A DNA stretch of 64,000 nucleotides from Winogradskyella sp. MH6. GTDB lineage: Bacteria; Bacteroidota; Bacteroidia; Flavobacteriales; Flavobacteriaceae. Under the pieces are notes generated by a model. That model saw nothing but the letters and a program-made list of their open reading frames with translations, was not told the DNA's origin and did no database searches. The stretch covers positions 2,356,001 through 2,420,000 of the forward strand of contig NZ_CP094494.1 of NCBI RefSeq assembly GCF_022810765.1, read 5' to 3'. Positions 1 through 64,000 of this stretch are shown one piece after another (position 1 is the stretch's first letter; every line of letters begins with the position of its first letter). The translations under genes were made by a program, and so were the position numbers.

Positions 1-170
1 TAACTAATAAGCAGCCAAAACACTAGCTCTGCAACACTAATGTAAAACAAGGTTTTTACAATAGACGATGATTTTTTATGCAACATTGGATAAATATCAG
101 AATCTGAATAGTTCTTAAACTTATCCGTTCCTTTATTCCAGTCCCTCTTTAATAATTCTAATTCATCCAT
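1..170 (-). CDS. Hypothetical membrane protein, 5' part only (runs off the left edge)
   Basis: An open frame starts at ATG 170-168 on the minus strand and has no stop before base 1, giving 56 codons. The product begins MDELELLKRDWNKG. A hydrophobic stretch starts near residue 40 (TLFYISVAELVFWLLIS) and looks like a first membrane helix. The start lies 4 bp beyond the stop of the ECF sigma factor upstream, so the two are probably co-transcribed. Short membrane proteins with this kind of N-terminus often follow ECF sigma genes in flavobacteria, which is an inference here. No function can be assigned from the fragment. Confidence 0.7.
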   Translation of the reverse strand, partial: MDELELLKRDWNKGTDKFKNYSDSDIYPMLHKKSSSIVKTLFYISVAELVFWLLIS

Positions 171-174
171 AAGT

Positions 175-669
175 TTACGGATTTAATATTGTTTTTAATT
201 TCTTTTTTACACGGTTCATTTTAACGCGTGCATTGACTTCGGTAATACCTAATGTCTCACTTATTTCTCTATAGTCCTTATCTTCTAAATACAAAAAGAC
301 TAAGGCTTTTTCAATATCGTTTAGTTGTTGTACGGCTTGGTACATAAGCTTCAGCTGTTGTTCTTCTGTATCATCGTACGGTTCTGCCTTAATTTTAAAT
401 TGAACACTATCAAACTCCTGTGTGTTGATACGTCGTTTCGATTTTCTGTACAGTGTAATGGCTGTATTCAATCCAACACGATACATCCATGTACTAAATT
501 TAGAATCTCCTCTAAACTTAGGATAGGCTTTCCACAGTTGTATGGTTATCTCCTGAAACAAATCGTTATGCGCATCAGCATTGTTGGTATACAAACGGCA
601 TACCTTATGTACAATGTTTTGATGCTTTTGCAACTGCTCTACAAAACTATGTTCAAGTTCTTTGTTCAA
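175..669 (-). CDS. ECF-type RNA polymerase sigma factor
   Basis: This 164-residue protein has the usual ECF sigma-70 length. Region 2 (about residues 10-80) contains a DLFQEITIQLWKAYPKFRG stretch and the -10 recognition segment FSTWMYRVGLNTAITLYRKSKRR. Region 4 (about 110-160) contains the helix-turn-helix YREISETLGITEVNARVKMNRVKKKLK, which would bind the -35 region. It would direct RNA polymerase to a small regulon. No typical anti-sigma factor is adjacent, but the membrane protein starting 4 bp downstream may be a partner. Its own upstream region faces the NADH dehydrogenase gene. Confidence 0.9.
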   Translation of the reverse strand: MNKELEHSFVEQLQKHQNIVHKVCRLYTNNADAHNDLFQEITIQLWKAYPKFRGDSKFSTWMYRVGLNTAITLYRKSKRRINTQEFDSVQFKIKAEPYDDTEEQQLKLMYQAVQQLNDIEKALVFLYLEDKDYREISETLGITEVNARVKMNRVKKKLKTILNP

Positions 670-759
670 TTACTCATTTGGTTAGTTAACTATATGTAGC
701 TATTATCTAATTATTGTTACACAAATATTAATAAAGTATCATTTCCACACCTTAAATCG

Positions 760-767
760 TATCTTTG
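760..767 (+). promoter_or_regulatory. -7 promoter element of the NADH dehydrogenase gene
   Basis: TATCTTTG matches the Bacteroidota -7 consensus TAnnTTTG and lies 26 bp before the ATG at 794. No clear -33 TTTG is present at the usual distance. Confidence 0.55.
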
Positions 768-793
768 TAAGCATAATTCAACCTATATTTTCT

Positions 794-2065
794 ATGAATA
801 TTCCTGAATCTAACCTGCCAAGAATTGTCATTGTTGGTGGTGGTTTTGCTGGCATAAATTTAGCAAAAACCTTAGCGAATAAAAATCTTCAAGTTGTACT
901 AATTGACAAACATAACTATCATACGTTTCAACCGCTTTTATATCAGGTATCTAGTTCTGGATTAGAGCCAGATTCTATAGCCTATCCATTACGAAAAATT
1001 ATAAAGAAACATAAAACTACGTTTTTTAGATTGGCTGAGGTTAACGAAATTCAACCAGAAAACAATACGATAAAAACCACCATTGGAGATTTGTTTTACG
1101 ACTATTTGGTGTTAGCCACAGGGACCAAAACCAACTTTTTTGGTAATAAAGACATTGGAGCAAACAGTATGCCTATGAAAACAGTGCCGCAAGCACTAAA
1201 TATTAGGAGTTTAATTCTTCAGAATTTTGAAAAGGCTGCCATAGCAAATACCAAAGCAGAACGTGAAGCTTACCTTAATTTTGTTATTGTTGGAGGCGGA
1301 CCAACAGGAGTGGAATTGGCTGGTGCTATAGCAGAACTGAAAAATAATATTTTACCAAGGGACTATCGTGATCTTAATCCAAGTGATATGCATATTCACT
1401 TATTAGAAGGATCTCCAAGAGTATTGCCTCCTATGAGCGAGCATGCTTCTGAAAAGGCAACAAAATTCTTAAAAGCTCTAGGTGTAAAAGTACATTGTAA
1501 CACACTTGTTACGGATTATAATGGTTTGGATGTTACTACTAACTCAGATTTAAAAATGCAATCCGAAACCTTAATTTGGGCGGCAGGCGTTACAGGTGCT
1601 CCAATTGATGGTTTAAATGCTTCTGCATTGGTAGAGCGTGCTAACAGATATAAGGTAAACGAGTTTAATCAGGTAGAAGGTTATGACAATATTTTTGCCA
1701 TCGGTGATATTGCGCTTATGACTTCCGAAGATTATCCAAAAGGTCATCCGCAAGTGGCGCAACCAGCCATACAACAAGGGAAACTTTTAGGGAAAAATTT
1801 ATTGAAATTAATAGAGAAGAAGCCAATGAAGTCTTTTAAGTATTTTGATAAAGGTTCTATGGCTACCATTGGAAGAAATAAAGCCGTTGTAGATTTAAAA
1901 CCCTATAAGTTTGGTGGATTCTTCGCTTGGTTTATTTGGATGTTTGTACACCTCATGTCTTTAGTAGGTTTTAGAAACAGGGTGATTGTGTTCTTTAATT
2001 GGACGTATAATTACATTAACTTTGATAAAGCAGCACGTCTAATAATTAGACCATTTAAAAAGTAA
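794..2065 (+). CDS. ndh: Type II NADH dehydrogenase (NDH-2), FAD-dependent
   Basis: This 423-residue flavoprotein should oxidise NADH and reduce quinone at the inner face of the cytoplasmic membrane without pumping protons. An FAD-binding Rossmann motif, VIVGGGFAGINLAK, is near residues 12-25. A second NADH-binding motif, FVIVGGGPTGVELAG, is near 163. The stretch IFAIGDIALM is the typical C-terminal FAD contact. A hydrophobic segment near 375-410 (FFAWFIWMFVHLMSLVGF) fits the membrane-anchoring helix of NDH-2. It ends 3 bp before the convergent YhhN gene. Length and motifs are normal for the family. Confidence 0.9.
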   Translation: MNIPESNLPRIVIVGGGFAGINLAKTLANKNLQVVLIDKHNYHTFQPLLYQVSSSGLEPDSIAYPLRKIIKKHKTTFFRLAEVNEIQPENNTIKTTIGDLFYDYLVLATGTKTNFFGNKDIGANSMPMKTVPQALNIRSLILQNFEKAAIANTKAEREAYLNFVIVGGGPTGVELAGAIAELKNNILPRDYRDLNPSDMHIHLLEGSPRVLPPMSEHASEKATKFLKALGVKVHCNTLVTDYNGLDVTTNSDLKMQSETLIWAAGVTGAPIDGLNASALVERANRYKVNEFNQVEGYDNIFAIGDIALMTSEDYPKGHPQVAQPAIQQGKLLGKNLLKLIEKKPMKSFKYFDKGSMATIGRNKAVVDLKPYKFGGFFAWFIWMFVHLMSLVGFRNRVIVFFNWTYNYINFDKAARLIIRPFKK

Positions 2066-2068
2066 AAT

Positions 2069-2746
2069 TTAGTGTTTTTTCAGTTTTAAAATTCCTAAAA
2101 CAATTAAATATTGTGCTAAAGCATAGGTAAGCATAATACTGATGTTAGAGAAAGGAATTGGCTGGTAAAATTTATTTAAAGCTAAAATACTGTCAGAAAT
2201 CATAAAGAAAATGGCACCAATAAAAACCAGATTGTAACTACTGCTGTTTACAATTCCTTTTCTCATAAAAGCAGTAGTTGCCATGCTTAAAATCACAATC
2301 ATGTATATAATTACAGGCACAAGCATTTCTCCCAAACCATCTTTTAATAAATAGAATAATCCTGAAGCATAGACTAATAGTAGTATCACAAAGCTAAGGA
2401 TAGATTTTTGTTTGTTTCTATGCTTTAAAAACACCACAATATACATAATGTGAGCTAGAAGGAAAGCGACCAACCCAACCGTAAAAAAGTGAGGTGATTG
2501 ATCTACAAACATTAAAAGAATATCTCCCAAAACCGAAAATCCTAAAGCCAAAAGTGTAATACGTTTTATGGATTTTGAAATGCCTTCAGACGTTTTTATA
2601 AATAAAAATACCAAGCTAATAACTATAGCAGGTTTGGCAATATAGTGTGCTATTTGAAGGCTTTCTGTACTTCCTGTAATGATTTCAAAGAGCACAATTA
2701 CAAAAAATAGAATACTGAATTGTTTTTCGGTGTTGGTTAGTTTCAT
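2069..2746 (-). CDS. YhhN/TMEM86 family membrane protein (lysoplasmalogenase-like)
   Basis: This 225-residue protein has about eight hydrophobic helices and almost no soluble domain. It carries the family signatures GDILLMF (near 73) and FMISDSILALNKF (near 180), with the conserved acidic residues inside helices. Characterised relatives (TMEM86) hydrolyse the vinyl ether bond of lysoplasmalogens. The bacterial substrate is unknown, so the enzymatic role is an inference from the family. The gene is convergent with ndh. Confidence 0.75.
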   Translation of the reverse strand: MKLTNTEKQFSILFFVIVLFEIITGSTESLQIAHYIAKPAIVISLVFLFIKTSEGISKSIKRITLLALGFSVLGDILLMFVDQSPHFFTVGLVAFLLAHIMYIVVFLKHRNKQKSILSFVILLLVYASGLFYLLKDGLGEMLVPVIIYMIVILSMATTAFMRKGIVNSSSYNLVFIGAIFFMISDSILALNKFYQPIPFSNISIMLTYALAQYLIVLGILKLKKH

Positions 2747-2876
2747 GATTTGAAATTAATTAAAAATATTCAATTCGTCCTTTAAAATTTACAGCTCGGT
2801 AAAATAGAATTTAGTTAACAATAAGAATGATTGAAGTTTGTCTCGTCAAAACAGAACAAATCAAATCAATCAAAAA

Positions 2877-5027
2877 ATGAACAAGTTAATTACGCTAATA
2901 GTTTTAGGTCTCATCAACCTAAGTTATGCTCAAACCACAATTTCTGGAAAAGTATTGGACAATAAAAACCAACCAATAGAAGGAGCAAATATTTATTTAG
3001 ATGGTACCTATGATGGAGCAACATCAAATGTTGAAGGGCAATTTTCCTTTACAACAGAGGAAACAGGAACACAAGCCTTGGTGGTTTCATTTTTGTCTTA
3101 CGAGACAAAAACCATTGTAGATGATGTTTCAAAATTTACTAACATTACCATTATTCTTAGGGAAGATGTAGAATCTTTAGATGCTGTGGTTTTGAGTGCA
3201 GGTACGTTTGAAGCTAACGACAATAGTAAAGTTTCTGTTTTAAAACCTTTGGACGTTGTGACTACAGCAAGCGCGCTAGGCGATTTTGTTGGTGCATTGC
3301 AAACCTTGCCAGGAACTTCTAATGTGTCTGAGGATGGACGTTTGTTTGTGCGTGGTGGTAATGCCGACGAAACGCAAATTTTTATTGATGGTATTAGGGT
3401 CTTTACACCGTATTCACCAACAGCAAACAATATTCCGACTCGAGGACGCTATTCGCCATTTTTATTTGATGGTATTACGTTTTCAACAGGTGGTTATTCT
3501 TCAGAATTTGGTCAGGCATTATCTAGTGTTTTACTATTAAATACTATTGATGAGCCAGTTCAGGAAAAAACAGATATTGGTTTAATGACCGTTGGTGCTG
3601 CTTTAGGAAATACTCAAAAGTGGGAACGTTCTTCATTGAGCTTTAACGCAACCTATATTAATCTAGCACCTTATTTAGCAGTTTTTAAAGATAGAAATGA
3701 ATGGGAAACTCCTTACCAAGGAGCTCAAGGTGAAATGGTTTATAGATATCGTCTTAACAATGGTATGCTAAAATTTTATGCCGCTTTTGATACTGCAAAA
3801 TTTCAATTAACTCAAGAGGATATTAATCTAGAGGAAGGTTTAGATTTTAAATTGAACAATAACAACTTCTATCTTAATACATCATATAAAGGAATTTTGG
3901 AAAATAACTGGACCTTGAGCACAGGACTAAGCTATACCTATGCAAAAAATGATTTGGGTGTGATGACAAGTGATATTGAAAATGCCGAAAACTCAGCTCA
4001 CTTAAAACTGAAATTAAAGAAGCGATTTAATAGTAGATTTAAGTTAAATTTTGGAGTAGAGCAGTTTATTACAGATTTTAATGAAGACTATAAAGAAGAA
4101 ACAGTAGACGTAACTTATGGCTTTGACAACAACATAACAGCAGGCTTTGCTGAAGCAGATTTAATCTTTTCAAAAGACTTAGCTTTAAAAGTAGGATTAC
4201 GCGCAGATTACAGTTCAATATTTAGTGATCTGGATATTTCACCAAGAGCTGCCTTGGCTTACAAAACTTCTAAAAACGGACAAATGTCTTTAGCATATGG
4301 TAACTTTTACCAAAATCCTAATAGTTCAATACTAAAGTTTAATCAGGATTTAAAGGCTGAAAAAACGTCTCACTACATATTAAACTACCAATACGTCAAT
4401 GATGGTAAGATTTTTAGAGCAGAAGCTTATAGAAAAGACTACGATAACTTAGTGAAGTTTGATACAGAAATGACGTCATTCGATAGCAATTACAATTATA
4501 ATGGAGATGGTTATGCGCAAGGATTGGATGTGTTTTGGAGAGATAACACAAGTATTAAAAATCTGGATTATTGGGTGAGTTATTCTTATTTAGATACTGA
4601 GCGTAACTATAGAAATTTTGAAACATCAGCGCAACCAGTATATGCTACAAATCATAATTTATCTATTGTTGGTAAATATTGGATAGATAGTTGGAAAAGT
4701 CAGGTAGGGCTCAGTTATGGCTTTTCTTCAGGAAGGCCTTATACTAATCCTAATACAAACGAATTTTTAGGTGAACGCACAAAATCCTTTAATAGCTTGA
4801 GTGTTAATTGGGCATACTTACTAGATCAGCAAAAGATATTGTATTTCTCTGTAAATAATGTTTTAGGGTTTAATAATGTAAACGGTTATCAATATGCCAA
4901 TACTACTGATATTAATGGACAGTTTAATAGAAGAGCTTTAAAGCCAGCCCAAGATCAGTTCTTTTTTGTCGGCTTCTTCTGGACCATTAGTGAAGATGGT
5001 AATGACAACCAGTTAGACAATCTCTAA
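2877..5027 (+). CDS. TonB-dependent outer-membrane receptor with carboxypeptidase-like N-terminal domain
   Basis: The product is 716 residues from the ATG at 2877. An in-frame TTG at 2838 would add 13 residues before the signal peptide and is unlikely. The signal peptide is MNKLITLIVLGLINLSYAQ. Next comes a CarboxypepD_reg-like beta-sandwich (TTISGKVLDNKNQPIEGANIY), then a plug domain (ALQTLPGTSNVSEDGRLFVRGG, near 150) and a 22-strand-type barrel. The substrate is not evident. The receptor lies just upstream of an energy-transducing TonB gene, but that gene has its own regulated promoter. Confidence 0.88.
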   Translation: MNKLITLIVLGLINLSYAQTTISGKVLDNKNQPIEGANIYLDGTYDGATSNVEGQFSFTTEETGTQALVVSFLSYETKTIVDDVSKFTNITIILREDVESLDAVVLSAGTFEANDNSKVSVLKPLDVVTTASALGDFVGALQTLPGTSNVSEDGRLFVRGGNADETQIFIDGIRVFTPYSPTANNIPTRGRYSPFLFDGITFSTGGYSSEFGQALSSVLLLNTIDEPVQEKTDIGLMTVGAALGNTQKWERSSLSFNATYINLAPYLAVFKDRNEWETPYQGAQGEMVYRYRLNNGMLKFYAAFDTAKFQLTQEDINLEEGLDFKLNNNNFYLNTSYKGILENNWTLSTGLSYTYAKNDLGVMTSDIENAENSAHLKLKLKKRFNSRFKLNFGVEQFITDFNEDYKEETVDVTYGFDNNITAGFAEADLIFSKDLALKVGLRADYSSIFSDLDISPRAALAYKTSKNGQMSLAYGNFYQNPNSSILKFNQDLKAEKTSHYILNYQYVNDGKIFRAEAYRKDYDNLVKFDTEMTSFDSNYNYNGDGYAQGLDVFWRDNTSIKNLDYWVSYSYLDTERNYRNFETSAQPVYATNHNLSIVGKYWIDSWKSQVGLSYGFSSGRPYTNPNTNEFLGERTKSFNSLSVNWAYLLDQQKILYFSVNNVLGFNNVNGYQYANTTDINGQFNRRALKPAQDQFFFVGFFWTISEDGNDNQLDNL

Positions 5028-5056
5028 AATGTTAAAATAGTGGGTTAATTTCAAAC

Positions 5057-5100
5057 ATGATAAATGTCATATGTTTTACGCTTTATGATGGGTAACTTTA
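5057..5100 (+). promoter_or_regulatory. Fnr-type activator site and -7 box upstream of tonB
   Basis: The palindrome ATGATAAATGTCAT (5057-5070, form ATGA-N6-TCAT) is centred 29.5 bp upstream of a near-consensus -7 box TAACTTTA (5093-5100). The same motif and spacing occur before hemN, ccoS and ccoI in this window. An 18-bp core here (5056-5073 on the complementary strand) is shared with the ccoS site. The site ends 49 bp before the tonB ATG. Regulation by the Crp/Fnr protein encoded at 58543-59220 is an inference. Confidence 0.7.
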
Positions 5101-5119
5101 TACTATAAAATTAAACGTC

Positions 5120-5848
5120 ATGGAACTAAAGAAGAACCCAAGAGCCAATGTAGGTCGAAACAGCAGTTTATATTTTGCTGTTGGCTTAAACGTAATGTTA
5201 CTCCTTACATACTTAGGATTAGAACATAAGACTTACGAAACAGAGACAACTAAGGTTGATGTCTTAATGTTGACAGAGCAGTTGGAAGAAGATATTCCTA
5301 TTACGACTATTAATATTCCACCTCCACCTCCACCACAAAAAACGATAGTTTCTGAAGCTATAACTGTAGTAGAAAACGTTGATGAAATAGAAGAAACAGT
5401 TATTGAAAGTAGTGAGATAGGACAAGACGATGTTATTGAAGAACGTGTAGTAAGCGTTGAAGACGTAGAAGTAGAAGAAGTAGAGGAAGATATAGAAGTA
5501 CCATTTGCGGTTATCGAAAAAGTACCTCAATTCCCAGGGTGTACAGGTAATAATGCTGAGTTAAAGGCTTGTTTCCAAAGAAAAATGCAAGAGCACTTGC
5601 ATAAACACTTTAGATATCCTGCTGCTGCAGCTGAACTTAATATTCAAGGTAGAGTATTTGTATTCTTCTTAATAGATAAGAATGGTAAAGTAGCTAAAAT
5701 TCAAACACGTGGACCTAATGATTTATTAGAAAACGAAGCAGAACGTATTATAAGCTTACTGCCAAAAATGGAACCAGGCAAACAACGTAACAAACCAGTA
5801 GGTGTTCCTTATAGTATACCAATCAACTTTAAACTACAACAACAATAA
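5120..5848 (+). CDS. tonB: Energy transducer TonB
   Basis: This 242-residue protein links the proton motive force to outer-membrane receptors. It has a single N-terminal membrane helix (about residues 15-38, FAVGLNVMLLLTYLGL). A proline run (IPPPPPPQKT) follows near 67, then an acidic Val/Glu-rich periplasmic spacer. The C-terminal TonB domain (about 150-242) contains YPAAAAELNIQGRVFVFFLI and ends IPINFKL. ExbB and ExbD are not adjacent. The promoter carries an Fnr-like site, which suggests induction at low oxygen. A bidirectional terminator follows. Confidence 0.9.
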   Translation: MELKKNPRANVGRNSSLYFAVGLNVMLLLTYLGLEHKTYETETTKVDVLMLTEQLEEDIPITTINIPPPPPPQKTIVSEAITVVENVDEIEETVIESSEIGQDDVIEERVVSVEDVEVEEVEEDIEVPFAVIEKVPQFPGCTGNNAELKACFQRKMQEHLHKHFRYPAAAAELNIQGRVFVFFLIDKNGKVAKIQTRGPNDLLENEAERIISLLPKMEPGKQRNKPVGVPYSIPINFKLQQQ

Positions 5849-5895
5849 TAAATTAAATTCATTATATATGGTTTAGACAAGTTTTTGATTGATTG

Positions 5896-5923
5896 CAAAA
5901 CCCCTTTGAAATAAGGGGTTTTG
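5896..5923. terminator. Bidirectional rho-independent terminator (tonB / GNAT gene)
   Basis: A perfect 11-bp stem (CAAAACCCCTT / AAGGGGTTTTG) with a 6-base loop is followed by a T-rich tract. It sits between convergent genes. Confidence 0.85.
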
Positions 5924-5927
5924 TTAT

Positions 5928-6452
5928 TTATAGATTTGGATTTTCTAAGACATACCAATTACAAAGTTCATTGTCGAAGGTGAATGTGCCTGATGGTTTC
6001 AAGCCTATTTTCTTTAGAATTATATTAGAAACCGTATGCTTGGCATAAGCAGCAGCACAAATTTCTTTTAGTTTTAAATCGTTAAAGCCATAATCTAAAG
6101 ATGCTATTGCAGCTTCAGTTGCGTAACCGTGTCCCCAAAATTTCTCTTTAAGTCTGTAGCCTAAATCATAATAATCAAATTCTTCACGTACTTCGCGCTC
6201 AAATTTTAGTCCAGACCAACCTACAAACTCACCAGTATCTTTTTTGATTATAGCCAAACGACCAACTCCGTTATCTTTATACTGCTGTAAAATACTTTTT
6301 ATATAACCACGAGATTGCTCAATAGAAGTTACAGGATTGTTCCCTAAAAATTCATGCACTTTAGGGTTAGAGTCCATCTCAAAAAAGTCTTGGTCATCGT
6401 CTTCATTGATAGGTCTAAGGTAGAGGCGTTTGGTTTCTAGTTTTAGGTTCAT
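5928..6452 (-). CDS. GNAT family N-acetyltransferase (RimJ/RimL type)
   Basis: This 174-residue protein matches Acetyltransf_3 proteins. The N-terminus (LETKRLYLRPINEDD) is the typical first strand of RimJ/RimL enzymes. The acetyl-CoA loop region reads YRLKEKFWGHGYATEAA (near 103-119), where the usual Q/RxxGxG/A loop is recognisable as GHGYA. The likely reaction is acetyl transfer from acetyl-CoA to an amine, with substrate unknown. The start at 6452 overlaps the preceding stop as ATGA; an alternative ATG two codons upstream (6458) is possible. It is translationally coupled to the thioredoxin-fold gene. Confidence 0.82.
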   Translation of the reverse strand: MNLKLETKRLYLRPINEDDDQDFFEMDSNPKVHEFLGNNPVTSIEQSRGYIKSILQQYKDNGVGRLAIIKKDTGEFVGWSGLKFEREVREEFDYYDLGYRLKEKFWGHGYATEAAIASLDYGFNDLKLKEICAAAYAKHTVSNIILKKIGLKPSGTFTFDNELCNWYVLENPNL

Positions 6453-7003
6453 TTCCATTTAATATTACAACCCATACTAGGTTTTTGGTTTGGGTTTATG
6501 GTTTCATTATTTAAAAGTGCATCAATAGCAGCTCTTAAATCTTTACCAGTAACAGGAATATCATTTCCGGGTCTTGATCCATCTAGTTGGCCAGCATAAA
6601 CCAGTTTTAAATCTTCATCAAACAAGAAAAAATCTGGTGTGCATGCAGCATCATAAGCTTTTGCTATTTCTTGTGTTTCATCATATAAATACGGAAAAGG
6701 GTAGTGGTTTTCTTCAGCATGGATTTTCATTTTATCAGGACTATCCTGCGGATAATTTTCTACATCATTACTCGAAATGGCAATGCAATTAATACCTTTA
6801 GCTTTATAGTCATTAGCCAATTTTACTAATGCTTCATTTATATGAATAACATAAGGGCAGTGGTTGCATATAAACATAACTAAAGTGCCTTCTTTGCCTT
6901 TTAGTTGGGTTAGTGACTTTGTTTCATTGTCTTTAGTATCCACTAAGTTAAAGTTTGGAGCTATTGTACCCAAAGGCAACATATTTGATGGTGTTAATGC
7001 CAT
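6449..7003 (-). CDS. Thioredoxin family protein (AhpC/TSA-TlpA-like)
   Basis: The product is 184 residues from the ATG at 7003. Upstream in-frame codons to 7054 lack a good start and overlap the divergent csaA gene. The fold motifs are APNFNLVDTKDNETKSLTQL near residue 15 and the active-site segment VMFICNHCPYVIHIN near 40, with a CxxC-like pair (CNHC) followed by a cis-proline region. There is no signal peptide, so it is probably a cytoplasmic peroxiredoxin-like or disulfide reductase protein. Its stop overlaps the GNAT start by 4 bp. Confidence 0.82.
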   Translation of the reverse strand: MALTPSNMLPLGTIAPNFNLVDTKDNETKSLTQLKGKEGTLVMFICNHCPYVIHINEALVKLANDYKAKGINCIAISSNDVENYPQDSPDKMKIHAEENHYPFPYLYDETQEIAKAYDAACTPDFFLFDEDLKLVYAGQLDGSRPGNDIPVTGKDLRAAIDALLNNETINPNQKPSMGCNIKWK

Positions 7004-7035
7004 TATTTTATAATAAGAATTATTAATTTTATCGC

Positions 7036-7371
7036 ATGGATAATATAATAACATTTGAAGACTTTACAAAGGTAGATTTAAGAGTAGGAACTGTTATAGA
7101 GGTTAACGATTTTCCCAATGCCAGAAAGCCAGCTTACCAGCTAACTATAGATTTTGGTGACTTAGGTGTCAGAAAATCTTCTGCTCAAATTACTACACAG
7201 TACACAAAAGAAGATTTAGAAAACCGTCAGATTATAGCTGTTGTGAATTTTCCAAAAAAGCAAATCGCCAATTTTATGAGTGAGTGCCTTGTTGTTGGTG
7301 CTGTAAAAGAGAATGACGTCTTTTTATTACAACCAGAGCATAAGGTAAAAAATGGCTCTCAGGTGTCTTAA
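7036..7371 (+). CDS. csaA: tRNA-binding domain protein CsaA
   Basis: This 111-residue protein is almost entirely one OB-fold EMAP/tRNA-binding domain, as in CsaA. Characteristic segments are FTKVDLRVGTVIEV (residues 10-23) and FPKKQIANFMSECLVVGAV (near 75-93). Known CsaA dimers bind tRNA and were proposed to act as export chaperones; the physiological role is uncertain. The gene is divergent from the thioredoxin/GNAT pair and is followed by a strong terminator. Confidence 0.88.
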   Translation: MDNIITFEDFTKVDLRVGTVIEVNDFPNARKPAYQLTIDFGDLGVRKSSAQITTQYTKEDLENRQIIAVVNFPKKQIANFMSECLVVGAVKENDVFLLQPEHKVKNGSQVS

Positions 7372-7400
7372 TAAATTATTTTGAAGTAATATTTAAAGCA

Positions 7401-7436
7401 AAAAAAAACCGTTACAATGTGTAACGGCTTTTTTAT
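7401..7436. terminator. Bidirectional terminator between csaA and the PUR protein gene
   Basis: A perfect 8-bp stem CCGTTACA/TGTAACGG (7409-7416 and 7420-7427) with a 3-base loop is flanked by an A run on the left and a T run on the right. It can therefore serve both convergent genes. Confidence 0.85.
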
Positions 7437-7452
7437 TTAATAGAAGTTAATT

Positions 7453-7842
7453 CTAAATATCGTCAAAACTTATGTCGGTGAAACTTTCAGTTCCGTTTAA
7501 GTCTTGTGATGTTTTTGCCTCTTGAGCAACAAAATCATCTTCGCGTTTAAAATCTCTTTGGTGACGCTCGCTGATGACTTCTTCTCCTTTTTCATTGACG
7601 ATATAATCTGTCATTTCAGCTAAAATTTCTCTAAACTCAGAAAAATCTTCTTTGTATAGATAAATTTTGTGCTTCTTGTAGTGATAAGACCCGTCGTCGT
7701 TAGTAAATTTTTTGCTTTCGGTAATGGTTAGGTAGTAGTCTCCTGCTTTTGTAGCTCTTACATCAAAGAAATAAGTTCGTCTGCCTGCGCGTAAAACTTT
7801 AGAATAAATTTCTTCTTTATCCGTCATTTCATAATCGCTCAT
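7453..7842 (-). CDS. DUF3276/PUR family nucleic-acid-binding protein
   Basis: This 129-residue protein matches the Bacteroidota DUF3276 family, a bacterial relative of eukaryotic PUR-alpha. The core (residues 8-80) contains KVLRAGRRTYFFDVRATKAG and YLTITESKK, the beta-rich single-stranded nucleic acid binding repeat. The C-terminal third is charged and probably flexible. Binding of RNA or single-stranded DNA is inferred from the family. It follows the ABC exporter gene by 61 bp and may share its transcript. Confidence 0.85.
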   Translation of the reverse strand: MSDYEMTDKEEIYSKVLRAGRRTYFFDVRATKAGDYYLTITESKKFTNDDGSYHYKKHKIYLYKEDFSEFREILAEMTDYIVNEKGEEVISERHQRDFKREDDFVAQEAKTSQDLNGTESFTDISFDDI

Positions 7843-7903
7843 AAATCAATCTTTTTTTAATTTAAAATCAAAAATCTGAAAAAAAAGTAAACTGACAAAT
7901 AAT

Positions 7904-9661
7904 TTATTGCATTTCTTTTTCCGAGAGTTGCTTTGTATAAAGCTCTTTATAATAGCCATCCACATTGATAAGATTTTCATGATTTCCGGTCTGTATCACC
8001 TTACCATCTTCTAAAACAATTATTTGATCAGCATTTTTTGCAGAGGATACACGATGGCTAACAATGATTGTAGTTTTATCTTTAGTGAGTCGTACTAAAT
8101 TTTTAAGAATTTTTTCTTCGGTTTCTGTATCTACGGCAGATAAACAATCGTCAAACAGAAGAATTTCTGGCTTTTTAATAATTGCTCTTGCGATTGATAC
8201 ACGTTGTTTCTGTCCGCCAGAAAGTGTTATGCCACGTTCACCCAAAACCGTATCGTAGCCTTTACTAAAACCTGTGATATTTTTATGAACTTTAGCATCT
8301 TTTGCAGCTTCAATAACTTCATCGTCTGTGGCATCTTCTTTACCAAATTTAATGTTGTTTTTTATAGTGTCTGAAAACAAAAAGGCATCCTGTGGTACAT
8401 AGCCAATGCTTTCTCTTAGACTGTATAGGTTAAGCTCTGAGATTTTTTTGTTATCTATTAAAATACTGCCATTATCAATGTCATAAAGTCTACCAATGAG
8501 GTCTAGAATTGTAGATTTTCCAGAACCTGTTTTACCTAATATGGCTAAGGTTTTACCTGATTTTAATGTGAAACTAACGTCTTTTAAAGCTTTGATATTA
8601 GTGTCAGGATAAACAAAGGAAACATTCTTAAATTCGATATCACCTTTAATAGGTGTAAGTTCATTTACGGTATTCTGAATTTCGGGCTCGGTTTTTAAAA
8701 ATTCATTAATACGTTCTTGAGAGGCTTCTGCTTGTTGTACTAATGAAGTTACCCAACCAACCGTAGCAACAGGCCAAGTGAGCATGTTCACATATATGAT
8801 GAACTCAGCTATGGTACCAATATTCTCAATTTCACCATTCATATATTGCATTCCTCCAGCGTATATAACGATGAGGTTGCTAACGCCAATCAATAGAATC
8901 ATTAAAGGAAAAAAGAGTGCCTGTACCTTGGTAAGGTTAATTTGTTTTTGACGGTTTTCAGCAGAAAGTCCTTCGAATTCAGAATTAGTTTTTGGCTCTA
9001 TACCATAAGATTTTATAACTGAAATCCCACTAAAGGTTTCTTGAGCATAAGTAGACAGTGTTGATAACGATTGTTGAACAATGGTACTACGTTTATTAAT
9101 CAACCTACTTAGTTTATAAATAGATACCGATAAAATAGGTAAAGGCAATAGCGTATATAGTGTTAGCTTTGGAGCTGTATTCACCATATAAATAATAGCT
9201 ACTGTAAATAAAGTAATAGTGTTAATGGTGTACATTAAAGCAGGACCTACATACATACGTACCTTACCAACATCTTCACTAATACGGTTCATTAAGTCTC
9301 CAGTTCGGTTAGATTTATAAAAATTTAGAGATAGAACCTGATAGTGTTGATAGATTTCATTTTTTAAGTCATATTCAATGTACCTAGAGACATTGATAAT
9401 GGTTTGTCGCATTAAAAAAGTAAATACACCAGCAACAACAGCAGCTCCAATAATTAATAAAACATTTGTAATGAGGTCTGTTTTAAAAACTTCATATGTG
9501 ATTTTACCGTCTAGCCTGTCTGAGATGATATTAATAGAATCTCCAACAAAACGAGGTGTAAATAAGACAAATATTTTAGAAACTATGGTAATGATTACAC
9601 CAATAATTAATCGATATCTGTATTTGTAAAAGTATTTATTTAGATGTTTTAGTGCTTTCAT
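7904..9661 (-). CDS. ABC exporter, fused permease and ATPase (MsbA/MdlB-like)
   Basis: This 585-residue half-transporter has an N-terminal six-helix ABC membrane domain (about 1-310) and a C-terminal ATPase. The ATPase shows Walker A GKTGSGKST (near 375), signature LSGGQKQR, Walker B ILLFDD and H-loop IIVSHR. The residue after the Walker B aspartate is Asp instead of the catalytic Glu, as in the degenerate half of heterodimeric exporters such as MdlA. No second half-transporter is adjacent. The substrate (lipid or drug) cannot be read from the sequence. Confidence 0.88.
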   Translation of the reverse strand: MKALKHLNKYFYKYRYRLIIGVIITIVSKIFVLFTPRFVGDSINIISDRLDGKITYEVFKTDLITNVLLIIGAAVVAGVFTFLMRQTIINVSRYIEYDLKNEIYQHYQVLSLNFYKSNRTGDLMNRISEDVGKVRMYVGPALMYTINTITLFTVAIIYMVNTAPKLTLYTLLPLPILSVSIYKLSRLINKRSTIVQQSLSTLSTYAQETFSGISVIKSYGIEPKTNSEFEGLSAENRQKQINLTKVQALFFPLMILLIGVSNLIVIYAGGMQYMNGEIENIGTIAEFIIYVNMLTWPVATVGWVTSLVQQAEASQERINEFLKTEPEIQNTVNELTPIKGDIEFKNVSFVYPDTNIKALKDVSFTLKSGKTLAILGKTGSGKSTILDLIGRLYDIDNGSILIDNKKISELNLYSLRESIGYVPQDAFLFSDTIKNNIKFGKEDATDDEVIEAAKDAKVHKNITGFSKGYDTVLGERGITLSGGQKQRVSIARAIIKKPEILLFDDCLSAVDTETEEKILKNLVRLTKDKTTIIVSHRVSSAKNADQIIVLEDGKVIQTGNHENLINVDGYYKELYTKQLSEKEMQ

Positions 9662-9677
9662 ACTGCATTTGGTCGGT

Positions 9678-9685
9678 CAAAAGTA
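9678..9685 (-). promoter_or_regulatory. -7 promoter element of the ABC exporter gene
   Basis: On the minus strand this reads TACTTTTG, an exact TAnnTTTG match, 16 bp before the ATG at 9661. That would give a very short 5' leader. Confidence 0.45.
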
Positions 9686-9713
9686 TTATGATAATCTTAT
9701 TTTGACGTTAATA

Positions 9714-9746
9714 TTTTGCTAATCCTCTAATTATAATTTATTTTTG
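9714..9746 (+). promoter_or_regulatory. -33/-7 promoter of the leucine dehydrogenase gene
   Basis: TTTTG (9714-9718) and TATTTTTG (9739-9746) match the Bacteroidota -33 and -7 elements with a 20-bp spacer. The -7 box lies 48 bp before the ATG at 9795. Confidence 0.65.
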
Positions 9747-9794
9747 CACGCTGTTTTTAAATAATTTTCAAACAGCCTTAAATCTTAATCAATA

Positions 9795-10898
9795 ATGACT
9801 TCAGAATTAATAAGTTCTAAGGAACTTTCAAAAGCAGATCCTGTATTTGGTCAGGTTTCATTTGATGACCACGAACAAATCGTTTTCTGCAACGACAAAG
9901 ATACTGGTTTAAAAGCTATAATTGGTATTCACAATACTGTTTTAGGTCCTGCTTTAGGAGGTACCAGAATGTGGAATTATAGCAATGAGTGGGAAGCACT
10001 TAACGATGTGCTACGTCTTTCTCGTGGAATGACCTTTAAATCTGCTATAACAGGATTAAATCTTGGTGGTGGTAAGGCTGTTATCATAGGAGATGCAAAA
10101 ACGCAAAAAACACCAGAGTTGATGCGTCGTTTTGGTGAGTTTGTACACTCTTTAAGTGGTAAATATATTACCGCTGAAGATGTAGGTATGGCAACCGAAG
10201 ATATGGATACGGTAAGAGAAGTAACTCCATATGTTACAGGTATTTCAGAAAGTAAAGGTGGTGCTGGTAACCCTTCGCCAATTACAGCTTACGGCGTATT
10301 TATGGGTATGAAAGCTGCAGCAAAATTCAAATACGGTTCTGATGTGTTAGAAGACAAGTCGGTATACGTACAAGGTATTGGTCATGTTGGTGAAGCGCTT
10401 GTGGAGCATCTTATTAATGAAGGTGCAAAAGTTACTATTGCAGATATCAATCAAGAGCGTTTAGAAGAAATACGTTCTAAGTATGGTGCAACTATATATG
10501 GTGGTAATGATATTTATAGTGAGCCTATGGATATTTATGCACCTTGTGCTTTGGGAGCTACCATAAATGATGATACGATATACAGATTACAAGCTGATAT
10601 TATTGCAGGTGCTGCAAACAACCAGTTGGCAGAAGAAGATAAACACGGTAGAATTTTACAAGATAGAGGTATTGTTTATGCACCAGATTTTTTAATTAAT
10701 GCAGGCGGAATTATTAATGTTTATGCAGAGTTAGAAAATTACGACAGACAAGAAATAATGCGTAAAACGGAAAATATTTATAATACTACGCTAGAGATTT
10801 TAGATAATGCTAAAGTTAACAGCCTAACAACACATGCTGCGGCATTAAATATAGCAAGAGAGCGTATAGAAACTCGTAAAAGAGAAAATTCTAAATAA
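9795..10898 (+). CDS. ldh: Leucine dehydrogenase (Glu/Leu/Phe/Val dehydrogenase family)
   Basis: This 367-residue enzyme should catalyse reversible NAD-dependent oxidative deamination of branched-chain amino acids to 2-oxo acids and ammonia. The N-terminal dimerisation/catalytic domain contains GPALGGTRMWNY and GLNLGGGKAVI (near 92), whose lysine is catalytic. The conserved stretch TAEDVGMATEDMD follows. The NAD-binding Rossmann segment is VQGIGHVGEALVEHL (near 195). The length matches Bacillus-type leucine dehydrogenase. It has its own promoter and a terminator immediately downstream. Confidence 0.9.
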   Translation: MTSELISSKELSKADPVFGQVSFDDHEQIVFCNDKDTGLKAIIGIHNTVLGPALGGTRMWNYSNEWEALNDVLRLSRGMTFKSAITGLNLGGGKAVIIGDAKTQKTPELMRRFGEFVHSLSGKYITAEDVGMATEDMDTVREVTPYVTGISESKGGAGNPSPITAYGVFMGMKAAAKFKYGSDVLEDKSVYVQGIGHVGEALVEHLINEGAKVTIADINQERLEEIRSKYGATIYGGNDIYSEPMDIYAPCALGATINDDTIYRLQADIIAGAANNQLAEEDKHGRILQDRGIVYAPDFLINAGGIINVYAELENYDRQEIMRKTENIYNTTLEILDNAKVNSLTTHAAALNIARERIETRKRENSK

Positions 10899-10930
10899 TT
10901 TTTTTACGACTTAAATAATAGTATTTTTGC

Positions 10931-10961
10931 AAGGTGAATCGGAACACGATTCACCTTTTTT
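10931..10961 (+). terminator. Terminator of leucine dehydrogenase
   Basis: A perfect 10-bp stem AAGGTGAATC/GATTCACCTT with a 7-base loop is followed by TTTT. A TATTTTTG sequence (10922-10929), a possible -7 box for nusB, directly precedes the stem, so a transcript for nusB would start inside the hairpin. Confidence 0.8.
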
Positions 10962-10990
10962 AGTAACCTATATAAAGTAGTTCTGTATAC

Positions 10991-11935
10991 ATGCTTAACA
11001 GAAGACACATTAGAATAAAAGTAATGCAATCGTTGTATGCTTTTAAAGGCCATGAAAGTGATGATTTGGCAAAAGACGAAAAATTTTTAATGCACAGTTT
11101 AGACGGCATGTTAGATCTATACTTTTCTATCCTAGCTTTGTTAACAGAGCTGCACAAAAAGAGTAAGAACTATAATGAAAAACTCCAGAAAAAGTTATTA
11201 GGTTCAGATTCAGACAGAAACCCAAACACCAAGTTTCAGGATAATTTATTGCTAAATATTATTAGTGATAATAAAATGCTGCAAGAGGTTATTTCAAAAC
11301 GAAAATTAAACTTTTGGGATCTCGATTTTGAGTATGTAGATATACTTTTCAAAGATATTAAAAACAGTAAGCTCTATGAAGATTACATAAGTAATCCTGA
11401 AACAGATTTAAAAACTGATAAAAAATTCATCATAGATATTTACACAGAAATTATAGCACCTAACGATAAGCTTTATGATTATTTTGAAGATAAAAAGCTT
11501 ACTTGGGTAGATGATTTCCCTGTGGTAAACACAGTACTTTTAAAAGTGTTGGGCAAAATAAAACTTACTTCACCAGAAACTAAGTTAATTCCTGACTTAT
11601 ACAAGGACGAAGACGATAAAGAATTTGCAAAAGAATTATTCAAAAAAACAATATTGAATAACTCAAAATTTGCTGAAGAGATTTCTAAAAAAACCACAAA
11701 CTGGGATACGGAGCGTCTAGCAAGTTTAGATGGTTTGTTGTTGAAAATGGCATTGTGTGAGTTTCAAAAATTCCCGTCTATTCCACACAAGGTAACCATT
11801 AACGAATACCTAGAAATAGCTAAAGAATACTCAACACCAAAAAGTAGCTTATTCATCAATGGTATACTAGACAAAATCGTAAAAGAATACCAATCCAAAG
11901 CCTTACATCCTAAAACAGGAAGAGGTTTAATGTAA
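10991..11935 (+). CDS. nusB: Transcription antitermination factor NusB (long Bacteroidota form)
   Basis: The protein has 314 residues, about twice the length of E. coli NusB. The N-terminus MLNRRHIRIKVMQSLYAF is the RNA-binding helix of NusB. The canonical C-terminal NusB motifs appear only after residue 215: NWDTERLASLDGLLLKMALCEF, then IPHKVTINEYLEIAKEYSTPKSSLFINGILD. The intervening charged helical insert is typical of Bacteroidota homologues. It would act with NusE/S10 on boxA RNA in rRNA antitermination. Confidence 0.92.
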   Translation: MLNRRHIRIKVMQSLYAFKGHESDDLAKDEKFLMHSLDGMLDLYFSILALLTELHKKSKNYNEKLQKKLLGSDSDRNPNTKFQDNLLLNIISDNKMLQEVISKRKLNFWDLDFEYVDILFKDIKNSKLYEDYISNPETDLKTDKKFIIDIYTEIIAPNDKLYDYFEDKKLTWVDDFPVVNTVLLKVLGKIKLTSPETKLIPDLYKDEDDKEFAKELFKKTILNNSKFAEEISKKTTNWDTERLASLDGLLLKMALCEFQKFPSIPHKVTINEYLEIAKEYSTPKSSLFINGILDKIVKEYQSKALHPKTGRGLM

Positions 11936-12009
11936 TAGGTTGTGTAGTATATTTCTTTCGTAAACTTGTTAAGGACATTCTAAAAGTTTTAATTGCTGGG
12001 AATAATTAT

Positions 12010-12017
12010 TACCTTTG
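12010..12017 (+). promoter_or_regulatory. -7 promoter element of the DUF1573-yajC operon
   Basis: TACCTTTG is an exact TAnnTTTG match, 40 bp before the ATG at 12058. The spacer and -33 region are not clearly consensus. Confidence 0.5.
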
Positions 12018-12057
12018 GCAACTTAGAAAATCAATAGTATTAATTAAAATATAAGTA

Positions 12058-12621
12058 ATGAAAAAGATTATCCTAGGATTTAGTGCATTATGCATGGTAG
12101 CTTTTACTTCTTGTAAAGAAGATGCAGCTAGTAAAGTAAATTCAGAAAATGTAGCTGTTGCTGCAGAGAGAGATGCCAATGCTGGTAACTTCCCAGTAAT
12201 GAATTTAGATAAAACTGTACACGATTTTGGTACAATTGAAAATGGTACTCCAGTAGAAACAATTTTTAAGTATACAAACACTGGTAACTCTATGCTTGTA
12301 GTAAGTAATATTAAGAGTACATGTGGTTGTACTGTACCATCTAATTATACAAGAGAAGTTGCACCAGGAGAAACAGGTGAGTTTACTGTGAAGTTTAATG
12401 GTAAAGGAAATGGTAAAGTAACTAAGTCTTTAACAATTACTTCTAATACAGAAAAAGGTACTGAGGTTGTTAAAATTACAGCAAATGTAAATAACCCTGA
12501 AGCAGCAAAAAAAGCAGCAGAAAGAAAGGCAGCAGCACAGAGTGCTACACCAACAAATCCAATGCTTAACGCAAAAAAAACATCTACTAAGCCTGGTCAC
12601 GAAGGGCATAACCACGACTAA
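12058..12621 (+). CDS. DUF1573 domain lipoprotein
   Basis: This 187-residue protein begins with a lipoprotein signal (MKKIILGFSALCMVAFTSC, lipobox ending at Cys19). An Ig-like DUF1573 domain (about 45-145) contains VHDFGTIENGTPVETIFKY, STCGCTVPSNYTREVAPGE and FTVKFN. The CGC motif is typical of the family. The tail is Ala/Lys-rich and ends in a His-containing sequence (GHEGHNHD). The function is unknown; such proteins are found at the Bacteroidota cell envelope. It lies 8 bp upstream of yajC. Confidence 0.85.
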   Translation: MKKIILGFSALCMVAFTSCKEDAASKVNSENVAVAAERDANAGNFPVMNLDKTVHDFGTIENGTPVETIFKYTNTGNSMLVVSNIKSTCGCTVPSNYTREVAPGETGEFTVKFNGKGNGKVTKSLTITSNTEKGTEVVKITANVNNPEAAKKAAERKAAAQSATPTNPMLNAKKTSTKPGHEGHNHD

Positions 12622-12629
12622 TATTTAAT

Positions 12630-12920
12630 ATGGAAGGATTAGGTTCATTTTTACCATTTATAGCCATTTTCGCTGTGATGTATTTCTTTATGATTGCACC
12701 ACAAATGAAACGTCAGAAACAAGAAAAAAAGTTTGCTAGCGAATTGAAACGTGGAGATCGTATAATTACCAAAAGTGGAATGCACGGCAAAGTTGTAGAG
12801 TTAAACGATAAGGATAACAGTTGCGTTATTGAAACGTTAGCTGGAAAAATTAAATTTGATCGCTCTGCAATTTCAATGGAAATGAGTAAAAAGCTAAACG
12901 AACCAGCCAAAGTAAAGTAA
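12630..12920 (+). CDS. yajC: Preprotein translocase subunit YajC
   Basis: This 96-residue protein has one N-terminal membrane helix (LPFIAIFAVMYFFMIAPQMKR) followed by the YajC domain (FASELKRGDRIITKSGMHGK, near 36-55). It is the accessory component of the SecDF-YajC complex that assists Sec-dependent export. SecD/SecF are not in the window. It is followed by a strong terminator. Confidence 0.92.
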   Translation: MEGLGSFLPFIAIFAVMYFFMIAPQMKRQKQEKKFASELKRGDRIITKSGMHGKVVELNDKDNSCVIETLAGKIKFDRSAISMEMSKKLNEPAKVK

Positions 12921-12933
12921 GCTGGGAATACAT

Positions 12934-12975
12934 AAAGACAAAATGCCACTCTTTTTAGAGTGGCATTTTGTCTTT
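12934..12975. terminator. Very strong bidirectional terminator after yajC
   Basis: A perfect 19-bp inverted repeat (12934-12952 and 12957-12975) with a TTTT loop includes AATGCCACTCT/AGAGTGGCATT. It separates the convergent yajC and YdeI-like genes. Confidence 0.9.
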
Positions 12976-12991
12976 ATTAAAGGTATATAGT

Positions 12992-13591
12992 TTAGCAGTT
13001 TTTGTATTTATCATGCAAGCCTTTTTGTTCCAAAATCATAGGAATAATTTTCTCTAAGCGTTTAGTTTTGGTAGCTTCTCTTTTGGCTTCAGATATGTGT
13101 TCACAATATTCGCGCTTACATGATGCTGACAGCTTTTCAAAAGCTTGTTTTAGCTCATCATTTTTTGATAAGACATTTTCTAATTCTTGTGGAATTACTA
13201 CTGGCTTCGTATTACGTTGGGGTTTCATTTCTTTGCCTAAACGTTGATTTTCAATAGCTTCCTTTACATAATTTAAAACCGCACTCTTGTTGATATCCGC
13301 TTTAGATTCAAACCGCATTTGCCGTAAAGCTTTGGTCTTGTTTTCTTGAGCGTTGATAAGTAGGTTGGCATCATCTTTTAAAAATACACCTTGAAAAAAC
13401 CATATGCCAAAATGATGTTTAAAAGCGCCTAAGCCAATAACGTTTTTACTATTTAATGTATAAGTAGGAGCACTCCATTTAAGGGTTTCTTCTAATTCTG
13501 TAGAGTTAAGGATATCACGGAGAATAGTAAGCTCTTCAGCAAAGTGCGCATTCACTTCTATGTATTCTTCAACGGATGAGACTTTTTTCAT
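12992..13591 (-). CDS. YdeI/OmpD-associated family protein (DUF1801-like N-domain)
   Basis: The product has 199 residues. The N-terminal domain (about 10-115) is DUF1801-like, with LEETLKWSAPTYTLNSKNVIG and FGIWFFQGVFLKD. The C-terminal part (about 130-199) is the YdeI/OmdA helical region, with SCKREYCEHISEAKREATKTKR. A possible -7 box (TAAATTTG, minus strand 13619-13612) lies upstream. The function is unknown. A second member with the same C-terminal pattern begins beyond the right edge of the window (63920-64000). Confidence 0.8.
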   Translation of the reverse strand: MKKVSSVEEYIEVNAHFAEELTILRDILNSTELEETLKWSAPTYTLNSKNVIGLGAFKHHFGIWFFQGVFLKDDANLLINAQENKTKALRQMRFESKADINKSAVLNYVKEAIENQRLGKEMKPQRNTKPVVIPQELENVLSKNDELKQAFEKLSASCKREYCEHISEAKREATKTKRLEKIIPMILEQKGLHDKYKNC

Positions 13592-13783
13592 CTTTAATTG
13601 AGATTAGTACTCAAATTTATATTTTTAATTTTATTTCCTAAATTTTTATAAAATAAATCACTTTTGTTGATGTGCAAATTTTGATTAAGTTTACATTAAT
13701 AAGTTTGCTCTATCTACAATTTCTACTTCTTCATTTTAAATGTTGGTTATGGTATTTTTTTAATCAACTAATATTTTGGCATA

Positions 13784-14638
13784 ATGAAGAATTCACATTA
13801 TATCATCTTTACGTTCACATTTTTACTTTTATTTATTCATATTAAACCTCATGTGAGAAACTCAGGGAGGAGCTATGAAAATGTGAATTTTGAAATTACA
13901 TCAGTTTCACCAGCAAATGATTTAACAAGTCTAGGGCAATTACGATTATCACTTTACGAAAGTAGTGCTTTAGTAAATAACGAAACCGCTGCAGATGGAG
14001 TGTTGATTTTGTTTGATACCAATGGTAATAATGATGTCGATGCCAATGATGCTCCAGATATTACAAATCTTGACGAAAATTTTTCTATTAATAACAATGG
14101 TGTATTACTGAGTATAGAAAGTAGAGCAGCTCCAGTAGATCAAGAAGAAATTCAGTTAGAGGTTAATACCTACCGAAATACTAACTATACAATAGTGGGA
14201 GAAGGTATTTCTATGCAAGATGCTGTTGCATTTCTTTACGATAATTACACGGGTGCTAGTACTGAAATTCCACAAAATGGAACAATAAATTACGACTATT
14301 CTATTGATTCTGGTATTGCTGAGTCGATTGCTAGTAATCGTTTTAAAATTATTTTTGTTGTCGAAACATTATCCATTAGTAATAGTGATTTAGATGAGAT
14401 ATTGCTATATCCCAACCCAATTCATCTAGGTAAGTTTTATATAAACATTCCATTGGGTATGGATGATCTTAATGTTTCTATATACAACATATTAGGGTCT
14501 AAGTTGTATTCTGTTAGTGGATATACAGGAGGTAGTACAATAAATATTGATACGGATGATATGCTAAGTGAGGGTACTTACTTTGTGGAGTTTAAATCTC
14601 AAGGTAAAACAATGGTTAAGAAGTTGGTTGTTAATTGA
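13784..14638 (+). CDS. T9SS-type secreted protein, short paralogue of the giant protein's C-terminus
   Basis: The product has 284 residues. A hydrophobic N-terminus (IIFTFTFLLLFIHI) may be a signal peptide, although the usual AXA/AQ cleavage end is missing. Residues from about 50 to 284 align without large gaps to the last ~240 residues of the 2415-residue protein encoded at 14961. Shared segments include QLRLSLYESSA, DGVLILF, ITNLDENF, EEIQLE-NTYR, and the T9SS type A sorting domain YPNP...GKFYIN-PLGMDDL. It is probably a partial duplication or the remains of a similar long gene. The frame is intact. Confidence 0.75.
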   Translation: MKNSHYIIFTFTFLLLFIHIKPHVRNSGRSYENVNFEITSVSPANDLTSLGQLRLSLYESSALVNNETAADGVLILFDTNGNNDVDANDAPDITNLDENFSINNNGVLLSIESRAAPVDQEEIQLEVNTYRNTNYTIVGEGISMQDAVAFLYDNYTGASTEIPQNGTINYDYSIDSGIAESIASNRFKIIFVVETLSISNSDLDEILLYPNPIHLGKFYINIPLGMDDLNVSIYNILGSKLYSVSGYTGGSTINIDTDDMLSEGTYFVEFKSQGKTMVKKLVVN

Positions 14639-14960
14639 TTATTGTTTGTTTTTAACTAGAAAAAATGAAGAATAAATAAACTTACCTATTAATTATTATG
14701 ATTAATTTATTTTATTTCTAAAAATGTTACTGATACCATTTTATCTGTATTTCATCGAATAATATAAATCATTTTTTTTTAACATTTTTTTTTGATTAGT
14801 TTTATGAAGGTTTAACCAACCGTTCTAGAAGTGATTAATAGCAAACAATCGCTCTAATTCTAACCGTAAATAAGCAATTTTTTAGTGTCCCTATGGATAC
14901 TAAATATCATTTTGCTCAGTCTATTGTGTTGTGGCTAATACTAACAAATAACCATTATCA
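14639..14960. other. 322-bp intergenic region before the giant gene
   Basis: No coding sequence was recognised. The stretch is very AT-rich with T runs at 14772-14800. A 24-bp hairpin (TTTAGTGTCC/GGATACTAAA, 14881-14904, 4-base loop, one G-T pair) lies 56 bp before the ATG and would be in the leader if transcription starts upstream of it. No exact TAnnTTTG box was found close to the gene. Confidence 0.5.
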
Positions 14961-17900
14961 ATGACTGAAAAATTTACTTTTCGTAACGCCCCGTTGATCA
15001 AATTTATTCTATTAGCTGCCTTTGTCTGTTTTAGTTGGCAAAGTAATGCGCAATGTACTGGTAATGAATACGGTTTTGGCACCGTTGCCACAGATGGTAC
15101 AGTTACCACGATGGATGGGAGTTTCGGCTCTTGTCACTTTGCAGGTGAGTTTGCACTTGTAACAATAACAGCAGATGGTGAATATGAGTTTGCCAGTACC
15201 GTTACTACAGATTTTCTGACCTTAAGAGACAATACTAATACAGTTGTTGCATTTGGAACGACCCCTGTTACGGCCACCCTCTCGGCAGGTACTTACAATT
15301 TAGTTGTTAACTTAAGTGATGCTTGTGATACAGCAAGTACTTGTAGAGATCTTTCTGGTCAATTGCTTTTAGATCAAAACGCTGATCTTGACGGTGATGG
15401 TTATACCATAGCTCAAGGTGATTGCAACGATAATAATTCGGCTATTAACCCAGGAGCTATTGAAATACTTGATAACAATGTAGATGAAAATTGTGATGGT
15501 GTTGTTGAATATAATGATATTTCAAACGATGATTGTTCCAATGCAACAGCGATAGCATGTGGGGATACTGTCATGGGCTCAACGGCCAATGCGACCGATT
15601 CAGGAAACAACGCTGCACCAGATGTGTACTACTCACTTTCGGGTACGTCAGCAGGAGAAGAGATCACTGCGAGCTTGTGCGGATCTTCTTTTGATACATT
15701 GATAAGAGTTTTTGATGCTTGTGGGGGAACTCAGCTGTTCTCTAATGATGATTCATGTAGTTTACAGTCAGAAGTTACGTTTACATCAGATGGTTCAACC
15801 ACATATATCATAATGGTAGAGGGCTTTAGTTCTAATTCTGGGGACTATACGTTAGCTGTAACTTGCGTGCCACCACCAGATTGTACACCACCAACGATAG
15901 ATAGCGCAACGGTAGTTGATAGCTGTAATGGTGATGGAACAGGAACCTTCAACGTAGAGGTTGTTGTATCGGATGCAGGAGATACAGGAACAGTAATCAG
16001 CGATGGTACGAATACATATCCAGTAGTTGCAGGAACTGTTGTTGCGGGACCATACAACAGTGGGGATAATGTAACATTGACTATAGACGCAACTGATGAC
16101 GCCTGTGATGCAAGTCTAGGGGACTTCACGTTCACTTGTCCGTTACCGGCACCAGATAACGATGACTGTTCAGGAGCACATCCGTTGGATTGCGGTGTTA
16201 CCGTAACGGGCAGTACAGAAGGGGCAACGGCATCAGGTTTGGATGCTGAGTGTAATGGATTTACGTCTTCAAGTGCATTAGATTTATTCTATACCTTTGA
16301 GGCCGATGGTACAAGCAGCTATACGCTAAGTTTGGACGATGCTTCTGGAGGATTTTCTTTTGATGGCGTAATGTTTGTATATTCAGGACCATGTGTTGAT
16401 CTTACTAGCATAGCATGTAGCGATAGTGGCAGTCCAGAGGAAATCACCTTGGACGCACCATCAGCAGGAACATATGTGGTAAGAATATTTGACTATTCAG
16501 GAACAGCGGCGTTCATTTTGGATCTGACTTGTGTGGCAGCACCAGAGTGTGTGTCACCAACTATAGATGATATCTCAGTGGTAGATAGCTGTAATGGTGA
16601 TGGTACAGGAACCTTTAATGTAGAGGTTGTAGTATCTGACGCAGGAGATGCAGGAACAATAATCAGTGACGGTACAAATACATATCCAGTAGTTGCAGGA
16701 ACTGTAGTAGCAGGACCATACAACAGTGGAGATACTGTAGCATTGTCTTTAGATGCTATTGATGATGCTTGTGATGCAAGCTTAGGAGACTTTACGTTTA
16801 CTTGTCCAATACCAGCACCAGATAATGATGACTGTGCCAATGCCGCAGCCATAGCATGTGGTGATACAGTAATGGGCTCAACAGCCAATGCTACAGATTC
16901 AGGTAATAACTCAGCACCAGATGTGTACTACTCTTTAGCAGGAACAGCAGCAGGTGAGGAAATCACAGCAAGTTTATGTGGATCGTCTTTTGATACATAT
17001 ATCAGAGTTTTTGATGCCTGTGGGGGTACAGAATTATATGGAAATGATGATTCTTGTAGTTTACAATCTGAAGTAACGTTTACATCAGATGGATCTACAA
17101 CATATATCATTATGGTAGAAGGCTTTAGTTCTACCTCAGGAGACTATACATTAGCGGTTACTTGTGTGCCACCACCAGAGTGTGTGTCGCCAACTATAGA
17201 TGATATTTCTGTAGTAGATAGCTGTAATGGTGACGGTACAGGAACCTTTAATGTAGAGGTTGTAGTATCTGACGCAGGAGATGCAGGAACAGTAATCAGT
17301 GATGGCACAAATACATATCCAGTAGTTGCAGGAACTGTAGTTGCAGGACCATACAACAGTGGAGATACTGTAGCATTGTCTTTAGATGCTACGGATGATG
17401 CTTGTGATGCAAGTTTAGGAGACTTTACGTTTACTTGTCCAATACCAGCGCCAGATAATGATGACTGTGCAAATGCAACAGCGATAGCATGTGGTGATAC
17501 AGTAATGGGCTCAACAGCCAATGCTACTGATTCAGGAAACAATTCTGCACCAGATGTATACTACTCTTTAGCAGGTACAGCAGCAGGTGAGGAAATCACA
17601 GCTAGCTTATGTGGATCATCTTTTGATACGTTGATACGAGTTTTTGATGCTTGTGAAGGCACGCAGTTGTTCTCTAATGACGATTCATGTGGTTTACAAT
17701 CAGAAGTAACCTTTACATCAGATGGTTCAACCACATATATCATAATGGTAGAAGGTTTTAGTTCTAACTCAGGAGACTATACATTAGCAGTTACTTGTGT
17801 GCCACCACCAGAGTGTGTGTCGCCAACTATAGATGATATTTCTGTAGTAGATAGCTGTAATGGTGATAGTACAGGAACCTTCAATGTAGAGGTTGTAGTA

Positions 17901-20900
17901 TCTGATACAGGTTCTGCAGGAACAGTAATTAGTGATGGCACAAATACATATCCAGTAGTTGCAGGAACTATAGTAGTAGGACCATACAACAGTGGAGATA
18001 CTGTAGCATTGTCTTTAGATGCTACTGATGATGCTTGTGATGCAAGTTTAGGTGACTTTACATTTACTTGCCCACCATCAAATATGGATTGTGCAACAGC
18101 CACTATGATATCATGTGGTGAGACTATAAATACTACTTCGGAAGGTTCAACAGGAAATCAGGAAGGTAGTGGTTGTTCAATGGGAGTCAATGGTATTTGG
18201 TTCACATTTACAGGAACAGGTGGAGACATGACTGTGTCTGTAGATGCAAGTTTTGATCATGAGGTTGCTATATCTACAGGAGTATGTGGTGATTTAACCA
18301 ATATCAACTGTGATGATCAATCAGTAGGGACAGAAACCCATACTTTTGAGTCTGTTCTAGATGCAACATATTATGTATATGTAGCTCATTATTCTAGCTC
18401 TAGTACAACTACAGGAACTATAGATATTACTTTAGAATGTGCAGAAATAATAGAGTGTATTGAGCCAAGTGCACTTACTTTAGATTCAGTAACTAGTACT
18501 GAAGCCGTTGTATCTTGGACAAATGATCCAAGTGCAACATTGGGTGTACAATATGAGTTTGGTGCTTCTGGTTTTACTCCAGGCACAGGTAGCTTTATTG
18601 CTGCTGGTGGAGGCATAGGTTCTGCTGCGACTTCTGCAGAGACATTAAGCCCAGGAACTGATTATGATTTTTATGTGCGATCTAATTGTGATACTAATGA
18701 ATATAGTGTATGGGCTGGTCCTCTGTCTTTTACTACACCATTACCAGCACCAGATAACGATGATTGTACAGGAGCACTTCCTTTAGAATGTGGTGTAACA
18801 ATTACAGGTAGTACAGAAGGGGCAACAGCATCAGGATTAGATGCAGAGTGTAGCGGATTTACATCTTCAGATGCATACGACTTATTCTATACTTTTGTTG
18901 CAGATGGTACAAGCAGCTATACGTTAAGTTTAGACGATGCCTCAGGAGGTTTTGCTTTTGATGGAGTAATGTTCGTTTATTCAGGACCATGCGAAGATAT
19001 GACTAGTATGGCATGTAGCGATAGTGGTAGTCCAGAGGAAATTACTTTGGATGCACCATCAGCAGGAACATATACTGTAAGAATATTTGATTATTTCGGA
19101 ACCGCAGCGTTCACGTTAGATCTGACTTGTGTGGCGGCACCAGAGTGTGTGTCACCAACTATAGATGATATCTCAGTAGTAGATAGCTGTAATGGTGATG
19201 GTACAGGAACCTTTAATGTAGAGGTTGTAGTATCTGACGCAGGAGATGCAGGAACAGTAATCAGTGATGGTACAAATACATACCCAGTAGTTGCAGGAAC
19301 TGTAGTGGCAGGACCATACAACAGTGGCGATAGTGTAACATTAACAGTAGATGCTACTGATGATGCTTGTGACTCAAGCTTAGGAGACTTTACGTTTACT
19401 TGTCCAATACCAGGACCAGATAATGATGACTGTGCAAATGCAACAGCGATAGCATGTGGAGATACAGTAATGGGCTCAACAGCCAATGCTACTGATTCAG
19501 GTAACAACTCAGCACCAGATGTGTACTACTCTTTAGCAGGAACAGCAGCAGGAGAGGAAATCACAGCAAGTTTATGTGGATCGTCTTTTGATACATATAT
19601 CAGAGTTTTTGAAGCTTGTGGAGGTACACAATTATATGGAAATGATGATTCTTGTGGTTTACAATCTGAAGTAACCTTTACATCAGATGGATCTACAACA
19701 TATATCATAATGGTAGAAGGTTTTGGTTCTAGCTCAGGAGACTACACATTAGCGATTACTTGTGTAGCACCACCAGAGTGTGCACCACCAACAGATTTAG
19801 TTCCTACAGCTCAAACACCAACAGTAACCACATTTACTTGGGCTCAAGGAGGTAGTGAAACGTCTTGGGAATTTGCATTATCTCAACCAGATGCTACAGA
19901 GCCAGAGCCAGCAACTGTTGTAACGGAGCCAACTGCTAATGTTGGTCATGCTCCAGGACAGACGCTCCTTGTTTGGGTTCGTGCAATTTGTGGTGATGGT
20001 ATTTTTAGCGAGTGGGTAACAATAGAATATACTTCTCCTTTAGAAGCGCCAGATAATGATTTATGTGCAGATGCTACACCAATAGCATGTGGTGATACTA
20101 TAAGTGGAACTACAACTGATGCTACTTTTGATGATGTTGGTACTTGTGGAACCTCAAATACAGCTAGTGGTGTTTGGTATAGCTTTACAGGTATTGAAGG
20201 TGAAGCTACAATAAGTACATGTGGTACGGCAAACTTTGATACAAAGTTAAGTGTGTTTACCGGTGTCTGTGGTGATTTAACTTGTATTGATGGAAATGAT
20301 GATGGTGCTGGATGTAGTGGTTTTACTTCAGAACTTACAATTCCTACTACAGCTGGAGTAGAATATTATATTTTAGTTCATGGATTTAGTAGCTCTACAG
20401 GAGATTTTGATTTAACACTTACATGTCAATCTTTAGATCCATGTGACGCTGAAGAGCTGCCACAATTAACGTGGACTGGTACAATGGATACTGATTGGGA
20501 AAATACAGGTAACTGGGATAACAATGAAGCACCTAGCTTATTGGTATTTGCAGATGTAACTATTCCTATGAGTGCACCAAATTACCCAATGTTAACAGTT
20601 GGACAGAACCTTTACATTGCAGAATGTTCTACAGTAACTGTAGAGAGTGGAGCTTCTTTAAGTGTTGGTGCAAATGTAGAGGTTACAAATGATGGTATTG
20701 TTTCTAATGACGGTACTGTAACTTTTGAATCTGATGCTACAGGTTCTGCTTACATTGGTTCAGGTGTGGGTATGTTTATGGGTGATTTCACCGTAGAACG
20801 TTACATCCCAGCTAAAAGAGCATATCGCCAATTAGGTTCGCCTGTTACAACAAGTACGCCAATATCTGATAACTGGCAACAGGATACCCATATTACTGGT

Positions 20901-22208
20901 CCTGCAGGTAATACAGACGGATTTGATGTAACTTTAACAGGAAACCCTTCGGCTTATATCTTTGATAACGTTGGATATGAGTATGTAGAGTTGGCTAATA
21001 CCAATGCTACTAACTTAATACCTGGAACTATGTATCATATCTTGATAAGAGGTGACAGAAACACAGATTTAGGGGATAACAATGCTACACCATCAGAAAC
21101 TACATTACATGCTACAGGTGAGTTAACTGCAGAAAATGTAGGGTCTCAAATGATGGCAGTGAATGTGCCTGAACAACGATTCATTGCTGTTGGTAATCCA
21201 TTCCAGTCACAGATTGATATGAATACTGTATTAACTACAGGTTCAACAAATATCAATCCTAATTTCTACTGGGTTTGGGATCCGACATTAGGTACAAGAG
21301 GTGCTTATACAGCTATTATGGCTGCAACAGGAACTGCTTCAACAGTTGGTTCTGATGCTAATCAATTCTTACAAGCTGGACAAGCTGGTTGGGTTTATAC
21401 AGCTGGTGCAGGACAGTCGTCTGTAATCTTTGATCAGTCTAGTAAGAACAATTCTGGTTTTGAAACTTCGACGTTTACCGATAATGGTGGAAATACAAGT
21501 CTAAGTCAATTACGATTATCTTTATATGAAAGTAGTGCATTTGCTAATAACGATACAGCTAGAGATGGTGTGTTAATATTGTTTGGCGCTAATGGAAATA
21601 ATGGTATAGATGCTAACGATGCACTAAGCATTACAAACTTAGATGAGAATTTTGCAATCAGCAATGATAGCGAATTGCTAAGTATTGAAAACAGAGCAAT
21701 GCCTCAGGAAACAGAAGAAATCCAATTAGAGATTAATACCTATAGAAGTACCAATTATACCATAGTTGCAGAAGGTATCTCAATAGAAGGTGCAACACCT
21801 TACTTATATGATAACCATACAGGTACATATACAGAGATTCCTCAGACAGGTACTGTTAACTATAGCTATACTGTTGACGCTAGTATCTCATCTTCAATAG
21901 CTGGAGGTCGATTTACAATTGTATTCTTCCAGACGACTTTATCAACTGGTAGTTTTGATATAGACAGTATTAAGCTTTATCCTAATCCAACTAATATAGG
22001 TAAGTTCTACATAAACGTTCCATTAGGAATGGATGACTTAGAAGTTACTATCTATGATGTTTTAGGTACTAAGTTATATAATGAAAAAGGGTTTAACGCT
22101 GGAAGCAGAATTACAGTAGAAGCTGGTTCAAAATTCAGTATGGGAACCTATTTTGTAGAGTTGAGTTCTAAAGGTAGAACAACAACTAAGAAGTTAATTA
22201 TTAATTAA
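14961..22208 (+). CDS. Giant T9SS-secreted multidomain repeat protein
   Basis: The product has 2415 residues, with a signal peptide ending WQSNAQ (residue 31). A Ca-binding MopE/thrombospondin-3-like segment (DLDGDGYTIAQGDCNDN, near 142) follows. Then comes a mosaic of Cys-containing pre-peptidase-C-like modules (NDDC-N-TAIACGDTVMGST), beta modules (VVDSCNGDGTGTFNVEVVV), and two fibronectin-III-like modules. A region beginning LTWTGTMDTDWENTGNWDNN (near 1835) precedes the C-terminal domain. The protein ends with a type A T9SS signal (KLYPNPTNIGKFYIN ... TTTKKLIIN). It is probably an adhesin or surface-layer-like protein on or outside the outer membrane. A 14-bp gap separates it from the PID-CTERM-like gene, suggesting one operon with the exosortase. 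Confidence 0.88.
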   Translation: MTEKFTFRNAPLIKFILLAAFVCFSWQSNAQCTGNEYGFGTVATDGTVTTMDGSFGSCHFAGEFALVTITADGEYEFASTVTTDFLTLRDNTNTVVAFGTTPVTATLSAGTYNLVVNLSDACDTASTCRDLSGQLLLDQNADLDGDGYTIAQGDCNDNNSAINPGAIEILDNNVDENCDGVVEYNDISNDDCSNATAIACGDTVMGSTANATDSGNNAAPDVYYSLSGTSAGEEITASLCGSSFDTLIRVFDACGGTQLFSNDDSCSLQSEVTFTSDGSTTYIIMVEGFSSNSGDYTLAVTCVPPPDCTPPTIDSATVVDSCNGDGTGTFNVEVVVSDAGDTGTVISDGTNTYPVVAGTVVAGPYNSGDNVTLTIDATDDACDASLGDFTFTCPLPAPDNDDCSGAHPLDCGVTVTGSTEGATASGLDAECNGFTSSSALDLFYTFEADGTSSYTLSLDDASGGFSFDGVMFVYSGPCVDLTSIACSDSGSPEEITLDAPSAGTYVVRIFDYSGTAAFILDLTCVAAPECVSPTIDDISVVDSCNGDGTGTFNVEVVVSDAGDAGTIISDGTNTYPVVAGTVVAGPYNSGDTVALSLDAIDDACDASLGDFTFTCPIPAPDNDDCANAAAIACGDTVMGSTANATDSGNNSAPDVYYSLAGTAAGEEITASLCGSSFDTYIRVFDACGGTELYGNDDSCSLQSEVTFTSDGSTTYIIMVEGFSSTSGDYTLAVTCVPPPECVSPTIDDISVVDSCNGDGTGTFNVEVVVSDAGDAGTVISDGTNTYPVVAGTVVAGPYNSGDTVALSLDATDDACDASLGDFTFTCPIPAPDNDDCANATAIACGDTVMGSTANATDSGNNSAPDVYYSLAGTAAGEEITASLCGSSFDTLIRVFDACEGTQLFSNDDSCGLQSEVTFTSDGSTTYIIMVEGFSSNSGDYTLAVTCVPPPECVSPTIDDISVVDSCNGDSTGTFNVEVVVSDTGSAGTVISDGTNTYPVVAGTIVVGPYNSGDTVALSLDATDDACDASLGDFTFTCPPSNMDCATATMISCGETINTTSEGSTGNQEGSGCSMGVNGIWFTFTGTGGDMTVSVDASFDHEVAISTGVCGDLTNINCDDQSVGTETHTFESVLDATYYVYVAHYSSSSTTTGTIDITLECAEIIECIEPSALTLDSVTSTEAVVSWTNDPSATLGVQYEFGASGFTPGTGSFIAAGGGIGSAATSAETLSPGTDYDFYVRSNCDTNEYSVWAGPLSFTTPLPAPDNDDCTGALPLECGVTITGSTEGATASGLDAECSGFTSSDAYDLFYTFVADGTSSYTLSLDDASGGFAFDGVMFVYSGPCEDMTSMACSDSGSPEEITLDAPSAGTYTVRIFDYFGTAAFTLDLTCVAAPECVSPTIDDISVVDSCNGDGTGTFNVEVVVSDAGDAGTVISDGTNTYPVVAGTVVAGPYNSGDSVTLTVDATDDACDSSLGDFTFTCPIPGPDNDDCANATAIACGDTVMGSTANATDSGNNSAPDVYYSLAGTAAGEEITASLCGSSFDTYIRVFEACGGTQLYGNDDSCGLQSEVTFTSDGSTTYIIMVEGFGSSSGDYTLAITCVAPPECAPPTDLVPTAQTPTVTTFTWAQGGSETSWEFALSQPDATEPEPATVVTEPTANVGHAPGQTLLVWVRAICGDGIFSEWVTIEYTSPLEAPDNDLCADATPIACGDTISGTTTDATFDDVGTCGTSNTASGVWYSFTGIEGEATISTCGTANFDTKLSVFTGVCGDLTCIDGNDDGAGCSGFTSELTIPTTAGVEYYILVHGFSSSTGDFDLTLTCQSLDPCDAEELPQLTWTGTMDTDWENTGNWDNNEAPSLLVFADVTIPMSAPNYPMLTVGQNLYIAECSTVTVESGASLSVGANVEVTNDGIVSNDGTVTFESDATGSAYIGSGVGMFMGDFTVERYIPAKRAYRQLGSPVTTSTPISDNWQQDTHITGPAGNTDGFDVTLTGNPSAYIFDNVGYEYVELANTNATNLIPGTMYHILIRGDRNTDLGDNNATPSETTLHATGELTAENVGSQMMAVNVPEQRFIAVGNPFQSQIDMNTVLTTGSTNINPNFYWVWDPTLGTRGAYTAIMAATGTASTVGSDANQFLQAGQAGWVYTAGAGQSSVIFDQSSKNNSGFETSTFTDNGGNTSLSQLRLSLYESSAFANNDTARDGVLILFGANGNNGIDANDALSITNLDENFAISNDSELLSIENRAMPQETEEIQLEINTYRSTNYTIVAEGISIEGATPYLYDNHTGTYTEIPQTGTVNYSYTVDASISSSIAGGRFTIVFFQTTLSTGSFDIDSIKLYPNPTNIGKFYINVPLGMDDLEVTIYDVLGTKLYNEKGFNAGSRITVEAGSKFSMGTYFVELSSKGRTTTKKLIIN
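15527..20436 (+). repeat. Mosaic of coding repeats inside the giant gene
   Basis: Module type A (about 345 bp, product starting NDDC-NATAIACGDTV) occurs at about 15527, 16828, 17458 and 19423. Type B (about 280 bp, CVSPTIDDISVVDSC) occurs at about 15880, 16546, 17176, 17806 and 19138. Type C (about 385 bp, SGA-PL-CGVT-TGSTEGATASG) occurs at about 16159 and 18751. More divergent relatives are at 18085 and 20056. Several copies are near-identical in nucleotides, so copy number may vary and short-read assembly may collapse here. Confidence 0.85.
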
Positions 22209-22222
22209 TAAATTCAAATATT

Positions 22223-22429
22223 ATGAAGAATTCTAAAAAACGAATTTCTAGAGCCATAGGTACAATGGCTATAGTATGCGCGTTGTTTATGTCTACGGAC
22301 ATAAACGCACAAGGACCTCCAGGTGGAGCGACAGATACACAAGATGTTCCTTTAGATGGCGGGCTAGTTGCTTTAGTCATCGGTGCAGCAGCATTTGGTG
22401 TTAAAAAATTACGAGATAATTTAAAATAA
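22223..22429 (+). CDS. Short PID-CTERM-like sorting-signal protein
   Basis: This 68-residue protein has a signal peptide (MKNSKKRISRAIGTMAIVCALFMSTDINAQ), then a 13-residue spacer (GPPGGATDTQDVP). A tripartite C-terminal tail follows: LDGG motif, hydrophobic helix (LVALVIGAAAFGV) and a basic end (KKLRDNLK). That architecture is the Bacteroidota PID-CTERM (P-[IVL]-D-G-G) sorting signal that pairs with exosortases. The mature part is almost only the signal, so the protein may be a membrane peptide or a tag carrier. It sits between the giant gene and the exosortase gene. Confidence 0.75.
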   Translation: MKNSKKRISRAIGTMAIVCALFMSTDINAQGPPGGATDTQDVPLDGGLVALVIGAAAFGVKKLRDNLK

Positions 22430-22435
22430 CGTGAT

Positions 22436-23032
22436 TTGATTAAGCTTAAATCTTTATTAAGCGACATACCATTACCAATAAGGCTTTTTTTAAAAAAAGC
22501 CTTATTGTTTTTTGTTGTGTGGAAAATAATATACATTGGTTTCTTGCTGAAATCCAAGGTAGTAGACCATCAATTAACAACGCACATAGGTAATGCATGT
22601 GTCGAAATATTAAATAATTGGACTTCTATGTCTGGCTTTAGAGCAGTTAGAGAAGCAAAAACTTCTATCTATGAAGGGGAATCAACAACTGAAATAGCCT
22701 CACTTATATACCATAATGATAGAAAGGTTTTGTATATAGCTGACCTTTGCAATGGCCTAGAGTTATTAGCATTATACATTGGTTTTATTGTATGTATGCC
22801 TTCTTCGTTTTGGCGAAAAGTTCGCTACATAATTATTGGAGTTATTATACTAGATGTTGTTAATATAGCTAGGTGTATAGGCTTAATTTACTTGCAAGAG
22901 TATTACGAGTATTATTTTGATATTGCACATAAATACATATTTAATGTTACCGTTTATTCGGTTACATTTTTATTATGGGTAATTTATACCAGAAAAATTC
23001 ATTTAAATAATGAAACTATACAAGTCGGATAA
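22436..23032 (+). CDS. Exosortase family protein (Bacteroidota type, best fit XrtX; XrtF is an alternative)
   Basis: This 198-residue polytopic membrane protein is a presumed cysteine transpeptidase that cuts C-terminal sorting signals. The catalytic signature is visible: Cys105 in ADLCNGLELLALYIGF, Arg146 in VVNIARCIGL and His165 in FDIAHKYIFN. There is no ATG. The TTG at 22436, 6 bp after the preceding stop, is the only plausible start for a full N-terminus; translational coupling is likely. A perfect 32-bp palindrome covers codons 14-24. The subfamily name rests on memory of the family, not on a search. Confidence 0.82.
   Translation: MIKLKSLLSDIPLPIRLFLKKALLFFVVWKIIYIGFLLKSKVVDHQLTTHIGNACVEILNNWTSMSGFRAVREAKTSIYEGESTTEIASLIYHNDRKVLYIADLCNGLELLALYIGFIVCMPSSFWRKVRYIIIGVIILDVVNIARCIGLIYLQEYYEYYFDIAHKYIFNVTVYSVTFLLWVIYTRKIHLNNETIQVG
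22476..22507. repeat. Perfect 32-bp palindrome inside the exosortase gene, terminator-like
   Basis: CAATAAGGCTTTTTTT is followed directly by its exact reverse complement, then TTTTTTG. As RNA it would form a hairpin with a GGC/GCC base followed by U-rich sequence. This resembles an intrinsic terminator or attenuator placed within the first 25 codons of the exosortase. Confidence 0.75.
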
Positions 23033-23420
23033 GGTTCGTTTTATAATGGGTCTTGTTATTATTTTTATACTATACTCTTGTTACTATATTTTCATAGCAG
23101 AGCAAAGAGATACTGCAATGATACCCAGAAAATTGAGGCATTTTATTAGTCTTTTATTTACAGTTGCTGTTTACTTTGCTGGAACTTTTCATCTCGGAAA
23201 ACTCAAAGCAACTTGGATGTCAACGTTTTGGCATATAGTACACATTAGTGGACTGTGTATAATAACAGGTATTGGATTATTTGACTGGTTATTTCTTGAA
23301 GGAAACACAATACCAAGACTTAGCATATTTGCTAGATCAATTCAAGAAATCTTAATTTCACCCTTGATGTATCTAGCAATGGGTTTGCTTAATCAGATGC
23401 TGAATAATAACAAAGCTTAA
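23010..23420 (+). CDS. Exosortase-associated membrane protein
   Basis: This 136-residue protein has about four hydrophobic helices (near 10-30, 45-65, 75-97 and 110-130). Its start overlaps the 3' end of the exosortase gene by 23 bp in another frame, indicating tight coupling. Its position and size match the small membrane partner that accompanies XrtX-type exosortases in Bacteroidota. No catalytic motif was recognised. A role in presenting the sorting substrate or assembling the exosortase is an inference. Confidence 0.7.
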   Translation: MKLYKSDKVRFIMGLVIIFILYSCYYIFIAEQRDTAMIPRKLRHFISLLFTVAVYFAGTFHLGKLKATWMSTFWHIVHISGLCIITGIGLFDWLFLEGNTIPRLSIFARSIQEILISPLMYLAMGLLNQMLNNNKA

Positions 23421-23469
23421 TCTTCAAATACAATTATTAAAGAACATTTTTTGGTTTTAATAATGTCAT

Positions 23470-23817
23470 TTACTGTTGAGTTTTTGAAGATTTTATTGCT
23501 AAAACAAAATAACCAAAAGCAGATAAAATACCAGCAGCACCAAGTAATAATGAGCTAAGATATATTAACCTTGAGTCACCAAAGATACTAGCTAGCCCAA
23601 TAAATAATAAAACAGAACCCAAAAACAGGTATAAAAGCCCTTTGTTTATTGCATCCTTTTTTATTTCAGATCTAACACTTAGATAGTAACCATTAGCTTC
23701 ATCCTTACTTATTCCAAAGCGTTTAATGGCTTTTTTGATGGTGAAACTTTTAACGCTGAGTTGAAGCATTTCACTTTTTAAAAGGTGGCGTAAGGCTAAT
23801 ATCTCTTCTTCAGTCAT
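23470..23817 (-). CDS. Small membrane protein of unknown function
   Basis: The product has 115 residues. The N-terminal half is soluble and helical (EEILALRHLLKSEMLQLSVK, then FTIKKAIKRFGISKDEANGYY, which resembles a helix-turn-helix). Two hydrophobic helices follow (about 65-82 and 85-108). It is 24 bp downstream of pepT and may be co-transcribed with it. No family was recognised. Confidence 0.65.
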   Translation of the reverse strand: MTEEEILALRHLLKSEMLQLSVKSFTIKKAIKRFGISKDEANGYYLSVRSEIKKDAINKGLLYLFLGSVLLFIGLASIFGDSRLIYLSSLLLGAAGILSAFGYFVLAIKSSKTQQ

Positions 23818-23841
23818 AATGTGTGCTTATGATATTAAGAA

Positions 23842-25074
23842 CTATGAGATTTTTGTAGCCGTCAATTCTGCAATCTTACAAATAACCTCTACAGCTTTTT
23901 GCATACTTTCTACTGGCACATACTCATAACGTCCATGAAAGTTGTGACCACCAGCAAAAATGTTAGGACATGGTAAGCCCATATAAGATAACTGAGAGCC
24001 ATCAGTACCTCCTCTAATAGGTTTAATTAAAGGTTTTATGTCTAAGGATTTCATAGCTTCTTCAGCAATATCTACAATATGTTTTACTGGTTCTACCTTT
24101 TCTTTCATATTATAGTATTGATCTTTTATTTCTATCTCAAAAATTTCAGACTCAAACTTAGTATTCAAATCAAAAACTACTTTTTCCATTAGAGCTTTAC
24201 GTGCTTCAAACTTGTCTTTATCGTGATCTCTGATAATATATTGAAGTAGCGTTTCTTCAACTTTACCATCTATTTTATGTAAATGGAAAAAACCTTCGTA
24301 ACCTTCAGTGTGTTCTGGTGTTTCAAGTCGTGGTAAAGCATTAATAAATTCTGTAGCATAGTACATAGAATTTATCATTTTGCCTTTGGCATAACCAGGA
24401 TGTACAATTTTTCCTTTTACTTTAATTTTTGCACCAGCAGCATTAAAATTTTCGTACTCTAGTTCACCAATTTGGCTGCCATCCATGGTATAAGCCCAAT
24501 CAGCTCCAAATTTTTCAACATCAAACTTATGAGCTCCTCGGCCAATTTCTTCATCTGGTGTAAAACCTACTTTAATCTCACCATGCTTAATTTCAGGATG
24601 GTTAATAAGATATTCCATGGCTGTTACAATTTCTGTAATACCAGCCTTGTCATCAGCACCTAAAAGGGTCGTGCCATCTGTAGTTATTAAGGTTTGACCC
24701 TTGTAGAGTAATAAGTCTTCAAAATAATCTGGTGATAAAACAATGTTTTCTTCAGCATTTAAAACTATATCCTTACCATCATAATTTTCAACAATTTGTG
24801 GTTTTACATTAGCTCCGGTAAAATCAGGAGATGTATCAAAATGTGATATAAATCCAATAGTAGGCACATCATGATCTACATTACTCGGCAAGGTTGCCAT
24901 AATGTATGCGTTATCGTCTATGGATACATCGCTCATACCAATAGCTTTGAGTTCTTCAACCAATTTATTGGCTAAATCCCATTGCTTTTCTGTGCTTGGT
25001 GTAGTATCCGAATTAGGGTCGGACTCAGTATCTATGGTAACGTAGCTTATAAAGCGATCTATAATGTACTGCAT
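23842..25074 (-). CDS. pepT: Peptidase T (tripeptide aminopeptidase, M20B)
   Basis: This 410-residue cytoplasmic di-zinc enzyme removes N-terminal residues from tripeptides. The metal and catalytic residues are visible in order: H and D in [12 protein letters not shown] (near 80), D in [10 protein letters not shown] (near 145), EE in [11 protein letters not shown] (near 180), D in YTMDGSQIG (near 205) and H in [11 protein letters not shown] (near 380). Length and start ([20 protein letters not shown]) match E. coli PepT. Confidence 0.93.
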
Positions 25075-25095
25075 GTTTTTAATCTTGTTTCTGAA

Positions 25096-25926
25096 TTAAA
25101 GCTTAAATGTAATTACTGGTAATTTTGAATGGTTAACTAAGTCTTCTGAAATACTACCACCAAAGAAATGGCTTAAACCAGTTCTTCCATGAGTAATAAT
25201 AGATACAGCATCTGCACCTTCTCTTTTAGCATAGTTTAAAACACCATCTTCTACCATATGATCTGAAGCGTAAGCAATGTTTAGTTCTTTTTCGTCTAAC
25301 TGAGACAGTTTTAAAAAGTCAGCTACTTTTTCGTTTATCTCATCTGTGCTTAAAAAGCTTAAGTTAGGAAGATTTACATGTAGTAAAGTTACTTTACTTG
25401 CTAATTTATTTAATGTGTCTAAAGCATTTTTTACAGCAGGTATGCTTTCTTCGTTAAAGTCGCAGCTTAATACAACGTTGTTAAAGTTTACAGAGCTAGG
25501 TTTAGATTTAACAACCAAAACAGGAGTGTCACTGTAACGTACTACTTTTTCGGTATTAGAACCTGTAAACACACCGTCGTGATCACTATGACCTCTAGAG
25601 CCCATAATAACCAAATCTGCTTTTTCGTAGCTAGCAACTTCAGATACTTCTTTTAGTACTTTATGATGCTTAATTAATGGTGAAACAGATAGACCTTCTA
25701 AGTAAGGTTTGTCTAAGAATTTTTCAAATTCTTTGTTAGTTACCATTAGCATAAATGCAGTTTCTTCACTTTTTTCTGATCCAGAAGTAGAAAAAATAGA
25801 TTCAGAAAGTTCTAGCATATGCATAACAATAAGTTCAGCATTATGTTGTTTAGCTAATGCTGCACCAGTTTCTAATGCGTATTCTGAATGTTGAGAGAAA
25901 TCTACAGGAATTATAATTTTTTTCAT
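25096..25926 (-). CDS. Universal stress protein with two Usp domains
   Basis: The product has 276 residues and a tandem UspA architecture. Domain 1 (1-145) has KKIIIPVDFSQHSEYALETG and the nucleotide-binding segment VIMGSRGHSDHDGVFTGSNT-E-VVRYSD. Domain 2 (150-276) ends ITHGRTGLSHFFGGSISEDLVNHSKLPVITF. It is a clear paralogue of the hemN-linked protein at 48126. The promoter has an exact -7 box and a degenerate Fnr-like half-site at the standard position. The gene is 21 bp upstream of pepT and could be its co-transcribed first gene. Confidence 0.88.
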   Translation of the reverse strand: MKKIIIPVDFSQHSEYALETGAALAKQHNAELIVMHMLELSESIFSTSGSEKSEETAFMLMVTNKEFEKFLDKPYLEGLSVSPLIKHHKVLKEVSEVASYEKADLVIMGSRGHSDHDGVFTGSNTEKVVRYSDTPVLVVKSKPSSVNFNNVVLSCDFNEESIPAVKNALDTLNKLASKVTLLHVNLPNLSFLSTDEINEKVADFLKLSQLDEKELNIAYASDHMVEDGVLNYAKREGADAVSIITHGRTGLSHFFGGSISEDLVNHSKLPVITFKL

Positions 25927-25948
25927 GATGTGATTATTAGTTAATGCT

Positions 25949-25992
25949 CAAAGTTAACAATTTGAATGATTAAAAATAATGATAATTGATAG
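25949..25992 (-). promoter_or_regulatory. Usp promoter: -7 box with degenerate Fnr-like site
   Basis: CAAAGTTA (25949-25956) is TAACTTTG on the minus strand, an exact -7 match. At 25979-25992 there is ATGA-N6-ATAG. One half-site matches ATGA/TCAT, and the centre is exactly 29.5 bp from the box, as in the four better sites of the window. The second half is poor, so this site is tentative. Confidence 0.4.
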
Positions 25993-26046
25993 TTTATGTT
26001 TAAATATTTATTGAAGCTAGAGCCTGCTTAAAATTATTAAGATTCT

Positions 26047-26054
26047 TATTTTTG
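26047..26054 (+). promoter_or_regulatory. -7 promoter element of pyrD
   Basis: TATTTTTG matches TAnnTTTG exactly and ends 18 bp before the ATG at 26073. It overlaps an in-frame TTG at 26052, which argues against that codon being the start. Confidence 0.55.
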
Positions 26055-26072
26055 TACAGCAAATTCCTTTCC

Positions 26073-27092
26073 ATGTATAAAGCAATCATAAGACCGATTT
26101 TATTCTGGTTCGATCCAGAAAAAGTACATCATTTTACCTTTTCTTTAATAAGAACAATATCAAAACTACCAGGCTTTAAAAGTCTGTTTAAAAAATTGTA
26201 TTTAGTTGAAGATGAAAAGCTTGAGCGTGAGCTTTTTGGCTTAACCTTTAAGAATCCGGTTGGTCTTGCCGCTGGTTTTGATAAAGATGGAAAACTCTTT
26301 AATGAGTTGTCTAATTTTGGTTTCGGATTTATTGAAATTGGTACACTAACACCAAAACCTCAAGACGGAAATCCAAAAAAACGTTTGTTTAGATTAAAAG
26401 AAGATTCAGCCATTATTAACAGAATGGGATTTAACAATGGAGGAGTAGAAGAGGCAGTTGAACGACTAAAAAAGAATAAAGGCGTATTAATTGGAGGTAA
26501 TATTGGTAAGAATAAAGTAACACCTAATGAAAATGCGGTAAAAGATTATGAAATCTGTTTTAATGCCCTTTTCGATTACGTCGATTATTTTGTAGTTAAT
26601 GTAAGTTCACCAAATACACCAAATTTAAGAGCATTACAAGATAAAGAGCCATTGACGGAATTACTTAAGGCTTTGCAAGTGCTTAATTTTCAAAAACCTA
26701 AGAGCAAACCAATTCTTTTGAAAATAGCTCCAGATTTAACAAATGAGCAACTCGATGATATCATTGACATTGTAAAAACAACGAAAATAGATGGTGTAAT
26801 TGCAACAAACACAACTATTTCTCGTGAAGGTTTACTAAGCAAAAACAAATCTGAAATCGGAGGTATGAGTGGTAAACCATTAAAATCGCGCTCTACAGAA
26901 GTGATTAAATACTTGTCTGAAAAAAGCAATAAAGCTTTTCCGATTATTGGAGTAGGAGGTATTCATTCGGCTGAAGATGCTTTAGAAAAAATAGAAGCTG
27001 GTGCAGATTTAGTACAATTATATACTGGCTTTATTTACGAAGGCCCTAAACTCATTACTTCCATAAATAAGGCATTACTTCAAAAAGCATAA
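26073..27092 (+). CDS. pyrD: Dihydroorotate dehydrogenase, quinone-type (class 2)
   Basis: This 339-residue enzyme oxidises dihydroorotate to orotate in pyrimidine synthesis and passes electrons to quinone. The N-terminal helical extension ([23 protein letters not shown]) is the class 2 membrane-associating domain. FMN-barrel motifs follow: [11 protein letters not shown] (near 65), [20 protein letters not shown], and [14 protein letters not shown] with the catalytic serine. The [28 protein letters not shown] segment is the phosphate-binding end. It is followed 6 bp later by a LysE-type gene. Confidence 0.93.
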
Positions 27093-27098
27093 TTTTTA

Positions 27099-27716
27099 TT
27101 GATAACAGAAACACTTATATCATTTGCTTTAGCCACTTCCGTTTTGGCAATTTCGCCAGGACCAGATAATATTTATGTTTTAGTACAAAGCATTACTAAT
27201 GGTAAAGCTTATGGTTTGGCAACGGTTTGTGGTTTAATAACAGGTTGTATAGTTCATACAACGCTATTGGCATTTGGTGTTTCGGCAATCATAAAGGCAA
27301 ATGAAGAACTGTTTTTTGGGATAAAAGTACTAGGAGCTTTGTACCTTTTGTATTTAGCTTACAAAGTTTTTAAGTCAGATTCTCAATTAGATTTTGATTC
27401 AGAAGCAGCTCCAAAGAAAAGTCTAAAAGCGTTATTTGTTCAAGGGTTTTTTATGAATGTTTTAAATCCTAAAGTCACCATTTTCTTTTTGGCATTTTTC
27501 CCAGGATTTTTATTCAGTAAAACTATGAGTACAATTGCTCAATTCTATATTTTAGGTGGTATTTTTATGTTAGTGTCTTTTATTATTTTTTCGGCTATTG
27601 CATTGCTGGCTGGACAAATTAAATCTTATACCTTAAAACATAGAAACTCAGGAGTTGTGTTTAAATGGCTGCAAATAGTTGTCTTTATTGGTATAGCTGT
27701 ATTTATTTTAGTATAA
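27099..27716 (+). CDS. LysE/RhtB family amino acid exporter
   Basis: This 205-residue protein has six hydrophobic helices. The N-terminus ALATSVLAISPGPDNIYVL is the LysE/RhtB signature. No ATG exists near the expected start. TTG at 27099, 6 bp after the pyrD stop, gives the family-typical beginning (MITETLISFAL), so a TTG start with coupling to pyrD is likely. It would export amino acids or analogues, with specificity unknown. Confidence 0.85.
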   Translation: MITETLISFALATSVLAISPGPDNIYVLVQSITNGKAYGLATVCGLITGCIVHTTLLAFGVSAIIKANEELFFGIKVLGALYLLYLAYKVFKSDSQLDFDSEAAPKKSLKALFVQGFFMNVLNPKVTIFFLAFFPGFLFSKTMSTIAQFYILGGIFMLVSFIIFSAIALLAGQIKSYTLKHRNSGVVFKWLQIVVFIGIAVFILV

Positions 27717-27748
27717 AAATGATACTATGAAATCGTTTTCGGAAACCG

Positions 27749-27756
27749 TATATTTG
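27749..27756 (+). promoter_or_regulatory. -7 element directly before the HMG-CoA lyase gene
   Basis: TATATTTG matches TAnnTTTG and ends only 5 bp before the ATG at 27762. If used, the mRNA would be leaderless or nearly so. Confidence 0.4.
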
Positions 27757-27761
27757 AGGCA

Positions 27762-28625
27762 ATGAATACAGCGGTAAAACTCATCGAATGTCCTAGAGAT
27801 GCCATGCAAGGCATCAAAGATTTTATTCCTACTGAAAATAAAGTACAGTACATTCAATCTTTGTTAAGGGTTGGTTTTGATACTATTGATTTTGGAAGTT
27901 TTGTATCACCAAAAGCTATTCCGCAAATGGTAGATACAGCTGAAGTTTTAGCGCAGTTAGATTTATCTAAAACCAAGAGCAAATTACTGGCAATAATAGC
28001 CAATACAAGAGGTGCCAATGATGCTTCAATACATTCTGAAATTGATTATTTAGGATTTCCATTTTCTATTTCAGAAAACTTTCAGATGCGTAATACGCAC
28101 AAAACGATTGCACAATCTGTAGTAACACTTCAAGAAATATTAGAAATTGCAGATAAAAGTAAAAAGGAAGTTGTTGTGTATATTTCCATGGGATTTGGTA
28201 ATCCTTATGGTGACCCTTGGAATGTAGACATAGTAGGAGAGTGGACAGAACGCTTAGCAAAAATGGGAGTAAAAATTTTATCGCTAAGTGATACAATAGG
28301 AAGCTCTAATCCTGAGAATATTAATTATTTGTTTTCTAATCTTATTCCCAAATATCCCGAAATAGAGTTTGGTGCACACTTACACACTACACCAACCACT
28401 TGGTTCGAAAAAATTGATGCCGCATACAAGGCTGGTTGCCGTCGTTTTGATGGTGCTATTCAAGGTTTTGGTGGTTGCCCAATGGCCAAGGATGATCTTA
28501 CTGGTAATATGCCAACCGAAAAAATGCTGTCTTACTTTACACAACAAAAAGCTCACGACCTAAATGCCATGAGCTTTGAGAGCGCTTACAACGAAGCGAC
28601 TAAGATATTTTCAAAATACCATTAA
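27762..28625 (+). CDS. Hydroxymethylglutaryl-CoA lyase
   Basis: This 287-residue TIM-barrel enzyme cleaves HMG-CoA to acetoacetate and acetyl-CoA in leucine degradation. Family motifs: VKLIECPRDAMQGIKDFIPT at the N-terminus with the catalytic Arg, DTIDFGSFVSPKAIPQM, FGAHLHTTP with two metal-binding histidines, and the active-site cysteine loop IQGFGGCPMAKDDLTGNMPTE (near 236). It belongs functionally with the leucine dehydrogenase at 9795, although the two genes are far apart. Confidence 0.9.
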   Translation: MNTAVKLIECPRDAMQGIKDFIPTENKVQYIQSLLRVGFDTIDFGSFVSPKAIPQMVDTAEVLAQLDLSKTKSKLLAIIANTRGANDASIHSEIDYLGFPFSISENFQMRNTHKTIAQSVVTLQEILEIADKSKKEVVVYISMGFGNPYGDPWNVDIVGEWTERLAKMGVKILSLSDTIGSSNPENINYLFSNLIPKYPEIEFGAHLHTTPTTWFEKIDAAYKAGCRRFDGAIQGFGGCPMAKDDLTGNMPTEKMLSYFTQQKAHDLNAMSFESAYNEATKIFSKYH

Positions 28626-28660
28626 AAAAGCCCTTTCACAATTTCAGTAAAAGGACTTTT
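28626..28660. terminator. Hairpin terminator between HMG-CoA lyase and hmuY
   Basis: An 11-bp stem with one mismatch (AAAAGCCCTTT / AAAGGACTTTT) and a 13-base loop lies between convergent genes, with A and T tracts at the ends. Confidence 0.6.
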
Positions 28661-28688
28661 CAAGTTATTAATTAGGGTTATAGATTTA

Positions 28689-29330
28689 CTAGAACGTTGT
28701 TACGCCTTCGTTAGGTTGAAATACATAGTTAAATGTGTAATAAGGTGTAGCATCAGCAAAAGCATCTGGGTTTTCAGGAGCATCTTCGTAGTAGCTTAAA
28801 AATTCTACTTTTGCATACTTTCCTTCATTTGTTTTAAATACAAAAATCTTACCTGCGATTGGTGTAATTAAGTGTGTTGGAGGACCAGCATACGTATACC
28901 ATCCATTTCCACTACCAGTTGTAATAGCGTAGCCTTCAGCAGAATCTTGAGTGAATAAAGTTGTATCAACATCTGCTACCGAAGCCATAGTGCCAGAAAC
29001 TTCATAAACTGCTGCTATTCCTGTTCTTTCAGGTTCGTCAGTTGTACCAGCAGATACACCACCATTAACAATGATTGTTGTTCCTCTAAAAGCAATATCC
29101 CATTCAGTTTCGCTTGTTGTTATTAAGCCTGTTTCAAAATCGAACTTTGTAAAGTCACCAGATACAGGTTGTCCTTGTCCACCTTCTTGCGGAGCATATA
29201 AATTAGTAACAGTTTCTGTTTCTATGTCTAATACGTTGTTAGAACCATTATCATCATCACTACTACAAGCAGTAAATCCAATACATAGTGCTAATAATGC
29301 TAAAAGTTGAATTGATTTAAGTGTTCTCAT
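28689..29330 (-). CDS. hmuY: HmuY-family heme-binding lipoprotein
   Basis: This 213-residue protein has a lipoprotein signal (ALLALCIGFTAC, Cys22), followed by SSDDDNGSN and a beta-rich HmuY domain. Family-like segments are FTKFDFETG, TEWDIAFRGTTIIVNGG (near 75) and FKTNEGKYAKVEFLSYY (near 165). HmuY proteins hold heme at the outer surface and deliver it to a TonB-dependent receptor. The gene is the second of a two-gene operon, 28 bp after the receptor. Confidence 0.85.
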   Translation of the reverse strand: MRTLKSIQLLALLALCIGFTACSSDDDNGSNNVLDIETETVTNLYAPQEGGQGQPVSGDFTKFDFETGLITTSETEWDIAFRGTTIIVNGGVSAGTTDEPERTGIAAVYEVSGTMASVADVDTTLFTQDSAEGYAITTGSGNGWYTYAGPPTHLITPIAGKIFVFKTNEGKYAKVEFLSYYEDAPENPDAFADATPYYTFNYVFQPNEGVTTF

Positions 29331-29358
29331 GTTTTTGTTATTTGTTTATTATTAAGTG

Positions 29359-31443
29359 TTAAAATTGAATATTTAGTTTTCCGTATATAATGCGACCAGC
29401 AATATTGCTGATGTTTTGCGTATCTGTAAAATTGAAAAGGTTATCTACTCCAAACCCAAGCATATAGTCATTAAAAAATCTCTTGTTTATAGCAAAATCT
29501 ATAACTGTGTACCCATCTACAAAGTCATCATAGTTATCTAAGTAATTATTTCCGTTGGTGTCAAACAGACCATATTTGCTTCGGTAAGTTCCTCTAACAT
29601 TAGCATCTAACTTTAGTTTTGTGAAAGCATAAAACACTTTTAAGTTAGCCATATGTCTAGAGCGGTTATACAGTCCGAAGTAATCTTCTTTTTTTAGCTG
29701 AAACGAAGGAGAACTTGGAGTTTCTCTTGCATATACTTCTCCATTTTCAAAGGCTCTTTCTGCTTCTTTGTCTTTTGCAAATAGTAGTTGATAGCCACCA
29801 GATATTTTTATTTTATGGTTTGGTTTCCATGTAGAATTAAATTCCAGACCTTGTGTATAGACTTCGTTAATGTTGTAGTAACTAAACACATTTTGTCCGT
29901 TGGTTTTATTGGCAATGACTCTGGTGTCAATTAAATCGTCAATAGTATTTCTAAAAGCATTAATGTTAAAGTTGAACTGAGAGGACAATTTAAAATCCAC
30001 TCCTAAATTGATACTTATGGAATTCTCTGGGCTGAGATCTTCTTCAAATTCTGAAAGTGGTACTACAATATTGGCAATTTCACCTTGTTCTTGTAATTCT
30101 GGAATTACCGTTGAAACAGCATTATAACCCAAAACAGTATAACCTACGGTCGCATTAGTAAAATCAAAGTATAATTGTCTAAAATCTGGTGCTTTATAAC
30201 CATAACCTACAGAACCTTTTACGGCAATTTTGTCGTTTATTTTATATCGAGCCGCAGCTTTAGGGCTGAATTGGGATTTGTATTTGTTATGGCTGTCAAA
30301 TCGTGCGCCAACAATTACATTTAAACGTTCTGTAAAGTTTCCATCATATTGCAGGTAAGCATAAGGGGAATTAAAGATTGGATTTGAGGTAAAATCTGTT
30401 CTATCTAAGGTTTCATGATTAAAACCAATACCTCCAATAAATGTATTTTGGTCTTTTGGTGAATAAGTAGCTCTTATTTCTGGCCTTACCAATAATTGAT
30501 TATAGAAACCATCACTGTATCTGCTTCCATCTTCATTATTTAAATATTCATCTGCCTTGTATCGTGTTGTGTAAAATTCAAAATAACTACTCCATTTTTC
30601 ACTGTATTTGTGGCTTAGTTTTGTATGCACGTTCCATTCGTTGATAGAACTTTCTCCGCTTAGAGTTGAAGAGGCTACGTAATCTTGATTTTGTGTGTAA
30701 AAACGTCCTGAAACAAATAAGTCAGTGTTGTTTGTGAAATCGTAAGTTAATTTAGAATTTAAGGTGTAGTTGCTAAAAGGCTCAACTGTATTTAAATCGT
30801 CATTTTCATTTAAATCATAACCATCACTGCTATAGCTATTAATGAATAAGCTTGCACCTATTTTTTCTTTTTTGTAGCCAATTGTGGCACCAATATCATT
30901 GGTGTTAAAGGCACCAGTTCTATAGTTAATATTGCCCTTAAATCCATATTTAGGCTGTTCGGTAATAATATTAATAACACCACCTAGAGCATCATTACCA
31001 TAAAGACTAGAAGAAGCACCTTTTACAACTTCTATCTGCTTTATGTTTCCAACGGTTACTCTACTTATGTCTAAGGTACCAGCAGAACGACCTACGAGAG
31101 GCACACCATCAACTAGTATTAACGTGTATTGCGAGTCTAAACCTTGTAACTGTATGCCTTCACCACCACCAAAATCTGGTATTGTTACTAATCCTGTTTG
31201 TTCATTTAGTATATCGTTAAGTCGTATTGAGTTACTTCTCTTAATGTCTTTTTTTGAAATGATTTGAGCAGGTAAGGGTAAAGAAGAAAGCTGTCTAACG
31301 GTTCTTGTTGCGGTAACAATAACTTCTTCTAATTTCTCGGTTTTAGAGGAATCTTTTTCTACAGACCTGATTTCTTGACTGTAAGAAAAAGAAGCGAAAA
31401 AAATTAAAAAATAAATGTAGATATTATTTTTATTTAGACTCAT
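29359..31443 (-). CDS. hmuR: TonB-dependent receptor, HmuR-like (heme uptake)
   Basis: This 694-residue protein has a signal peptide ending SFSYSQ. A TonB box/plug follows (EEVIVTATRTVRQLSSLP, then IQLQGLDSQYTLILVDGVPL, near 85-105), with VVKGASSSLYGNDALGGVINII near 138. A beta-barrel ends in a terminal aromatic (LNIQF). It lacks a carboxypeptidase-like N-domain, unlike the receptor at 2877. Pairing with HmuY supports heme or hemoprotein as substrate. The promoter overlaps a 27-bp palindrome. Confidence 0.87.
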   Translation of the reverse strand: MSLNKNNIYIYFLIFFASFSYSQEIRSVEKDSSKTEKLEEVIVTATRTVRQLSSLPLPAQIISKKDIKRSNSIRLNDILNEQTGLVTIPDFGGGEGIQLQGLDSQYTLILVDGVPLVGRSAGTLDISRVTVGNIKQIEVVKGASSSLYGNDALGGVINIITEQPKYGFKGNINYRTGAFNTNDIGATIGYKKEKIGASLFINSYSSDGYDLNENDDLNTVEPFSNYTLNSKLTYDFTNNTDLFVSGRFYTQNQDYVASSTLSGESSINEWNVHTKLSHKYSEKWSSYFEFYTTRYKADEYLNNEDGSRYSDGFYNQLLVRPEIRATYSPKDQNTFIGGIGFNHETLDRTDFTSNPIFNSPYAYLQYDGNFTERLNVIVGARFDSHNKYKSQFSPKAAARYKINDKIAVKGSVGYGYKAPDFRQLYFDFTNATVGYTVLGYNAVSTVIPELQEQGEIANIVVPLSEFEEDLSPENSISINLGVDFKLSSQFNFNINAFRNTIDDLIDTRVIANKTNGQNVFSYYNINEVYTQGLEFNSTWKPNHKIKISGGYQLLFAKDKEAERAFENGEVYARETPSSPSFQLKKEDYFGLYNRSRHMANLKVFYAFTKLKLDANVRGTYRSKYGLFDTNGNNYLDNYDDFVDGYTVIDFAINKRFFNDYMLGFGVDNLFNFTDTQNISNIAGRIIYGKLNIQF

Positions 31444-31461
31444 TCTTGATTAAATTTGCCG

Positions 31462-31499
31462 CAAATATATAATCTTATTTTAAATCAATCTAAATAAGA
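31462..31499 (-). promoter_or_regulatory. hmuR promoter with 27-bp operator-like palindrome
   Basis: CAAATATA (31462-31469) is the -7 box TATATTTG on the minus strand. Directly upstream, 31473-31499 is an imperfect palindrome with eight perfect outer pairs (TCTTATTT ... AAATAAGA) covering the -33 position. It lies between the divergent hmuR and DUF6607 operons and fits a repressor site for both. A Fur- or DtxR-type metal regulator is the likely ligand, by inference. Confidence 0.6.
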
Positions 31500-31533
31500 A
31501 TAAAAAATTTAAAAATAATTTTAACCCATAATC

Positions 31534-32439
31534 ATGAGACAAATTTTAGCTTTTTCATTAGCATTTTTATTCGTTACGCTTTCAGTAAATGCACAAAACA
31601 AAAAAAAGAAAGACCAAGCAGCCATTAAGGAAATGTGTGGTTGTTTTGAAGTCACTTTTAACTTCGCCGAAACTTTTTCATTTAGTGAAGATTCGCTTTA
31701 CAAACCTTCTAAAACCAAGATTGATAAAGGTTTAGAGTGGGCACAATTGGTAGTAGATGAGGACGATAAAATTTCAATTCAGCATTTATTACAAGTAGGA
31801 AGACCAGATCAACCACATATTGTTAAGCACTGGAGACAAGATTGGTTATTTGAAAACAAGGATTTTTATGTGTACAACGGAGATAATGAATGGTTGTTCG
31901 AAGAAAAAGCAGGCGAAGATGTTGAAGGTCAGTGGACTCAAAAAGTGTATCAGGTAGACGATAGCCCACGTTACGAAGGTTCTGCAACTTGGGTACACGT
32001 AGATGGTAAAAGCTATTGGGAAAATACAACAACTGCACCATTACCAAGACGCGAGTACACTAAGCGTAGTGACTATAATGTTACTTTAAGAGGAAATCGT
32101 CACGAGATAACCAAATATGGTTGGTTACACGATCAGGATAATGCTAAAGTCATTAGAGAAAATGGACAAGAAGATGTAGTTTTGGCGCACGAAAAAGGTT
32201 ACAATACTTATGTAAAAGTAGATGATAGCCGTTGCCAGGCAGCACAAGATTGGTGGAAAGCTAATTTTGATAAATGGGCTACTATTAGAGCTAAATGGGA
32301 TGAGGTTTACTCAAGAGATAAAGATTTAGTATTAGAAGAAAAGGTAGATAACAAAGTTCTTTATAAGCATTTATTTGATGAAGAAATGACTGCAGAGAAA
32401 GATATTGATACTACTATAGAATCATTTGTTAAGAAATAA
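31534..32439 (+). CDS. DUF6607-like secreted protein in the iron cluster
   Basis: The product has 301 residues, with a signal peptide ending LSVNAQ (about residue 21). The mature protein is rich in Trp and aromatic residues. It has the conserved-looking segments MCGCFEVTFNFAETFSF, RPDQPHIVKHWRQDWLFENKDF, YEGSATWVHVDGKSYWENTT and PLPRREYTKRSDYNV. I assign it tentatively to DUF6607, a Bacteroidota family found with iron-uptake genes. The function is unknown. It is the first gene of a four-gene operon with 6-15 bp gaps. Confidence 0.7.
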   Translation: MRQILAFSLAFLFVTLSVNAQNKKKKDQAAIKEMCGCFEVTFNFAETFSFSEDSLYKPSKTKIDKGLEWAQLVVDEDDKISIQHLLQVGRPDQPHIVKHWRQDWLFENKDFYVYNGDNEWLFEEKAGEDVEGQWTQKVYQVDDSPRYEGSATWVHVDGKSYWENTTTAPLPRREYTKRSDYNVTLRGNRHEITKYGWLHDQDNAKVIRENGQEDVVLAHEKGYNTYVKVDDSRCQAAQDWWKANFDKWATIRAKWDEVYSRDKDLVLEEKVDNKVLYKHLFDEEMTAEKDIDTTIESFVKK

Positions 32440-32445
32440 TTACAT

Positions 32446-33924
32446 ATGAATACATTAAAAAAAATCACAGTGACTTGCGCAATAATGTTCGGGTCGCTTT
32501 TATTTGCACAAAACAACGTGTTTTTAAATCGCGATTTTTGGGGTACAAAACCCAATGTCGAAATGATTGAAGCTAAGATTAAAGCAGGCAATAATCCATC
32601 TGAAGCTAATAGAAATAATTTTGATGGAGTAGTATATGCCATTCTTCAAGATGCACCAACAAAGAGTATTATTTATTTAATGTCGCAAAAAGGGAATGAT
32701 GTTAATAAATTAACTCATGACGGGAGAACTTACATTTTCTGGGCGGCTTACAAAGGCAATACAGAAATTATAAAGCATTTACTAGATAATGGTGCTAGAA
32801 CAGATTTAACAGACGACAAAGGCAATACCATAATAACTTTTGCTGCTGGTTCTGGTCAACAAAATACCGCAGTGTACGATTTAATTATTGCAGCAGACAA
32901 GAATCAAGTTTCAAAAACCAACCCAGATGGTGCTAATGCTTTGTTATTAGTAGCTCCTTATGATTCAGATTTAGAAGTTGTAACATATTTTGAATCTAAA
33001 GGTTTAAGTATCAAAAGTACTGATGCTGATGGTAATGGAATATTCAATTACGTAGCACGTACAGGCAATACCGATTTAATGAATAAACTTATTAAAAAGG
33101 GATTGAAAGGAACAGATCAAGCTTTTATTTTTGCAGCTTATGGTACTCGTGGAAAAGCAAATACAATTGATACTTACGAATATTTAGTTGGTGCAGGACT
33201 AAATCCAAATGTAGCAAATAAAGAAGGTGTTACACCTTTACATGTTTTAGCAGCAAGAAGTAAGGATATAAAAGTTATTACCTATTTAATCAAAAAGGGA
33301 TTAGATGTTAATGCTAAAGATTCAGAAGGCAACACACCATTTACAAATGCAGCTTCAAGAAATAATCTTTCTATTGTTGAGCTTTTATTCCAGGACGTTA
33401 CAGATGTAAATCAAGGCAACAATAAAGGAGCAACTGCTTTAGCATTGGCTGTTAAGTATAATAATGCAGATGTTGTTGGGTTCCTAGCTAATAATAAGGC
33501 AAATTTCAAATTTAAAGATAAGGAAGGGAACAATTTAGTTTACTATTTATTTGAAGGTTACTCACCAAGAAATGAAGAGCAATTTTTTAAGAAGCTAGAG
33601 TTGTTAAAGGAAAAATGGGTAGATATAACCGCAACTCAAGAAAATGGAAACACTTTATATCATTTAGCTACAGAAAAGCAGAGTTTAAAATTATTAGAAT
33701 TGGCAGCTAAGGAGGATATCGATATCAACGCTAAAAACAATGATGGTAATACGGCTTTGCACTTAGCTGCGATGAAAGCAAAAGATGCTGATATTTTAAA
33801 GTTTTTAATAGCCCAAGGCGCAGATACTAAAGCAACAACAGATTTTGAAGAATCAGCTTACGATTTAGCTTCAGAAAACGAATTATTGAAAAAGAACAAC
33901 GTAGGAATAGACTTTTTAAAGTAA
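32446..33924 (+). CDS. Exported ankyrin-repeat protein
   Basis: This 492-residue protein has a signal peptide (MNTLKKITVTCAIMFGSLLFAQ) and then about eleven ankyrin repeats. Clear examples are HDGRTYIFWAAYKGNTEIIKHLLDNGA (near 88), KEGVTPLHVLAARSKDIKVITYLIKKG and NDGNTALHLAAMKAKDADILKFLIAQGA (near 432). Ankyrin stacks are protein-binding scaffolds; here they would work in the periplasm. It starts 6 bp after the DUF6607-like gene and ends 7 bp before the DUF2271 gene. Confidence 0.85.
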   Translation: MNTLKKITVTCAIMFGSLLFAQNNVFLNRDFWGTKPNVEMIEAKIKAGNNPSEANRNNFDGVVYAILQDAPTKSIIYLMSQKGNDVNKLTHDGRTYIFWAAYKGNTEIIKHLLDNGARTDLTDDKGNTIITFAAGSGQQNTAVYDLIIAADKNQVSKTNPDGANALLLVAPYDSDLEVVTYFESKGLSIKSTDADGNGIFNYVARTGNTDLMNKLIKKGLKGTDQAFIFAAYGTRGKANTIDTYEYLVGAGLNPNVANKEGVTPLHVLAARSKDIKVITYLIKKGLDVNAKDSEGNTPFTNAASRNNLSIVELLFQDVTDVNQGNNKGATALALAVKYNNADVVGFLANNKANFKFKDKEGNNLVYYLFEGYSPRNEEQFFKKLELLKEKWVDITATQENGNTLYHLATEKQSLKLLELAAKEDIDINAKNNDGNTALHLAAMKAKDADILKFLIAQGADTKATTDFEESAYDLASENELLKKNNVGIDFLK

Positions 33925-33931
33925 AAACAGA

Positions 33932-34417
33932 ATGAAGAATTTTAAAATACTAGCAGTACTATTTATAACCATTATTGGATTAATGTCCTTCACTTCAATT
34001 ATAGAATCTACCAAATATAAGTGTATGATTCAGATGACTAATTACACAGGCGAAGGAGCATACATTGTTATCTCATTAATCAATCCGGATGGTGAATACG
34101 AAGAAACATTGCACGTTAAAGGAGAAGATGATGAATGGTACAACACCGTTGAAGAATGGTGGGATTTTTACGGAAAAAAGCGTAATGATATTGATGCCAT
34201 AACGGGAGCAACTATGAGTGGTGGAGAGCGCTCTATCAGTGTTATCGAAATCGCAGATGAAAAACTAGACAAAGGTTATAAATTACGTTTTGAAACTGCT
34301 GTAGAGGATCAGGAATATTACACATCAGATGTTGAGGTAGAATTAACTACGACAAATGTAAAAGGTAAGTTCGATGGTACCGGTTTTATTCGCTATATAA
34401 GGCTAATGCCTCAATAA
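33932..34417 (+). CDS. DUF2271 periplasmic protein
   Basis: This 161-residue protein has an N-terminal signal or anchor (ILAVLFITIIGLMSFTSI). DUF2271 features follow: VISLINPDGEYEETLHVKG (near 48), DIDAITGATMSGGERS (near 90) and a C-terminal GFIRYIRLMPQ. The ITGAT sequence resembles the flavin-attachment motif of FMN-binding (ApbE-modified) proteins, S/TGAT, but the surrounding domain is different, so flavinylation is only a possibility. It precedes a PepSY/flavodoxin reductase by 15 bp. Confidence 0.8.
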   Translation: MKNFKILAVLFITIIGLMSFTSIIESTKYKCMIQMTNYTGEGAYIVISLINPDGEYEETLHVKGEDDEWYNTVEEWWDFYGKKRNDIDAITGATMSGGERSISVIEIADEKLDKGYKLRFETAVEDQEYYTSDVEVELTTTNVKGKFDGTGFIRYIRLMPQ

Positions 34418-34432
34418 TCTATCAGTAGATAT

Positions 34433-36631
34433 ATGACAATTTCAATATGGAGATATAGTCACTTTGCACTGGCTATATCTTCTTCTATTTTTATACTTCT
34501 AGCAACCGTCACAGGTATTGTTTTAGCGTTTGAACCCATTTCAAATCAGCTAAAGCCTTATGCTATAACCAATGCAGATGACATTAAATTGTCTGAGGTT
34601 ATTACGGTTTTACAAGATGAATATGATGAAATTGTTAGTGTTGAGGTAGACAACAACAACTTTGTAAAAGCCTCTGTTTTTACGTTCGAAGGTGATAGCG
34701 AAACCTTTTATTTAGATCCAAATACAGGAAAGAAGCTCGGAGAATTAGAGAAAAAAGCACCAATTTTTGAGTTTGCAACAAACCTGCATCGCTCATTATT
34801 TTTAAAATCTACAGGTCGGTTTTTAGTTGGCTTATTTTCATTTTTATTACTGCTTATTGCCATTACTGGAATTCAGCTTATAGTAAAACGACAAGGCGGT
34901 TTAAAGAAGTTTTTTAGTAAAGTTGTAAAAGAAAATTTCGAGCAATATTATCACGTGGTTTTAGGACGTTGGTTCTTAATTCCTATAGTTATCATTACAC
35001 TCACAGGTGTTTATTTATCCTTAGAGAAGTTTGATGTGTTGCCTGCCAGTAAGGTAGAGCATATTGAAACTACCGAACAACAATCTAAGGAAAAACAAGA
35101 ATTATCTAAATTCAAAGTATTTAATGAGACCAGTTTAGATGAGCTTGTAACACTCGATTTTCCATTTTCTGACGATGAAGAAGATTACTTTATACTGCAA
35201 ACAACATCTGGTGAATATTACATTAATCAATACACAGGTAACGTTCTCAGCGAAGCTAAGAAACCGTTGGTAAGCCAATTATCCTATTGGAGTTTAATTT
35301 TGCACACAGGACAAGGCACCATCATTTGGGCAGTGATGTTGTTACTGGCTTGTTTTGCGATTCTGTTTTTTATGTATTCAGGTTTTGCAATGAGTTTTAA
35401 ACGTTTAGCTAAAGGGTCTAAGGTGAAGAATAAATTCACAAAAGACACTGCAGAATATATCATTCTTATTGGGTCCGAAACTGGGCATACCAACAAGTTT
35501 GCGCATCAGTTTTACAATGCTTTGGTAGAAGCTGGTAACACGGTTTATTTTTCAACTTTAAATCAATATGATAGTTATAAAGAGGCAAAGCACATCATCA
35601 TATTTACGTCAACTTATGGTGAAGGTGAAGCGCCTCGAACTGCCAAGAATTTTGAAAAATTGTTACCTGCGATTCAACAACCCAATATCATAAAATTTTC
35701 GATAGTTGGTTTTGGATCTTTAATGTATCCAGACTATTGCAAATACGCGATAGATGTTAATGAATGGTTGCATAATAGTTCAAATTTTGAAGCGAATTTA
35801 CCTGTATTCAAAATAAATAATCAATCTTTTGAAGCCTTTAAAAATTGGGCAATTCAGTGGAATGAAGCTACAAACCAAGATTTGAAAGTGGTATTAAACA
35901 AACCATTGGTCAACCGTAAAAAACTGAAGAATTTTAAGATAATATCAAATTCTGGTCTTAACATAGATGATACCTTTTTAATCGAATTAAAACCAGAAAA
36001 AAAATTAAAATTTCAGTCAGGAGATATTGTGTCTTTCTATCCTGAAGAAGATAATATTGAACGTCAATATTCAGTTGCCAAAGTTGATGATAGCATTTTG
36101 TTGAGTGTAAAAAAGCACGAGTTTGGTAAATGTTCAACATTACTATGTCAGTTAACGGTTGGTGATATAATTAAAGGGAAAGTCATCAGGAATTTAGATT
36201 TTCATTTTCCGAGCTATGCAAAAGAAGTGGTAATGATCGCCAATGGTACCGGAATTGCGCCTTTTCTCGGAATGCTTAACGAAACCAATAAAGACATAAA
36301 AACACATCTGTTTTGGGGAGGGCGAACCAAAGCATCGCTTCAATTGTATACTTCTCACATAGAAAACGCAACTCAAAAAGGCTATTTAGATAATTTTAAT
36401 GTTGCCTATTCGCAAGAACATGAAACTAAGGTGTACGTTCAAGATAGTATTAAAATGAACGAAACCCTTATTTCTAATGCGCTTAAAAACGATGGAGTCA
36501 TAATGATTTGTGGTTCTATAGCTATGCAAAATCGTGTATTAGAAGTTTTGAATAGCATAACTACAACAACCTTAAACGAGCCATTGAGTACGTTTGAGAA
36601 CAACGAGCAAATCTTAATGGATTGTTATTAG
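34433..36631 (+). CDS. PepSY membrane protein fused to flavodoxin and ferredoxin-reductase domains
   Basis: The product has 732 residues. The N-terminal PepSY-associated membrane module (about 1-325) has four helices, near 10-32, 125-147, 180-202 and 290-320. A flavodoxin domain (about 340-475) shows an FMN loop (IGSETGHTNKFAHQF) and FTSTYGEGEAPRTAKNF. The C-terminal FAD/NADPH reductase (about 500-732) has RQYSVAK (FAD), ANGTGIAPFLGML, FWGGRTK and the end ILMDCY, as in sulfite reductase CysJ. Electrons from NADPH would flow through FAD and FMN toward the periplasm. Reduction of ferric iron from siderophore or heme is the likely role, from context. Confidence 0.85.
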   Translation: MTISIWRYSHFALAISSSIFILLATVTGIVLAFEPISNQLKPYAITNADDIKLSEVITVLQDEYDEIVSVEVDNNNFVKASVFTFEGDSETFYLDPNTGKKLGELEKKAPIFEFATNLHRSLFLKSTGRFLVGLFSFLLLLIAITGIQLIVKRQGGLKKFFSKVVKENFEQYYHVVLGRWFLIPIVIITLTGVYLSLEKFDVLPASKVEHIETTEQQSKEKQELSKFKVFNETSLDELVTLDFPFSDDEEDYFILQTTSGEYYINQYTGNVLSEAKKPLVSQLSYWSLILHTGQGTIIWAVMLLLACFAILFFMYSGFAMSFKRLAKGSKVKNKFTKDTAEYIILIGSETGHTNKFAHQFYNALVEAGNTVYFSTLNQYDSYKEAKHIIIFTSTYGEGEAPRTAKNFEKLLPAIQQPNIIKFSIVGFGSLMYPDYCKYAIDVNEWLHNSSNFEANLPVFKINNQSFEAFKNWAIQWNEATNQDLKVVLNKPLVNRKKLKNFKIISNSGLNIDDTFLIELKPEKKLKFQSGDIVSFYPEEDNIERQYSVAKVDDSILLSVKKHEFGKCSTLLCQLTVGDIIKGKVIRNLDFHFPSYAKEVVMIANGTGIAPFLGMLNETNKDIKTHLFWGGRTKASLQLYTSHIENATQKGYLDNFNVAYSQEHETKVYVQDSIKMNETLISNALKNDGVIMICGSIAMQNRVLEVLNSITTTTLNEPLSTFENNEQILMDCY

Positions 36632-36644
36632 GATTTTAACCAAA

Positions 36645-36676
36645 AAAAGCGCTACCCAAAAATGGATAACGCTTTT
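36645..36676. terminator. Terminator between the reductase and the FecA-like receptor
   Basis: A 13-bp stem with two mismatches (AAAAGCGCTACCC / GGATAACGCTTTT) and a 6-base loop lies between convergent genes, with an A run before it. Confidence 0.65.
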
Positions 36677-36705
36677 ACCAATCAACTAATTTTAAAACTG
36701 AATAT

Positions 36706-38937
36706 TTAAAATCTAAATTCAAATCCTAGGTTACCACCAAATGGATGACCAGGACGTAAACCTGCTGGAACTCGTGAAACAGCATATGTTTCATCTAATA
36801 GGTTTATAATGTTTCCTGTAAGACTAAGATTCTTTGTAAAGTGATATTTAGCAGACATATCTATGATAAAGTTAGAATCTACACGCTCAGTATCTGGAAT
36901 AGATCCTGTACCAGCCATAGTTCTAAATTCACCATTAAATCTTCCGTTTATGTTGAGTTCGTATTTAGTGTGTTCTAACGATAATCCAACATTAAATTGA
37001 TGTTTTGGGATGTATGGTAATTCGTCACCTTTAGTAACTTCTCCCCATAAATCATCGTTACTACCAAAGCTATTTAAAAACTCAGTATTTGTAAATGTAT
37101 AGGCAAACGTTACAGGTAGTTTAAACGATTTGTTATTTGGCAATAACTCATAGTTTAATAAAACTTCTACACCACTCACAGCAACTTCACCTGCATTAAA
37201 TTGATCTAAAGAGCCAGTTCCGCCAGTTGCGGCTAAATCGCTACCTAATAAGTTACTATAGTCATTGTAGAAACCAACAACCTCACCACGTAATTGACCA
37301 AAAGCAAAACGCGATCCTAGTTCATAATTGATGCTTTCTTCAGCTTCTTCACCATCAGAACTTCCTGGAGGTGAAAATCCTTTATGTACACCACCAAATA
37401 CAGAAATAGTATTTGTAAATGCATAGTTAACACCAACACCAGGAATAAAAACATCTACTTTGTTTTCTCTAACCGAAAGGTCGCTCCCTGTTCTGCTTGG
37501 GTCATTGCTTCCGTAATCATCACGCTGTAGAATGATATTTTCATATCTAATGCCAGGTGTTACAGTAAGCTTATCATATTTTAATTTATACATCGCATAA
37601 GCTGCAAAGGCTTTTGCGCTACTAATTCTGTTACCTTGAGCACCAAGCACACCATCCGATGTTTTAGACATATTTTGATTAATAATACTATAACCATCTT
37701 CCCACTGAAAACGGTCTTCCTCATCATAATGGTAACGTAAACCAATTTCTAAATCATGAAAGGTGTTTTCACCAAACCAATGGTGGTCAAATTTTGTTTG
37801 TACACCTTTTGAATAGTACACACGATTATTTGCTTTAACTAATAAAGCATCAGCTGATGAATCTACATCACCACGAATAATATTCATGTGGTTGGCATAG
37901 GTAGTTGGGTCTGCAATTACAGTAGAAATACCTTGTTTATCTCCATTAAAGATAACATCATCTAACTTATACCAGTTACGCGAAAATTTATTGTAATAAC
38001 CGTTAGTCGTTAAACGCATGTTTTTTGAAAAATCTAAAGTATGCGTAAGCATTAATTGAATTTGTTCAGCAATCATACGATCATCTTGCGAAGCTGCATA
38101 TCTACTATAAGGAGATGAATTAAAGTCGCTTTCAGTAAGACCTAAATAAGTTTCGTAAGAACGCTCATCGTAATAATGAAATTTAGCTTCTAATGACTGT
38201 TGAAGCTTAGCGTCAGCATCAGTTTTTACTTTAAATTTAGCTGTTAATTCATTAATGTCAAAGCCAGTGTTGTTGCTGTTAGACAAGTCCTTAAAGCCAT
38301 CAGAACCGTAGTTAAGGAATTCTAGCATGTAGCCAATATTTTCTTTTGTATCACCTATACGTGCCAATATTTGCTGCGTGTCAAAAGAACCATAACCGGC
38401 TTTAACTTCACCACTAAAGGTGTTAGGTATTTGTGCCGAAATCATATTAATTGCACCACCTGTCGTAAATGGACCAAATTGTACCTGGCTACTTCCTTTT
38501 AAAATTTCTAATGCCTGCATACGACCAACTGAAGGAAAATAATAAGCAGCAGGAGCACTGTAAGGGGCAGGTGCTATAAGTACACCATCTTCCATTAAGG
38601 TGATTTTTGCACTACGCTCTGGAGATGTACCTCTCAAACTTATGTTTGGTCGTAATCCAAAACCATCTTCCTCGTAAAAAGTAACACCTGGGACTGAACG
38701 CAAAGCACGATTAATATCTGTAAAACCAAATTTCTTTAACTCTTGTGGTGATAAATAGTAAGCAGAACCTGTACGGTTACTTGCTACATATTTACTACCA
38801 AAAATTTGGTTTGAGTTAATAATTACTTCGTCTAGTTTTTGAATAGAATCTAATGGTTTTTCATTAGTTTGGTTTTGTGCATTTACAAGAAAAGTACCAG
38901 TAAAACCAATTACTGTAAGGGCTAATTTCCGAATCAT
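36706..38937 (-). CDS. TonB-dependent receptor, FecA-like (ferric chelate uptake)
   Basis: This 743-residue protein has a signal peptide ending FLVNAQ. The plug is strongly FecA-like: DINRALRSVPGVTFYEEDGFG, NISLRGTSPERSAKITLMED, LIAPAPYSAPAAYYFPSVGR (near 135), LKGSSQVQFGPFTTGGAINM. The barrel ends in NLGFEFRF. It should import ferric citrate or a related chelate. No FecIR-type sigma/anti-sigma pair is adjacent. A -33/-7 promoter with an adjacent palindrome lies upstream. Confidence 0.87.
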   Translation of the reverse strand: MIRKLALTVIGFTGTFLVNAQNQTNEKPLDSIQKLDEVIINSNQIFGSKYVASNRTGSAYYLSPQELKKFGFTDINRALRSVPGVTFYEEDGFGLRPNISLRGTSPERSAKITLMEDGVLIAPAPYSAPAAYYFPSVGRMQALEILKGSSQVQFGPFTTGGAINMISAQIPNTFSGEVKAGYGSFDTQQILARIGDTKENIGYMLEFLNYGSDGFKDLSNSNNTGFDINELTAKFKVKTDADAKLQQSLEAKFHYYDERSYETYLGLTESDFNSSPYSRYAASQDDRMIAEQIQLMLTHTLDFSKNMRLTTNGYYNKFSRNWYKLDDVIFNGDKQGISTVIADPTTYANHMNIIRGDVDSSADALLVKANNRVYYSKGVQTKFDHHWFGENTFHDLEIGLRYHYDEEDRFQWEDGYSIINQNMSKTSDGVLGAQGNRISSAKAFAAYAMYKLKYDKLTVTPGIRYENIILQRDDYGSNDPSRTGSDLSVRENKVDVFIPGVGVNYAFTNTISVFGGVHKGFSPPGSSDGEEAEESINYELGSRFAFGQLRGEVVGFYNDYSNLLGSDLAATGGTGSLDQFNAGEVAVSGVEVLLNYELLPNNKSFKLPVTFAYTFTNTEFLNSFGSNDDLWGEVTKGDELPYIPKHQFNVGLSLEHTKYELNINGRFNGEFRTMAGTGSIPDTERVDSNFIIDMSAKYHFTKNLSLTGNIINLLDETYAVSRVPAGLRPGHPFGGNLGFEFRF

Positions 38938-38976
38938 TTATTTAGACTTGTTAAAAATAGGTTTGTTTTCAGCGTG

Positions 38977-39027
38977 CAAAATTACGACCTAAGCTTAAAT
39001 TTTCAAACTTTATTTAGAATAAATAAA
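38977..39027 (-). promoter_or_regulatory. FecA-like receptor promoter with operator-like palindrome
   Basis: On the minus strand, TTTG (39007-39004) and TAATTTTG (38984-38977) form a -33/-7 pair with a 19-bp spacer. Immediately upstream, 39009-39027 is TTTATTTA-GAA-TAAATAAA, a palindrome with 8-bp arms. It shares TTATTTAGA with the hmuR operator on the same strand sense. A common iron regulator is inferred. Confidence 0.6.
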
Positions 39028-39111
39028 AATAAATAACATACAAGCTTTGATTAGCAGTTCATTATATAAAGATATTTTATTGATTGAACATTATTTAACC
39101 ATAAGTTGATG

Positions 39112-39140
39112 TTTGCTCAATGAAAAAAAATGTATCTTTG
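39112..39140 (+). promoter_or_regulatory. -33/-7 promoter of guaB
   Basis: TTTG (39112-39115) and TATCTTTG (39133-39140) are separated by 17 bp. The -7 box overlaps an upstream in-frame ATG at 39130, so that ATG cannot be the start of the mRNA's main product. Confidence 0.7.
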
Positions 39141-39141
39141 C

Positions 39142-39164
39142 GTGCAATTATACCTTAATTGCAC
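39142..39164 (+). promoter_or_regulatory. Perfect hairpin in the guaB leader
   Basis: GTGCAATTA (39142-39150) and TAATTGCAC (39156-39164) form a perfect 9-bp inverted repeat with a TACCT loop. It starts one base after the -7 box and ends one base before the guaB ATG. It could be a repressor site over the transcription start or an RNA hairpin blocking the ribosome. Confidence 0.65.
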
Positions 39165-39165
39165 T

Positions 39166-40635
39166 ATGACAGCACACGAAAATAAAATCTTAGGTGAAGG
39201 TCTTACCTACGATGACGTCCTTTTAGTTCCAGCATTTTCTCAAGTACTTCCGCGCGAAGTAAACATTCAAACAAAATTTACGAGAAACATTACCATTAAT
39301 ATTCCTGTAATTTCCGCAGCTATGGATACGGTTACAGAGAGTAGAATGGCTATTGCTATGGCTCGCGAAGGTGGTATTGGTGTGTTGCACAAAAACATGA
39401 CTATTGAGCAGCAAGCCACAAAAGTGCGTAAAGTAAAACGTGCCGAAAGTGGTATGATAATAGATCCTGTAACATTACCAATGAATGCCGTAGTTGCAGA
39501 TGCCAAAAATGCAATGCGAGAGCATAGTATTGGAGGTATTCCAATCGTTGATGATGAAGGAAACCTAAAAGGTATTGTTACCAATCGCGATTTGCGTTTT
39601 GAACACAATAATGATAGACCAATCATTGAAGTGATGACAGGCGAAAATTTAGTGACTGCACCTGTTGGGACATCCTTAAAAGATGCCGAAGCCATTTTAC
39701 AAGAAAATAAAATTGAAAAACTTCTTATTGTTGAAGGTAAAAAACTCGTAGGTCTTATCACATTTAGAGATATTACTAAAGTGACGCAAAAGCCAATAGC
39801 CAACAAAGATACCTACGGAAGATTAAGAGTTGCGGCAGCAATTGGAGTAACAGGAGATGCTGTTGATAGAGCAGAAGCTCTGGTTAACGCAGGTGTTGAT
39901 GCTGTTGTTATTGATACTGCTCACGGACACACCAAAGGTGTGGTATCTGTCCTAAAAGAAATAAAATCAAAATTCTCTCAACTAGAAGTTATTGTTGGAA
40001 ACATTGCAACAGGCGAAGCTGCTAAATATTTGGTAGAAGCTGGTGCAGATGCTGTAAAAGTAGGTATTGGTCCAGGTTCTATTTGTACAACACGTGTTGT
40101 TGCAGGTGTTGGTTTTCCTCAGTTTTCAGCAGTATTAGAAGTTGCTGCAGCTATTAAAGGTAGTGGAGTACCAGTTATTGCTGATGGTGGAATTCGTTAT
40201 ACAGGTGATATACCTAAAGCAATTGCTGCTGGTGCTGATACTGTAATGTTAGGTTCCCTTTTAGCAGGAACTAAAGAGAGTCCAGGAGAAACGATTATTT
40301 ATGAAGGCCGTAAGTTTAAATCGTATCGTGGAATGGGTTCTGTTGAAGCTATGAAACAAGGTAGTAAAGACCGTTATTTCCAAGATGTTGAAGACGATAT
40401 TAAAAAATTAGTGCCAGAAGGCATTGTGGGTCGTGTACCATATAAAGGTGAATTGTTTGAAAGTATTCATCAGTTTGTGGGTGGACTTAGAGCCGGAATG
40501 GGTTATTGTGGTGCAAAGGATATTGCAACGTTGAAAGAGTCTGGAAGATTTGTAAAAATTACTGCAAGTGGTATTCACGAAAGTCATCCACATGATGTTA
40601 CTATTACCAAGGAAGCACCTAATTATTCTAGGTAA
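39166..40635 (+). CDS. guaB: IMP dehydrogenase
   Basis: The product has 489 residues from the ATG at 39166, where the family-typical N-terminus ([24 protein letters not shown]) begins. It converts IMP to XMP with NAD, the first step to GMP. Two CBS domains (about 95-215) include [21 protein letters not shown]. The catalytic cysteine is in [15 protein letters not shown] (near 303), followed by [29 protein letters not shown] and the mobile-flap region. The 5' leader holds a perfect hairpin that may regulate expression. Confidence 0.95.
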
Positions 40636-40650
40636 TTTTATTTGTGTTTT

Positions 40651-41118
40651 TTAATCTGAAATAGTTATTATTTCAAATGTCCAATTGCGTTTGGTTTTAA
40701 ACTTTTTATTAAAATTAGGAGGTTTAAGACCAGCGTAAATTAAACCAGCTCCAGGTATTGTTAATAAGAAGGCAGAGGAATCTGCCAATAATCCTATTAA
40801 TATACCTATACCTACAGTTATTGATCCTAAATAAACTAAAAAAGAGCCTGTAACAATAGATACTAATAAGGGGTTACGCTTCATTGCTATAATATCTGAT
40901 AAGTTGATACTCTCTCCTTGTATAAGAATAGAATTGCTTTCTATTTTAAAGCGTCCCTTGAGTTTTTTACCATCAAGAGTAAATACTTTTACTCTTCTGT
41001 TCTCTTTAATAATCTTTTCTTTTTGAGTAGCTTCATTTGTGATTTTTATAGCTTTAATCTGAGCTGTAATAAGGTTAATGAAGCATAAAAATGATAATAG
41101 GAGTACGGTTTTTTTCAT
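40651..41118 (-). CDS. Small exported or membrane protein, unknown
   Basis: The product has 155 residues, with a signal peptide ending NLITAQ. A short beta domain follows (RRVKVFTLDGKKLKGRFKIESNSILIQGESINLSDI, about 42-80) that resembles an Sm-like or phage-tail-type beta unit. Two hydrophobic helices (about 90-112 and 115-135) come after it, and the end is basic. Similar small proteins are common in flavobacteria, with unknown function. It follows the esterase-like gene by 66 bp on the same strand. Confidence 0.65.
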   Translation of the reverse strand: MKKTVLLLSFLCFINLITAQIKAIKITNEATQKEKIIKENRRVKVFTLDGKKLKGRFKIESNSILIQGESINLSDIIAMKRNPLLVSIVTGSFLVYLGSITVGIGILIGLLADSSAFLLTIPGAGLIYAGLKPPNFNKKFKTKRNWTFEIITISD

Positions 41119-41184
41119 GCCATAGATTTGTCATTAGATAACAAAAAGACAAAATGGTTGCGTCTAGCTTTCTTAAAGTTTTCT

Positions 41185-41997
41185 TTAGTTATTTAAAGTC
41201 CAGATTAAAGCCTTTTCTTTAGTAGCTCTGAAAATAGTATTGTGTTGCTCGTTCGGTTCGTCTGAATATTTCCAAGTTAAATTTGCAGGAGCATTTTTCT
41301 GTAAAGCCTTATCGACTAACTTGGTGTATTGAGAAATATCTTCTACACTAGAACCTGCAAACCATAGTTTTAAATCCTTCTCAGGAAGTTTGGTTAGCAA
41401 AGTATCTGCACTACTAGCTAGGTAATTGTTGTTCCACCAAAGCGAAGGATCCATAGCAATATAAAAATCGAAAGTTTCTGGTGCTGTAAAAAAGGTTTCC
41501 ATAACAAACAGACCAGCTAAGGATTCGCCAATGATTCCTTTTTTAGGTTGTGTTCTATATTTTTTATTGATTTCAGGCATTAATTCTTCAGCAATAAAAG
41601 CTCTAAAATCTTTTGCTCCATCTGTAATTGGACAATATTGTTTATCATCTTCTGCTTCTGAAGAACCTGTTAAATCTCTTCCTCTTTCGGTATTTTCTAT
41701 TCCGACCAAAATGAAAGCAGGTATTTTATTTTCTTCTAACAATTTAGAGAGTGTGTTTGCTATATGCGGAAAATCCTCTTTTATACCACCATCTGGCATA
41801 TAGAGTACAGGAAAATGTTCTGATGATGTTTTATAGCTAGGTGGTGTCCAAACATTTATAACACGATCTTCATTGACATACTTGGATGTTATTATTAAGC
41901 TGTCGTGTTCTGGTATTGGGTCGTTGTATGTTACACCTTTGTCTTTACAGCCCAAAAAGAAGACCATAGTAGTTAAGATTATAATTATTTTTTTCAT
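41185..41997 (-). CDS. Alpha/beta hydrolase lipoprotein (esterase D/Fes-like)
   Basis: This 270-residue protein has a lipoprotein signal (TTMVFFLGC, Cys17). The hydrolase core has the oxyanion segment FPVLYMPDGGI (near 62) and the nucleophile elbow GIIGESLAGLFVMETFF (near 157; serine in GESLAG). MDPSLWWNNNYL follows, and the histidine is probably in EPNEQHNTIF near 250. Relatives include enterobactin/ferric-siderophore esterases and carbohydrate esterases; the substrate cannot be chosen from sequence. It is 22 bp after the SRPBCC gene. Confidence 0.78.
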   Translation of the reverse strand: MKKIIIILTTMVFFLGCKDKGVTYNDPIPEHDSLIITSKYVNEDRVINVWTPPSYKTSSEHFPVLYMPDGGIKEDFPHIANTLSKLLEENKIPAFILVGIENTERGRDLTGSSEAEDDKQYCPITDGAKDFRAFIAEELMPEINKKYRTQPKKGIIGESLAGLFVMETFFTAPETFDFYIAMDPSLWWNNNYLASSADTLLTKLPEKDLKLWFAGSSVEDISQYTKLVDKALQKNAPANLTWKYSDEPNEQHNTIFRATKEKALIWTLNN

Positions 41998-42019
41998 ACA
42001 GCAGACTATTTATTAGTGT

Positions 42020-42478
42020 TTAATTTTCTGAAAGTTCTTTCAGTTTGTTCAAAGCCTTAGACCAAGTTGTGTTGAAATAATCGAGATACTCCTCATCTAC
42101 ATCGCTTTCAATGGTTACAGTTGTGACACCATTATGTTCTTCGAACGAGTAATTTTCAAGTCCGCCAGCCCATTTCTCTACATCTGGTCCTTCGGTTATT
42201 TCATTTTTGCCGTCTAAAATTCCATAATGTCTAATGGAAACAAATTTATAAGGAACATTATCTGCAATTTCAGAGACCATTCCGCCACGTTTGCCGTTTT
42301 CGTCAGTACCAACAAAATAGATTTTAGACCCTTTTTCCCAACTGCCTTCATAAGTAGAGGTTGGATTAAATTTAGCTGTCCATTGCTCGTAGGTTTCAAT
42401 ATTATCAATACCAAGCATAGTATTGTAAACCTTTTTCGCAGATGCTATAATCTCTGTTTTGAATTGCAATTTTTTCAT
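42020..42478 (-). CDS. SRPBCC/AHSA1-like domain protein
   Basis: This 152-residue cytoplasmic protein has a START-like fold. It has the typical N-terminus LQFKTEIIASAKKVYNTMLG, a central IYFVGTDENGKRGGMVSEI, and a C-terminal helix (YFNTTWSKALNKLKELSE). Such proteins bind hydrophobic ligands or act in stress responses. Its start borders the end of the integron-like cassette pair, which contributes the half attC-like site upstream. Confidence 0.8.
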   Translation of the reverse strand: MKKLQFKTEIIASAKKVYNTMLGIDNIETYEQWTAKFNPTSTYEGSWEKGSKIYFVGTDENGKRGGMVSEIADNVPYKFVSIRHYGILDGKNEITEGPDVEKWAGGLENYSFEEHNGVTTVTIESDVDEEYLDYFNTTWSKALNKLKELSEN

Positions 42479-42599
42479 GGTTTCTGAATTGATTAAAAGT
42501 TCTGACTAGCTTATTTGAATTTTACATTTCTAGTTTGCTATGCTTGTTTTAGAAGTAAGTGAGAACAGCGCCATTACTTATAGCCATTGTTGGGCATAG
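42479..42599 (-). mobile_element. Terminal half attC-like site of the cassette array
   Basis: On the plus strand GTTGGGC (42589-42595, consensus GTTRRRY) follows CATT and precedes the stop codon of the DUF4393 gene. The flanking CATTGTTGGGC-TAGTT is shared with 43553-43567. The partner RYYYAAC box is not found before the SRPBCC gene, so this copy is a half-site or degenerate end. Confidence 0.6.
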
Positions 42600-43415
42600 T
42601 TATTTTTTAATACAAGCGGAAATAAATAGCCTTCCAAAATCCGTTAATTCATACATTCCTTTGCTCTCTTTTTTAGCTCTCTTTAAGTCTTTTTCCTCTG
42701 TATATTTATTAAAATGATTATTTATAAGTTGATTATGTTGATTTTCAATTATTTCATAGTCTTTTTCTAATGCCGTGTAATAATAGTCAGAGTATTGAAT
42801 TAGTCCTAAAGACTCTAAATTATTGAGATATATACTTATGTTTTCAGGGAATTTAATATCCTTGATTTTTATATCCAATCCTGTCTTGTTTTTAAAAACA
42901 AAAACATACTCTGTTCTTTTTTCAGGATTGTCATAATGTTTTATAGTTAAAACTGGAATTGCGGGATTTGATTTAATGTGTTTTAATAAGATTGCTTCGT
43001 CAGGTGATAATCTATCAATTAATTGAATGAATCCAGGATGAGCTGTATTGATTGTTTCTGTAGATGAGGCACTTGCTAATAAATTGACAAAAGCATTGCT
43101 CAATTCCTCATTAGAAGTATATGTGAATCTTTCTAAAATAGGCATTGAAATTTCGGTTGGAACTTCAGTAACATTTTCTTCTGGAATGTTTTCTAATTCC
43201 TGTTCGTATTTTTTTAGATTATTCTCAAAATAAATACGAGTTCTTTCATTTACCCACTTAATTGGCCATAGTACAGTATTGCCAATGTTTACTATTGTTC
43301 CTAATGCATTGCCTGCTTTTTTACTTGGTTCACTCAATAAGTCATCATATGCTTTTTCGGCTACTTTTGATTGTCCAATGTTGACTAATGCGTTAATTTT
43401 CGATTCTTCGCTCAT
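42600..43415 (-). CDS. DUF4393 domain protein, cassette-borne
   Basis: The product has 271 residues from the ATG at 43415. The open frame continues upstream to 43484, but that part lies in the attC-like site. DUF4393 features: PTEISMPILERFTYTSNEEL and FVNLLASASS (near 105-135), HPGFIQLIDRLSPDEAILLK (near 140). The C-terminus (YELTDFGRLFISACI) resembles a winged-helix end. The family has no established function; members occur in variable genome regions, sometimes near defence genes. A stop codon directly at the next attC-like box is typical of integron cassettes. Confidence 0.82.
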   Translation of the reverse strand: MSEESKINALVNIGQSKVAEKAYDDLLSEPSKKAGNALGTIVNIGNTVLWPIKWVNERTRIYFENNLKKYEQELENIPEENVTEVPTEISMPILERFTYTSNEELSNAFVNLLASASSTETINTAHPGFIQLIDRLSPDEAILLKHIKSNPAIPVLTIKHYDNPEKRTEYVFVFKNKTGLDIKIKDIKFPENISIYLNNLESLGLIQYSDYYYTALEKDYEIIENQHNQLINNHFNKYTEEKDLKRAKKESKGMYELTDFGRLFISACIKK

Positions 43416-43430
43416 TTTTTTTCTAATTAT

Positions 43431-43562
43431 GCCCAACGGTAAAGTGTATGATTTCGTTGCGTGTTTAAGCACTAAAGTTAGCAAATAATCACAGATAGAA
43501 AATTCCAGCGGAATTTTCGTAAGTAAGCTCTAACTAGCAATGAATTATACACATTGTTGGGC
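43431..43562 (-). mobile_element. Complete attC-like recombination site (132 bp)
   Basis: It is bounded by GCCCAAC (43431-43437, RYYYAAC) and GTTGGGC (43556-43562, GTTRRRY). Inside are imperfect inverted arms: GTGTATGATTTCGTTGC on the left against GCAATGAATTATACAC on the right. A perfect apical hairpin GAAAATTCC-AGC-GGAATTTTC lies at 43498-43518. It lies between two genes in the same orientation, right after the stop of one and 16 bp before the start of the next, the geometry of an integron cassette boundary. Confidence 0.75.
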
Positions 43563-43569
43563 GTAGTTT

Positions 43570-44295
43570 TTATTCTTTTAATTGTATTACTATTCCACCA
43601 AATCTTGCTTCTTCTGCATAGAATTCTTTTCCGTTGATATAGCATAGTTCAGAGTCATACTTTTCTTTTTGTCCAGTTCCAAAATAATATCCTTGACAAC
43701 CTGAACCGGTTATATGCGAATTAAAGAACTCTACTTTTTTTCCATTTAAATCTGTTATTTGTAGGCTACAAGTATGGCAAATAGATTTTGGATATCTTTG
43801 GTCAAAACCTTTTTCTTTTCCGCAATTTGAACAATAGGTTTTAAGCTTTTTACTTTCGTTTAGTATAAATTCACTTTTTTCTTTATTGCTTAAAACAAAA
43901 TTATCCCATCTTGCTATTATAAAATTTTCATTATCCGAAAATTCCATTCGATGTCTTAATTCATTTGTAGTCTGCACAATTAGAGGTGTTAATTCCTCAA
44001 TATAATCTTCTATATTTATTACTTGATTTGGACTATATTCAAGATACCATTCTTTGTTTTGTGTAATGAATTTCCAAAGTTCAGTTATTGAACTAAACCT
44101 CTTTCGAAAAACAAATTTTAATTTCGGTTCAGTCGAATAATTTGATTTGTTCATTCCGAATGAATATTCAATTTTTTTAGATGAATATTTATTTAGAATG
44201 AAACTGCTGTTCTTTTTGATAATTTTATACCAAACAAGTTTATCACTTTTAGATAAATATTTTATTTTTTTTAAAAATTTAGTAAGAATGTTCAT
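43570..44295 (-). CDS. Cassette-borne unknown protein with zinc-ribbon pairs
   Basis: The product has 241 residues and no signal peptide. The N-terminus is basic, the middle (about 60-130) is helical and aromatic-rich, and CxxC pairs at 155/158 and 173/176 (YCSNCGKE ... ICHTCSLQ) suggest a zinc ribbon. A beta-rich C-terminus follows (HITGSGCQGYYFGTGQKEKYD). No family was recognised. It is the first cassette in transcription order. No promoter of its own was identified. Confidence 0.7.
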   Translation of the reverse strand: MNILTKFLKKIKYLSKSDKLVWYKIIKKNSSFILNKYSSKKIEYSFGMNKSNYSTEPKLKFVFRKRFSSITELWKFITQNKEWYLEYSPNQVINIEDYIEELTPLIVQTTNELRHRMEFSDNENFIIARWDNFVLSNKEKSEFILNESKKLKTYCSNCGKEKGFDQRYPKSICHTCSLQITDLNGKKVEFFNSHITGSGCQGYYFGTGQKEKYDSELCYINGKEFYAEEARFGGIVIQLKE

Positions 44296-44307
44296 TTCTC
44301 AAATTAT

Positions 44308-44350
44308 GCCCAACAACTGGATATAGATATTAACTATATCCACGTTATAT
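44308..44350 (-). mobile_element. Leading-edge attC-like site of the cassette array (short or degenerate)
   Basis: GCCCAAC (44308-44314) lies 12 bp before the start of the zinc-ribbon gene on the minus strand, within the AATTATGCCCAAC sequence shared with 43425-43437. The neighbouring 44318-44342 is a hairpin TGGATATAG-ATATTAA-CTATATCCA. The expected opposite box is replaced by CGTTATA, so the site is a short or decayed variant. Confidence 0.55.
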
Positions 44351-44378
44351 GTTTTATTGTTACAATTTACAGAAAATA

Positions 44379-44408
44379 AAAACCACTAATAAAGACATTA
44401 GTGGTTTT
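44379..44408. terminator. Terminator of the sigma/anti-sigma operon
   Basis: A perfect 12-bp stem AAAACCACTAAT/ATTAGTGGTTTT with a 6-base loop, and A/T tracts on both sides, lies between the cassette array and the anti-sigma gene. Confidence 0.85.
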
Positions 44409-44434
44409 TTATCAATAGTATTTGTGTTTTTTAG

Positions 44435-45226
44435 TTATGGAGTAGAGGCCACTACACCAAGCGTATAGAGTTGCTCCATTGTTGGGCTTTCGCTACCACC
44501 TGCAGGTTCTAGAGTAATACCAAAGGCCTGACTTTCGTTAGCATTGGCAATGGTAAATATTTTGTTGTCGTCTGTGTTAAAGTCGTCAATAGTACCTAAG
44601 CTTGTTGGTGTTAACGGATTTAGTGTTAAAGACCATACTTGCCATACCTTACCTTCTGGTGCGTTTGGTAAACCTTCACCATCTAGGTAAATGGTGTTGT
44701 CGGCTTTGTTCCAATACACTTTAGCATAGGTAGCAGCATAGTCGCCTTGGCCACCTAATGGTACTGCGATAATATCTTTATCTCTAATGGCATCTAACAG
44801 ATTTTTGGTTGCTGCAAGATCGCCTCTGGCTTCCTCAATTTGTATCTCAAGATATTGTTTTTCGGTAGAAACGGTTTGTAGTTCTTCTTCAACCTTGTTT
44901 TTGTTGTTGAGAGTCCATAATAAACCACCAGCCAATAATATAGAAGCTGCCCAGCCTGTGTAAGAAATCCAATTAGGTTTTCTTGGTTTTAGGTCTACAA
45001 CTTTTGTGTCTGTGTTTAATTTGCCTTTAAACGATTCAAAATCTATAGCATGTGGAGATACTGCTCCTGTAAGTTTTACAACGGCTGCTTCTATTTCTAA
45101 TACTTCTTGTAATATTTCAGGATGTTGTTGCATCAAGTCATAAACTTCCTGATTTTCTTTTTCAGAAAGCTTACCTGCTACGTAGAGCTCTAAAATACCC
45201 GATTCTATGTATGCCTTTATATCCAT
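44435..45226 (-). CDS. Membrane anti-sigma factor, RskA-like
   Basis: The product has 263 residues. The N-terminal cytoplasmic anti-sigma domain (about 1-60) contains IESGILELYVAGKLSEKENQEVYDLM. One membrane helix follows near 87-106 (WISYTGWAASILLAGGLLW), then a coiled-coil stretch (about 110-145). The extracytoplasmic RskA domain (about 155-260) contains KVYWNKADNTIYLDGEGLP and GKVWQVWSL. It should hold the ECF sigma factor encoded 1 bp upstream until a signal triggers release or proteolysis. Confidence 0.87.
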   Translation of the reverse strand: MDIKAYIESGILELYVAGKLSEKENQEVYDLMQQHPEILQEVLEIEAAVVKLTGAVSPHAIDFESFKGKLNTDTKVVDLKPRKPNWISYTGWAASILLAGGLLWTLNNKNKVEEELQTVSTEKQYLEIQIEEARGDLAATKNLLDAIRDKDIIAVPLGGQGDYAATYAKVYWNKADNTIYLDGEGLPNAPEGKVWQVWSLTLNPLTPTSLGTIDDFNTDDNKIFTIANANESQAFGITLEPAGGSESPTMEQLYTLGVVASTP

Positions 45227-45227
45227 A

Positions 45228-45758
45228 TTACAATACCATATCCCTTAATTGCTGAATACAGTTTCTATTTCTTGTTTTTATTGTGCCAATGGGCATTTTT
45301 AATTCTTCGGAAGCTTCCTTTTGCGTAAATCCTTTAAAGTATAATAGTTCTATAACTTCCTTACATTTTTGGCCAAGGTTAGTCACAAACTTTTTAATTC
45401 CGATAGCATCTGTGCTGCTATCTAAATTATCATTGCTTGTTATACTATCTACGAAATAATCGGAGTTGAGGTTTTGTTTAGATTTTTTATAGGCTTTAGA
45501 CCTTGTCATATCTATAGCTGCATTACGTGCTATATTTAATATCCACGTAAAGAAACGTCCTTTTTTTGAAGAATAAGTATCTGCTTTATGCCATGCTTTT
45601 ATAAAGACATCTTGCATAATTTCGTCGGCAATATCAGCATCTTTTACAATATTGTAAACCACACCATGTATACTACGACTGTACATGTCGTAGAGTTTTT
45701 TGAATGCAACTTGGTTTTTAGATTGAAATTGCTGTACTAAAGTTTCTAATTCGGCCAT
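45228..45758 (-). CDS. ECF sigma factor partnered with RskA-like anti-sigma
   Basis: The product has 176 residues from the ATG at 45758 (MAELETLVQQF). An in-frame TTG at 45788 would add ten residues. Region 2 shows DADIADEIMQDVFIKAWHKADTY and the segment GRFFTWILNIARNAAIDMTRSK. Region 4 has CKEVIELLYFKGFTQKEASEELKMPIGTIKTR. It is coupled to the anti-sigma gene and may form one unit with the upstream YceI gene, 103 bp away. SigK/SigW-type ECF factors respond to envelope or oxidative stress; the signal here is unknown. Confidence 0.88.
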   Translation of the reverse strand: MAELETLVQQFQSKNQVAFKKLYDMYSRSIHGVVYNIVKDADIADEIMQDVFIKAWHKADTYSSKKGRFFTWILNIARNAAIDMTRSKAYKKSKQNLNSDYFVDSITSNDNLDSSTDAIGIKKFVTNLGQKCKEVIELLYFKGFTQKEASEELKMPIGTIKTRNRNCIQQLRDMVL

Positions 45759-45861
45759 ATGAGACTTGCTTAGAATTTTTGCAGACAAGGGGAAGTATTA
45801 GTACTGCAATAGCTCTAGCTATTTTTTTTAGTTAGTGTTTTGTTTAGATTTATAAATATAG

Positions 45862-46488
45862 TTATTCTTCTCTTAAATAGGTGCTTACTTCAATGGCAAC
45901 TTCTTCCCATGTTTTACTTACACCATCTGGTCCTTTATGAAGATCAAAACATACTTTATTTAAGGATTCTAAGGCACCTAAAGCATTCCAATCTTTTAAC
46001 TGCATTACTGCTGTCATTTTTACACGTCTTTCGTCTGTAATAGAGACCTCTAGTGGTAAGTCGTTAGTAACACCGTTCATAGTAATAGATGCAATATATT
46101 TACCATCTACATGTTTTATTGTACCTCCAATAAGTTCTGGATCTACCATAACACCAAAGAAAGAAGCTTTTAATTTTGCGTCTCTAGTTTCGTCTTTTGT
46201 AAATAAACTGCTAATCGGAATAGAAAATTCTAAACCATTTAGAGCTTCCTCTGGAGTAGCTCCTTTTTTGTCATCAAAATTCACTGTTGTAAACTGTCCA
46301 CCAACTGGAGTTTTTTCAGTGGTTTTATAGGCCGTCCAGTTTACTGTAGTTGCATCGGGTTTTGCAACATATAATACTTCTGGAGTTTTAGTTTCATCTT
46401 TAGATTCTTCAGTATTTGATTTTTCATTTTTACAAGCTGTAAAAAGGATAATAGCAAGTGAAAGAATTGTAAATTTAAAATATTTCAT
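45862..46488 (-). CDS. YceI-like lipoprotein
   Basis: This 208-residue protein has a lipoprotein signal (LAIILFTAC, Cys19) and then a YceI lipocalin-type domain (about 45-205). Recognisable segments are DATTVNWTAYKTTEKTPVGG, FTTVNFD, SIPISSLFTKDETRDAKLK and VCFDLHKGPDGVSKTWEEV. YceI proteins bind isoprenoids such as polyprenyl or quinone-like molecules. It lies upstream of the ECF sigma gene on the same strand, so it may be a target or sensor in that circuit, which is an inference. Confidence 0.88.
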   Translation of the reverse strand: MKYFKFTILSLAIILFTACKNEKSNTEESKDETKTPEVLYVAKPDATTVNWTAYKTTEKTPVGGQFTTVNFDDKKGATPEEALNGLEFSIPISSLFTKDETRDAKLKASFFGVMVDPELIGGTIKHVDGKYIASITMNGVTNDLPLEVSITDERRVKMTAVMQLKDWNALGALESLNKVCFDLHKGPDGVSKTWEEVAIEVSTYLREE

Positions 46489-46685
46489 AGTTGTTTTTTA
46501 GTTTTTAGTAAAGTTAAGGATATAAGATTTCTGATGCAAATAGAGTCTCGTTAATATTTAAAATTAAAAGGAAATAAGATACATACTAACAAGGTATTTT
46601 TTTATTAAAAAGTACTTTTTTATGGGTTTAAAAACCATCTTAAATACTTCATATATTGGCATTTATCTGTTAATTAAAAAGTTAC

Positions 46686-46729
46686 ATGACAAAAATCATA
46701 TTTTATACAGTTGCTTACGACTAATTTTG
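46686..46729 (+). promoter_or_regulatory. Fnr-type activator site and -7 box of hemN
   Basis: ATGACAAAAATCAT (46686-46699) is centred 29.5 bp upstream of TAATTTTG (46722-46729), an exact -7 match. The ATG is 19 bp after the box. No -33 element is needed if the activator sits at about -41.5. Confidence 0.75.
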
Positions 46730-46748
46730 ACCTTAGACAAGGTAAATT

Positions 46749-48113
46749 ATGTGTCAAAAATTAGTAAATAAATACAATGTGGCAGGTCCACGTTATACCA
46801 GTTATCCAACGGTTCCGTATTGGAATGCTGAGACATTTTCATTGCAACAATGGAAACACGTTTTAAAGCAATCTTTTGATGAATCTAATGCAGAAGAGGG
46901 GATAAGCTTGTACTTGCACCTACCATTTTGTGAAAGCCTTTGCACATTTTGCGGATGCCATAAGCGTATTACTAAAAGGCATGAGGTTGAGCTACCATAC
47001 ATAAAAGCTGTGCTAAAAGAATGGCAATTGTACCGAGATTTATTAGGTGCAAAACCAACAATAAAAGAATTGCATCTTGGCGGAGGTACACCAACATTTT
47101 TTTCGCCAGAAAATTTAACCTTCCTCATTACCGAATTGCTTAGAGTATCTAATCTAGCAGAGGATTATGAGTTTTCGTTTGAAGGACACCCAAATAATAC
47201 CACTTCAGAGCATTTACAAGCACTTTTCAATTTAGGCTTTAGACGAGTAAGTTTTGGAGTTCAGGATTATAATTTAAAAGTTCAGAAGGCTATAAATCGT
47301 ATTCAACCTTTTGAAAATGTAAAGCGTGCTACAGAAACAGCCAGAGCTATTGGTTATACATCTGTTGGGCATGATATTATTTTTGGCTTACCATTTCAAA
47401 CAGAAGCTGACGTTATAGAAACCATAAATAAAACCGAAGCTTTAATGCCAGATCGTATAGCATTTTATAGTTACGCACATGTACCTTGGATAAAAGGTAA
47501 TGGACAACGAGGTTTTAAAGATGAGGATTTGCCAACAGCAGAATCTAAGCGCAAGCAATACGAAACAGGTAAATCTCTTTTAGAGAAAGTTGGTTATACC
47601 GAAATAGGCATGGATCATTTTGCACTAAAAACAGATGGACTCTATAAAGCCATGCAAAACGAAACTATGCATCGTAATTTTATGGGTTATACTGCATCTA
47701 AAACCCAAGCGATGATTGGGTTGGGTGTGTCTTCTATAAGCGATAGTTGGTATGGTTTTGCGCAAAATGTAAAATCTATTGAAGAGTATTATAACCTGTT
47801 AGAAAATAATATAATTCCGGTTTATAGAGGACATATTTTAAACGAAGAAGACCTTAAAATAAGAAAACACATTCTCAACCTAATGTGCCACTTTAAAACG
47901 TCTTGGTTACAACCAGATCTAATGTTTGATGAATTACCGGAGGTACTTGTTAAACTAAAAGAATTAGAACAAGACGGTTTAATTGAGTTTGCAAGAAAAC
48001 AGATAACCGTAACTGAAAAAGGGAAACCTTTTATTAGAAATATTTGTATGGCTTTTGATTTGCTACTGCAACGTAAAAAGCCAGATACTCAACTATTTTC
48101 AATGACCATTTAA
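46749..48113 (+). CDS. hemN: Oxygen-independent coproporphyrinogen III oxidase
   Basis: This 454-residue radical SAM enzyme converts coproporphyrinogen III to protoporphyrinogen IX without oxygen in heme synthesis. The iron-sulfur motif is CESLCTFCGC (CxxxCxxCxC), whose fourth cysteine marks HemN and not HemW. The N-terminus KYNVAGPRYTSYPTVPYW is HemN-specific. ELHLGGGTPTFF and VSFGVQD follow, and the helical C-terminus (MCHFKTSW) is present. The promoter carries an Fnr-like site, matching anaerobic need. It is 12 bp before a usp gene. Confidence 0.95.
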   Translation: MCQKLVNKYNVAGPRYTSYPTVPYWNAETFSLQQWKHVLKQSFDESNAEEGISLYLHLPFCESLCTFCGCHKRITKRHEVELPYIKAVLKEWQLYRDLLGAKPTIKELHLGGGTPTFFSPENLTFLITELLRVSNLAEDYEFSFEGHPNNTTSEHLQALFNLGFRRVSFGVQDYNLKVQKAINRIQPFENVKRATETARAIGYTSVGHDIIFGLPFQTEADVIETINKTEALMPDRIAFYSYAHVPWIKGNGQRGFKDEDLPTAESKRKQYETGKSLLEKVGYTEIGMDHFALKTDGLYKAMQNETMHRNFMGYTASKTQAMIGLGVSSISDSWYGFAQNVKSIEEYYNLLENNIIPVYRGHILNEEDLKIRKHILNLMCHFKTSWLQPDLMFDELPEVLVKLKELEQDGLIEFARKQITVTEKGKPFIRNICMAFDLLLQRKKPDTQLFSMTI

Positions 48114-48125
48114 AACACTAACACC

Positions 48126-48959
48126 ATGAAAAAGATAATTGTACCTATAGATTTTTCAGAGTATTCAGAGTATGCTTTGGAAGCAGCTGCGAACCTGGCT
48201 CAAAAATACGGTTCAGAACTCATAGTATTGCATATGCTAGAGTTGTCTAATGCTATATTAACAGCTAATGGAAATTCTATTAACGAGGAAGCAGTTTTTT
48301 ATCTAAAACTAGCAGAGCAAAAGTTTGATGCCTTTTTAGATAGACCATATTTAGAAGGTATAAAAGTTACACCTATTGTAAAGCATTTTAAGGTTTGGAG
48401 TGAGGTTAACGATGTAGCTAATGAGCATCATGCCAACCTTATTGTAATGGGTTCTCAAGGTGCAAGTGGTGTTAAGGAAGTGATAGTGGGTTCTAATACC
48501 GAAAAAGTGGTGCGTCATTCAGATATCCCAGTATTGGTAATAAAGCATAACCCAATATTATTAGATTTTGAAAATGGAGTATTTGCCAGTGATTTTACAG
48601 ACGAAGCTATTACACCATACCTTAACGCAAGAAAAACTTTTGAAAAAATAGGAGTGACTATGCATCTGGTTTATGTTAACTCACCAGATGGTAATTTTAG
48701 GAGCTCAACAGAAATAGATAAACGTATTTCTTTATTCCTTAAAAAGGCTGATGGTGATTTAGATAATCTTGAAAACGTACATATTGTATCCGATTATTCC
48801 ATTGAAAAAGGCATTTTGAATTTTGCCAATACAATAGGTGCTGATTTAATTGCTGTTGCAACACATGGCAGAAAAGGCTTGGCACATTTCTTTGAAGGAA
48901 GTATTTCTGAAGACATTGCCAATCATTCTACATTACCAGTAATGACCTTTAAAATATAG
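48126..48959 (+). CDS. Universal stress protein with two Usp domains, hemN operon
   Basis: This 277-residue protein has tandem UspA domains. Domain 1 starts KKIIVPIDFSEYSEYALEA and carries the nucleotide-binding segment IVMGSQGASGVKEVIVGSNT. Domain 2 ends VATHGRKGLAHFFEGSISEDIANHS. It is co-transcribed with hemN and so is probably induced at low oxygen, as many Usp proteins are. It is a close paralogue of the protein at 25096 throughout its length. A terminator follows. Confidence 0.88.
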   Translation: MKKIIVPIDFSEYSEYALEAAANLAQKYGSELIVLHMLELSNAILTANGNSINEEAVFYLKLAEQKFDAFLDRPYLEGIKVTPIVKHFKVWSEVNDVANEHHANLIVMGSQGASGVKEVIVGSNTEKVVRHSDIPVLVIKHNPILLDFENGVFASDFTDEAITPYLNARKTFEKIGVTMHLVYVNSPDGNFRSSTEIDKRISLFLKKADGDLDNLENVHIVSDYSIEKGILNFANTIGADLIAVATHGRKGLAHFFEGSISEDIANHSTLPVMTFKI

Positions 48960-49000
48960 TTCTTGATGTTTATTAGTTAGTGTTATTAATATCAAGTTAA

Positions 49001-49030
49001 AACGCCAAAGATCATGGGCTTTGGCGTTTT
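49001..49030. terminator. Terminator after hemN-usp
   Basis: A perfect 11-bp stem AAACGCCAAAG/CTTTGGCGTTT with an 8-base loop is followed by a T-rich tract. Confidence 0.9.
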
Positions 49031-49063
49031 TTATTTTTTACAATGATTTGTTAGAATTTGGTA

Positions 49064-49627
49064 TTAAAAGCGATATCCAAGTCTTAAGTGTAAGTTTAAA
49101 GCAACCCCATTTTTGTCTGGCATAATTACGTTCTCTTTTTCAAATAAGTGGTAATAGCCAATCCCAATACCTGTTTCGTAAGTAAAATGTTTACCCACAT
49201 TGCGGCGAATTCCCCAAGTAGGTATAATGCTAATATCTGAAATAAATACAGTGTAATTAGGTAAAGATCCTAGGACTAAATCTGGGTGATAGGTAGTTTT
49301 AATTGATAGGAAGTTTCCACTATTGCCATCTATGCGTCTATTTTTGTCAACTCTTTTATTAAGGTTGTAGTACCATCTTGGTTCTAAAGTTATTGCTGGT
49401 ACCATGATAAAACTCTTTGACCCAACAAAATTTTCACCAAAAATAGCAGCGTCTAAGCCAAGTTCACTTCTTAGTGCAATGGAGTTTGTTAGTTTAGACT
49501 CGTTATGTGCCCAAATACCAAGGAAACCAATCTGAATCCCAAAAGTAGATTTCTCTACACTAGCATCTTGTGCTGCTATTTTAAATACTGAAAGTGTTAA
49601 GACTAGGGCGAAAAGAAATTGTTTCAT
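49064..49627 (-). CDS. Predicted outer-membrane beta-barrel protein
   Basis: The product has 187 residues from the ATG at 49627, where a signal peptide begins (MKQFLFALVLTLSVFKIAAQ). The mature part has alternating beta strands, with FGIQIGFLGIWAHNE near 28, PAITLEPRWYYNLNKRV near 75, and a C-terminal aromatic strand ending LHLRLGYRF. This is a typical small outer-membrane barrel. It is 75 bp after the SafE-like gene and may be the last gene of the cco operon or separate. The function is unknown. Confidence 0.7.
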   Translation of the reverse strand: MKQFLFALVLTLSVFKIAAQDASVEKSTFGIQIGFLGIWAHNESKLTNSIALRSELGLDAAIFGENFVGSKSFIMVPAITLEPRWYYNLNKRVDKNRRIDGNSGNFLSIKTTYHPDLVLGSLPNYTVFISDISIIPTWGIRRNVGKHFTYETGIGIGYYHLFEKENVIMPDKNGVALNLHLRLGYRF

Positions 49628-49702
49628 ATAACTATTGATTGATAATTGATACTGCAATAATACCAAAAATGTCAATCGAAAATAATTTAGTGGATTTTAA
49701 TT

Positions 49703-50404
49703 TTAATGGCAGTCAATGGCGCTAGTTGCCATTTCAACTACAGGAGCAGGAGAGATGTAAGGAATGCCCAATCCTAATCCTCTAAGAATGAATAAAACAC
49801 CGATTAGAACTACAAAAACAGGAATAGCTTTTTGGATGCGCTGTTTTATAGTTTGATTCAAAAATTTACCTAAATAAATGGCTGAGGTCATTAATGGAAC
49901 AGTACCTAAGCCAAATAAAATCATATAAAAACTACCTTGTAATAAACTGCCTGTGGCAATAGTACCAAACACTGCCATATACACCAAGCCACAAGGTAAA
50001 AATCCATTAAGGAAGCCTATGGTTAAAAATGTATCTGGTGTTTTTTTCTTTAATGCTTGACCAAGGTTAGACTTTACTTTAGAAATAACTTTGTTAAGAG
50101 GTTTAGATAAGTTGTATTTAGCAAAAGTTCTATAAGGAATAAGTACAACCACAATCATCAATATGCCTATTGCTATAGAAAGTTGTTGTTGTATTCCAAA
50201 GAGGTTAAGGCTTTTGCCGAGTAAGCCAAAGACTAGACCAATTAAACTATAAGCTAATAACCTGCCAATGTGGTAAACACCAATTTGAGATACTTTTTTA
50301 AATGAATTAGAACGATCTACCGGCAACATAAAGGCTATTGGTCCACACATACCAACGCAGTGCAAACTACCCAATAAACCCAATATAAATGCCGAATATA
50401 ACAT
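49703..50404 (-). CDS. SafE/TauE-like membrane protein of the cco operon
   Basis: This 233-residue protein has about six helices. It has the motifs GLLGSLHCVGMCGPIAFML (residues 9-27) and GFLNGFLPCGLVYMAVFG (near 127-144), with Cys and His in membrane positions that could bind copper. This subgroup is annotated as a sulfite exporter, but members next to cbb3 oxidase genes are more likely to act in copper supply or oxidase assembly. It starts 1 bp after ccoH and ends with a metal-like tail (AIDCH). Confidence 0.82.
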   Translation of the reverse strand: MLYSAFILGLLGSLHCVGMCGPIAFMLPVDRSNSFKKVSQIGVYHIGRLLAYSLIGLVFGLLGKSLNLFGIQQQLSIAIGILMIVVVLIPYRTFAKYNLSKPLNKVISKVKSNLGQALKKKTPDTFLTIGFLNGFLPCGLVYMAVFGTIATGSLLQGSFYMILFGLGTVPLMTSAIYLGKFLNQTIKQRIQKAIPVFVVLIGVLFILRGLGLGIPYISPAPVVEMATSAIDCH

Positions 50405-50405
50405 A

Positions 50406-50852
50406 CTAATAGTCTATTTCTTTCTTAAACAAGTAAGCTTCGTTATTGTATGTCCAATCTATGTTAATGTTCCAGCGACCATCTAACAATTTGTTGTCAG
50501 GTATGAGCAAATTGTGATCAGATAATGAAATAGGAATTTCAAAATCTAACTTCTTGTTAGATGGTCTGTATAGGAACACTGAACCTTTGATTTTTTTTAC
50601 ATCTAAGTCTTTAGGAAATTCAACAAGGATACCCTCTTTGGTTTTTTTCCAAGTAATATCTGTTTTAAGGCTTTTAGAATTTTTTTCTTTATCAATATTT
50701 GATTGAAATTTTAATTCTTGCTGATAGTAATCTTCAACTACCAAATCATGGTCATACTTGTCATTAGTAGCCATGTTAACTACAAAATACATAATAAAGC
50801 CTATAAAACCTGCAAAGGCTATAACTATTGCTGTTCCCCAATTTACTTTCAT
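50406..50852 (-). CDS. ccoH: cbb3 oxidase assembly protein CcoH/FixH
   Basis: This 148-residue protein has one N-terminal membrane helix (about 5-25, WGTAIVIAFAGFIGFIMYFVV) and a periplasmic beta domain of FixH type (YDHDLVVEDYYQQELKFQSNID near 33). In proteobacteria FixH/CcoH helps assemble cbb3 oxidase. Two short palindromes lie in the 75-bp gap between ccoG and this gene. Confidence 0.85.
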   Translation of the reverse strand: MKVNWGTAIVIAFAGFIGFIMYFVVNMATNDKYDHDLVVEDYYQQELKFQSNIDKEKNSKSLKTDITWKKTKEGILVEFPKDLDVKKIKGSVFLYRPSNKKLDFEIPISLSDHNLLIPDNKLLDGRWNINIDWTYNNEAYLFKKEIDY

Positions 50853-50860
50853 ATCTTTAC

Positions 50861-50925
50861 TTCCTGCGAACGTAGGAATCTCCTTTTTTTAAGATCTGCT
50901 AGGTTTTCAAAACCCGTAAGGTCTT
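50861..50925. repeat. Two short palindromes between ccoG and ccoH
   Basis: 50891-50925 is a 35-bp imperfect palindrome whose core is AGGTTTTCAAAACCC and whose ends are AAGATC/GGTCTT. 50861-50878 is TTCCTGCGAACGTAGGAA, an 18-bp near-perfect palindrome 8 bp before the ccoH ATG. Both look like short interspersed palindromic repeats, and could act as RNA hairpins within the operon transcript. Confidence 0.6.
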
Positions 50926-50927
50926 TG

Positions 50928-52352
50928 TTAATTATAACTTCTAGGCCCTAAGAAGGTCACCGAAGTTGTTTCAATTAATTTATCTCCACTATAAACATCA
51001 ATGGTCAGTGTGTTTTTATCTCCAGAAAGATCACTTTGCTTTAATTCTATAAATAAAGTCCCTTCAGCTAAACCACTTTCTTTAACTTCAAATGTATCGC
51101 TAGTAGAAACAAGTTTTATGTTACCATCTATACCTCTAAGTTTAAAGCTAACATCTTTTATGGTTTCTGTTGTTTTATTTACAATCTTATAGGTAAATAC
51201 ATTACTAATGATGTTATTGTCCTTTTGCTCGTAAAGTTGACCAGGTAATCTAAGCACTCTTGCTTCTACATCATTTCTTAAAGCTATCATACCTAATAAT
51301 ACACCAATTAAAATGACAAGTACAGCAATGTAACCTTTCATACGAGCCGTTAGTTTAAATGGCTCTTTCTTCTCTATATTGTCTTCACTTGCATAACGGA
51401 TTAAACCTTTAGGCTTGTCAATTTTCTCCATTATGGTGTCGCACTCATCAATACAAGCCGTACAGTTTACACATTCTAATTGTGTACCGTTTCTAATGTC
51501 TATACCAGTAGGACAAACATGAACACATTGAAAACAATCAATACAATCTCCATGGCCTAAGGCATCTCTATCTTCATTTTTTCTAAATTTCTTTCTGCCA
51601 TTTTCTCCTTCACCACGCTTATGATCGTAAGCAACCACAATAGATTTATTGTCTAAAAGTACGCCTTGTAATCTTCCATAAGGACAGGCTATAATACATA
51701 CTTGCTCTCTAAACCAGGCAAAAATAAAATAGAAGACTCCTGTAAAAATCAATAATGGGAATAATGTGCCTAAATGCTCAGCAGGCCCTTCTTTTACATA
51801 TCTAAGAAGTTTATCGCTGCCAATTAAATAGGCCAAAAAGATATTAGCAATTAAAAAAGAAATCACTAAAAATATAAACCACTTTAAAAGTCGCTTCCTT
51901 ATCTTTTCTGCATCCCATTTTTGCTTTTTAAGACGCATTTGTTTATTTCTATCACCATCTATCCAATATTCGATGCGTCTAAAAACCATTTCCATAAAAA
52001 TGGTCTGAGGACAAATCCATCCACAGAAAATACGACCAAACCCTACTGTAAAAAGGGTGATAAAAACCACTCCTATTATCATAGAAATTACAAACAAATG
52101 AAAGTCTTGTGGCCAAAAAGGGAAACCAAAGATGTTAAATCGCCTTTCGAGGACGTTAAACATTAAGAATTGATTTCCATTTATTTTAATAAATGGTGCT
52201 GCAAATAGGAAAGCTAAAAGAAAATAGCTAACCAGTTTTCGCTTGTCGTAATAAGGGCCTGAAGGTTTTTTAGGAAATATCCAATTACGTTTACCTTCTT
52301 CATTGATGGTACCTATTGAATCTCTAAAAACTTCGTTGTCTGGCGTTTCCAT
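50928..52352 (-). CDS. ccoG: cbb3 oxidase accessory ferredoxin CcoG/FixG
   Basis: This 474-residue polytopic membrane protein has the N-terminal NosR-like helices and GRIFCGWICPQTIFMEMVF (near 108). A double 4Fe-4S cluster segment follows: CIDCFQCVHVCPTG and CVNCTACIDECD (near 270-305). A C-terminal Ig-like periplasmic domain (about 360-474) ends the protein. CcoG reduces copper or otherwise prepares copper for the oxidase centre. It is 19 bp after ccoP. Confidence 0.93.
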   Translation of the reverse strand: METPDNEVFRDSIGTINEEGKRNWIFPKKPSGPYYDKRKLVSYFLLAFLFAAPFIKINGNQFLMFNVLERRFNIFGFPFWPQDFHLFVISMIIGVVFITLFTVGFGRIFCGWICPQTIFMEMVFRRIEYWIDGDRNKQMRLKKQKWDAEKIRKRLLKWFIFLVISFLIANIFLAYLIGSDKLLRYVKEGPAEHLGTLFPLLIFTGVFYFIFAWFREQVCIIACPYGRLQGVLLDNKSIVVAYDHKRGEGENGRKKFRKNEDRDALGHGDCIDCFQCVHVCPTGIDIRNGTQLECVNCTACIDECDTIMEKIDKPKGLIRYASEDNIEKKEPFKLTARMKGYIAVLVILIGVLLGMIALRNDVEARVLRLPGQLYEQKDNNIISNVFTYKIVNKTTETIKDVSFKLRGIDGNIKLVSTSDTFEVKESGLAEGTLFIELKQSDLSGDKNTLTIDVYSGDKLIETTSVTFLGPRSYN

Positions 52353-52371
52353 GTAGAAGTGACTTTAAGAA

Positions 52372-53385
52372 TTAATCATTTGAAGCAACTGTTTGGTTTT
52401 CTACAGTTGCTTCTGTTTCGGTTTCTTCTTCTTGGTTAGTGTCTTGATTTGTCTCTTCGGTTTCTGTAGCTTCTGTTTCAGATGTATCATCAGAACTTTT
52501 TGCCGATTCATCTACCCAGATATCTCCTTCTGCAGGCTTACCTTGAGCTGGTGTAGTACCTTGAAATTGCAGTACATAACTAGCAACTTGAGCTATTTCA
52601 GATGGTTTTAAACCTTCTTTAGACCAAGCAGCCATTCCTTTTCCAGGTCTACCACCTTCAGAAATAGTTCTAAATACATTTTTTATTCCACCTCCTAAAA
52701 TCCAATGTTCATCAGTAAGGTTTGGTCCTATACTACCACCTCCATCAGCCAAATGGCAAGCCACACAGTTGGTTTCAAAAATAGCTTTACCTGCGTTAAG
52801 ATCTGAAGCTTCTGTTAAAAGCTCTACATTGCTGGCATCTACTAAGTCTTTTGCTGTCTTTTTGTATTCTTCAATAGCTCTATTGGCTTCGGCATATTCT
52901 ATTTCGTACTCAGCAAATTGATCGTCAGCATTAAAGACATGGTAGCGTAACATATAAACAAAGGCAAAGATGATAGTAGCATAAAAACCATATAACCACC
53001 AAGGCGGTAAGTTGTTGTCTAACTCTTTGATACCATCGTAATTATGATCTAAAATGATTTCACCTTCTTCTTCAATTGGTTTACCACCTTTTAGTTTTTT
53101 GTAAATTTTCTGCATCCATAAAGATAATTTTGAAGGTGCAGCTCTCTGAGCGTCATATCTGGCTTTACCTTCTTCATCTAAACTCTGATATAGAATATTA
53201 TCCATGGTGCCAACAATACCTTCTATTGCAACTAAAAATAGAAGCACTAATAAAAGGAATAAAAGAATAACAGGTTGCTCCATAAACGCTGGCTTATCGC
53301 CAGAGTCTATAAAGTACTCAATGAGTCCTGCAATAGCAAAGAATACGACAGGTACTCTAATATATGATGGAATTAAATGTCTCAT
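52372..53385 (-). CDS. ccoP: cbb3 oxidase subunit III CcoP (mono-heme)
   Basis: This 337-residue protein has two N-terminal membrane helices (near 10-25 and 38-58). A CcoP N-domain helix comes next (PPWWLYGFYATIIFAFVYML, near 127), followed by one cytochrome c domain with CVACH (near 207) and the axial methionine in GKGMAAWS. Proteobacterial CcoP has two hemes; here only one CxxCH is present. The C-terminal tail (from about 290) is Glu/Thr-rich and low in complexity. Its start overlaps ccoQ by 4 bp. Confidence 0.92.
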   Translation of the reverse strand: MRHLIPSYIRVPVVFFAIAGLIEYFIDSGDKPAFMEQPVILLFLLLVLLFLVAIEGIVGTMDNILYQSLDEEGKARYDAQRAAPSKLSLWMQKIYKKLKGGKPIEEEGEIILDHNYDGIKELDNNLPPWWLYGFYATIIFAFVYMLRYHVFNADDQFAEYEIEYAEANRAIEEYKKTAKDLVDASNVELLTEASDLNAGKAIFETNCVACHLADGGGSIGPNLTDEHWILGGGIKNVFRTISEGGRPGKGMAAWSKEGLKPSEIAQVASYVLQFQGTTPAQGKPAEGDIWVDESAKSSDDTSETEATETEETNQDTNQEEETETEATVENQTVASND

Positions 53386-53567
53386 AGTTGTGAATCGTTT
53401 TGGTTATCTAAAGGAATGTTACTGACTGTTGTTATGTATTCTTTCTTAGCTGTAAACACCCAGTAAAATAGTGCTACAAAAAAGATGAAGAATATTAAGA
53501 GTGATATTAGTGGGTAGATTTCTATCCCAGTAATACTTTCCATGTGATGTTTTACAAACTTTAGCAT
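53382..53567 (-). CDS. ccoQ: cbb3 oxidase small subunit CcoQ-like
   Basis: This 61-residue protein has one membrane helix (IYPLISLLIFFIFFVALFYWVFT, about 17-39) followed by a short polar tail. Size, topology and position between ccoNO and ccoP match CcoQ/FixQ, which stabilises the oxidase. The stop overlaps the ccoP start by 4 bp, and ccoNO ends 5 bp before it. Confidence 0.85.
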   Translation of the reverse strand: MLKFVKHHMESITGIEIYPLISLLIFFIFFVALFYWVFTAKKEYITTVSNIPLDNQNDSQL

Positions 53568-53572
53568 AGCGT

Positions 53573-55765
53573 TTAATTTTGAGCGGTTTCGTTTATAATC
53601 TCTTTCACTTTTATGTCTGTACCTAGTCTTTGTAAGTACGCAATAAGTGCAACAATCTCTCTATTTCGCATTTCTACAAAGTCTTCACCACCAGCAGCTT
53701 TATCTGCTTCATAAGACTTGGCAAAATTAGGGTCGCTATAAAGGTTTTTCTCTATTTGAGTACCTTGCTCTAACATAGATGCTTGAGCATTTGCAATATC
53801 TTCTTCAGTATATGGAACTCCTAAGCTTACCATAGTTTCCATTTTCTTTTCTGTCATAGATTTGTCTAACTCACTTCTGATTAACCACTTATATGCAGGC
53901 ATTATAGATCCTGAAGATGTACTCTGTGGATCGTACATGTGGTTAAAGTGCCAGTTGTCATTATACTTACCTCCAACTCTATGTAAGTCTGGTCCTGTAC
54001 GCTTGCTTCCCCAAAGGAATGGATGATCGTAAACATATTCACCAGCTTTAGAGTATTCACCATAGCGTTCTACTTCACTCCTAAATGGTCTTACCATTTG
54101 AGAGTGACAACCAACACAACCTTCTCTAATGTATAAATCTCTACCTTCGAGTTCTAAAGGAGTGTATGGCTCAACACTACTAATTGTTGGGATATTTGAT
54201 TTTACGACGATGGTTGGTATAATCTGAACAATACCACCAATCAAAATTGCTATAGTAGCATATATTGTTAATAACACTGGCTTACGTTCTAACCAAGTGT
54301 GCCATCCTTCACCAGCAACACGTCTCTTAGATACACGTTGTAGAGCTGGAGCTTCAGCAAGTTCGTCTGTAACTTTACTTTCTGCTCTAGAAATCGTCAT
54401 TACAATGTTATATACAAGGATTAACATACCTGTAATGTATAAGGTACCACCAATAGCACGCATCCAGTACATTGGCATAATCTCAGTTACGGTTTCAAGG
54501 AAGTTACCATATAATATTTTTCCGTCAGGACGGAATTGTTTCCACATTGTTGCTTGAGTAAAACCGGCAACATACATTGGTAATGCATATAGAATAATAC
54601 CTAAAGTACCAACCCAAAAATGTACATTGGCTAATCCTACAGAGTGTAGTTTTGTTTTAAACAATCTAGGTACTAACCAATAGATCATACCAAAGGCTAA
54701 GAATCCGTTCCAAGCTAAAGCGCCAACGTGAACGTGGGCAATAATCCAATCTGTAAAGTGAGCTATAGCATTAACGTTTTTTAATGAAAGCATTGGACCT
54801 TCAAACGTTGCCATACCATAACCAGTAATGGCAACAACCATAAATTTAAGAACAGGATCTGTACGTACTTTATCCCAAGCACCGCGTAATGTTAACAGAC
54901 CATTAATCATACCACCCCAAGAAGGTGCAATTAACATTACTGAGAATGCAACACCTAAATGTTGTGCCCATTCTGGTAAAGCAGTATATAATAAGTGGTG
55001 AGGCCCTGCCCATATGTAAATAAATATTAAGGACCAGAAGTGAACAATAGAAAGTCTGTAAGAATATACAGGTCTATTTGCTGCTTTAGGTACAAAATAG
55101 TACATCAATCCTAAGAAAGGTGTAGTTAAGAAGAATGCCACAGCATTATGTCCATACCACCATTGTACCAAAGCATCTTGTACACCAGCGTAAACAGAGT
55201 AGCTTTTTAAACCACTTACAGGTAATTCTAAACTATTGAAAATATGAAGTACTGCAACCGTAACAAATGTGGCTATGTAAAACCATATTGCAACGTATAG
55301 GTGACGTTGACGACGCTTTAAAATTGTACCAATCATATTTACACCAAAAGCAACCCAAATAAGTGCGATGGCGATATCAAATGGCCATTCTAATTCGGCA
55401 TATTCTTTTGAAGTTGAGAATCCTAACGGAAGCGTAATTGCAGCTCCGACAATAATTAGCTGCCATCCCCAAAAGTTGATGTTGCTTAATAAATCGCTAA
55501 ACATTCTTGCTTTCAGTAAACGTTGTAGCGAATAGTACACACCAGCAAAAATAGCATTACCTACAAAGGCAAAAATCACTGCATTAGTGTGTAATGGTCT
55601 TAAACGACCAAAACTTAACCATGATATACCATCGGTTAAGTTTGGGAATATAAACATAAAGGCTAGTAGTAATCCTACTAGCATACCTACAACTCCCCAA
55701 AGTATTGTGGCATAGAGGAACTTTTTAACGATTTTGTTATCGTAGTAAAATTGTTGCATTTCCAT
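53573..55765 (-). CDS. ccoN: cbb3-type cytochrome c oxidase, fused subunits I and II (CcoNO)
   Basis: The product has 730 residues from the ATG at 55765 (MEMQQFYYDNKIVKKFLYAT). Earlier in-frame codons overlap ccoS. Residues 1-480 form the 12-helix heme-copper subunit I with heme/copper histidines in GHNAVAFFLTTPF, WAGPHHLLYT and HFTDWIIAHVHVGA. After a linker near 490-520 comes the CcoO part, with a membrane helix (IYATIAILIGGIVQIIPT) and a heme c motif EGCVGCHSQMVRPF. This subunit pair reduces oxygen to water with high affinity. The N-O fusion is usual in Bacteroidota. Confidence 0.95.
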   Translation of the reverse strand: MEMQQFYYDNKIVKKFLYATILWGVVGMLVGLLLAFMFIFPNLTDGISWLSFGRLRPLHTNAVIFAFVGNAIFAGVYYSLQRLLKARMFSDLLSNINFWGWQLIIVGAAITLPLGFSTSKEYAELEWPFDIAIALIWVAFGVNMIGTILKRRQRHLYVAIWFYIATFVTVAVLHIFNSLELPVSGLKSYSVYAGVQDALVQWWYGHNAVAFFLTTPFLGLMYYFVPKAANRPVYSYRLSIVHFWSLIFIYIWAGPHHLLYTALPEWAQHLGVAFSVMLIAPSWGGMINGLLTLRGAWDKVRTDPVLKFMVVAITGYGMATFEGPMLSLKNVNAIAHFTDWIIAHVHVGALAWNGFLAFGMIYWLVPRLFKTKLHSVGLANVHFWVGTLGIILYALPMYVAGFTQATMWKQFRPDGKILYGNFLETVTEIMPMYWMRAIGGTLYITGMLILVYNIVMTISRAESKVTDELAEAPALQRVSKRRVAGEGWHTWLERKPVLLTIYATIAILIGGIVQIIPTIVVKSNIPTISSVEPYTPLELEGRDLYIREGCVGCHSQMVRPFRSEVERYGEYSKAGEYVYDHPFLWGSKRTGPDLHRVGGKYNDNWHFNHMYDPQSTSSGSIMPAYKWLIRSELDKSMTEKKMETMVSLGVPYTEEDIANAQASMLEQGTQIEKNLYSDPNFAKSYEADKAAGGEDFVEMRNREIVALIAYLQRLGTDIKVKEIINETAQN

Positions 55766-55775
55766 ATTAAAATAA

Positions 55776-55961
55776 TTAGTCAGTTTTTGTTTGTGTTGAG
55801 TTATTCTTTTTGGTCTTAATAATTTCGTCTTCAAAGAGCATACGTACCGAAGGCGTATAACTATCATCATACTGGCCAGACTTTACGGCTAATAAAAAAA
55901 TGATTAAAAATGTGACGCCAACTATGACGCTAACAGTTAATAAAATATATATAACACTCAT
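55776..55961 (-). CDS. ccoS: cbb3 oxidase assembly protein CcoS
   Basis: This 61-residue protein has one membrane helix at the N-terminus (VIYILLTVSVIVGVTFLIIFLLAV) and the CcoS motif SGQYDDSYTPSVRMLFED. It is needed for heme and copper insertion into cbb3 oxidase. It is the first gene of the cco operon and ends 10 bp before ccoNO. An Fnr-like site with a -7 box lies upstream. Confidence 0.92.
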   Translation of the reverse strand: MSVIYILLTVSVIVGVTFLIIFLLAVKSGQYDDSYTPSVRMLFEDEIIKTKKNNSTQTKTD

Positions 55962-55983
55962 ACCTATTTTTGAAGTTATGTTT

Positions 55984-56027
55984 CAAAAGTACTATTGACC
56001 AAAAGTTTAAAATATGACATTTATCAT
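55984..56027 (-). promoter_or_regulatory. Fnr-type activator site and -7 box of the cco operon
   Basis: ATGACATTTATCAT (56014-56027) is centred 29.5 bp from TACTTTTG (minus strand, 55991-55984), an exact -7 box. The ccoS ATG is 22 bp beyond the box. An 18-bp core including the site is the reverse complement of the tonB site. Confidence 0.8.
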
Positions 56028-56056
56028 GTCACTTTATTTAAAATTATTCCAAATAG

Positions 56057-58432
56057 CTATTTTAGTTTTCTGCCTAAGAAATTCGTAAAAACAGTTGTAA
56101 AGACAACAATACTTATAGAACTCAAAGGCATTAATATTGCCGCAACAACAGGTGCTAATTGTCCTGTTACAGCAAAATATAATCCTACGACATTATAAAT
56201 AAATGAAAGCACAAAGCTCCATTTTATGATTTTTATGGCTGATTTAGATGCTTTAATATACGCATATAATTCTTTAAATTTTGAAGCGTCTAAAATCGCA
56301 TCACAAGCAGGTGAGAACACATTTACATCTTCTGATATAGCAATACCAACATCACTTTGAGCTAAGGCGCCAGCATCATTTAAACCATCTCCTATCATTA
56401 ATACTTTTGCTCCTTCAGATTGGTGATATTTGATGAAATCTAGTTTATCCTCGGGTTTTTGGTTGAAAATGAGTTTTGTTTTTGCAGGCAATAATTTCTT
56501 TAGGTTTTCACGTTCCCCTTCATTATCTCCTGAAAGAATGACTAAATCGAATTGCTTTTTTAGTTTATTAAAGAGTTTAGAAACTCCTTTTCTATAACTA
56601 TTATAAAAGGTGTATTTTCCTTTATAAACATTATTGCTACTAATATGAACGGTAGTATTTAAAACGGCAGCTTCTTGCGTATTACCAACAAAACTTGCCG
56701 AGCCTATTTTAAGATTAATATCATTATGTTTTGCTTCAATACCTTTACCAATATGCTCTTCAAAAGTGTCTAGGGTTACAATATTGTGTTCATCCAAAAT
56801 ATTATAAAGGCTTCTACTTAAAGGATGGTTAGAACCTCTCAATGAATTTTTTAACACTAAATTTTCAGTGTCAGAAAGTAGCTCGCCATCATAGATAGCA
56901 TTACTAGATTTATTTGAAGTAATGGTTCCTGTTTTATCAAAAATTACAGTATCTATCTGTGCCAGTTTTTCAATAACACTTGCATTTTTGATATAAAATT
57001 TCAGTTTGCCAAATATTCGTAATAAGTTTCCAAAAGTAAATGGAGCCGATAGCGCAATTGCACAAGGACAAGCAATAATAAGTACTGCTGTAAATACATT
57101 CATGGCTTTGCTTGCGTCTGTAATCAGCCAAAATGTTGTGGCAATAAAAGCAATTGATAAAATAGCTATCGTAAAATGTTTACTCACCTTGTTGGTTATG
57201 GTTGCAAAGCCATCTTCTTTATTCTTGTTAAAGACATCGTTACTCCAAAGTTGGGTTAAGTAGCTTTGCTCAACAGATTTTAAAGCTTCTAGCTCTATGA
57301 CTCCAGAGGTTTGTTTGCCACCAGCAAAAAGCTTATCTCCAGATTTTTTTGAAACAGTCTGAGATTCACCAGTCACAAAACTGTAATCTATCTCTCCTTT
57401 ACCGTTGATTAAAATACCATCAACAGGAATTAGCTCTTCATTTCTAATAAGTATTCTGTCTCCTTTCTCAATATCATAAACCTGTATGGATGATTCTTCT
57501 CCATTTTTACCAATCTTAGTAATGGCAATAGGGAAGTAGGATTTATAATCGCGTTCAAACGATAAAAAGTCATAGGTTTTTTGTTGAAAGAATTTTCCAA
57601 CCAGAAGGAAGAAAATCAAACCAGCAAGACTATCAAAAAAGCCAGAGCCTAAATCAAAAATAATCTCAATAGTACTTCTAATAAATAATACAGAAACACC
57701 CAGTGCAATTGGTACATCAATATTTAAAAGCTTTGCTTTTAAGCCTTTGTACGCGGAAATAAAATAATCTTGCGCAGAATAAAAAACAATGGGAATAGAC
57801 ATGGCAAACATTAACCATCTAAACACATGCTTGTACTGTTCTAACCAAAATTCATTAAGTTCAAAATATTCTGGAAAAGAGAGAAACATAATGTTTCCAA
57901 ACCCAAAACTGGCTACACCTAATTTATAGATAAGGCTTCTATTGATATGATTTTTTCCAGAACTAAAATCATCAAGACTAATGTAAGGTTCATAACCGAT
58001 TGAGCTCAATAAAAGCACAATGGACTTTAAATTTGTTGCTTCAGGATTATAGGTAACACGTACAGTTTTCTTACCAAAGTTGACTTGCGAAGATGAAATA
58101 TTAGGATCTAATTTGTTTAAATTTTCTAAAATCCAAATACAAGAACTACAATGAATATGGGGAATGTATAGCGTAGCTACTTCAGCTGTGTCGCTTCTAA
58201 ATTCGGTTAACTTTTCAATAATAGAATCTTGGGATAAAAAGTCGTATTTACCTTCAATCTCTTTCGGAACTGCTCCAGGTGCATTTTGTAAGTCGTAGTA
58301 GCAGGTTAAATCATTTTCATTAAAAATTTCGTAAACAGTTTTGCAACCATTACAACAAAACGATTTATCCTGAAATGTAATTGGGTGATTACCACAGTCG
58401 TCACCACAATGAAAACATGAGTTGTTTTCCAT
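56057..58432 (-). CDS. ccoI: Copper-transporting P1B-type ATPase CcoI/FixI
   Basis: This 791-residue ATPase probably delivers copper for cbb3 oxidase. The N-terminal metal segment (residues 5-35) has CFHCGDDCGNH and CCNGCKTVYEIF. An HMA-like domain has HIHCSSCIWILENL (near 93). The core shows the CPx motif IACPCAIALSAP, the phosphorylation motif DKTGTIT, the HP motif RGSNHPLSRS and MIGDGLNDAGAL. Length and double N-terminal cysteine domains match CcoI rather than CopA. Its promoter faces that of the Crp/Fnr gene. Confidence 0.93.
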   Translation of the reverse strand: MENNSCFHCGDDCGNHPITFQDKSFCCNGCKTVYEIFNENDLTCYYDLQNAPGAVPKEIEGKYDFLSQDSIIEKLTEFRSDTAEVATLYIPHIHCSSCIWILENLNKLDPNISSSQVNFGKKTVRVTYNPEATNLKSIVLLLSSIGYEPYISLDDFSSGKNHINRSLIYKLGVASFGFGNIMFLSFPEYFELNEFWLEQYKHVFRWLMFAMSIPIVFYSAQDYFISAYKGLKAKLLNIDVPIALGVSVLFIRSTIEIIFDLGSGFFDSLAGLIFFLLVGKFFQQKTYDFLSFERDYKSYFPIAITKIGKNGEESSIQVYDIEKGDRILIRNEELIPVDGILINGKGEIDYSFVTGESQTVSKKSGDKLFAGGKQTSGVIELEALKSVEQSYLTQLWSNDVFNKNKEDGFATITNKVSKHFTIAILSIAFIATTFWLITDASKAMNVFTAVLIIACPCAIALSAPFTFGNLLRIFGKLKFYIKNASVIEKLAQIDTVIFDKTGTITSNKSSNAIYDGELLSDTENLVLKNSLRGSNHPLSRSLYNILDEHNIVTLDTFEEHIGKGIEAKHNDINLKIGSASFVGNTQEAAVLNTTVHISSNNVYKGKYTFYNSYRKGVSKLFNKLKKQFDLVILSGDNEGERENLKKLLPAKTKLIFNQKPEDKLDFIKYHQSEGAKVLMIGDGLNDAGALAQSDVGIAISEDVNVFSPACDAILDASKFKELYAYIKASKSAIKIIKWSFVLSFIYNVVGLYFAVTGQLAPVVAAILMPLSSISIVVFTTVFTNFLGRKLK

Positions 58433-58460
58433 TTTTTAATTTGCTCATTTATACCTGTAA

Positions 58461-58520
58461 CAAAGGTGACATAATATACAACTTTAAAATATGATATTTG
58501 TCATGTTATCATTATATTTG
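58461..58520. promoter_or_regulatory. Divergent Fnr-controlled promoters of ccoI and fnr
   Basis: One palindrome, ATGATATTTGTCAT (58491-58504), serves two sides. Toward ccoI (minus strand) the box CACCTTTG (58468-58461) is at the standard 29.5-bp distance and fits activation. Toward the regulator gene the exact box TATATTTG (58513-58520) is only 15.5 bp from the site centre, so the site overlaps the core promoter. That placement suggests autorepression. Confidence 0.7.
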
Positions 58521-58542
58521 AATAGTCACAAAATCAATTGGT

Positions 58543-59220
58543 ATGAGCAAATGTGAGTCTTGTATTATTAAGGAATTTAATTCCTTAAAATCCCTAACAC
58601 GAGAAGAACTAATGCGAGTTTCTGCATGTAAAACTGGAAAAATTTATAGAAAAGGGCAAATCATCTTTGAAGAAGGCGAAACGCTAAATGGTGTTTACTG
58701 TGTAAGAGATGGAGTATGTAAACTGACAAAGCTAAGCGAAAACGGTAAGGATCAAGTTGTAAAGCTTGTTGTTAAAGGTGACTTATTGGGTAAGCGTTCT
58801 TTGGTATCTGATCAAAAAACAAATTTGAGTGCAGTAGCCTTAAATGATATGGAGATGTGCTTTATCCCAAAAAGTGAAATAATTGATGATTTATCAAAAA
58901 ATCCAAAGTTCACTATGGATGTGCTAAGAGAGATGGCGAATGATTTAAAAGAGTCTGATGTGTCATTGGTAAATATGGCTCAAAAATCTGTAAAAAGAAG
59001 GATGGCAGAAATTCTTATGTATAGTCACGATAATTTTGGTACAGATAATGAAGGTTATTTAAGTATTGTACTCTCTCGTGAAGATTATGCGAGTATAGTA
59101 GGAACAGCAACTGAGTCTGCTATTAGGATTTTGTCTCAGTTTAAAAAAGAAGGACTGATATCTACTACAGGAAAACGTATAAAAATTGATGATTATAACG
59201 GTCTTAAGTGGATAGAATAA
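58543..59220 (+). CDS. fnr: Crp/Fnr family transcription regulator, probable low-oxygen regulator
   Basis: The product has 225 residues. The N-terminus has CESC (Cys4, Cys7) and Cys29, with Cys106 further on, which could bind an iron-sulfur cluster as in FNR, although the spacing differs from E. coli. A cyclic-nucleotide-fold domain spans about 20-130. The winged helix-turn-helix near 178-200 has a recognition helix ATESAIRILSQF that keeps the Glu and Arg of FNR (Glu191, Arg195). These residues read the TGA of the half-site, in agreement with the ATGA-N6-TCAT motifs found in this window. Confidence 0.85.
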   Translation: MSKCESCIIKEFNSLKSLTREELMRVSACKTGKIYRKGQIIFEEGETLNGVYCVRDGVCKLTKLSENGKDQVVKLVVKGDLLGKRSLVSDQKTNLSAVALNDMEMCFIPKSEIIDDLSKNPKFTMDVLREMANDLKESDVSLVNMAQKSVKRRMAEILMYSHDNFGTDNEGYLSIVLSREDYASIVGTATESAIRILSQFKKEGLISTTGKRIKIDDYNGLKWIE

Positions 59221-59236
59221 AAGACCTAAAACATAT

Positions 59237-59270
59237 AAAAGCGCTCTATAATTAGAGCGCTTTTTTTGTG
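59237..59270. terminator. Terminator after the Crp/Fnr gene
   Basis: A perfect 12-bp stem AAAAGCGCTCTA/TAGAGCGCTTTT with a 4-base loop and a T run lies between convergent genes. Confidence 0.9.
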
Positions 59271-59271
59271 C

Positions 59272-62200
59272 TTAATCTACACTAAAAATTTTGGTTTCTT
59301 TAAATGGATCAACTTTTAAGTCTTTCATTTTATTTTGATAATCTTTCCATGTCGTATTGAAAAATTTATTGGTCTCACCAAAAACCTTATCAAAAGCATC
59401 TTTAGCGTGTTGAATTAATGTAGTTTCTGTTGAGGTTAGTCCAATTTGACTATCGTAAACATAACCTTGGGCTGTACGCAAACGTTGCATTGGTGTTACT
59501 TCAGGATTTCTGGTAATGCCTTGTCGCTTATCTACTTTTCCTAAGTAACTATCTATTAAACTATCTATAGCTTTTATAGTTTCTTTAGAGTTTTCAATCT
59601 GGTCTTTGTAAGTCTCCTTATCTAGTTTAGATAATTTTGTTTTATAATCTTCAGCTATAGTTTTACTTTTAACCAATTGCTCAACAGCTTCAGCGGCTTT
59701 TTCTTGCAATTGCTCTAATTGTTTGGATGCAACATAAACTTCATCTATATTTTTTTGAGATATCTCTAGTCTAGGATCAGATTTAACGGAAATTGTGGTT
59801 TCAGAAGTTAAGTTACCATAATGCAAAACAGCTTTGTAATCTCCGGGTTTTACAGAAACTCCTCCTGGTTCGCGGTTTTGCTTACGAACTCTTCTAGATG
59901 GTCTACTCACACCAGCTTCATCCATATACCATGTCCATTTATGAATACCGTTTTCCTCTGGGGATTTTTGTTTTAAGGTTCTGATTAAACGATCTCCATC
60001 ATATATTTTTAAAGTTAGAGAGTCCCAACTAATTTCATTTCCAACCTTTTTGTCGCTAATATTTTTATCACCTTTTTTAGAATCGGATTTAATATCAGAT
60101 TTAATAGCTTCTTTTTTATTAAGCATATAGGTGAAATGTGCTCCTCGATTTCGATTTTCACCATGATACATAGCATCAGCACCAAAACGGCTTCCTGTTG
60201 GTTGTTGGTAGGCAGCTTGATACGCTGTTGGAGGATCAAATAATTCAATATTCGAGTTGATAACTGACTTATCTTTTGTCATAGCTCTCAAAGGCCTAAT
60301 ATCATCTAAAACCCAAGCAGCTCTACCAAAAGTACCTATAACTAAATCGTGTTCACGAGGATGAATTACTAAATCTTTTACAGAGGTGGTAGGGAAGCCT
60401 TCGGTCCATTTTGTCCATTGTTCACCTGCATTTACAGACACATACAAGCCATCATCTGTACCCAAAAACATAAGATTTGGTTCTTCAATATCTTCAACTA
60501 TAGCTAAAGTATAGCTCTTAACATCTCTATCATCTACAATACGTTCCCATGTTTTACCATAGTTTTTAGTTCTGTAAGCATATGGAGTATAGTTAAAACG
60601 TCTGTAATCATTGGCTATTAAAAGGGCTTCTCCTTTATTTTTGTTAGAAGCTTTTATTTGTACAATCCAGCTACCTTTTGGTAATCCTGTAATGTTTTTT
60701 GAAACATCTTTCCAGTTTTTCCCTCCATCTGTAGTATAATGTACGCGACCATCATCTGTACCAACCCAAAGCATGTCTTTTTCAACAGGAGAAGGTTCTA
60801 TAACCAAAACGGTACAGTGATTTTCGGCACCAGTAGCATCCATAGTTAAACCACCACTTTCAGATTGTTTTAGCTTTTCGGGATCATTAGTGGTAAGATC
60901 TGGTGAGATGATAGTCCAAGTTTCACCTTTATCAATCGATTTATGTACAAACTGACTTCCAAAATAGATGGTACTATTATCAAAAGGATCAATATTTATG
61001 GCAGAATTCCAATTAAAACGTAATTCTACATTAGCATCAGGATGCGTTGGTCTCACTAGATAATTATTGCCAGTTTGCCAATCGTATCTGCTAACGTAAC
61101 CTTGTTGACTCATAGACCAACCGTAACGAGAGTTATCTCTATCTGGAACCACATCAAACCCATCACCAAAACTTATTTCTTGCCAGTAGCTATTTCTTAT
61201 GCCTTGGTCTTTCCAAACATAAGCAGGTCCTCGCCAAGACCCATTGTCTTGCATGCCACCATAGACGTTATATGGAAATTCATTATCCACGGCTATGTGA
61301 TAAAACTGCGCCACAGGAAGATTGCCAATAAATCTCCACGTTTTTCCACCATCTTTGGTAATATTCATACCACCATCGTTACCGTCAATCATAAAACTAC
61401 CATCTTCAGGATGAATCCACCATGCATGATGGTCTGGGTGAACACCATTACTTACACCATAGGCAGGCATGAGTTGAGTAAAGTTTTTACCACCATCTTC
61501 AGAAACGTTTACATATGTGAATACGGAATATACACGGTTTTCATTTTGAGGATCTACGTAAATTTCGGAGTAGTAAAAAGGACGATTTCCAATATCATTT
61601 TTATCGTTGACTTTTTGCCATTTAAAACCACCATCTTCACTTTTGTACAATGCATTTTTGTCTGCTTCAACTAAAGCGTAAACAATGTTTGGTTTGCCAG
61701 GTGCAATAGCCACACCAATACGACCTAAATCTCCTTTTGGGAAACCGTCTTCTTCAGTAATTTTTTTCCATGTTTTACCGCCATCATGCGTCATGTGCAA
61801 TGCAGAACCTTTTCCACCAGAATTAAAAAACCAAGGATCTCGCTTGTGTTCCCACATAGCAGCGAATAGTTTGTTTGGGTTAGAAGGATCCATCACCAAA
61901 TCAGCAACACCAGTTTTGTTGTTTGCAAAAAGAATTTTTTCCCATGTTTTGCCACCATCTGTAGTTTTAAAGACTCCACGTTCAGGATGTTCTCCCCAAG
62001 GAGAACCGATAGCACCTACATAAACCACATCAGGATTAGTTGGATCAACAATGATTCTATGTATATGTCTAGTTTTCTCTAAACCCATAGCCATCCAAGA
62101 TTTTCCACCATCTAGCGATTTGTATATTCCGTAACCGCCATTTAGTGAGTTACGAGGATTACCTTCACCTGTACCAACCCATATTACACTCGGATTAGAT

Positions 62201-62481
62201 TGCTGAATTTCAACAGCACCTATAGAAGCTGTAACCTCTTTATCGAAAATGGGTTCCCATTTTATACCTCCAGAAGTTGATTTCCAAAGTCCGCCCGAAG
62301 CCGTGCCAACATACATGATATCTGGATTGTCGTTTACGACATCTATAGCTGTAACACGACCAGACATGCCACCAGGACCAATGTTTCTGGGAGCCATGTT
62401 TTTTACTAAATCCATCGAAAATTCTTGTGCAGAAAGTAGTGCTACACAGCAAAGCATAACACATGAGAGAAAACGTTTCAT
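59272..62481 (-). CDS. Large BNR/VPS10-type beta-propeller protein, exported
   Basis: This 1069-residue protein has a signal peptide (MKRFLSCVMLCCVALLSAQ). Many Asp-box repeats of the SxDGGxxW type (KSTSGGIKW, KSLDGGKSW, KTTDGGKTW, TKDGGKTW) are spread over residues 60-720, forming ten or more propeller blades as in sortilin/VPS10 and sialidases. The C-terminal 300 residues hold a beta domain and then a charged coiled-coil region (about 925-1010). Such proteins are abundant in Bacteroidota with unknown substrate. No T9SS signal is evident. Confidence 0.85.
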   Translation of the reverse strand: MKRFLSCVMLCCVALLSAQEFSMDLVKNMAPRNIGPGGMSGRVTAIDVVNDNPDIMYVGTASGGLWKSTSGGIKWEPIFDKEVTASIGAVEIQQSNPSVIWVGTGEGNPRNSLNGGYGIYKSLDGGKSWMAMGLEKTRHIHRIIVDPTNPDVVYVGAIGSPWGEHPERGVFKTTDGGKTWEKILFANNKTGVADLVMDPSNPNKLFAAMWEHKRDPWFFNSGGKGSALHMTHDGGKTWKKITEEDGFPKGDLGRIGVAIAPGKPNIVYALVEADKNALYKSEDGGFKWQKVNDKNDIGNRPFYYSEIYVDPQNENRVYSVFTYVNVSEDGGKNFTQLMPAYGVSNGVHPDHHAWWIHPEDGSFMIDGNDGGMNITKDGGKTWRFIGNLPVAQFYHIAVDNEFPYNVYGGMQDNGSWRGPAYVWKDQGIRNSYWQEISFGDGFDVVPDRDNSRYGWSMSQQGYVSRYDWQTGNNYLVRPTHPDANVELRFNWNSAINIDPFDNSTIYFGSQFVHKSIDKGETWTIISPDLTTNDPEKLKQSESGGLTMDATGAENHCTVLVIEPSPVEKDMLWVGTDDGRVHYTTDGGKNWKDVSKNITGLPKGSWIVQIKASNKNKGEALLIANDYRRFNYTPYAYRTKNYGKTWERIVDDRDVKSYTLAIVEDIEEPNLMFLGTDDGLYVSVNAGEQWTKWTEGFPTTSVKDLVIHPREHDLVIGTFGRAAWVLDDIRPLRAMTKDKSVINSNIELFDPPTAYQAAYQQPTGSRFGADAMYHGENRNRGAHFTYMLNKKEAIKSDIKSDSKKGDKNISDKKVGNEISWDSLTLKIYDGDRLIRTLKQKSPEENGIHKWTWYMDEAGVSRPSRRVRKQNREPGGVSVKPGDYKAVLHYGNLTSETTISVKSDPRLEISQKNIDEVYVASKQLEQLQEKAAEAVEQLVKSKTIAEDYKTKLSKLDKETYKDQIENSKETIKAIDSLIDSYLGKVDKRQGITRNPEVTPMQRLRTAQGYVYDSQIGLTSTETTLIQHAKDAFDKVFGETNKFFNTTWKDYQNKMKDLKVDPFKETKIFSVD

Positions 62482-62559
62482 TATTATTAAGGTTAGTTAA
62501 TTTCCCTAAAAATAATGAAAAGATATTTGAGAATTATAAAAGAGATGTTAAGGTGTGCT

Positions 62560-63162
62560 TTAGTTATCTAATAAAACAGGAATTGTGCTACTGTTGTTAT
62601 TATAATCTTCGTTTGATAATAGCCATTTTGTACCGTAAACATCTTTATAAGTGATTTTATAAAGAATGACTTTTTTGCTCAATAAGTCTTTTACAAGGTT
62701 TAGGTTTTTAGCATTATTTATTTCTAAAACATTGATTTGCTCATTGGCAGGCAAAACAAATCCTTTTATCAATGTGTTTTTTGAATAAGGAATGGTGTCT
62801 AAACCTTTTGTGTTTTTAAAAATATAATCAAACAAGTCATCGGTATTATTAAAACTATGCGTAGTATCTAATAAAATTTCAACATTATCAATAAAAGCTG
62901 GTCCAACACCTTTGTTTCCAATTACAAACTTAAAATTGTTGCCGTACTCACTATACCATTGGTTTAAGTGAGGAAGTACGGATGCACTTTGCTGCATTTG
63001 TGTAAGTCTGTTTTCTTCCCTGGCCAAGTACGATTGGTATAGTAAAGCGATAAGTGAAATAACACTTATAAATAGAGCAGACGTGCTCATAATTTTATCA
63101 GTGGTCCAGTTGATTTTTTTTCTGGATTTTTTCGGCTCTTCTTGTTCGGTTTCCTCAGACAT
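62560..63162 (-). CDS. Single-pass membrane protein, unknown
   Basis: The product has 200 residues from the ATG at 63162 (MSEETEQEEPKKSRKK). A basic, polar N-terminus is followed by one membrane helix (about 25-46, STSALFISVISLIALLYQSYLA). A mostly beta outer domain comes next (FKFVIGNKGVGPAFIDNVEILLDT, near 78). No family was recognised. Confidence 0.65.
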   Translation of the reverse strand: MSEETEQEEPKKSRKKINWTTDKIMSTSALFISVISLIALLYQSYLAREENRLTQMQQSASVLPHLNQWYSEYGNNFKFVIGNKGVGPAFIDNVEILLDTTHSFNNTDDLFDYIFKNTKGLDTIPYSKNTLIKGFVLPANEQINVLEINNAKNLNLVKDLLSKKVILYKITYKDVYGTKWLLSNEDYNNNSSTIPVLLDN

Positions 63163-63303
63163 TCTGTAATAAGTTTTGAGTAAAGTTAACAAAATGTTAG
63201 AATCTAAAACGGTGTAAATGTTACATTAAAAATAAAACAGTTGCGGATTTGTATATAGGCATACAAAGTATCATATACTTATTGAAGGTTATAAAAATGA
63301 ATG

Positions 63304-63852
63304 TTAGTTTTTGTTTTTCTTTATCTGTTTAGGTTTTTTCCAGAGCCAAAATCCACTAAAAGCCAAAAACAAAAGCCCTAACCCAAGGATTGAAGAGTAA
63401 AAGAGCTTTACAGTTTTTTTTTCGGAATTAAATAAATAATCTACAATAGAACCATCGTGTATCATTTCTATAATATCTGCGGTTCTTGTTTCTTGTGATA
63501 AAATTTCACCAGAGTAACAGTCTATTTGAAGTTCTGTAAAATGGGTTTCAAATCGCACCTTAGCTATTCCTTTTCTAGGTCTGTAATCAATACGATTTAT
63601 TATAGTATCTAAGTTTACACTCTTAATATGATTAACAGCAATAGTTTCAATTTTGCTTAATGGGAGCAAATCTAAATTTGTATTTGCTGACTTTTCAGAT
63701 GGTGGTTTTAGCTGTAACTCATCTTTCCATGCCAATAAAATGCCACTAAGACTAATAATAGCAATAAATACCAAAAGAGACATGGCAATGTAGCGATGCC
63801 ATTTGCGGTACCATCTTACAGATTTTGCTAAAGATTTGTTTTTAGATTTCAC
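63304..63852 (-). CDS. PepSY-associated membrane helix protein
   Basis: This 182-residue protein has an N-terminal helix with KWHRYIAMSLLVFIAIISLSGILLAWKDEL (about 17-46) and a small PepSY-like domain (about 60-135). A final helix (LFYSSILGLGLLFLAFSGFWLWKKPKQ, about 147-174) follows. It resembles the membrane module of the larger reductase at 34433 but lacks redox domains. Such short forms often accompany TonB receptors or iron-related genes. It may be an electron-transfer or heme-related anchor. Confidence 0.8.
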   Translation of the reverse strand: MKSKNKSLAKSVRWYRKWHRYIAMSLLVFIAIISLSGILLAWKDELQLKPPSEKSANTNLDLLPLSKIETIAVNHIKSVNLDTIINRIDYRPRKGIAKVRFETHFTELQIDCYSGEILSQETRTADIIEMIHDGSIVDYLFNSEKKTVKLFYSSILGLGLLFLAFSGFWLWKKPKQIKKNKN

Positions 63853-63919
63853 GGTTATGTATAAACCTGCAAACTAAGAAAAATCGATTGGTATTCTTCT
63901 TAAGAAGACGTTAACGAAA

Positions 63920-64000
63920 TTACCAGTTGTCGCGAGTTTTTTTATTGGCATTACAGAATTTTATAATCTCTGCGATTCTGTTTTGTCGTGTAGCTTCTCG
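63920..64000 (-). CDS. YdeI/OmpD-associated family protein, 3' end only
   Basis: A minus-strand frame open from base 64000 ends at a TAA at 63922-63920. The last 26 residues are REATRQNRIAEIIKFC followed by a basic tail ending TRDNW. REATR-NRIAEII matches the C-terminal YdeI/OmdA pattern also seen in the protein at 12992 (REATKTKRLEKII). The rest of the gene lies outside the window. Confidence 0.7.
   Translation of the reverse strand, partial: REATRQNRIAEIIKFCNANKKTRDNW

Follow-up and report, generated by a model that had tools for sequence, protein, structure and literature searches.

Two integron-type cassettes at an orphan attI in Winogradskyella and their likely link to XerA-like recombinases

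Introduction

Sedentary chromosomal integrons with the integrase IntI exist, for example in Vibrio. The additional domain specific to IntI is described as necessary for integron recombination and is the feature by which IntegronFinder identifies integrases (PMC9668308). The IntegronFinder 2.0 paper gives one complete integron in Bacteroidetes proper, that of Salinibacter ruber (PMC9024848), and another source lists Bacteroidota among the phyla with integrons (PMC8618304). The IntegronFinder profiles may miss XerA-like recombinases of the kind found here at the head of cassette arrays. In a literature search of journal papers, chiefly open-access ones, no paper combining "integron" and "Winogradskyella" was found, and none of the matches listed, judged by title and the start of the abstract, dealt with Flavobacteriaceae integrons or with an integron recombinase without the IntI domain.

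The locus described here lies in a window of 64,000 nucleotides from Winogradskyella sp. MH6 (NZ_CP094494.1, positions 2,356,001 to 2,420,000). It is likely an orphan attI with two integron-type cassettes, joined at GTT by a XerA-like recombinase that would act in trans and use single-stranded attC DNA as its substrate.

Results

Organization of the locus

The coding strand of the locus is the minus strand of the window and carries, in order, attI, cassette B, attC, cassette A and a truncated attC. In full, the stop codon of an rskA-like anti-sigma factor gene (44435-45226, minus strand), which forms the conserved flank of the landing site, and a terminator-like hairpin are followed by CATATAACGTGGATATAGTTAATATCTATATCCAGTT, GTTGGGCATA, gene B, TACGCCCAAC, the complete attC (43562-43431), GTTGGGCATA again, gene A, TATGCCCAAC with the truncated attC, and an AHSA1-like gene. 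The latter, with an AHSA1 match of 21.8 bits that falls just below the cut-off of 22.1, makes up the opposite flank together with an esterase gene (41185-42478, minus strand). The attI dyad GGATATAGTTAATATCTATATCC (44319-44341, minus strand), which leads through AGTT to the GTT of cassette B, is identical but for one base to the dyad that follows the recombinase gene at G000:C1:437286, recurs at the same place behind rskA in relatives and belongs to a pattern counted across the genus. The start box of cassette B, GTTGGGCATA (44305-44314, minus strand), whose GTT is the putative crossover point, agrees at 9 of 10 positions with the end box TACGCCCAAC of the same cassette once the latter is reverse-complemented, and the boxes of cassette A match at 10 of 10.

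Cassette B carries a gene of 241 amino acids (43570-44295, minus strand) for which no convincing family match was found. A relative with 53% identity and one in-frame stop lies between two attC sites in another genome (G011), and one with 32% identity, in G279, lies at a locus without an R1 site. The gene of cassette A (42600-43415, minus strand), with its start corrected to the ATG at 43415, encodes 271 amino acids and matches Abi_alpha (PF14337) at 160.5 bits against a cut-off of 29, the query having one extra codon at its start, as well as PADLOC PDC-S47 (E 1.5e-81). Cassette A probably serves in phage defence; its gene is present in one of 68 genus genomes, namely its own. Behind it, the truncated attC (42551-42598, minus strand; end set by eye) keeps the 5′ half with the end box TATGCCCAAC and has lost the apex and the GTTGGGC box, and the covariance model R1 described below scores it at 27.6 bits (E 0.0039) over 42513-42608.

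The first-pass annotation of this DNA had described two genes of unknown function, each closed and opened by attC-like boxes, with one complete site at 43431-43562, and had likened the pair to a CALIN, a cluster of attC sites lacking an integrase. The motifs stand at the positions it gave, and the complete site has the inverted arms and apical hairpin that it described; its picture of integron-like cassettes with a long attC and no integrase in the window is supported. The box pattern is present around both genes, with the amendments that the second site keeps its 5′ half only and that the opening box of gene B is joined to an attI. Gene B still has no family, and gene A is an Abi_alpha. As to the likeness to a CALIN, which has at least two attC sites and no integrase nearby, the integrase gene is indeed absent from the window, but an attI is present and one attC is complete and the other truncated; with an attI at its start, the element is not a bare CALIN.

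Two further features of the region were noted. An extra CATTGTTGGGC at 44477-44487 within the rskA coding sequence has no attC arms and no R1 match in the covariance search of the stretch, and is taken as a coincidence. An Rfam match to MicC at 44341-44420 reaches 35.4 bits against a gathering score of 90 and was judged to be due to chance.

The attC site and its distribution

The complete attC (43431-43562, minus strand), which ends cassette B and includes the start box of cassette A, begins with GCCCAAC (43562-43556) and ends with GTTGGGC (43437-43431), and its apical hairpin is flanked by the paired arms GTGTAT/ATACAC and TTGC/GCAA. Folded as single-stranded DNA, the plus strand of the window, which is the bottom strand for both genes, reaches -23.7 kcal/mol (z -5.08), compared with -20.2 kcal/mol (z -3.47) for the coding strand; none of 200 shuffles folds as well on either strand.

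The 146-base site matches 36 of the 37 same-genus genomes first tested, its own included (E <= 0.01), the sole exception being G013; same-genus here means Winogradskyella, judged by named relatives. The best match in another genome of this set is at 1.8e-56, and 2 of 23 genomes from outside the genus match as well. The 26 sites used to build the covariance model R1 include the window attC, so that the score of 157.7 bits for the latter is that of one of the model's own building sites. At E <= 0.001, R1 sites are found in 172 of 199 Flavobacteriaceae genomes and 171 of 198 genera, and they occur in 64 of the 296 genomes of a phylum sample. They are not universal: 13 of the 17 listed genomes of the Flavobacteriaceae genus g147 had none in the phylum-sample search. 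No match to the site was found in 50,697 phage records, and two of 72,556 plasmid records match, both from Tenacibaculum finnmarkense (CP116296.1 and CP116298.1; attC-like matches of 76-79% identity); plasmids may thus be a further vehicle for such cassettes.

The fetched stretches contain 262 R1 matches at E <= 0.01, 235 of which were taken into the array analysis. The sites form arrays of cassettes in one orientation, as in integrons. The largest holds 115 sites on one strand in G027 and covers, on the assumption of a circular contig, about 117 kb or more, and a second, in G033, holds 28 in a single orientation. The genome of the window itself has an array of 14 detected attC on a single strand (G000:C1:437590-453739). 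The 81 cassette proteins of the G027 array include, among the first 25 families each from Pfam and PADLOC, HerA, DUF4297, an HpaII-type endonuclease, a cytosine methylase, AbiGi, AbiLi/RloB, GmrSD and others. Some insertion sequences are known to target attC, and in the array of the own genome three identical IS110-family transposase genes (L057 10672-11664, L057 12536-13528 and L058 633-1625) sit at one same attC point, where they replace the GTT box.

Crossover point and strand bias

The point of exchange was examined by reverse-complementing the box that precedes AAC at a cassette's end and comparing it with the box that follows GTT at its start; at 23 of the 235 sites, one or other of the boxes could not be read. 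Among the 203 cassettes with readable boxes, the match within a cassette averages 6.48 of 7 positions, with 10 cassettes matching at fewer than 5, whereas the paired boxes of a single site, each from a different neighbouring cassette, match at 2.88 of 7 (n=212) against 2.68 for random pairs; the best of 10,000 permutations reaches 3.08. Since the boxes of a cassette are complementary to each other and those of neighbours are not, exchange is placed in GTT, as in integrons. Judged from the sequences, this pattern is the signature of units that circularize at GTT. Free variation of the outer box, with self-complementarity kept within each cassette, suggests that the fold, and not the sequence, would be read.

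In 26 of 26 sites, two positions of the L arms are A-C on the coding strand and therefore T-G on the bottom strand. Of 190 attCs rebuilt from excised cassettes, 187 have their more stable fold on the bottom strand, by a mean difference of -3.95 kcal/mol; taking the outer arms alone gives 188 of 190. Shuffled controls favour the bottom strand in 418 of 570 cases (mean -0.97), which indicates that composition explains part of the bias. The computed preference is that expected of an integron attC.

A XerA-like recombinase at the array head

No IntI exceeds the TIGR02249 cut-off in any of the 199 Flavobacteriaceae genomes, and such an IntI is present in 84 of the 296 genomes of the phylum sample. 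A search of the own genome with PF00589 gave six recombinases, none of them above the same cut-off. The array of 14 sites is headed instead by a XerA-like tyrosine recombinase of 375 residues (G000:C1:436144-437268), about 2 Mb from the window, whose named relatives at 92% and 82% identity are Winogradskyella. Directly 3′ of its gene stands GGATATAGTTAATAACTATATCC-AATT-GTTAGCAT, followed by the array on the same strand. The enzyme scores 202.4 bits against TIGR02249, for which the cut-off is 265, and the IntI-specific insert is missing: 69 residues separate two motifs in 51 of 55 recombinases of this kind, compared with 111 between the same motifs in 15 of 15 readable IntI sequences. Residues 1-105 (L078) form an N-terminal domain without a Pfam match ahead of the core-binding domain.

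Three recombinase types were assigned by eye at array heads. Type A, that of the own array, is nearly full length in about 20 of the 68 genus genomes; type B (G027, G004 and G029) is oriented divergently from the array that it heads; and in type C, attI lies about 100 bases behind the recombinase stop codon. At the array heads examined, the recombinase is XerA-like and comes with an attI and a matching first box. Short relatives of the recombinase (L177, L178 and L179; 221 amino acids, 53-54% identity) were found in records from Acinetobacter, including one plasmid.

The results above bear on the checks proposed in the first-pass annotation. Of the two folded strands of the site, the bottom one is the better; the site stands between many different genes in other flavobacteria, within the genus and the family; and the IntI-type recombinase sought in the own genome is absent above the cut-off, the candidate being the XerA-like enzyme that heads another array. 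Neither of the two outcomes that it named as refuting was found: the repeats are not confined to these two genes in fixed synteny, as the cassettes at this place differ between species, and a bottom-strand fold is not lacking.

attI sites with and without a recombinase

The attI at the head of the own array consists of the dyad and GTT behind the recombinase gene, an arrangement known from integrons. Relatives named Winogradskyella, Maribacter, Flagellimonas, Robiginitalea and others have a dyad in this position too, of varying sequence but constant symmetry; in more distant relatives no dyad was seen there by eye. At 26 of 36 loci (L095 doubtful), a downstream box complements that of the first cassette, compared with 124 of 1190 among mismatched controls; of the 10 loci where the first box has no partner, several have just 1.5 kb of downstream sequence.

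Of the 68 genus genomes, 20 contain the type-A attI pattern, the own genome in four copies, and none contains the reversed pattern. Among 38 distinct attI sites, a full recombinase stands upstream of 7, a fragment upstream of 4 and none upstream of 27, and a cassette box pair is found at 26 of the 38 and at 19 of the 27 without a recombinase. About 8 of these 27 keep bases resembling the last codons of the recombinase (ATCTTAG). The window attI keeps no such bases, and no recombinase gene lies near it. One further orphan in the own genome, at G000:C1:180509 (L313), does keep bases like these codons, and another (G000:C1:2350892-2350921, L312), about 5 kb outside the window, has two R1 attC beyond it on the same strand. 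The orphan attIs look like integrons after loss of the recombinase, and the changing cassettes at them suggest that they would be served in trans.

The place behind rskA allows comparison across species. Matches to rskA are present in 42 of the 68 genus genomes, and the cassettes at the attI behind this gene differ among five species, the own included. In G036, G281, G274 and G009, the same attI or a variant is followed by different cassettes with matching box pairs (one, two, one and up to three, respectively), and in G027 the attI is degenerate and without a box pair. The far flank in G036, G027, G281 and G274 is an esterase, AHSA1 or guaB gene. Other species have a type-C-looking attI at this place, judged by eye, and some have none visible; in G003, a recombinase gene begins 93 bases behind rskA.

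Discussion

On the proposed mechanism, the cassettes would move as circles, whose attC would fold as single-stranded DNA, preferably on the bottom strand, and a XerA-like tyrosine recombinase would join the circle within the GTT of attI or of another attC. The likely enzyme is that encoded at G000:C1:436144-437268, which has its own attI and array and would act on the window in trans; the orphan site itself is probably an integron whose recombinase gene was lost. The missing IntI insert and the absence of IntI above the cut-off from all 199 family genomes indicate an integron-like mode of working whose likely enzyme falls outside the usual definition of IntI. Beyond this locus, it is probable that Flavobacteriaceae share a family-wide integron system in which XerA-like recombinases that lack the IntI-specific domain capture the cassettes. 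Its lineages A, B and C would head attC arrays of the same kind, scattered attIs without a recombinase would be served in trans by one enzyme, and IntI would form a single derived branch within a broader clade of cassette recombinases.

Other readings of the data differ in what they ask of the sites. If the repeats were dispersed intergenic elements of the MITE or REP type, or transcription terminators, their strong intergenic hairpins would be accounted for, but neither the complementarity within cassettes that is absent between the boxes of one site nor the single-strand arrays headed by a recombinase would follow, and this reading is very improbable. It is improbable, too, that the cassettes stem from ordinary IntI integrons of other bacteria, with Flavobacteriaceae holding CALINs or having exchanged cassettes via an IntI since lost. 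In its favour, IntI is found in 84 of the 296 phylum-sample genomes, and in one genome (G349; L271, G349:C116) a true IntI and an R1-like attC are about 1 kb apart, on opposite strands and divergent. That neighbourhood indicates that the enzyme cannot be told from the type of attC alone, and integrons of the two kinds may exchange cassettes. An origin from IntI is opposed by the lack of any IntI above the cut-off in a family of which 172 of 199 genomes carry the sites, and by the XerA-like recombinases, attIs and matching first boxes at the array heads examined.

A different question is whether the window locus is still in use. The attI behind rskA could be inert and the two cassettes a fixed relic of exchange that has ended, a doubtful reading although one compatible with the wider system. 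The truncation that leaves cassette A without a complete site behind it, the lack of a nearby recombinase and a left flank without recombinase codons would suit such a relic. Less easily reconciled with it are the other cassettes at the same place in four other species, the matching box pairs at 19 of 27 attIs without a recombinase, and the position of cassette B between attI and a complete attC.

If true, the system would represent structure-guided cassette capture independent of the IntI-specific domain. Integron-style gene swapping may then extend beyond IntI, in a system common in marine flavobacteria, and would open a large pool of mobile genes in marine bacteria, phage defence included. 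A large family with integron sites, boxes and arrays but without the IntI domain turns two matters into testable questions: the way in which a Xer-like enzyme recognizes a folded attC, and the origin of integron integrases from Xer proteins.

Compared with known systems, the arrays resemble the sedentary integrons of IntI in their short cassettes on a single strand, in an attI at the head and in attC sites with R and L boxes, as well as in the exchange in GTT, the bottom-strand bias and the defence genes among the cassettes. Unlike those integrons, they have a recombinase without the IntI-specific insert (69 versus 111 residues), which in type A points the same way as the array, and there are recombinase-less attI copies elsewhere in the chromosome. 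The window shares with a CALIN the absence of an integrase gene, but differs from one in having an attI and just one complete attC. With respect to the Xer recombinases (XerA, XerC, XerD and XerH), the enzyme described here differs in being tied to attI and cassette arrays, in grouping with IntI apart from Xer (100/99, in a tree with only two Xer rows) and in about 105 extra N-terminal residues.
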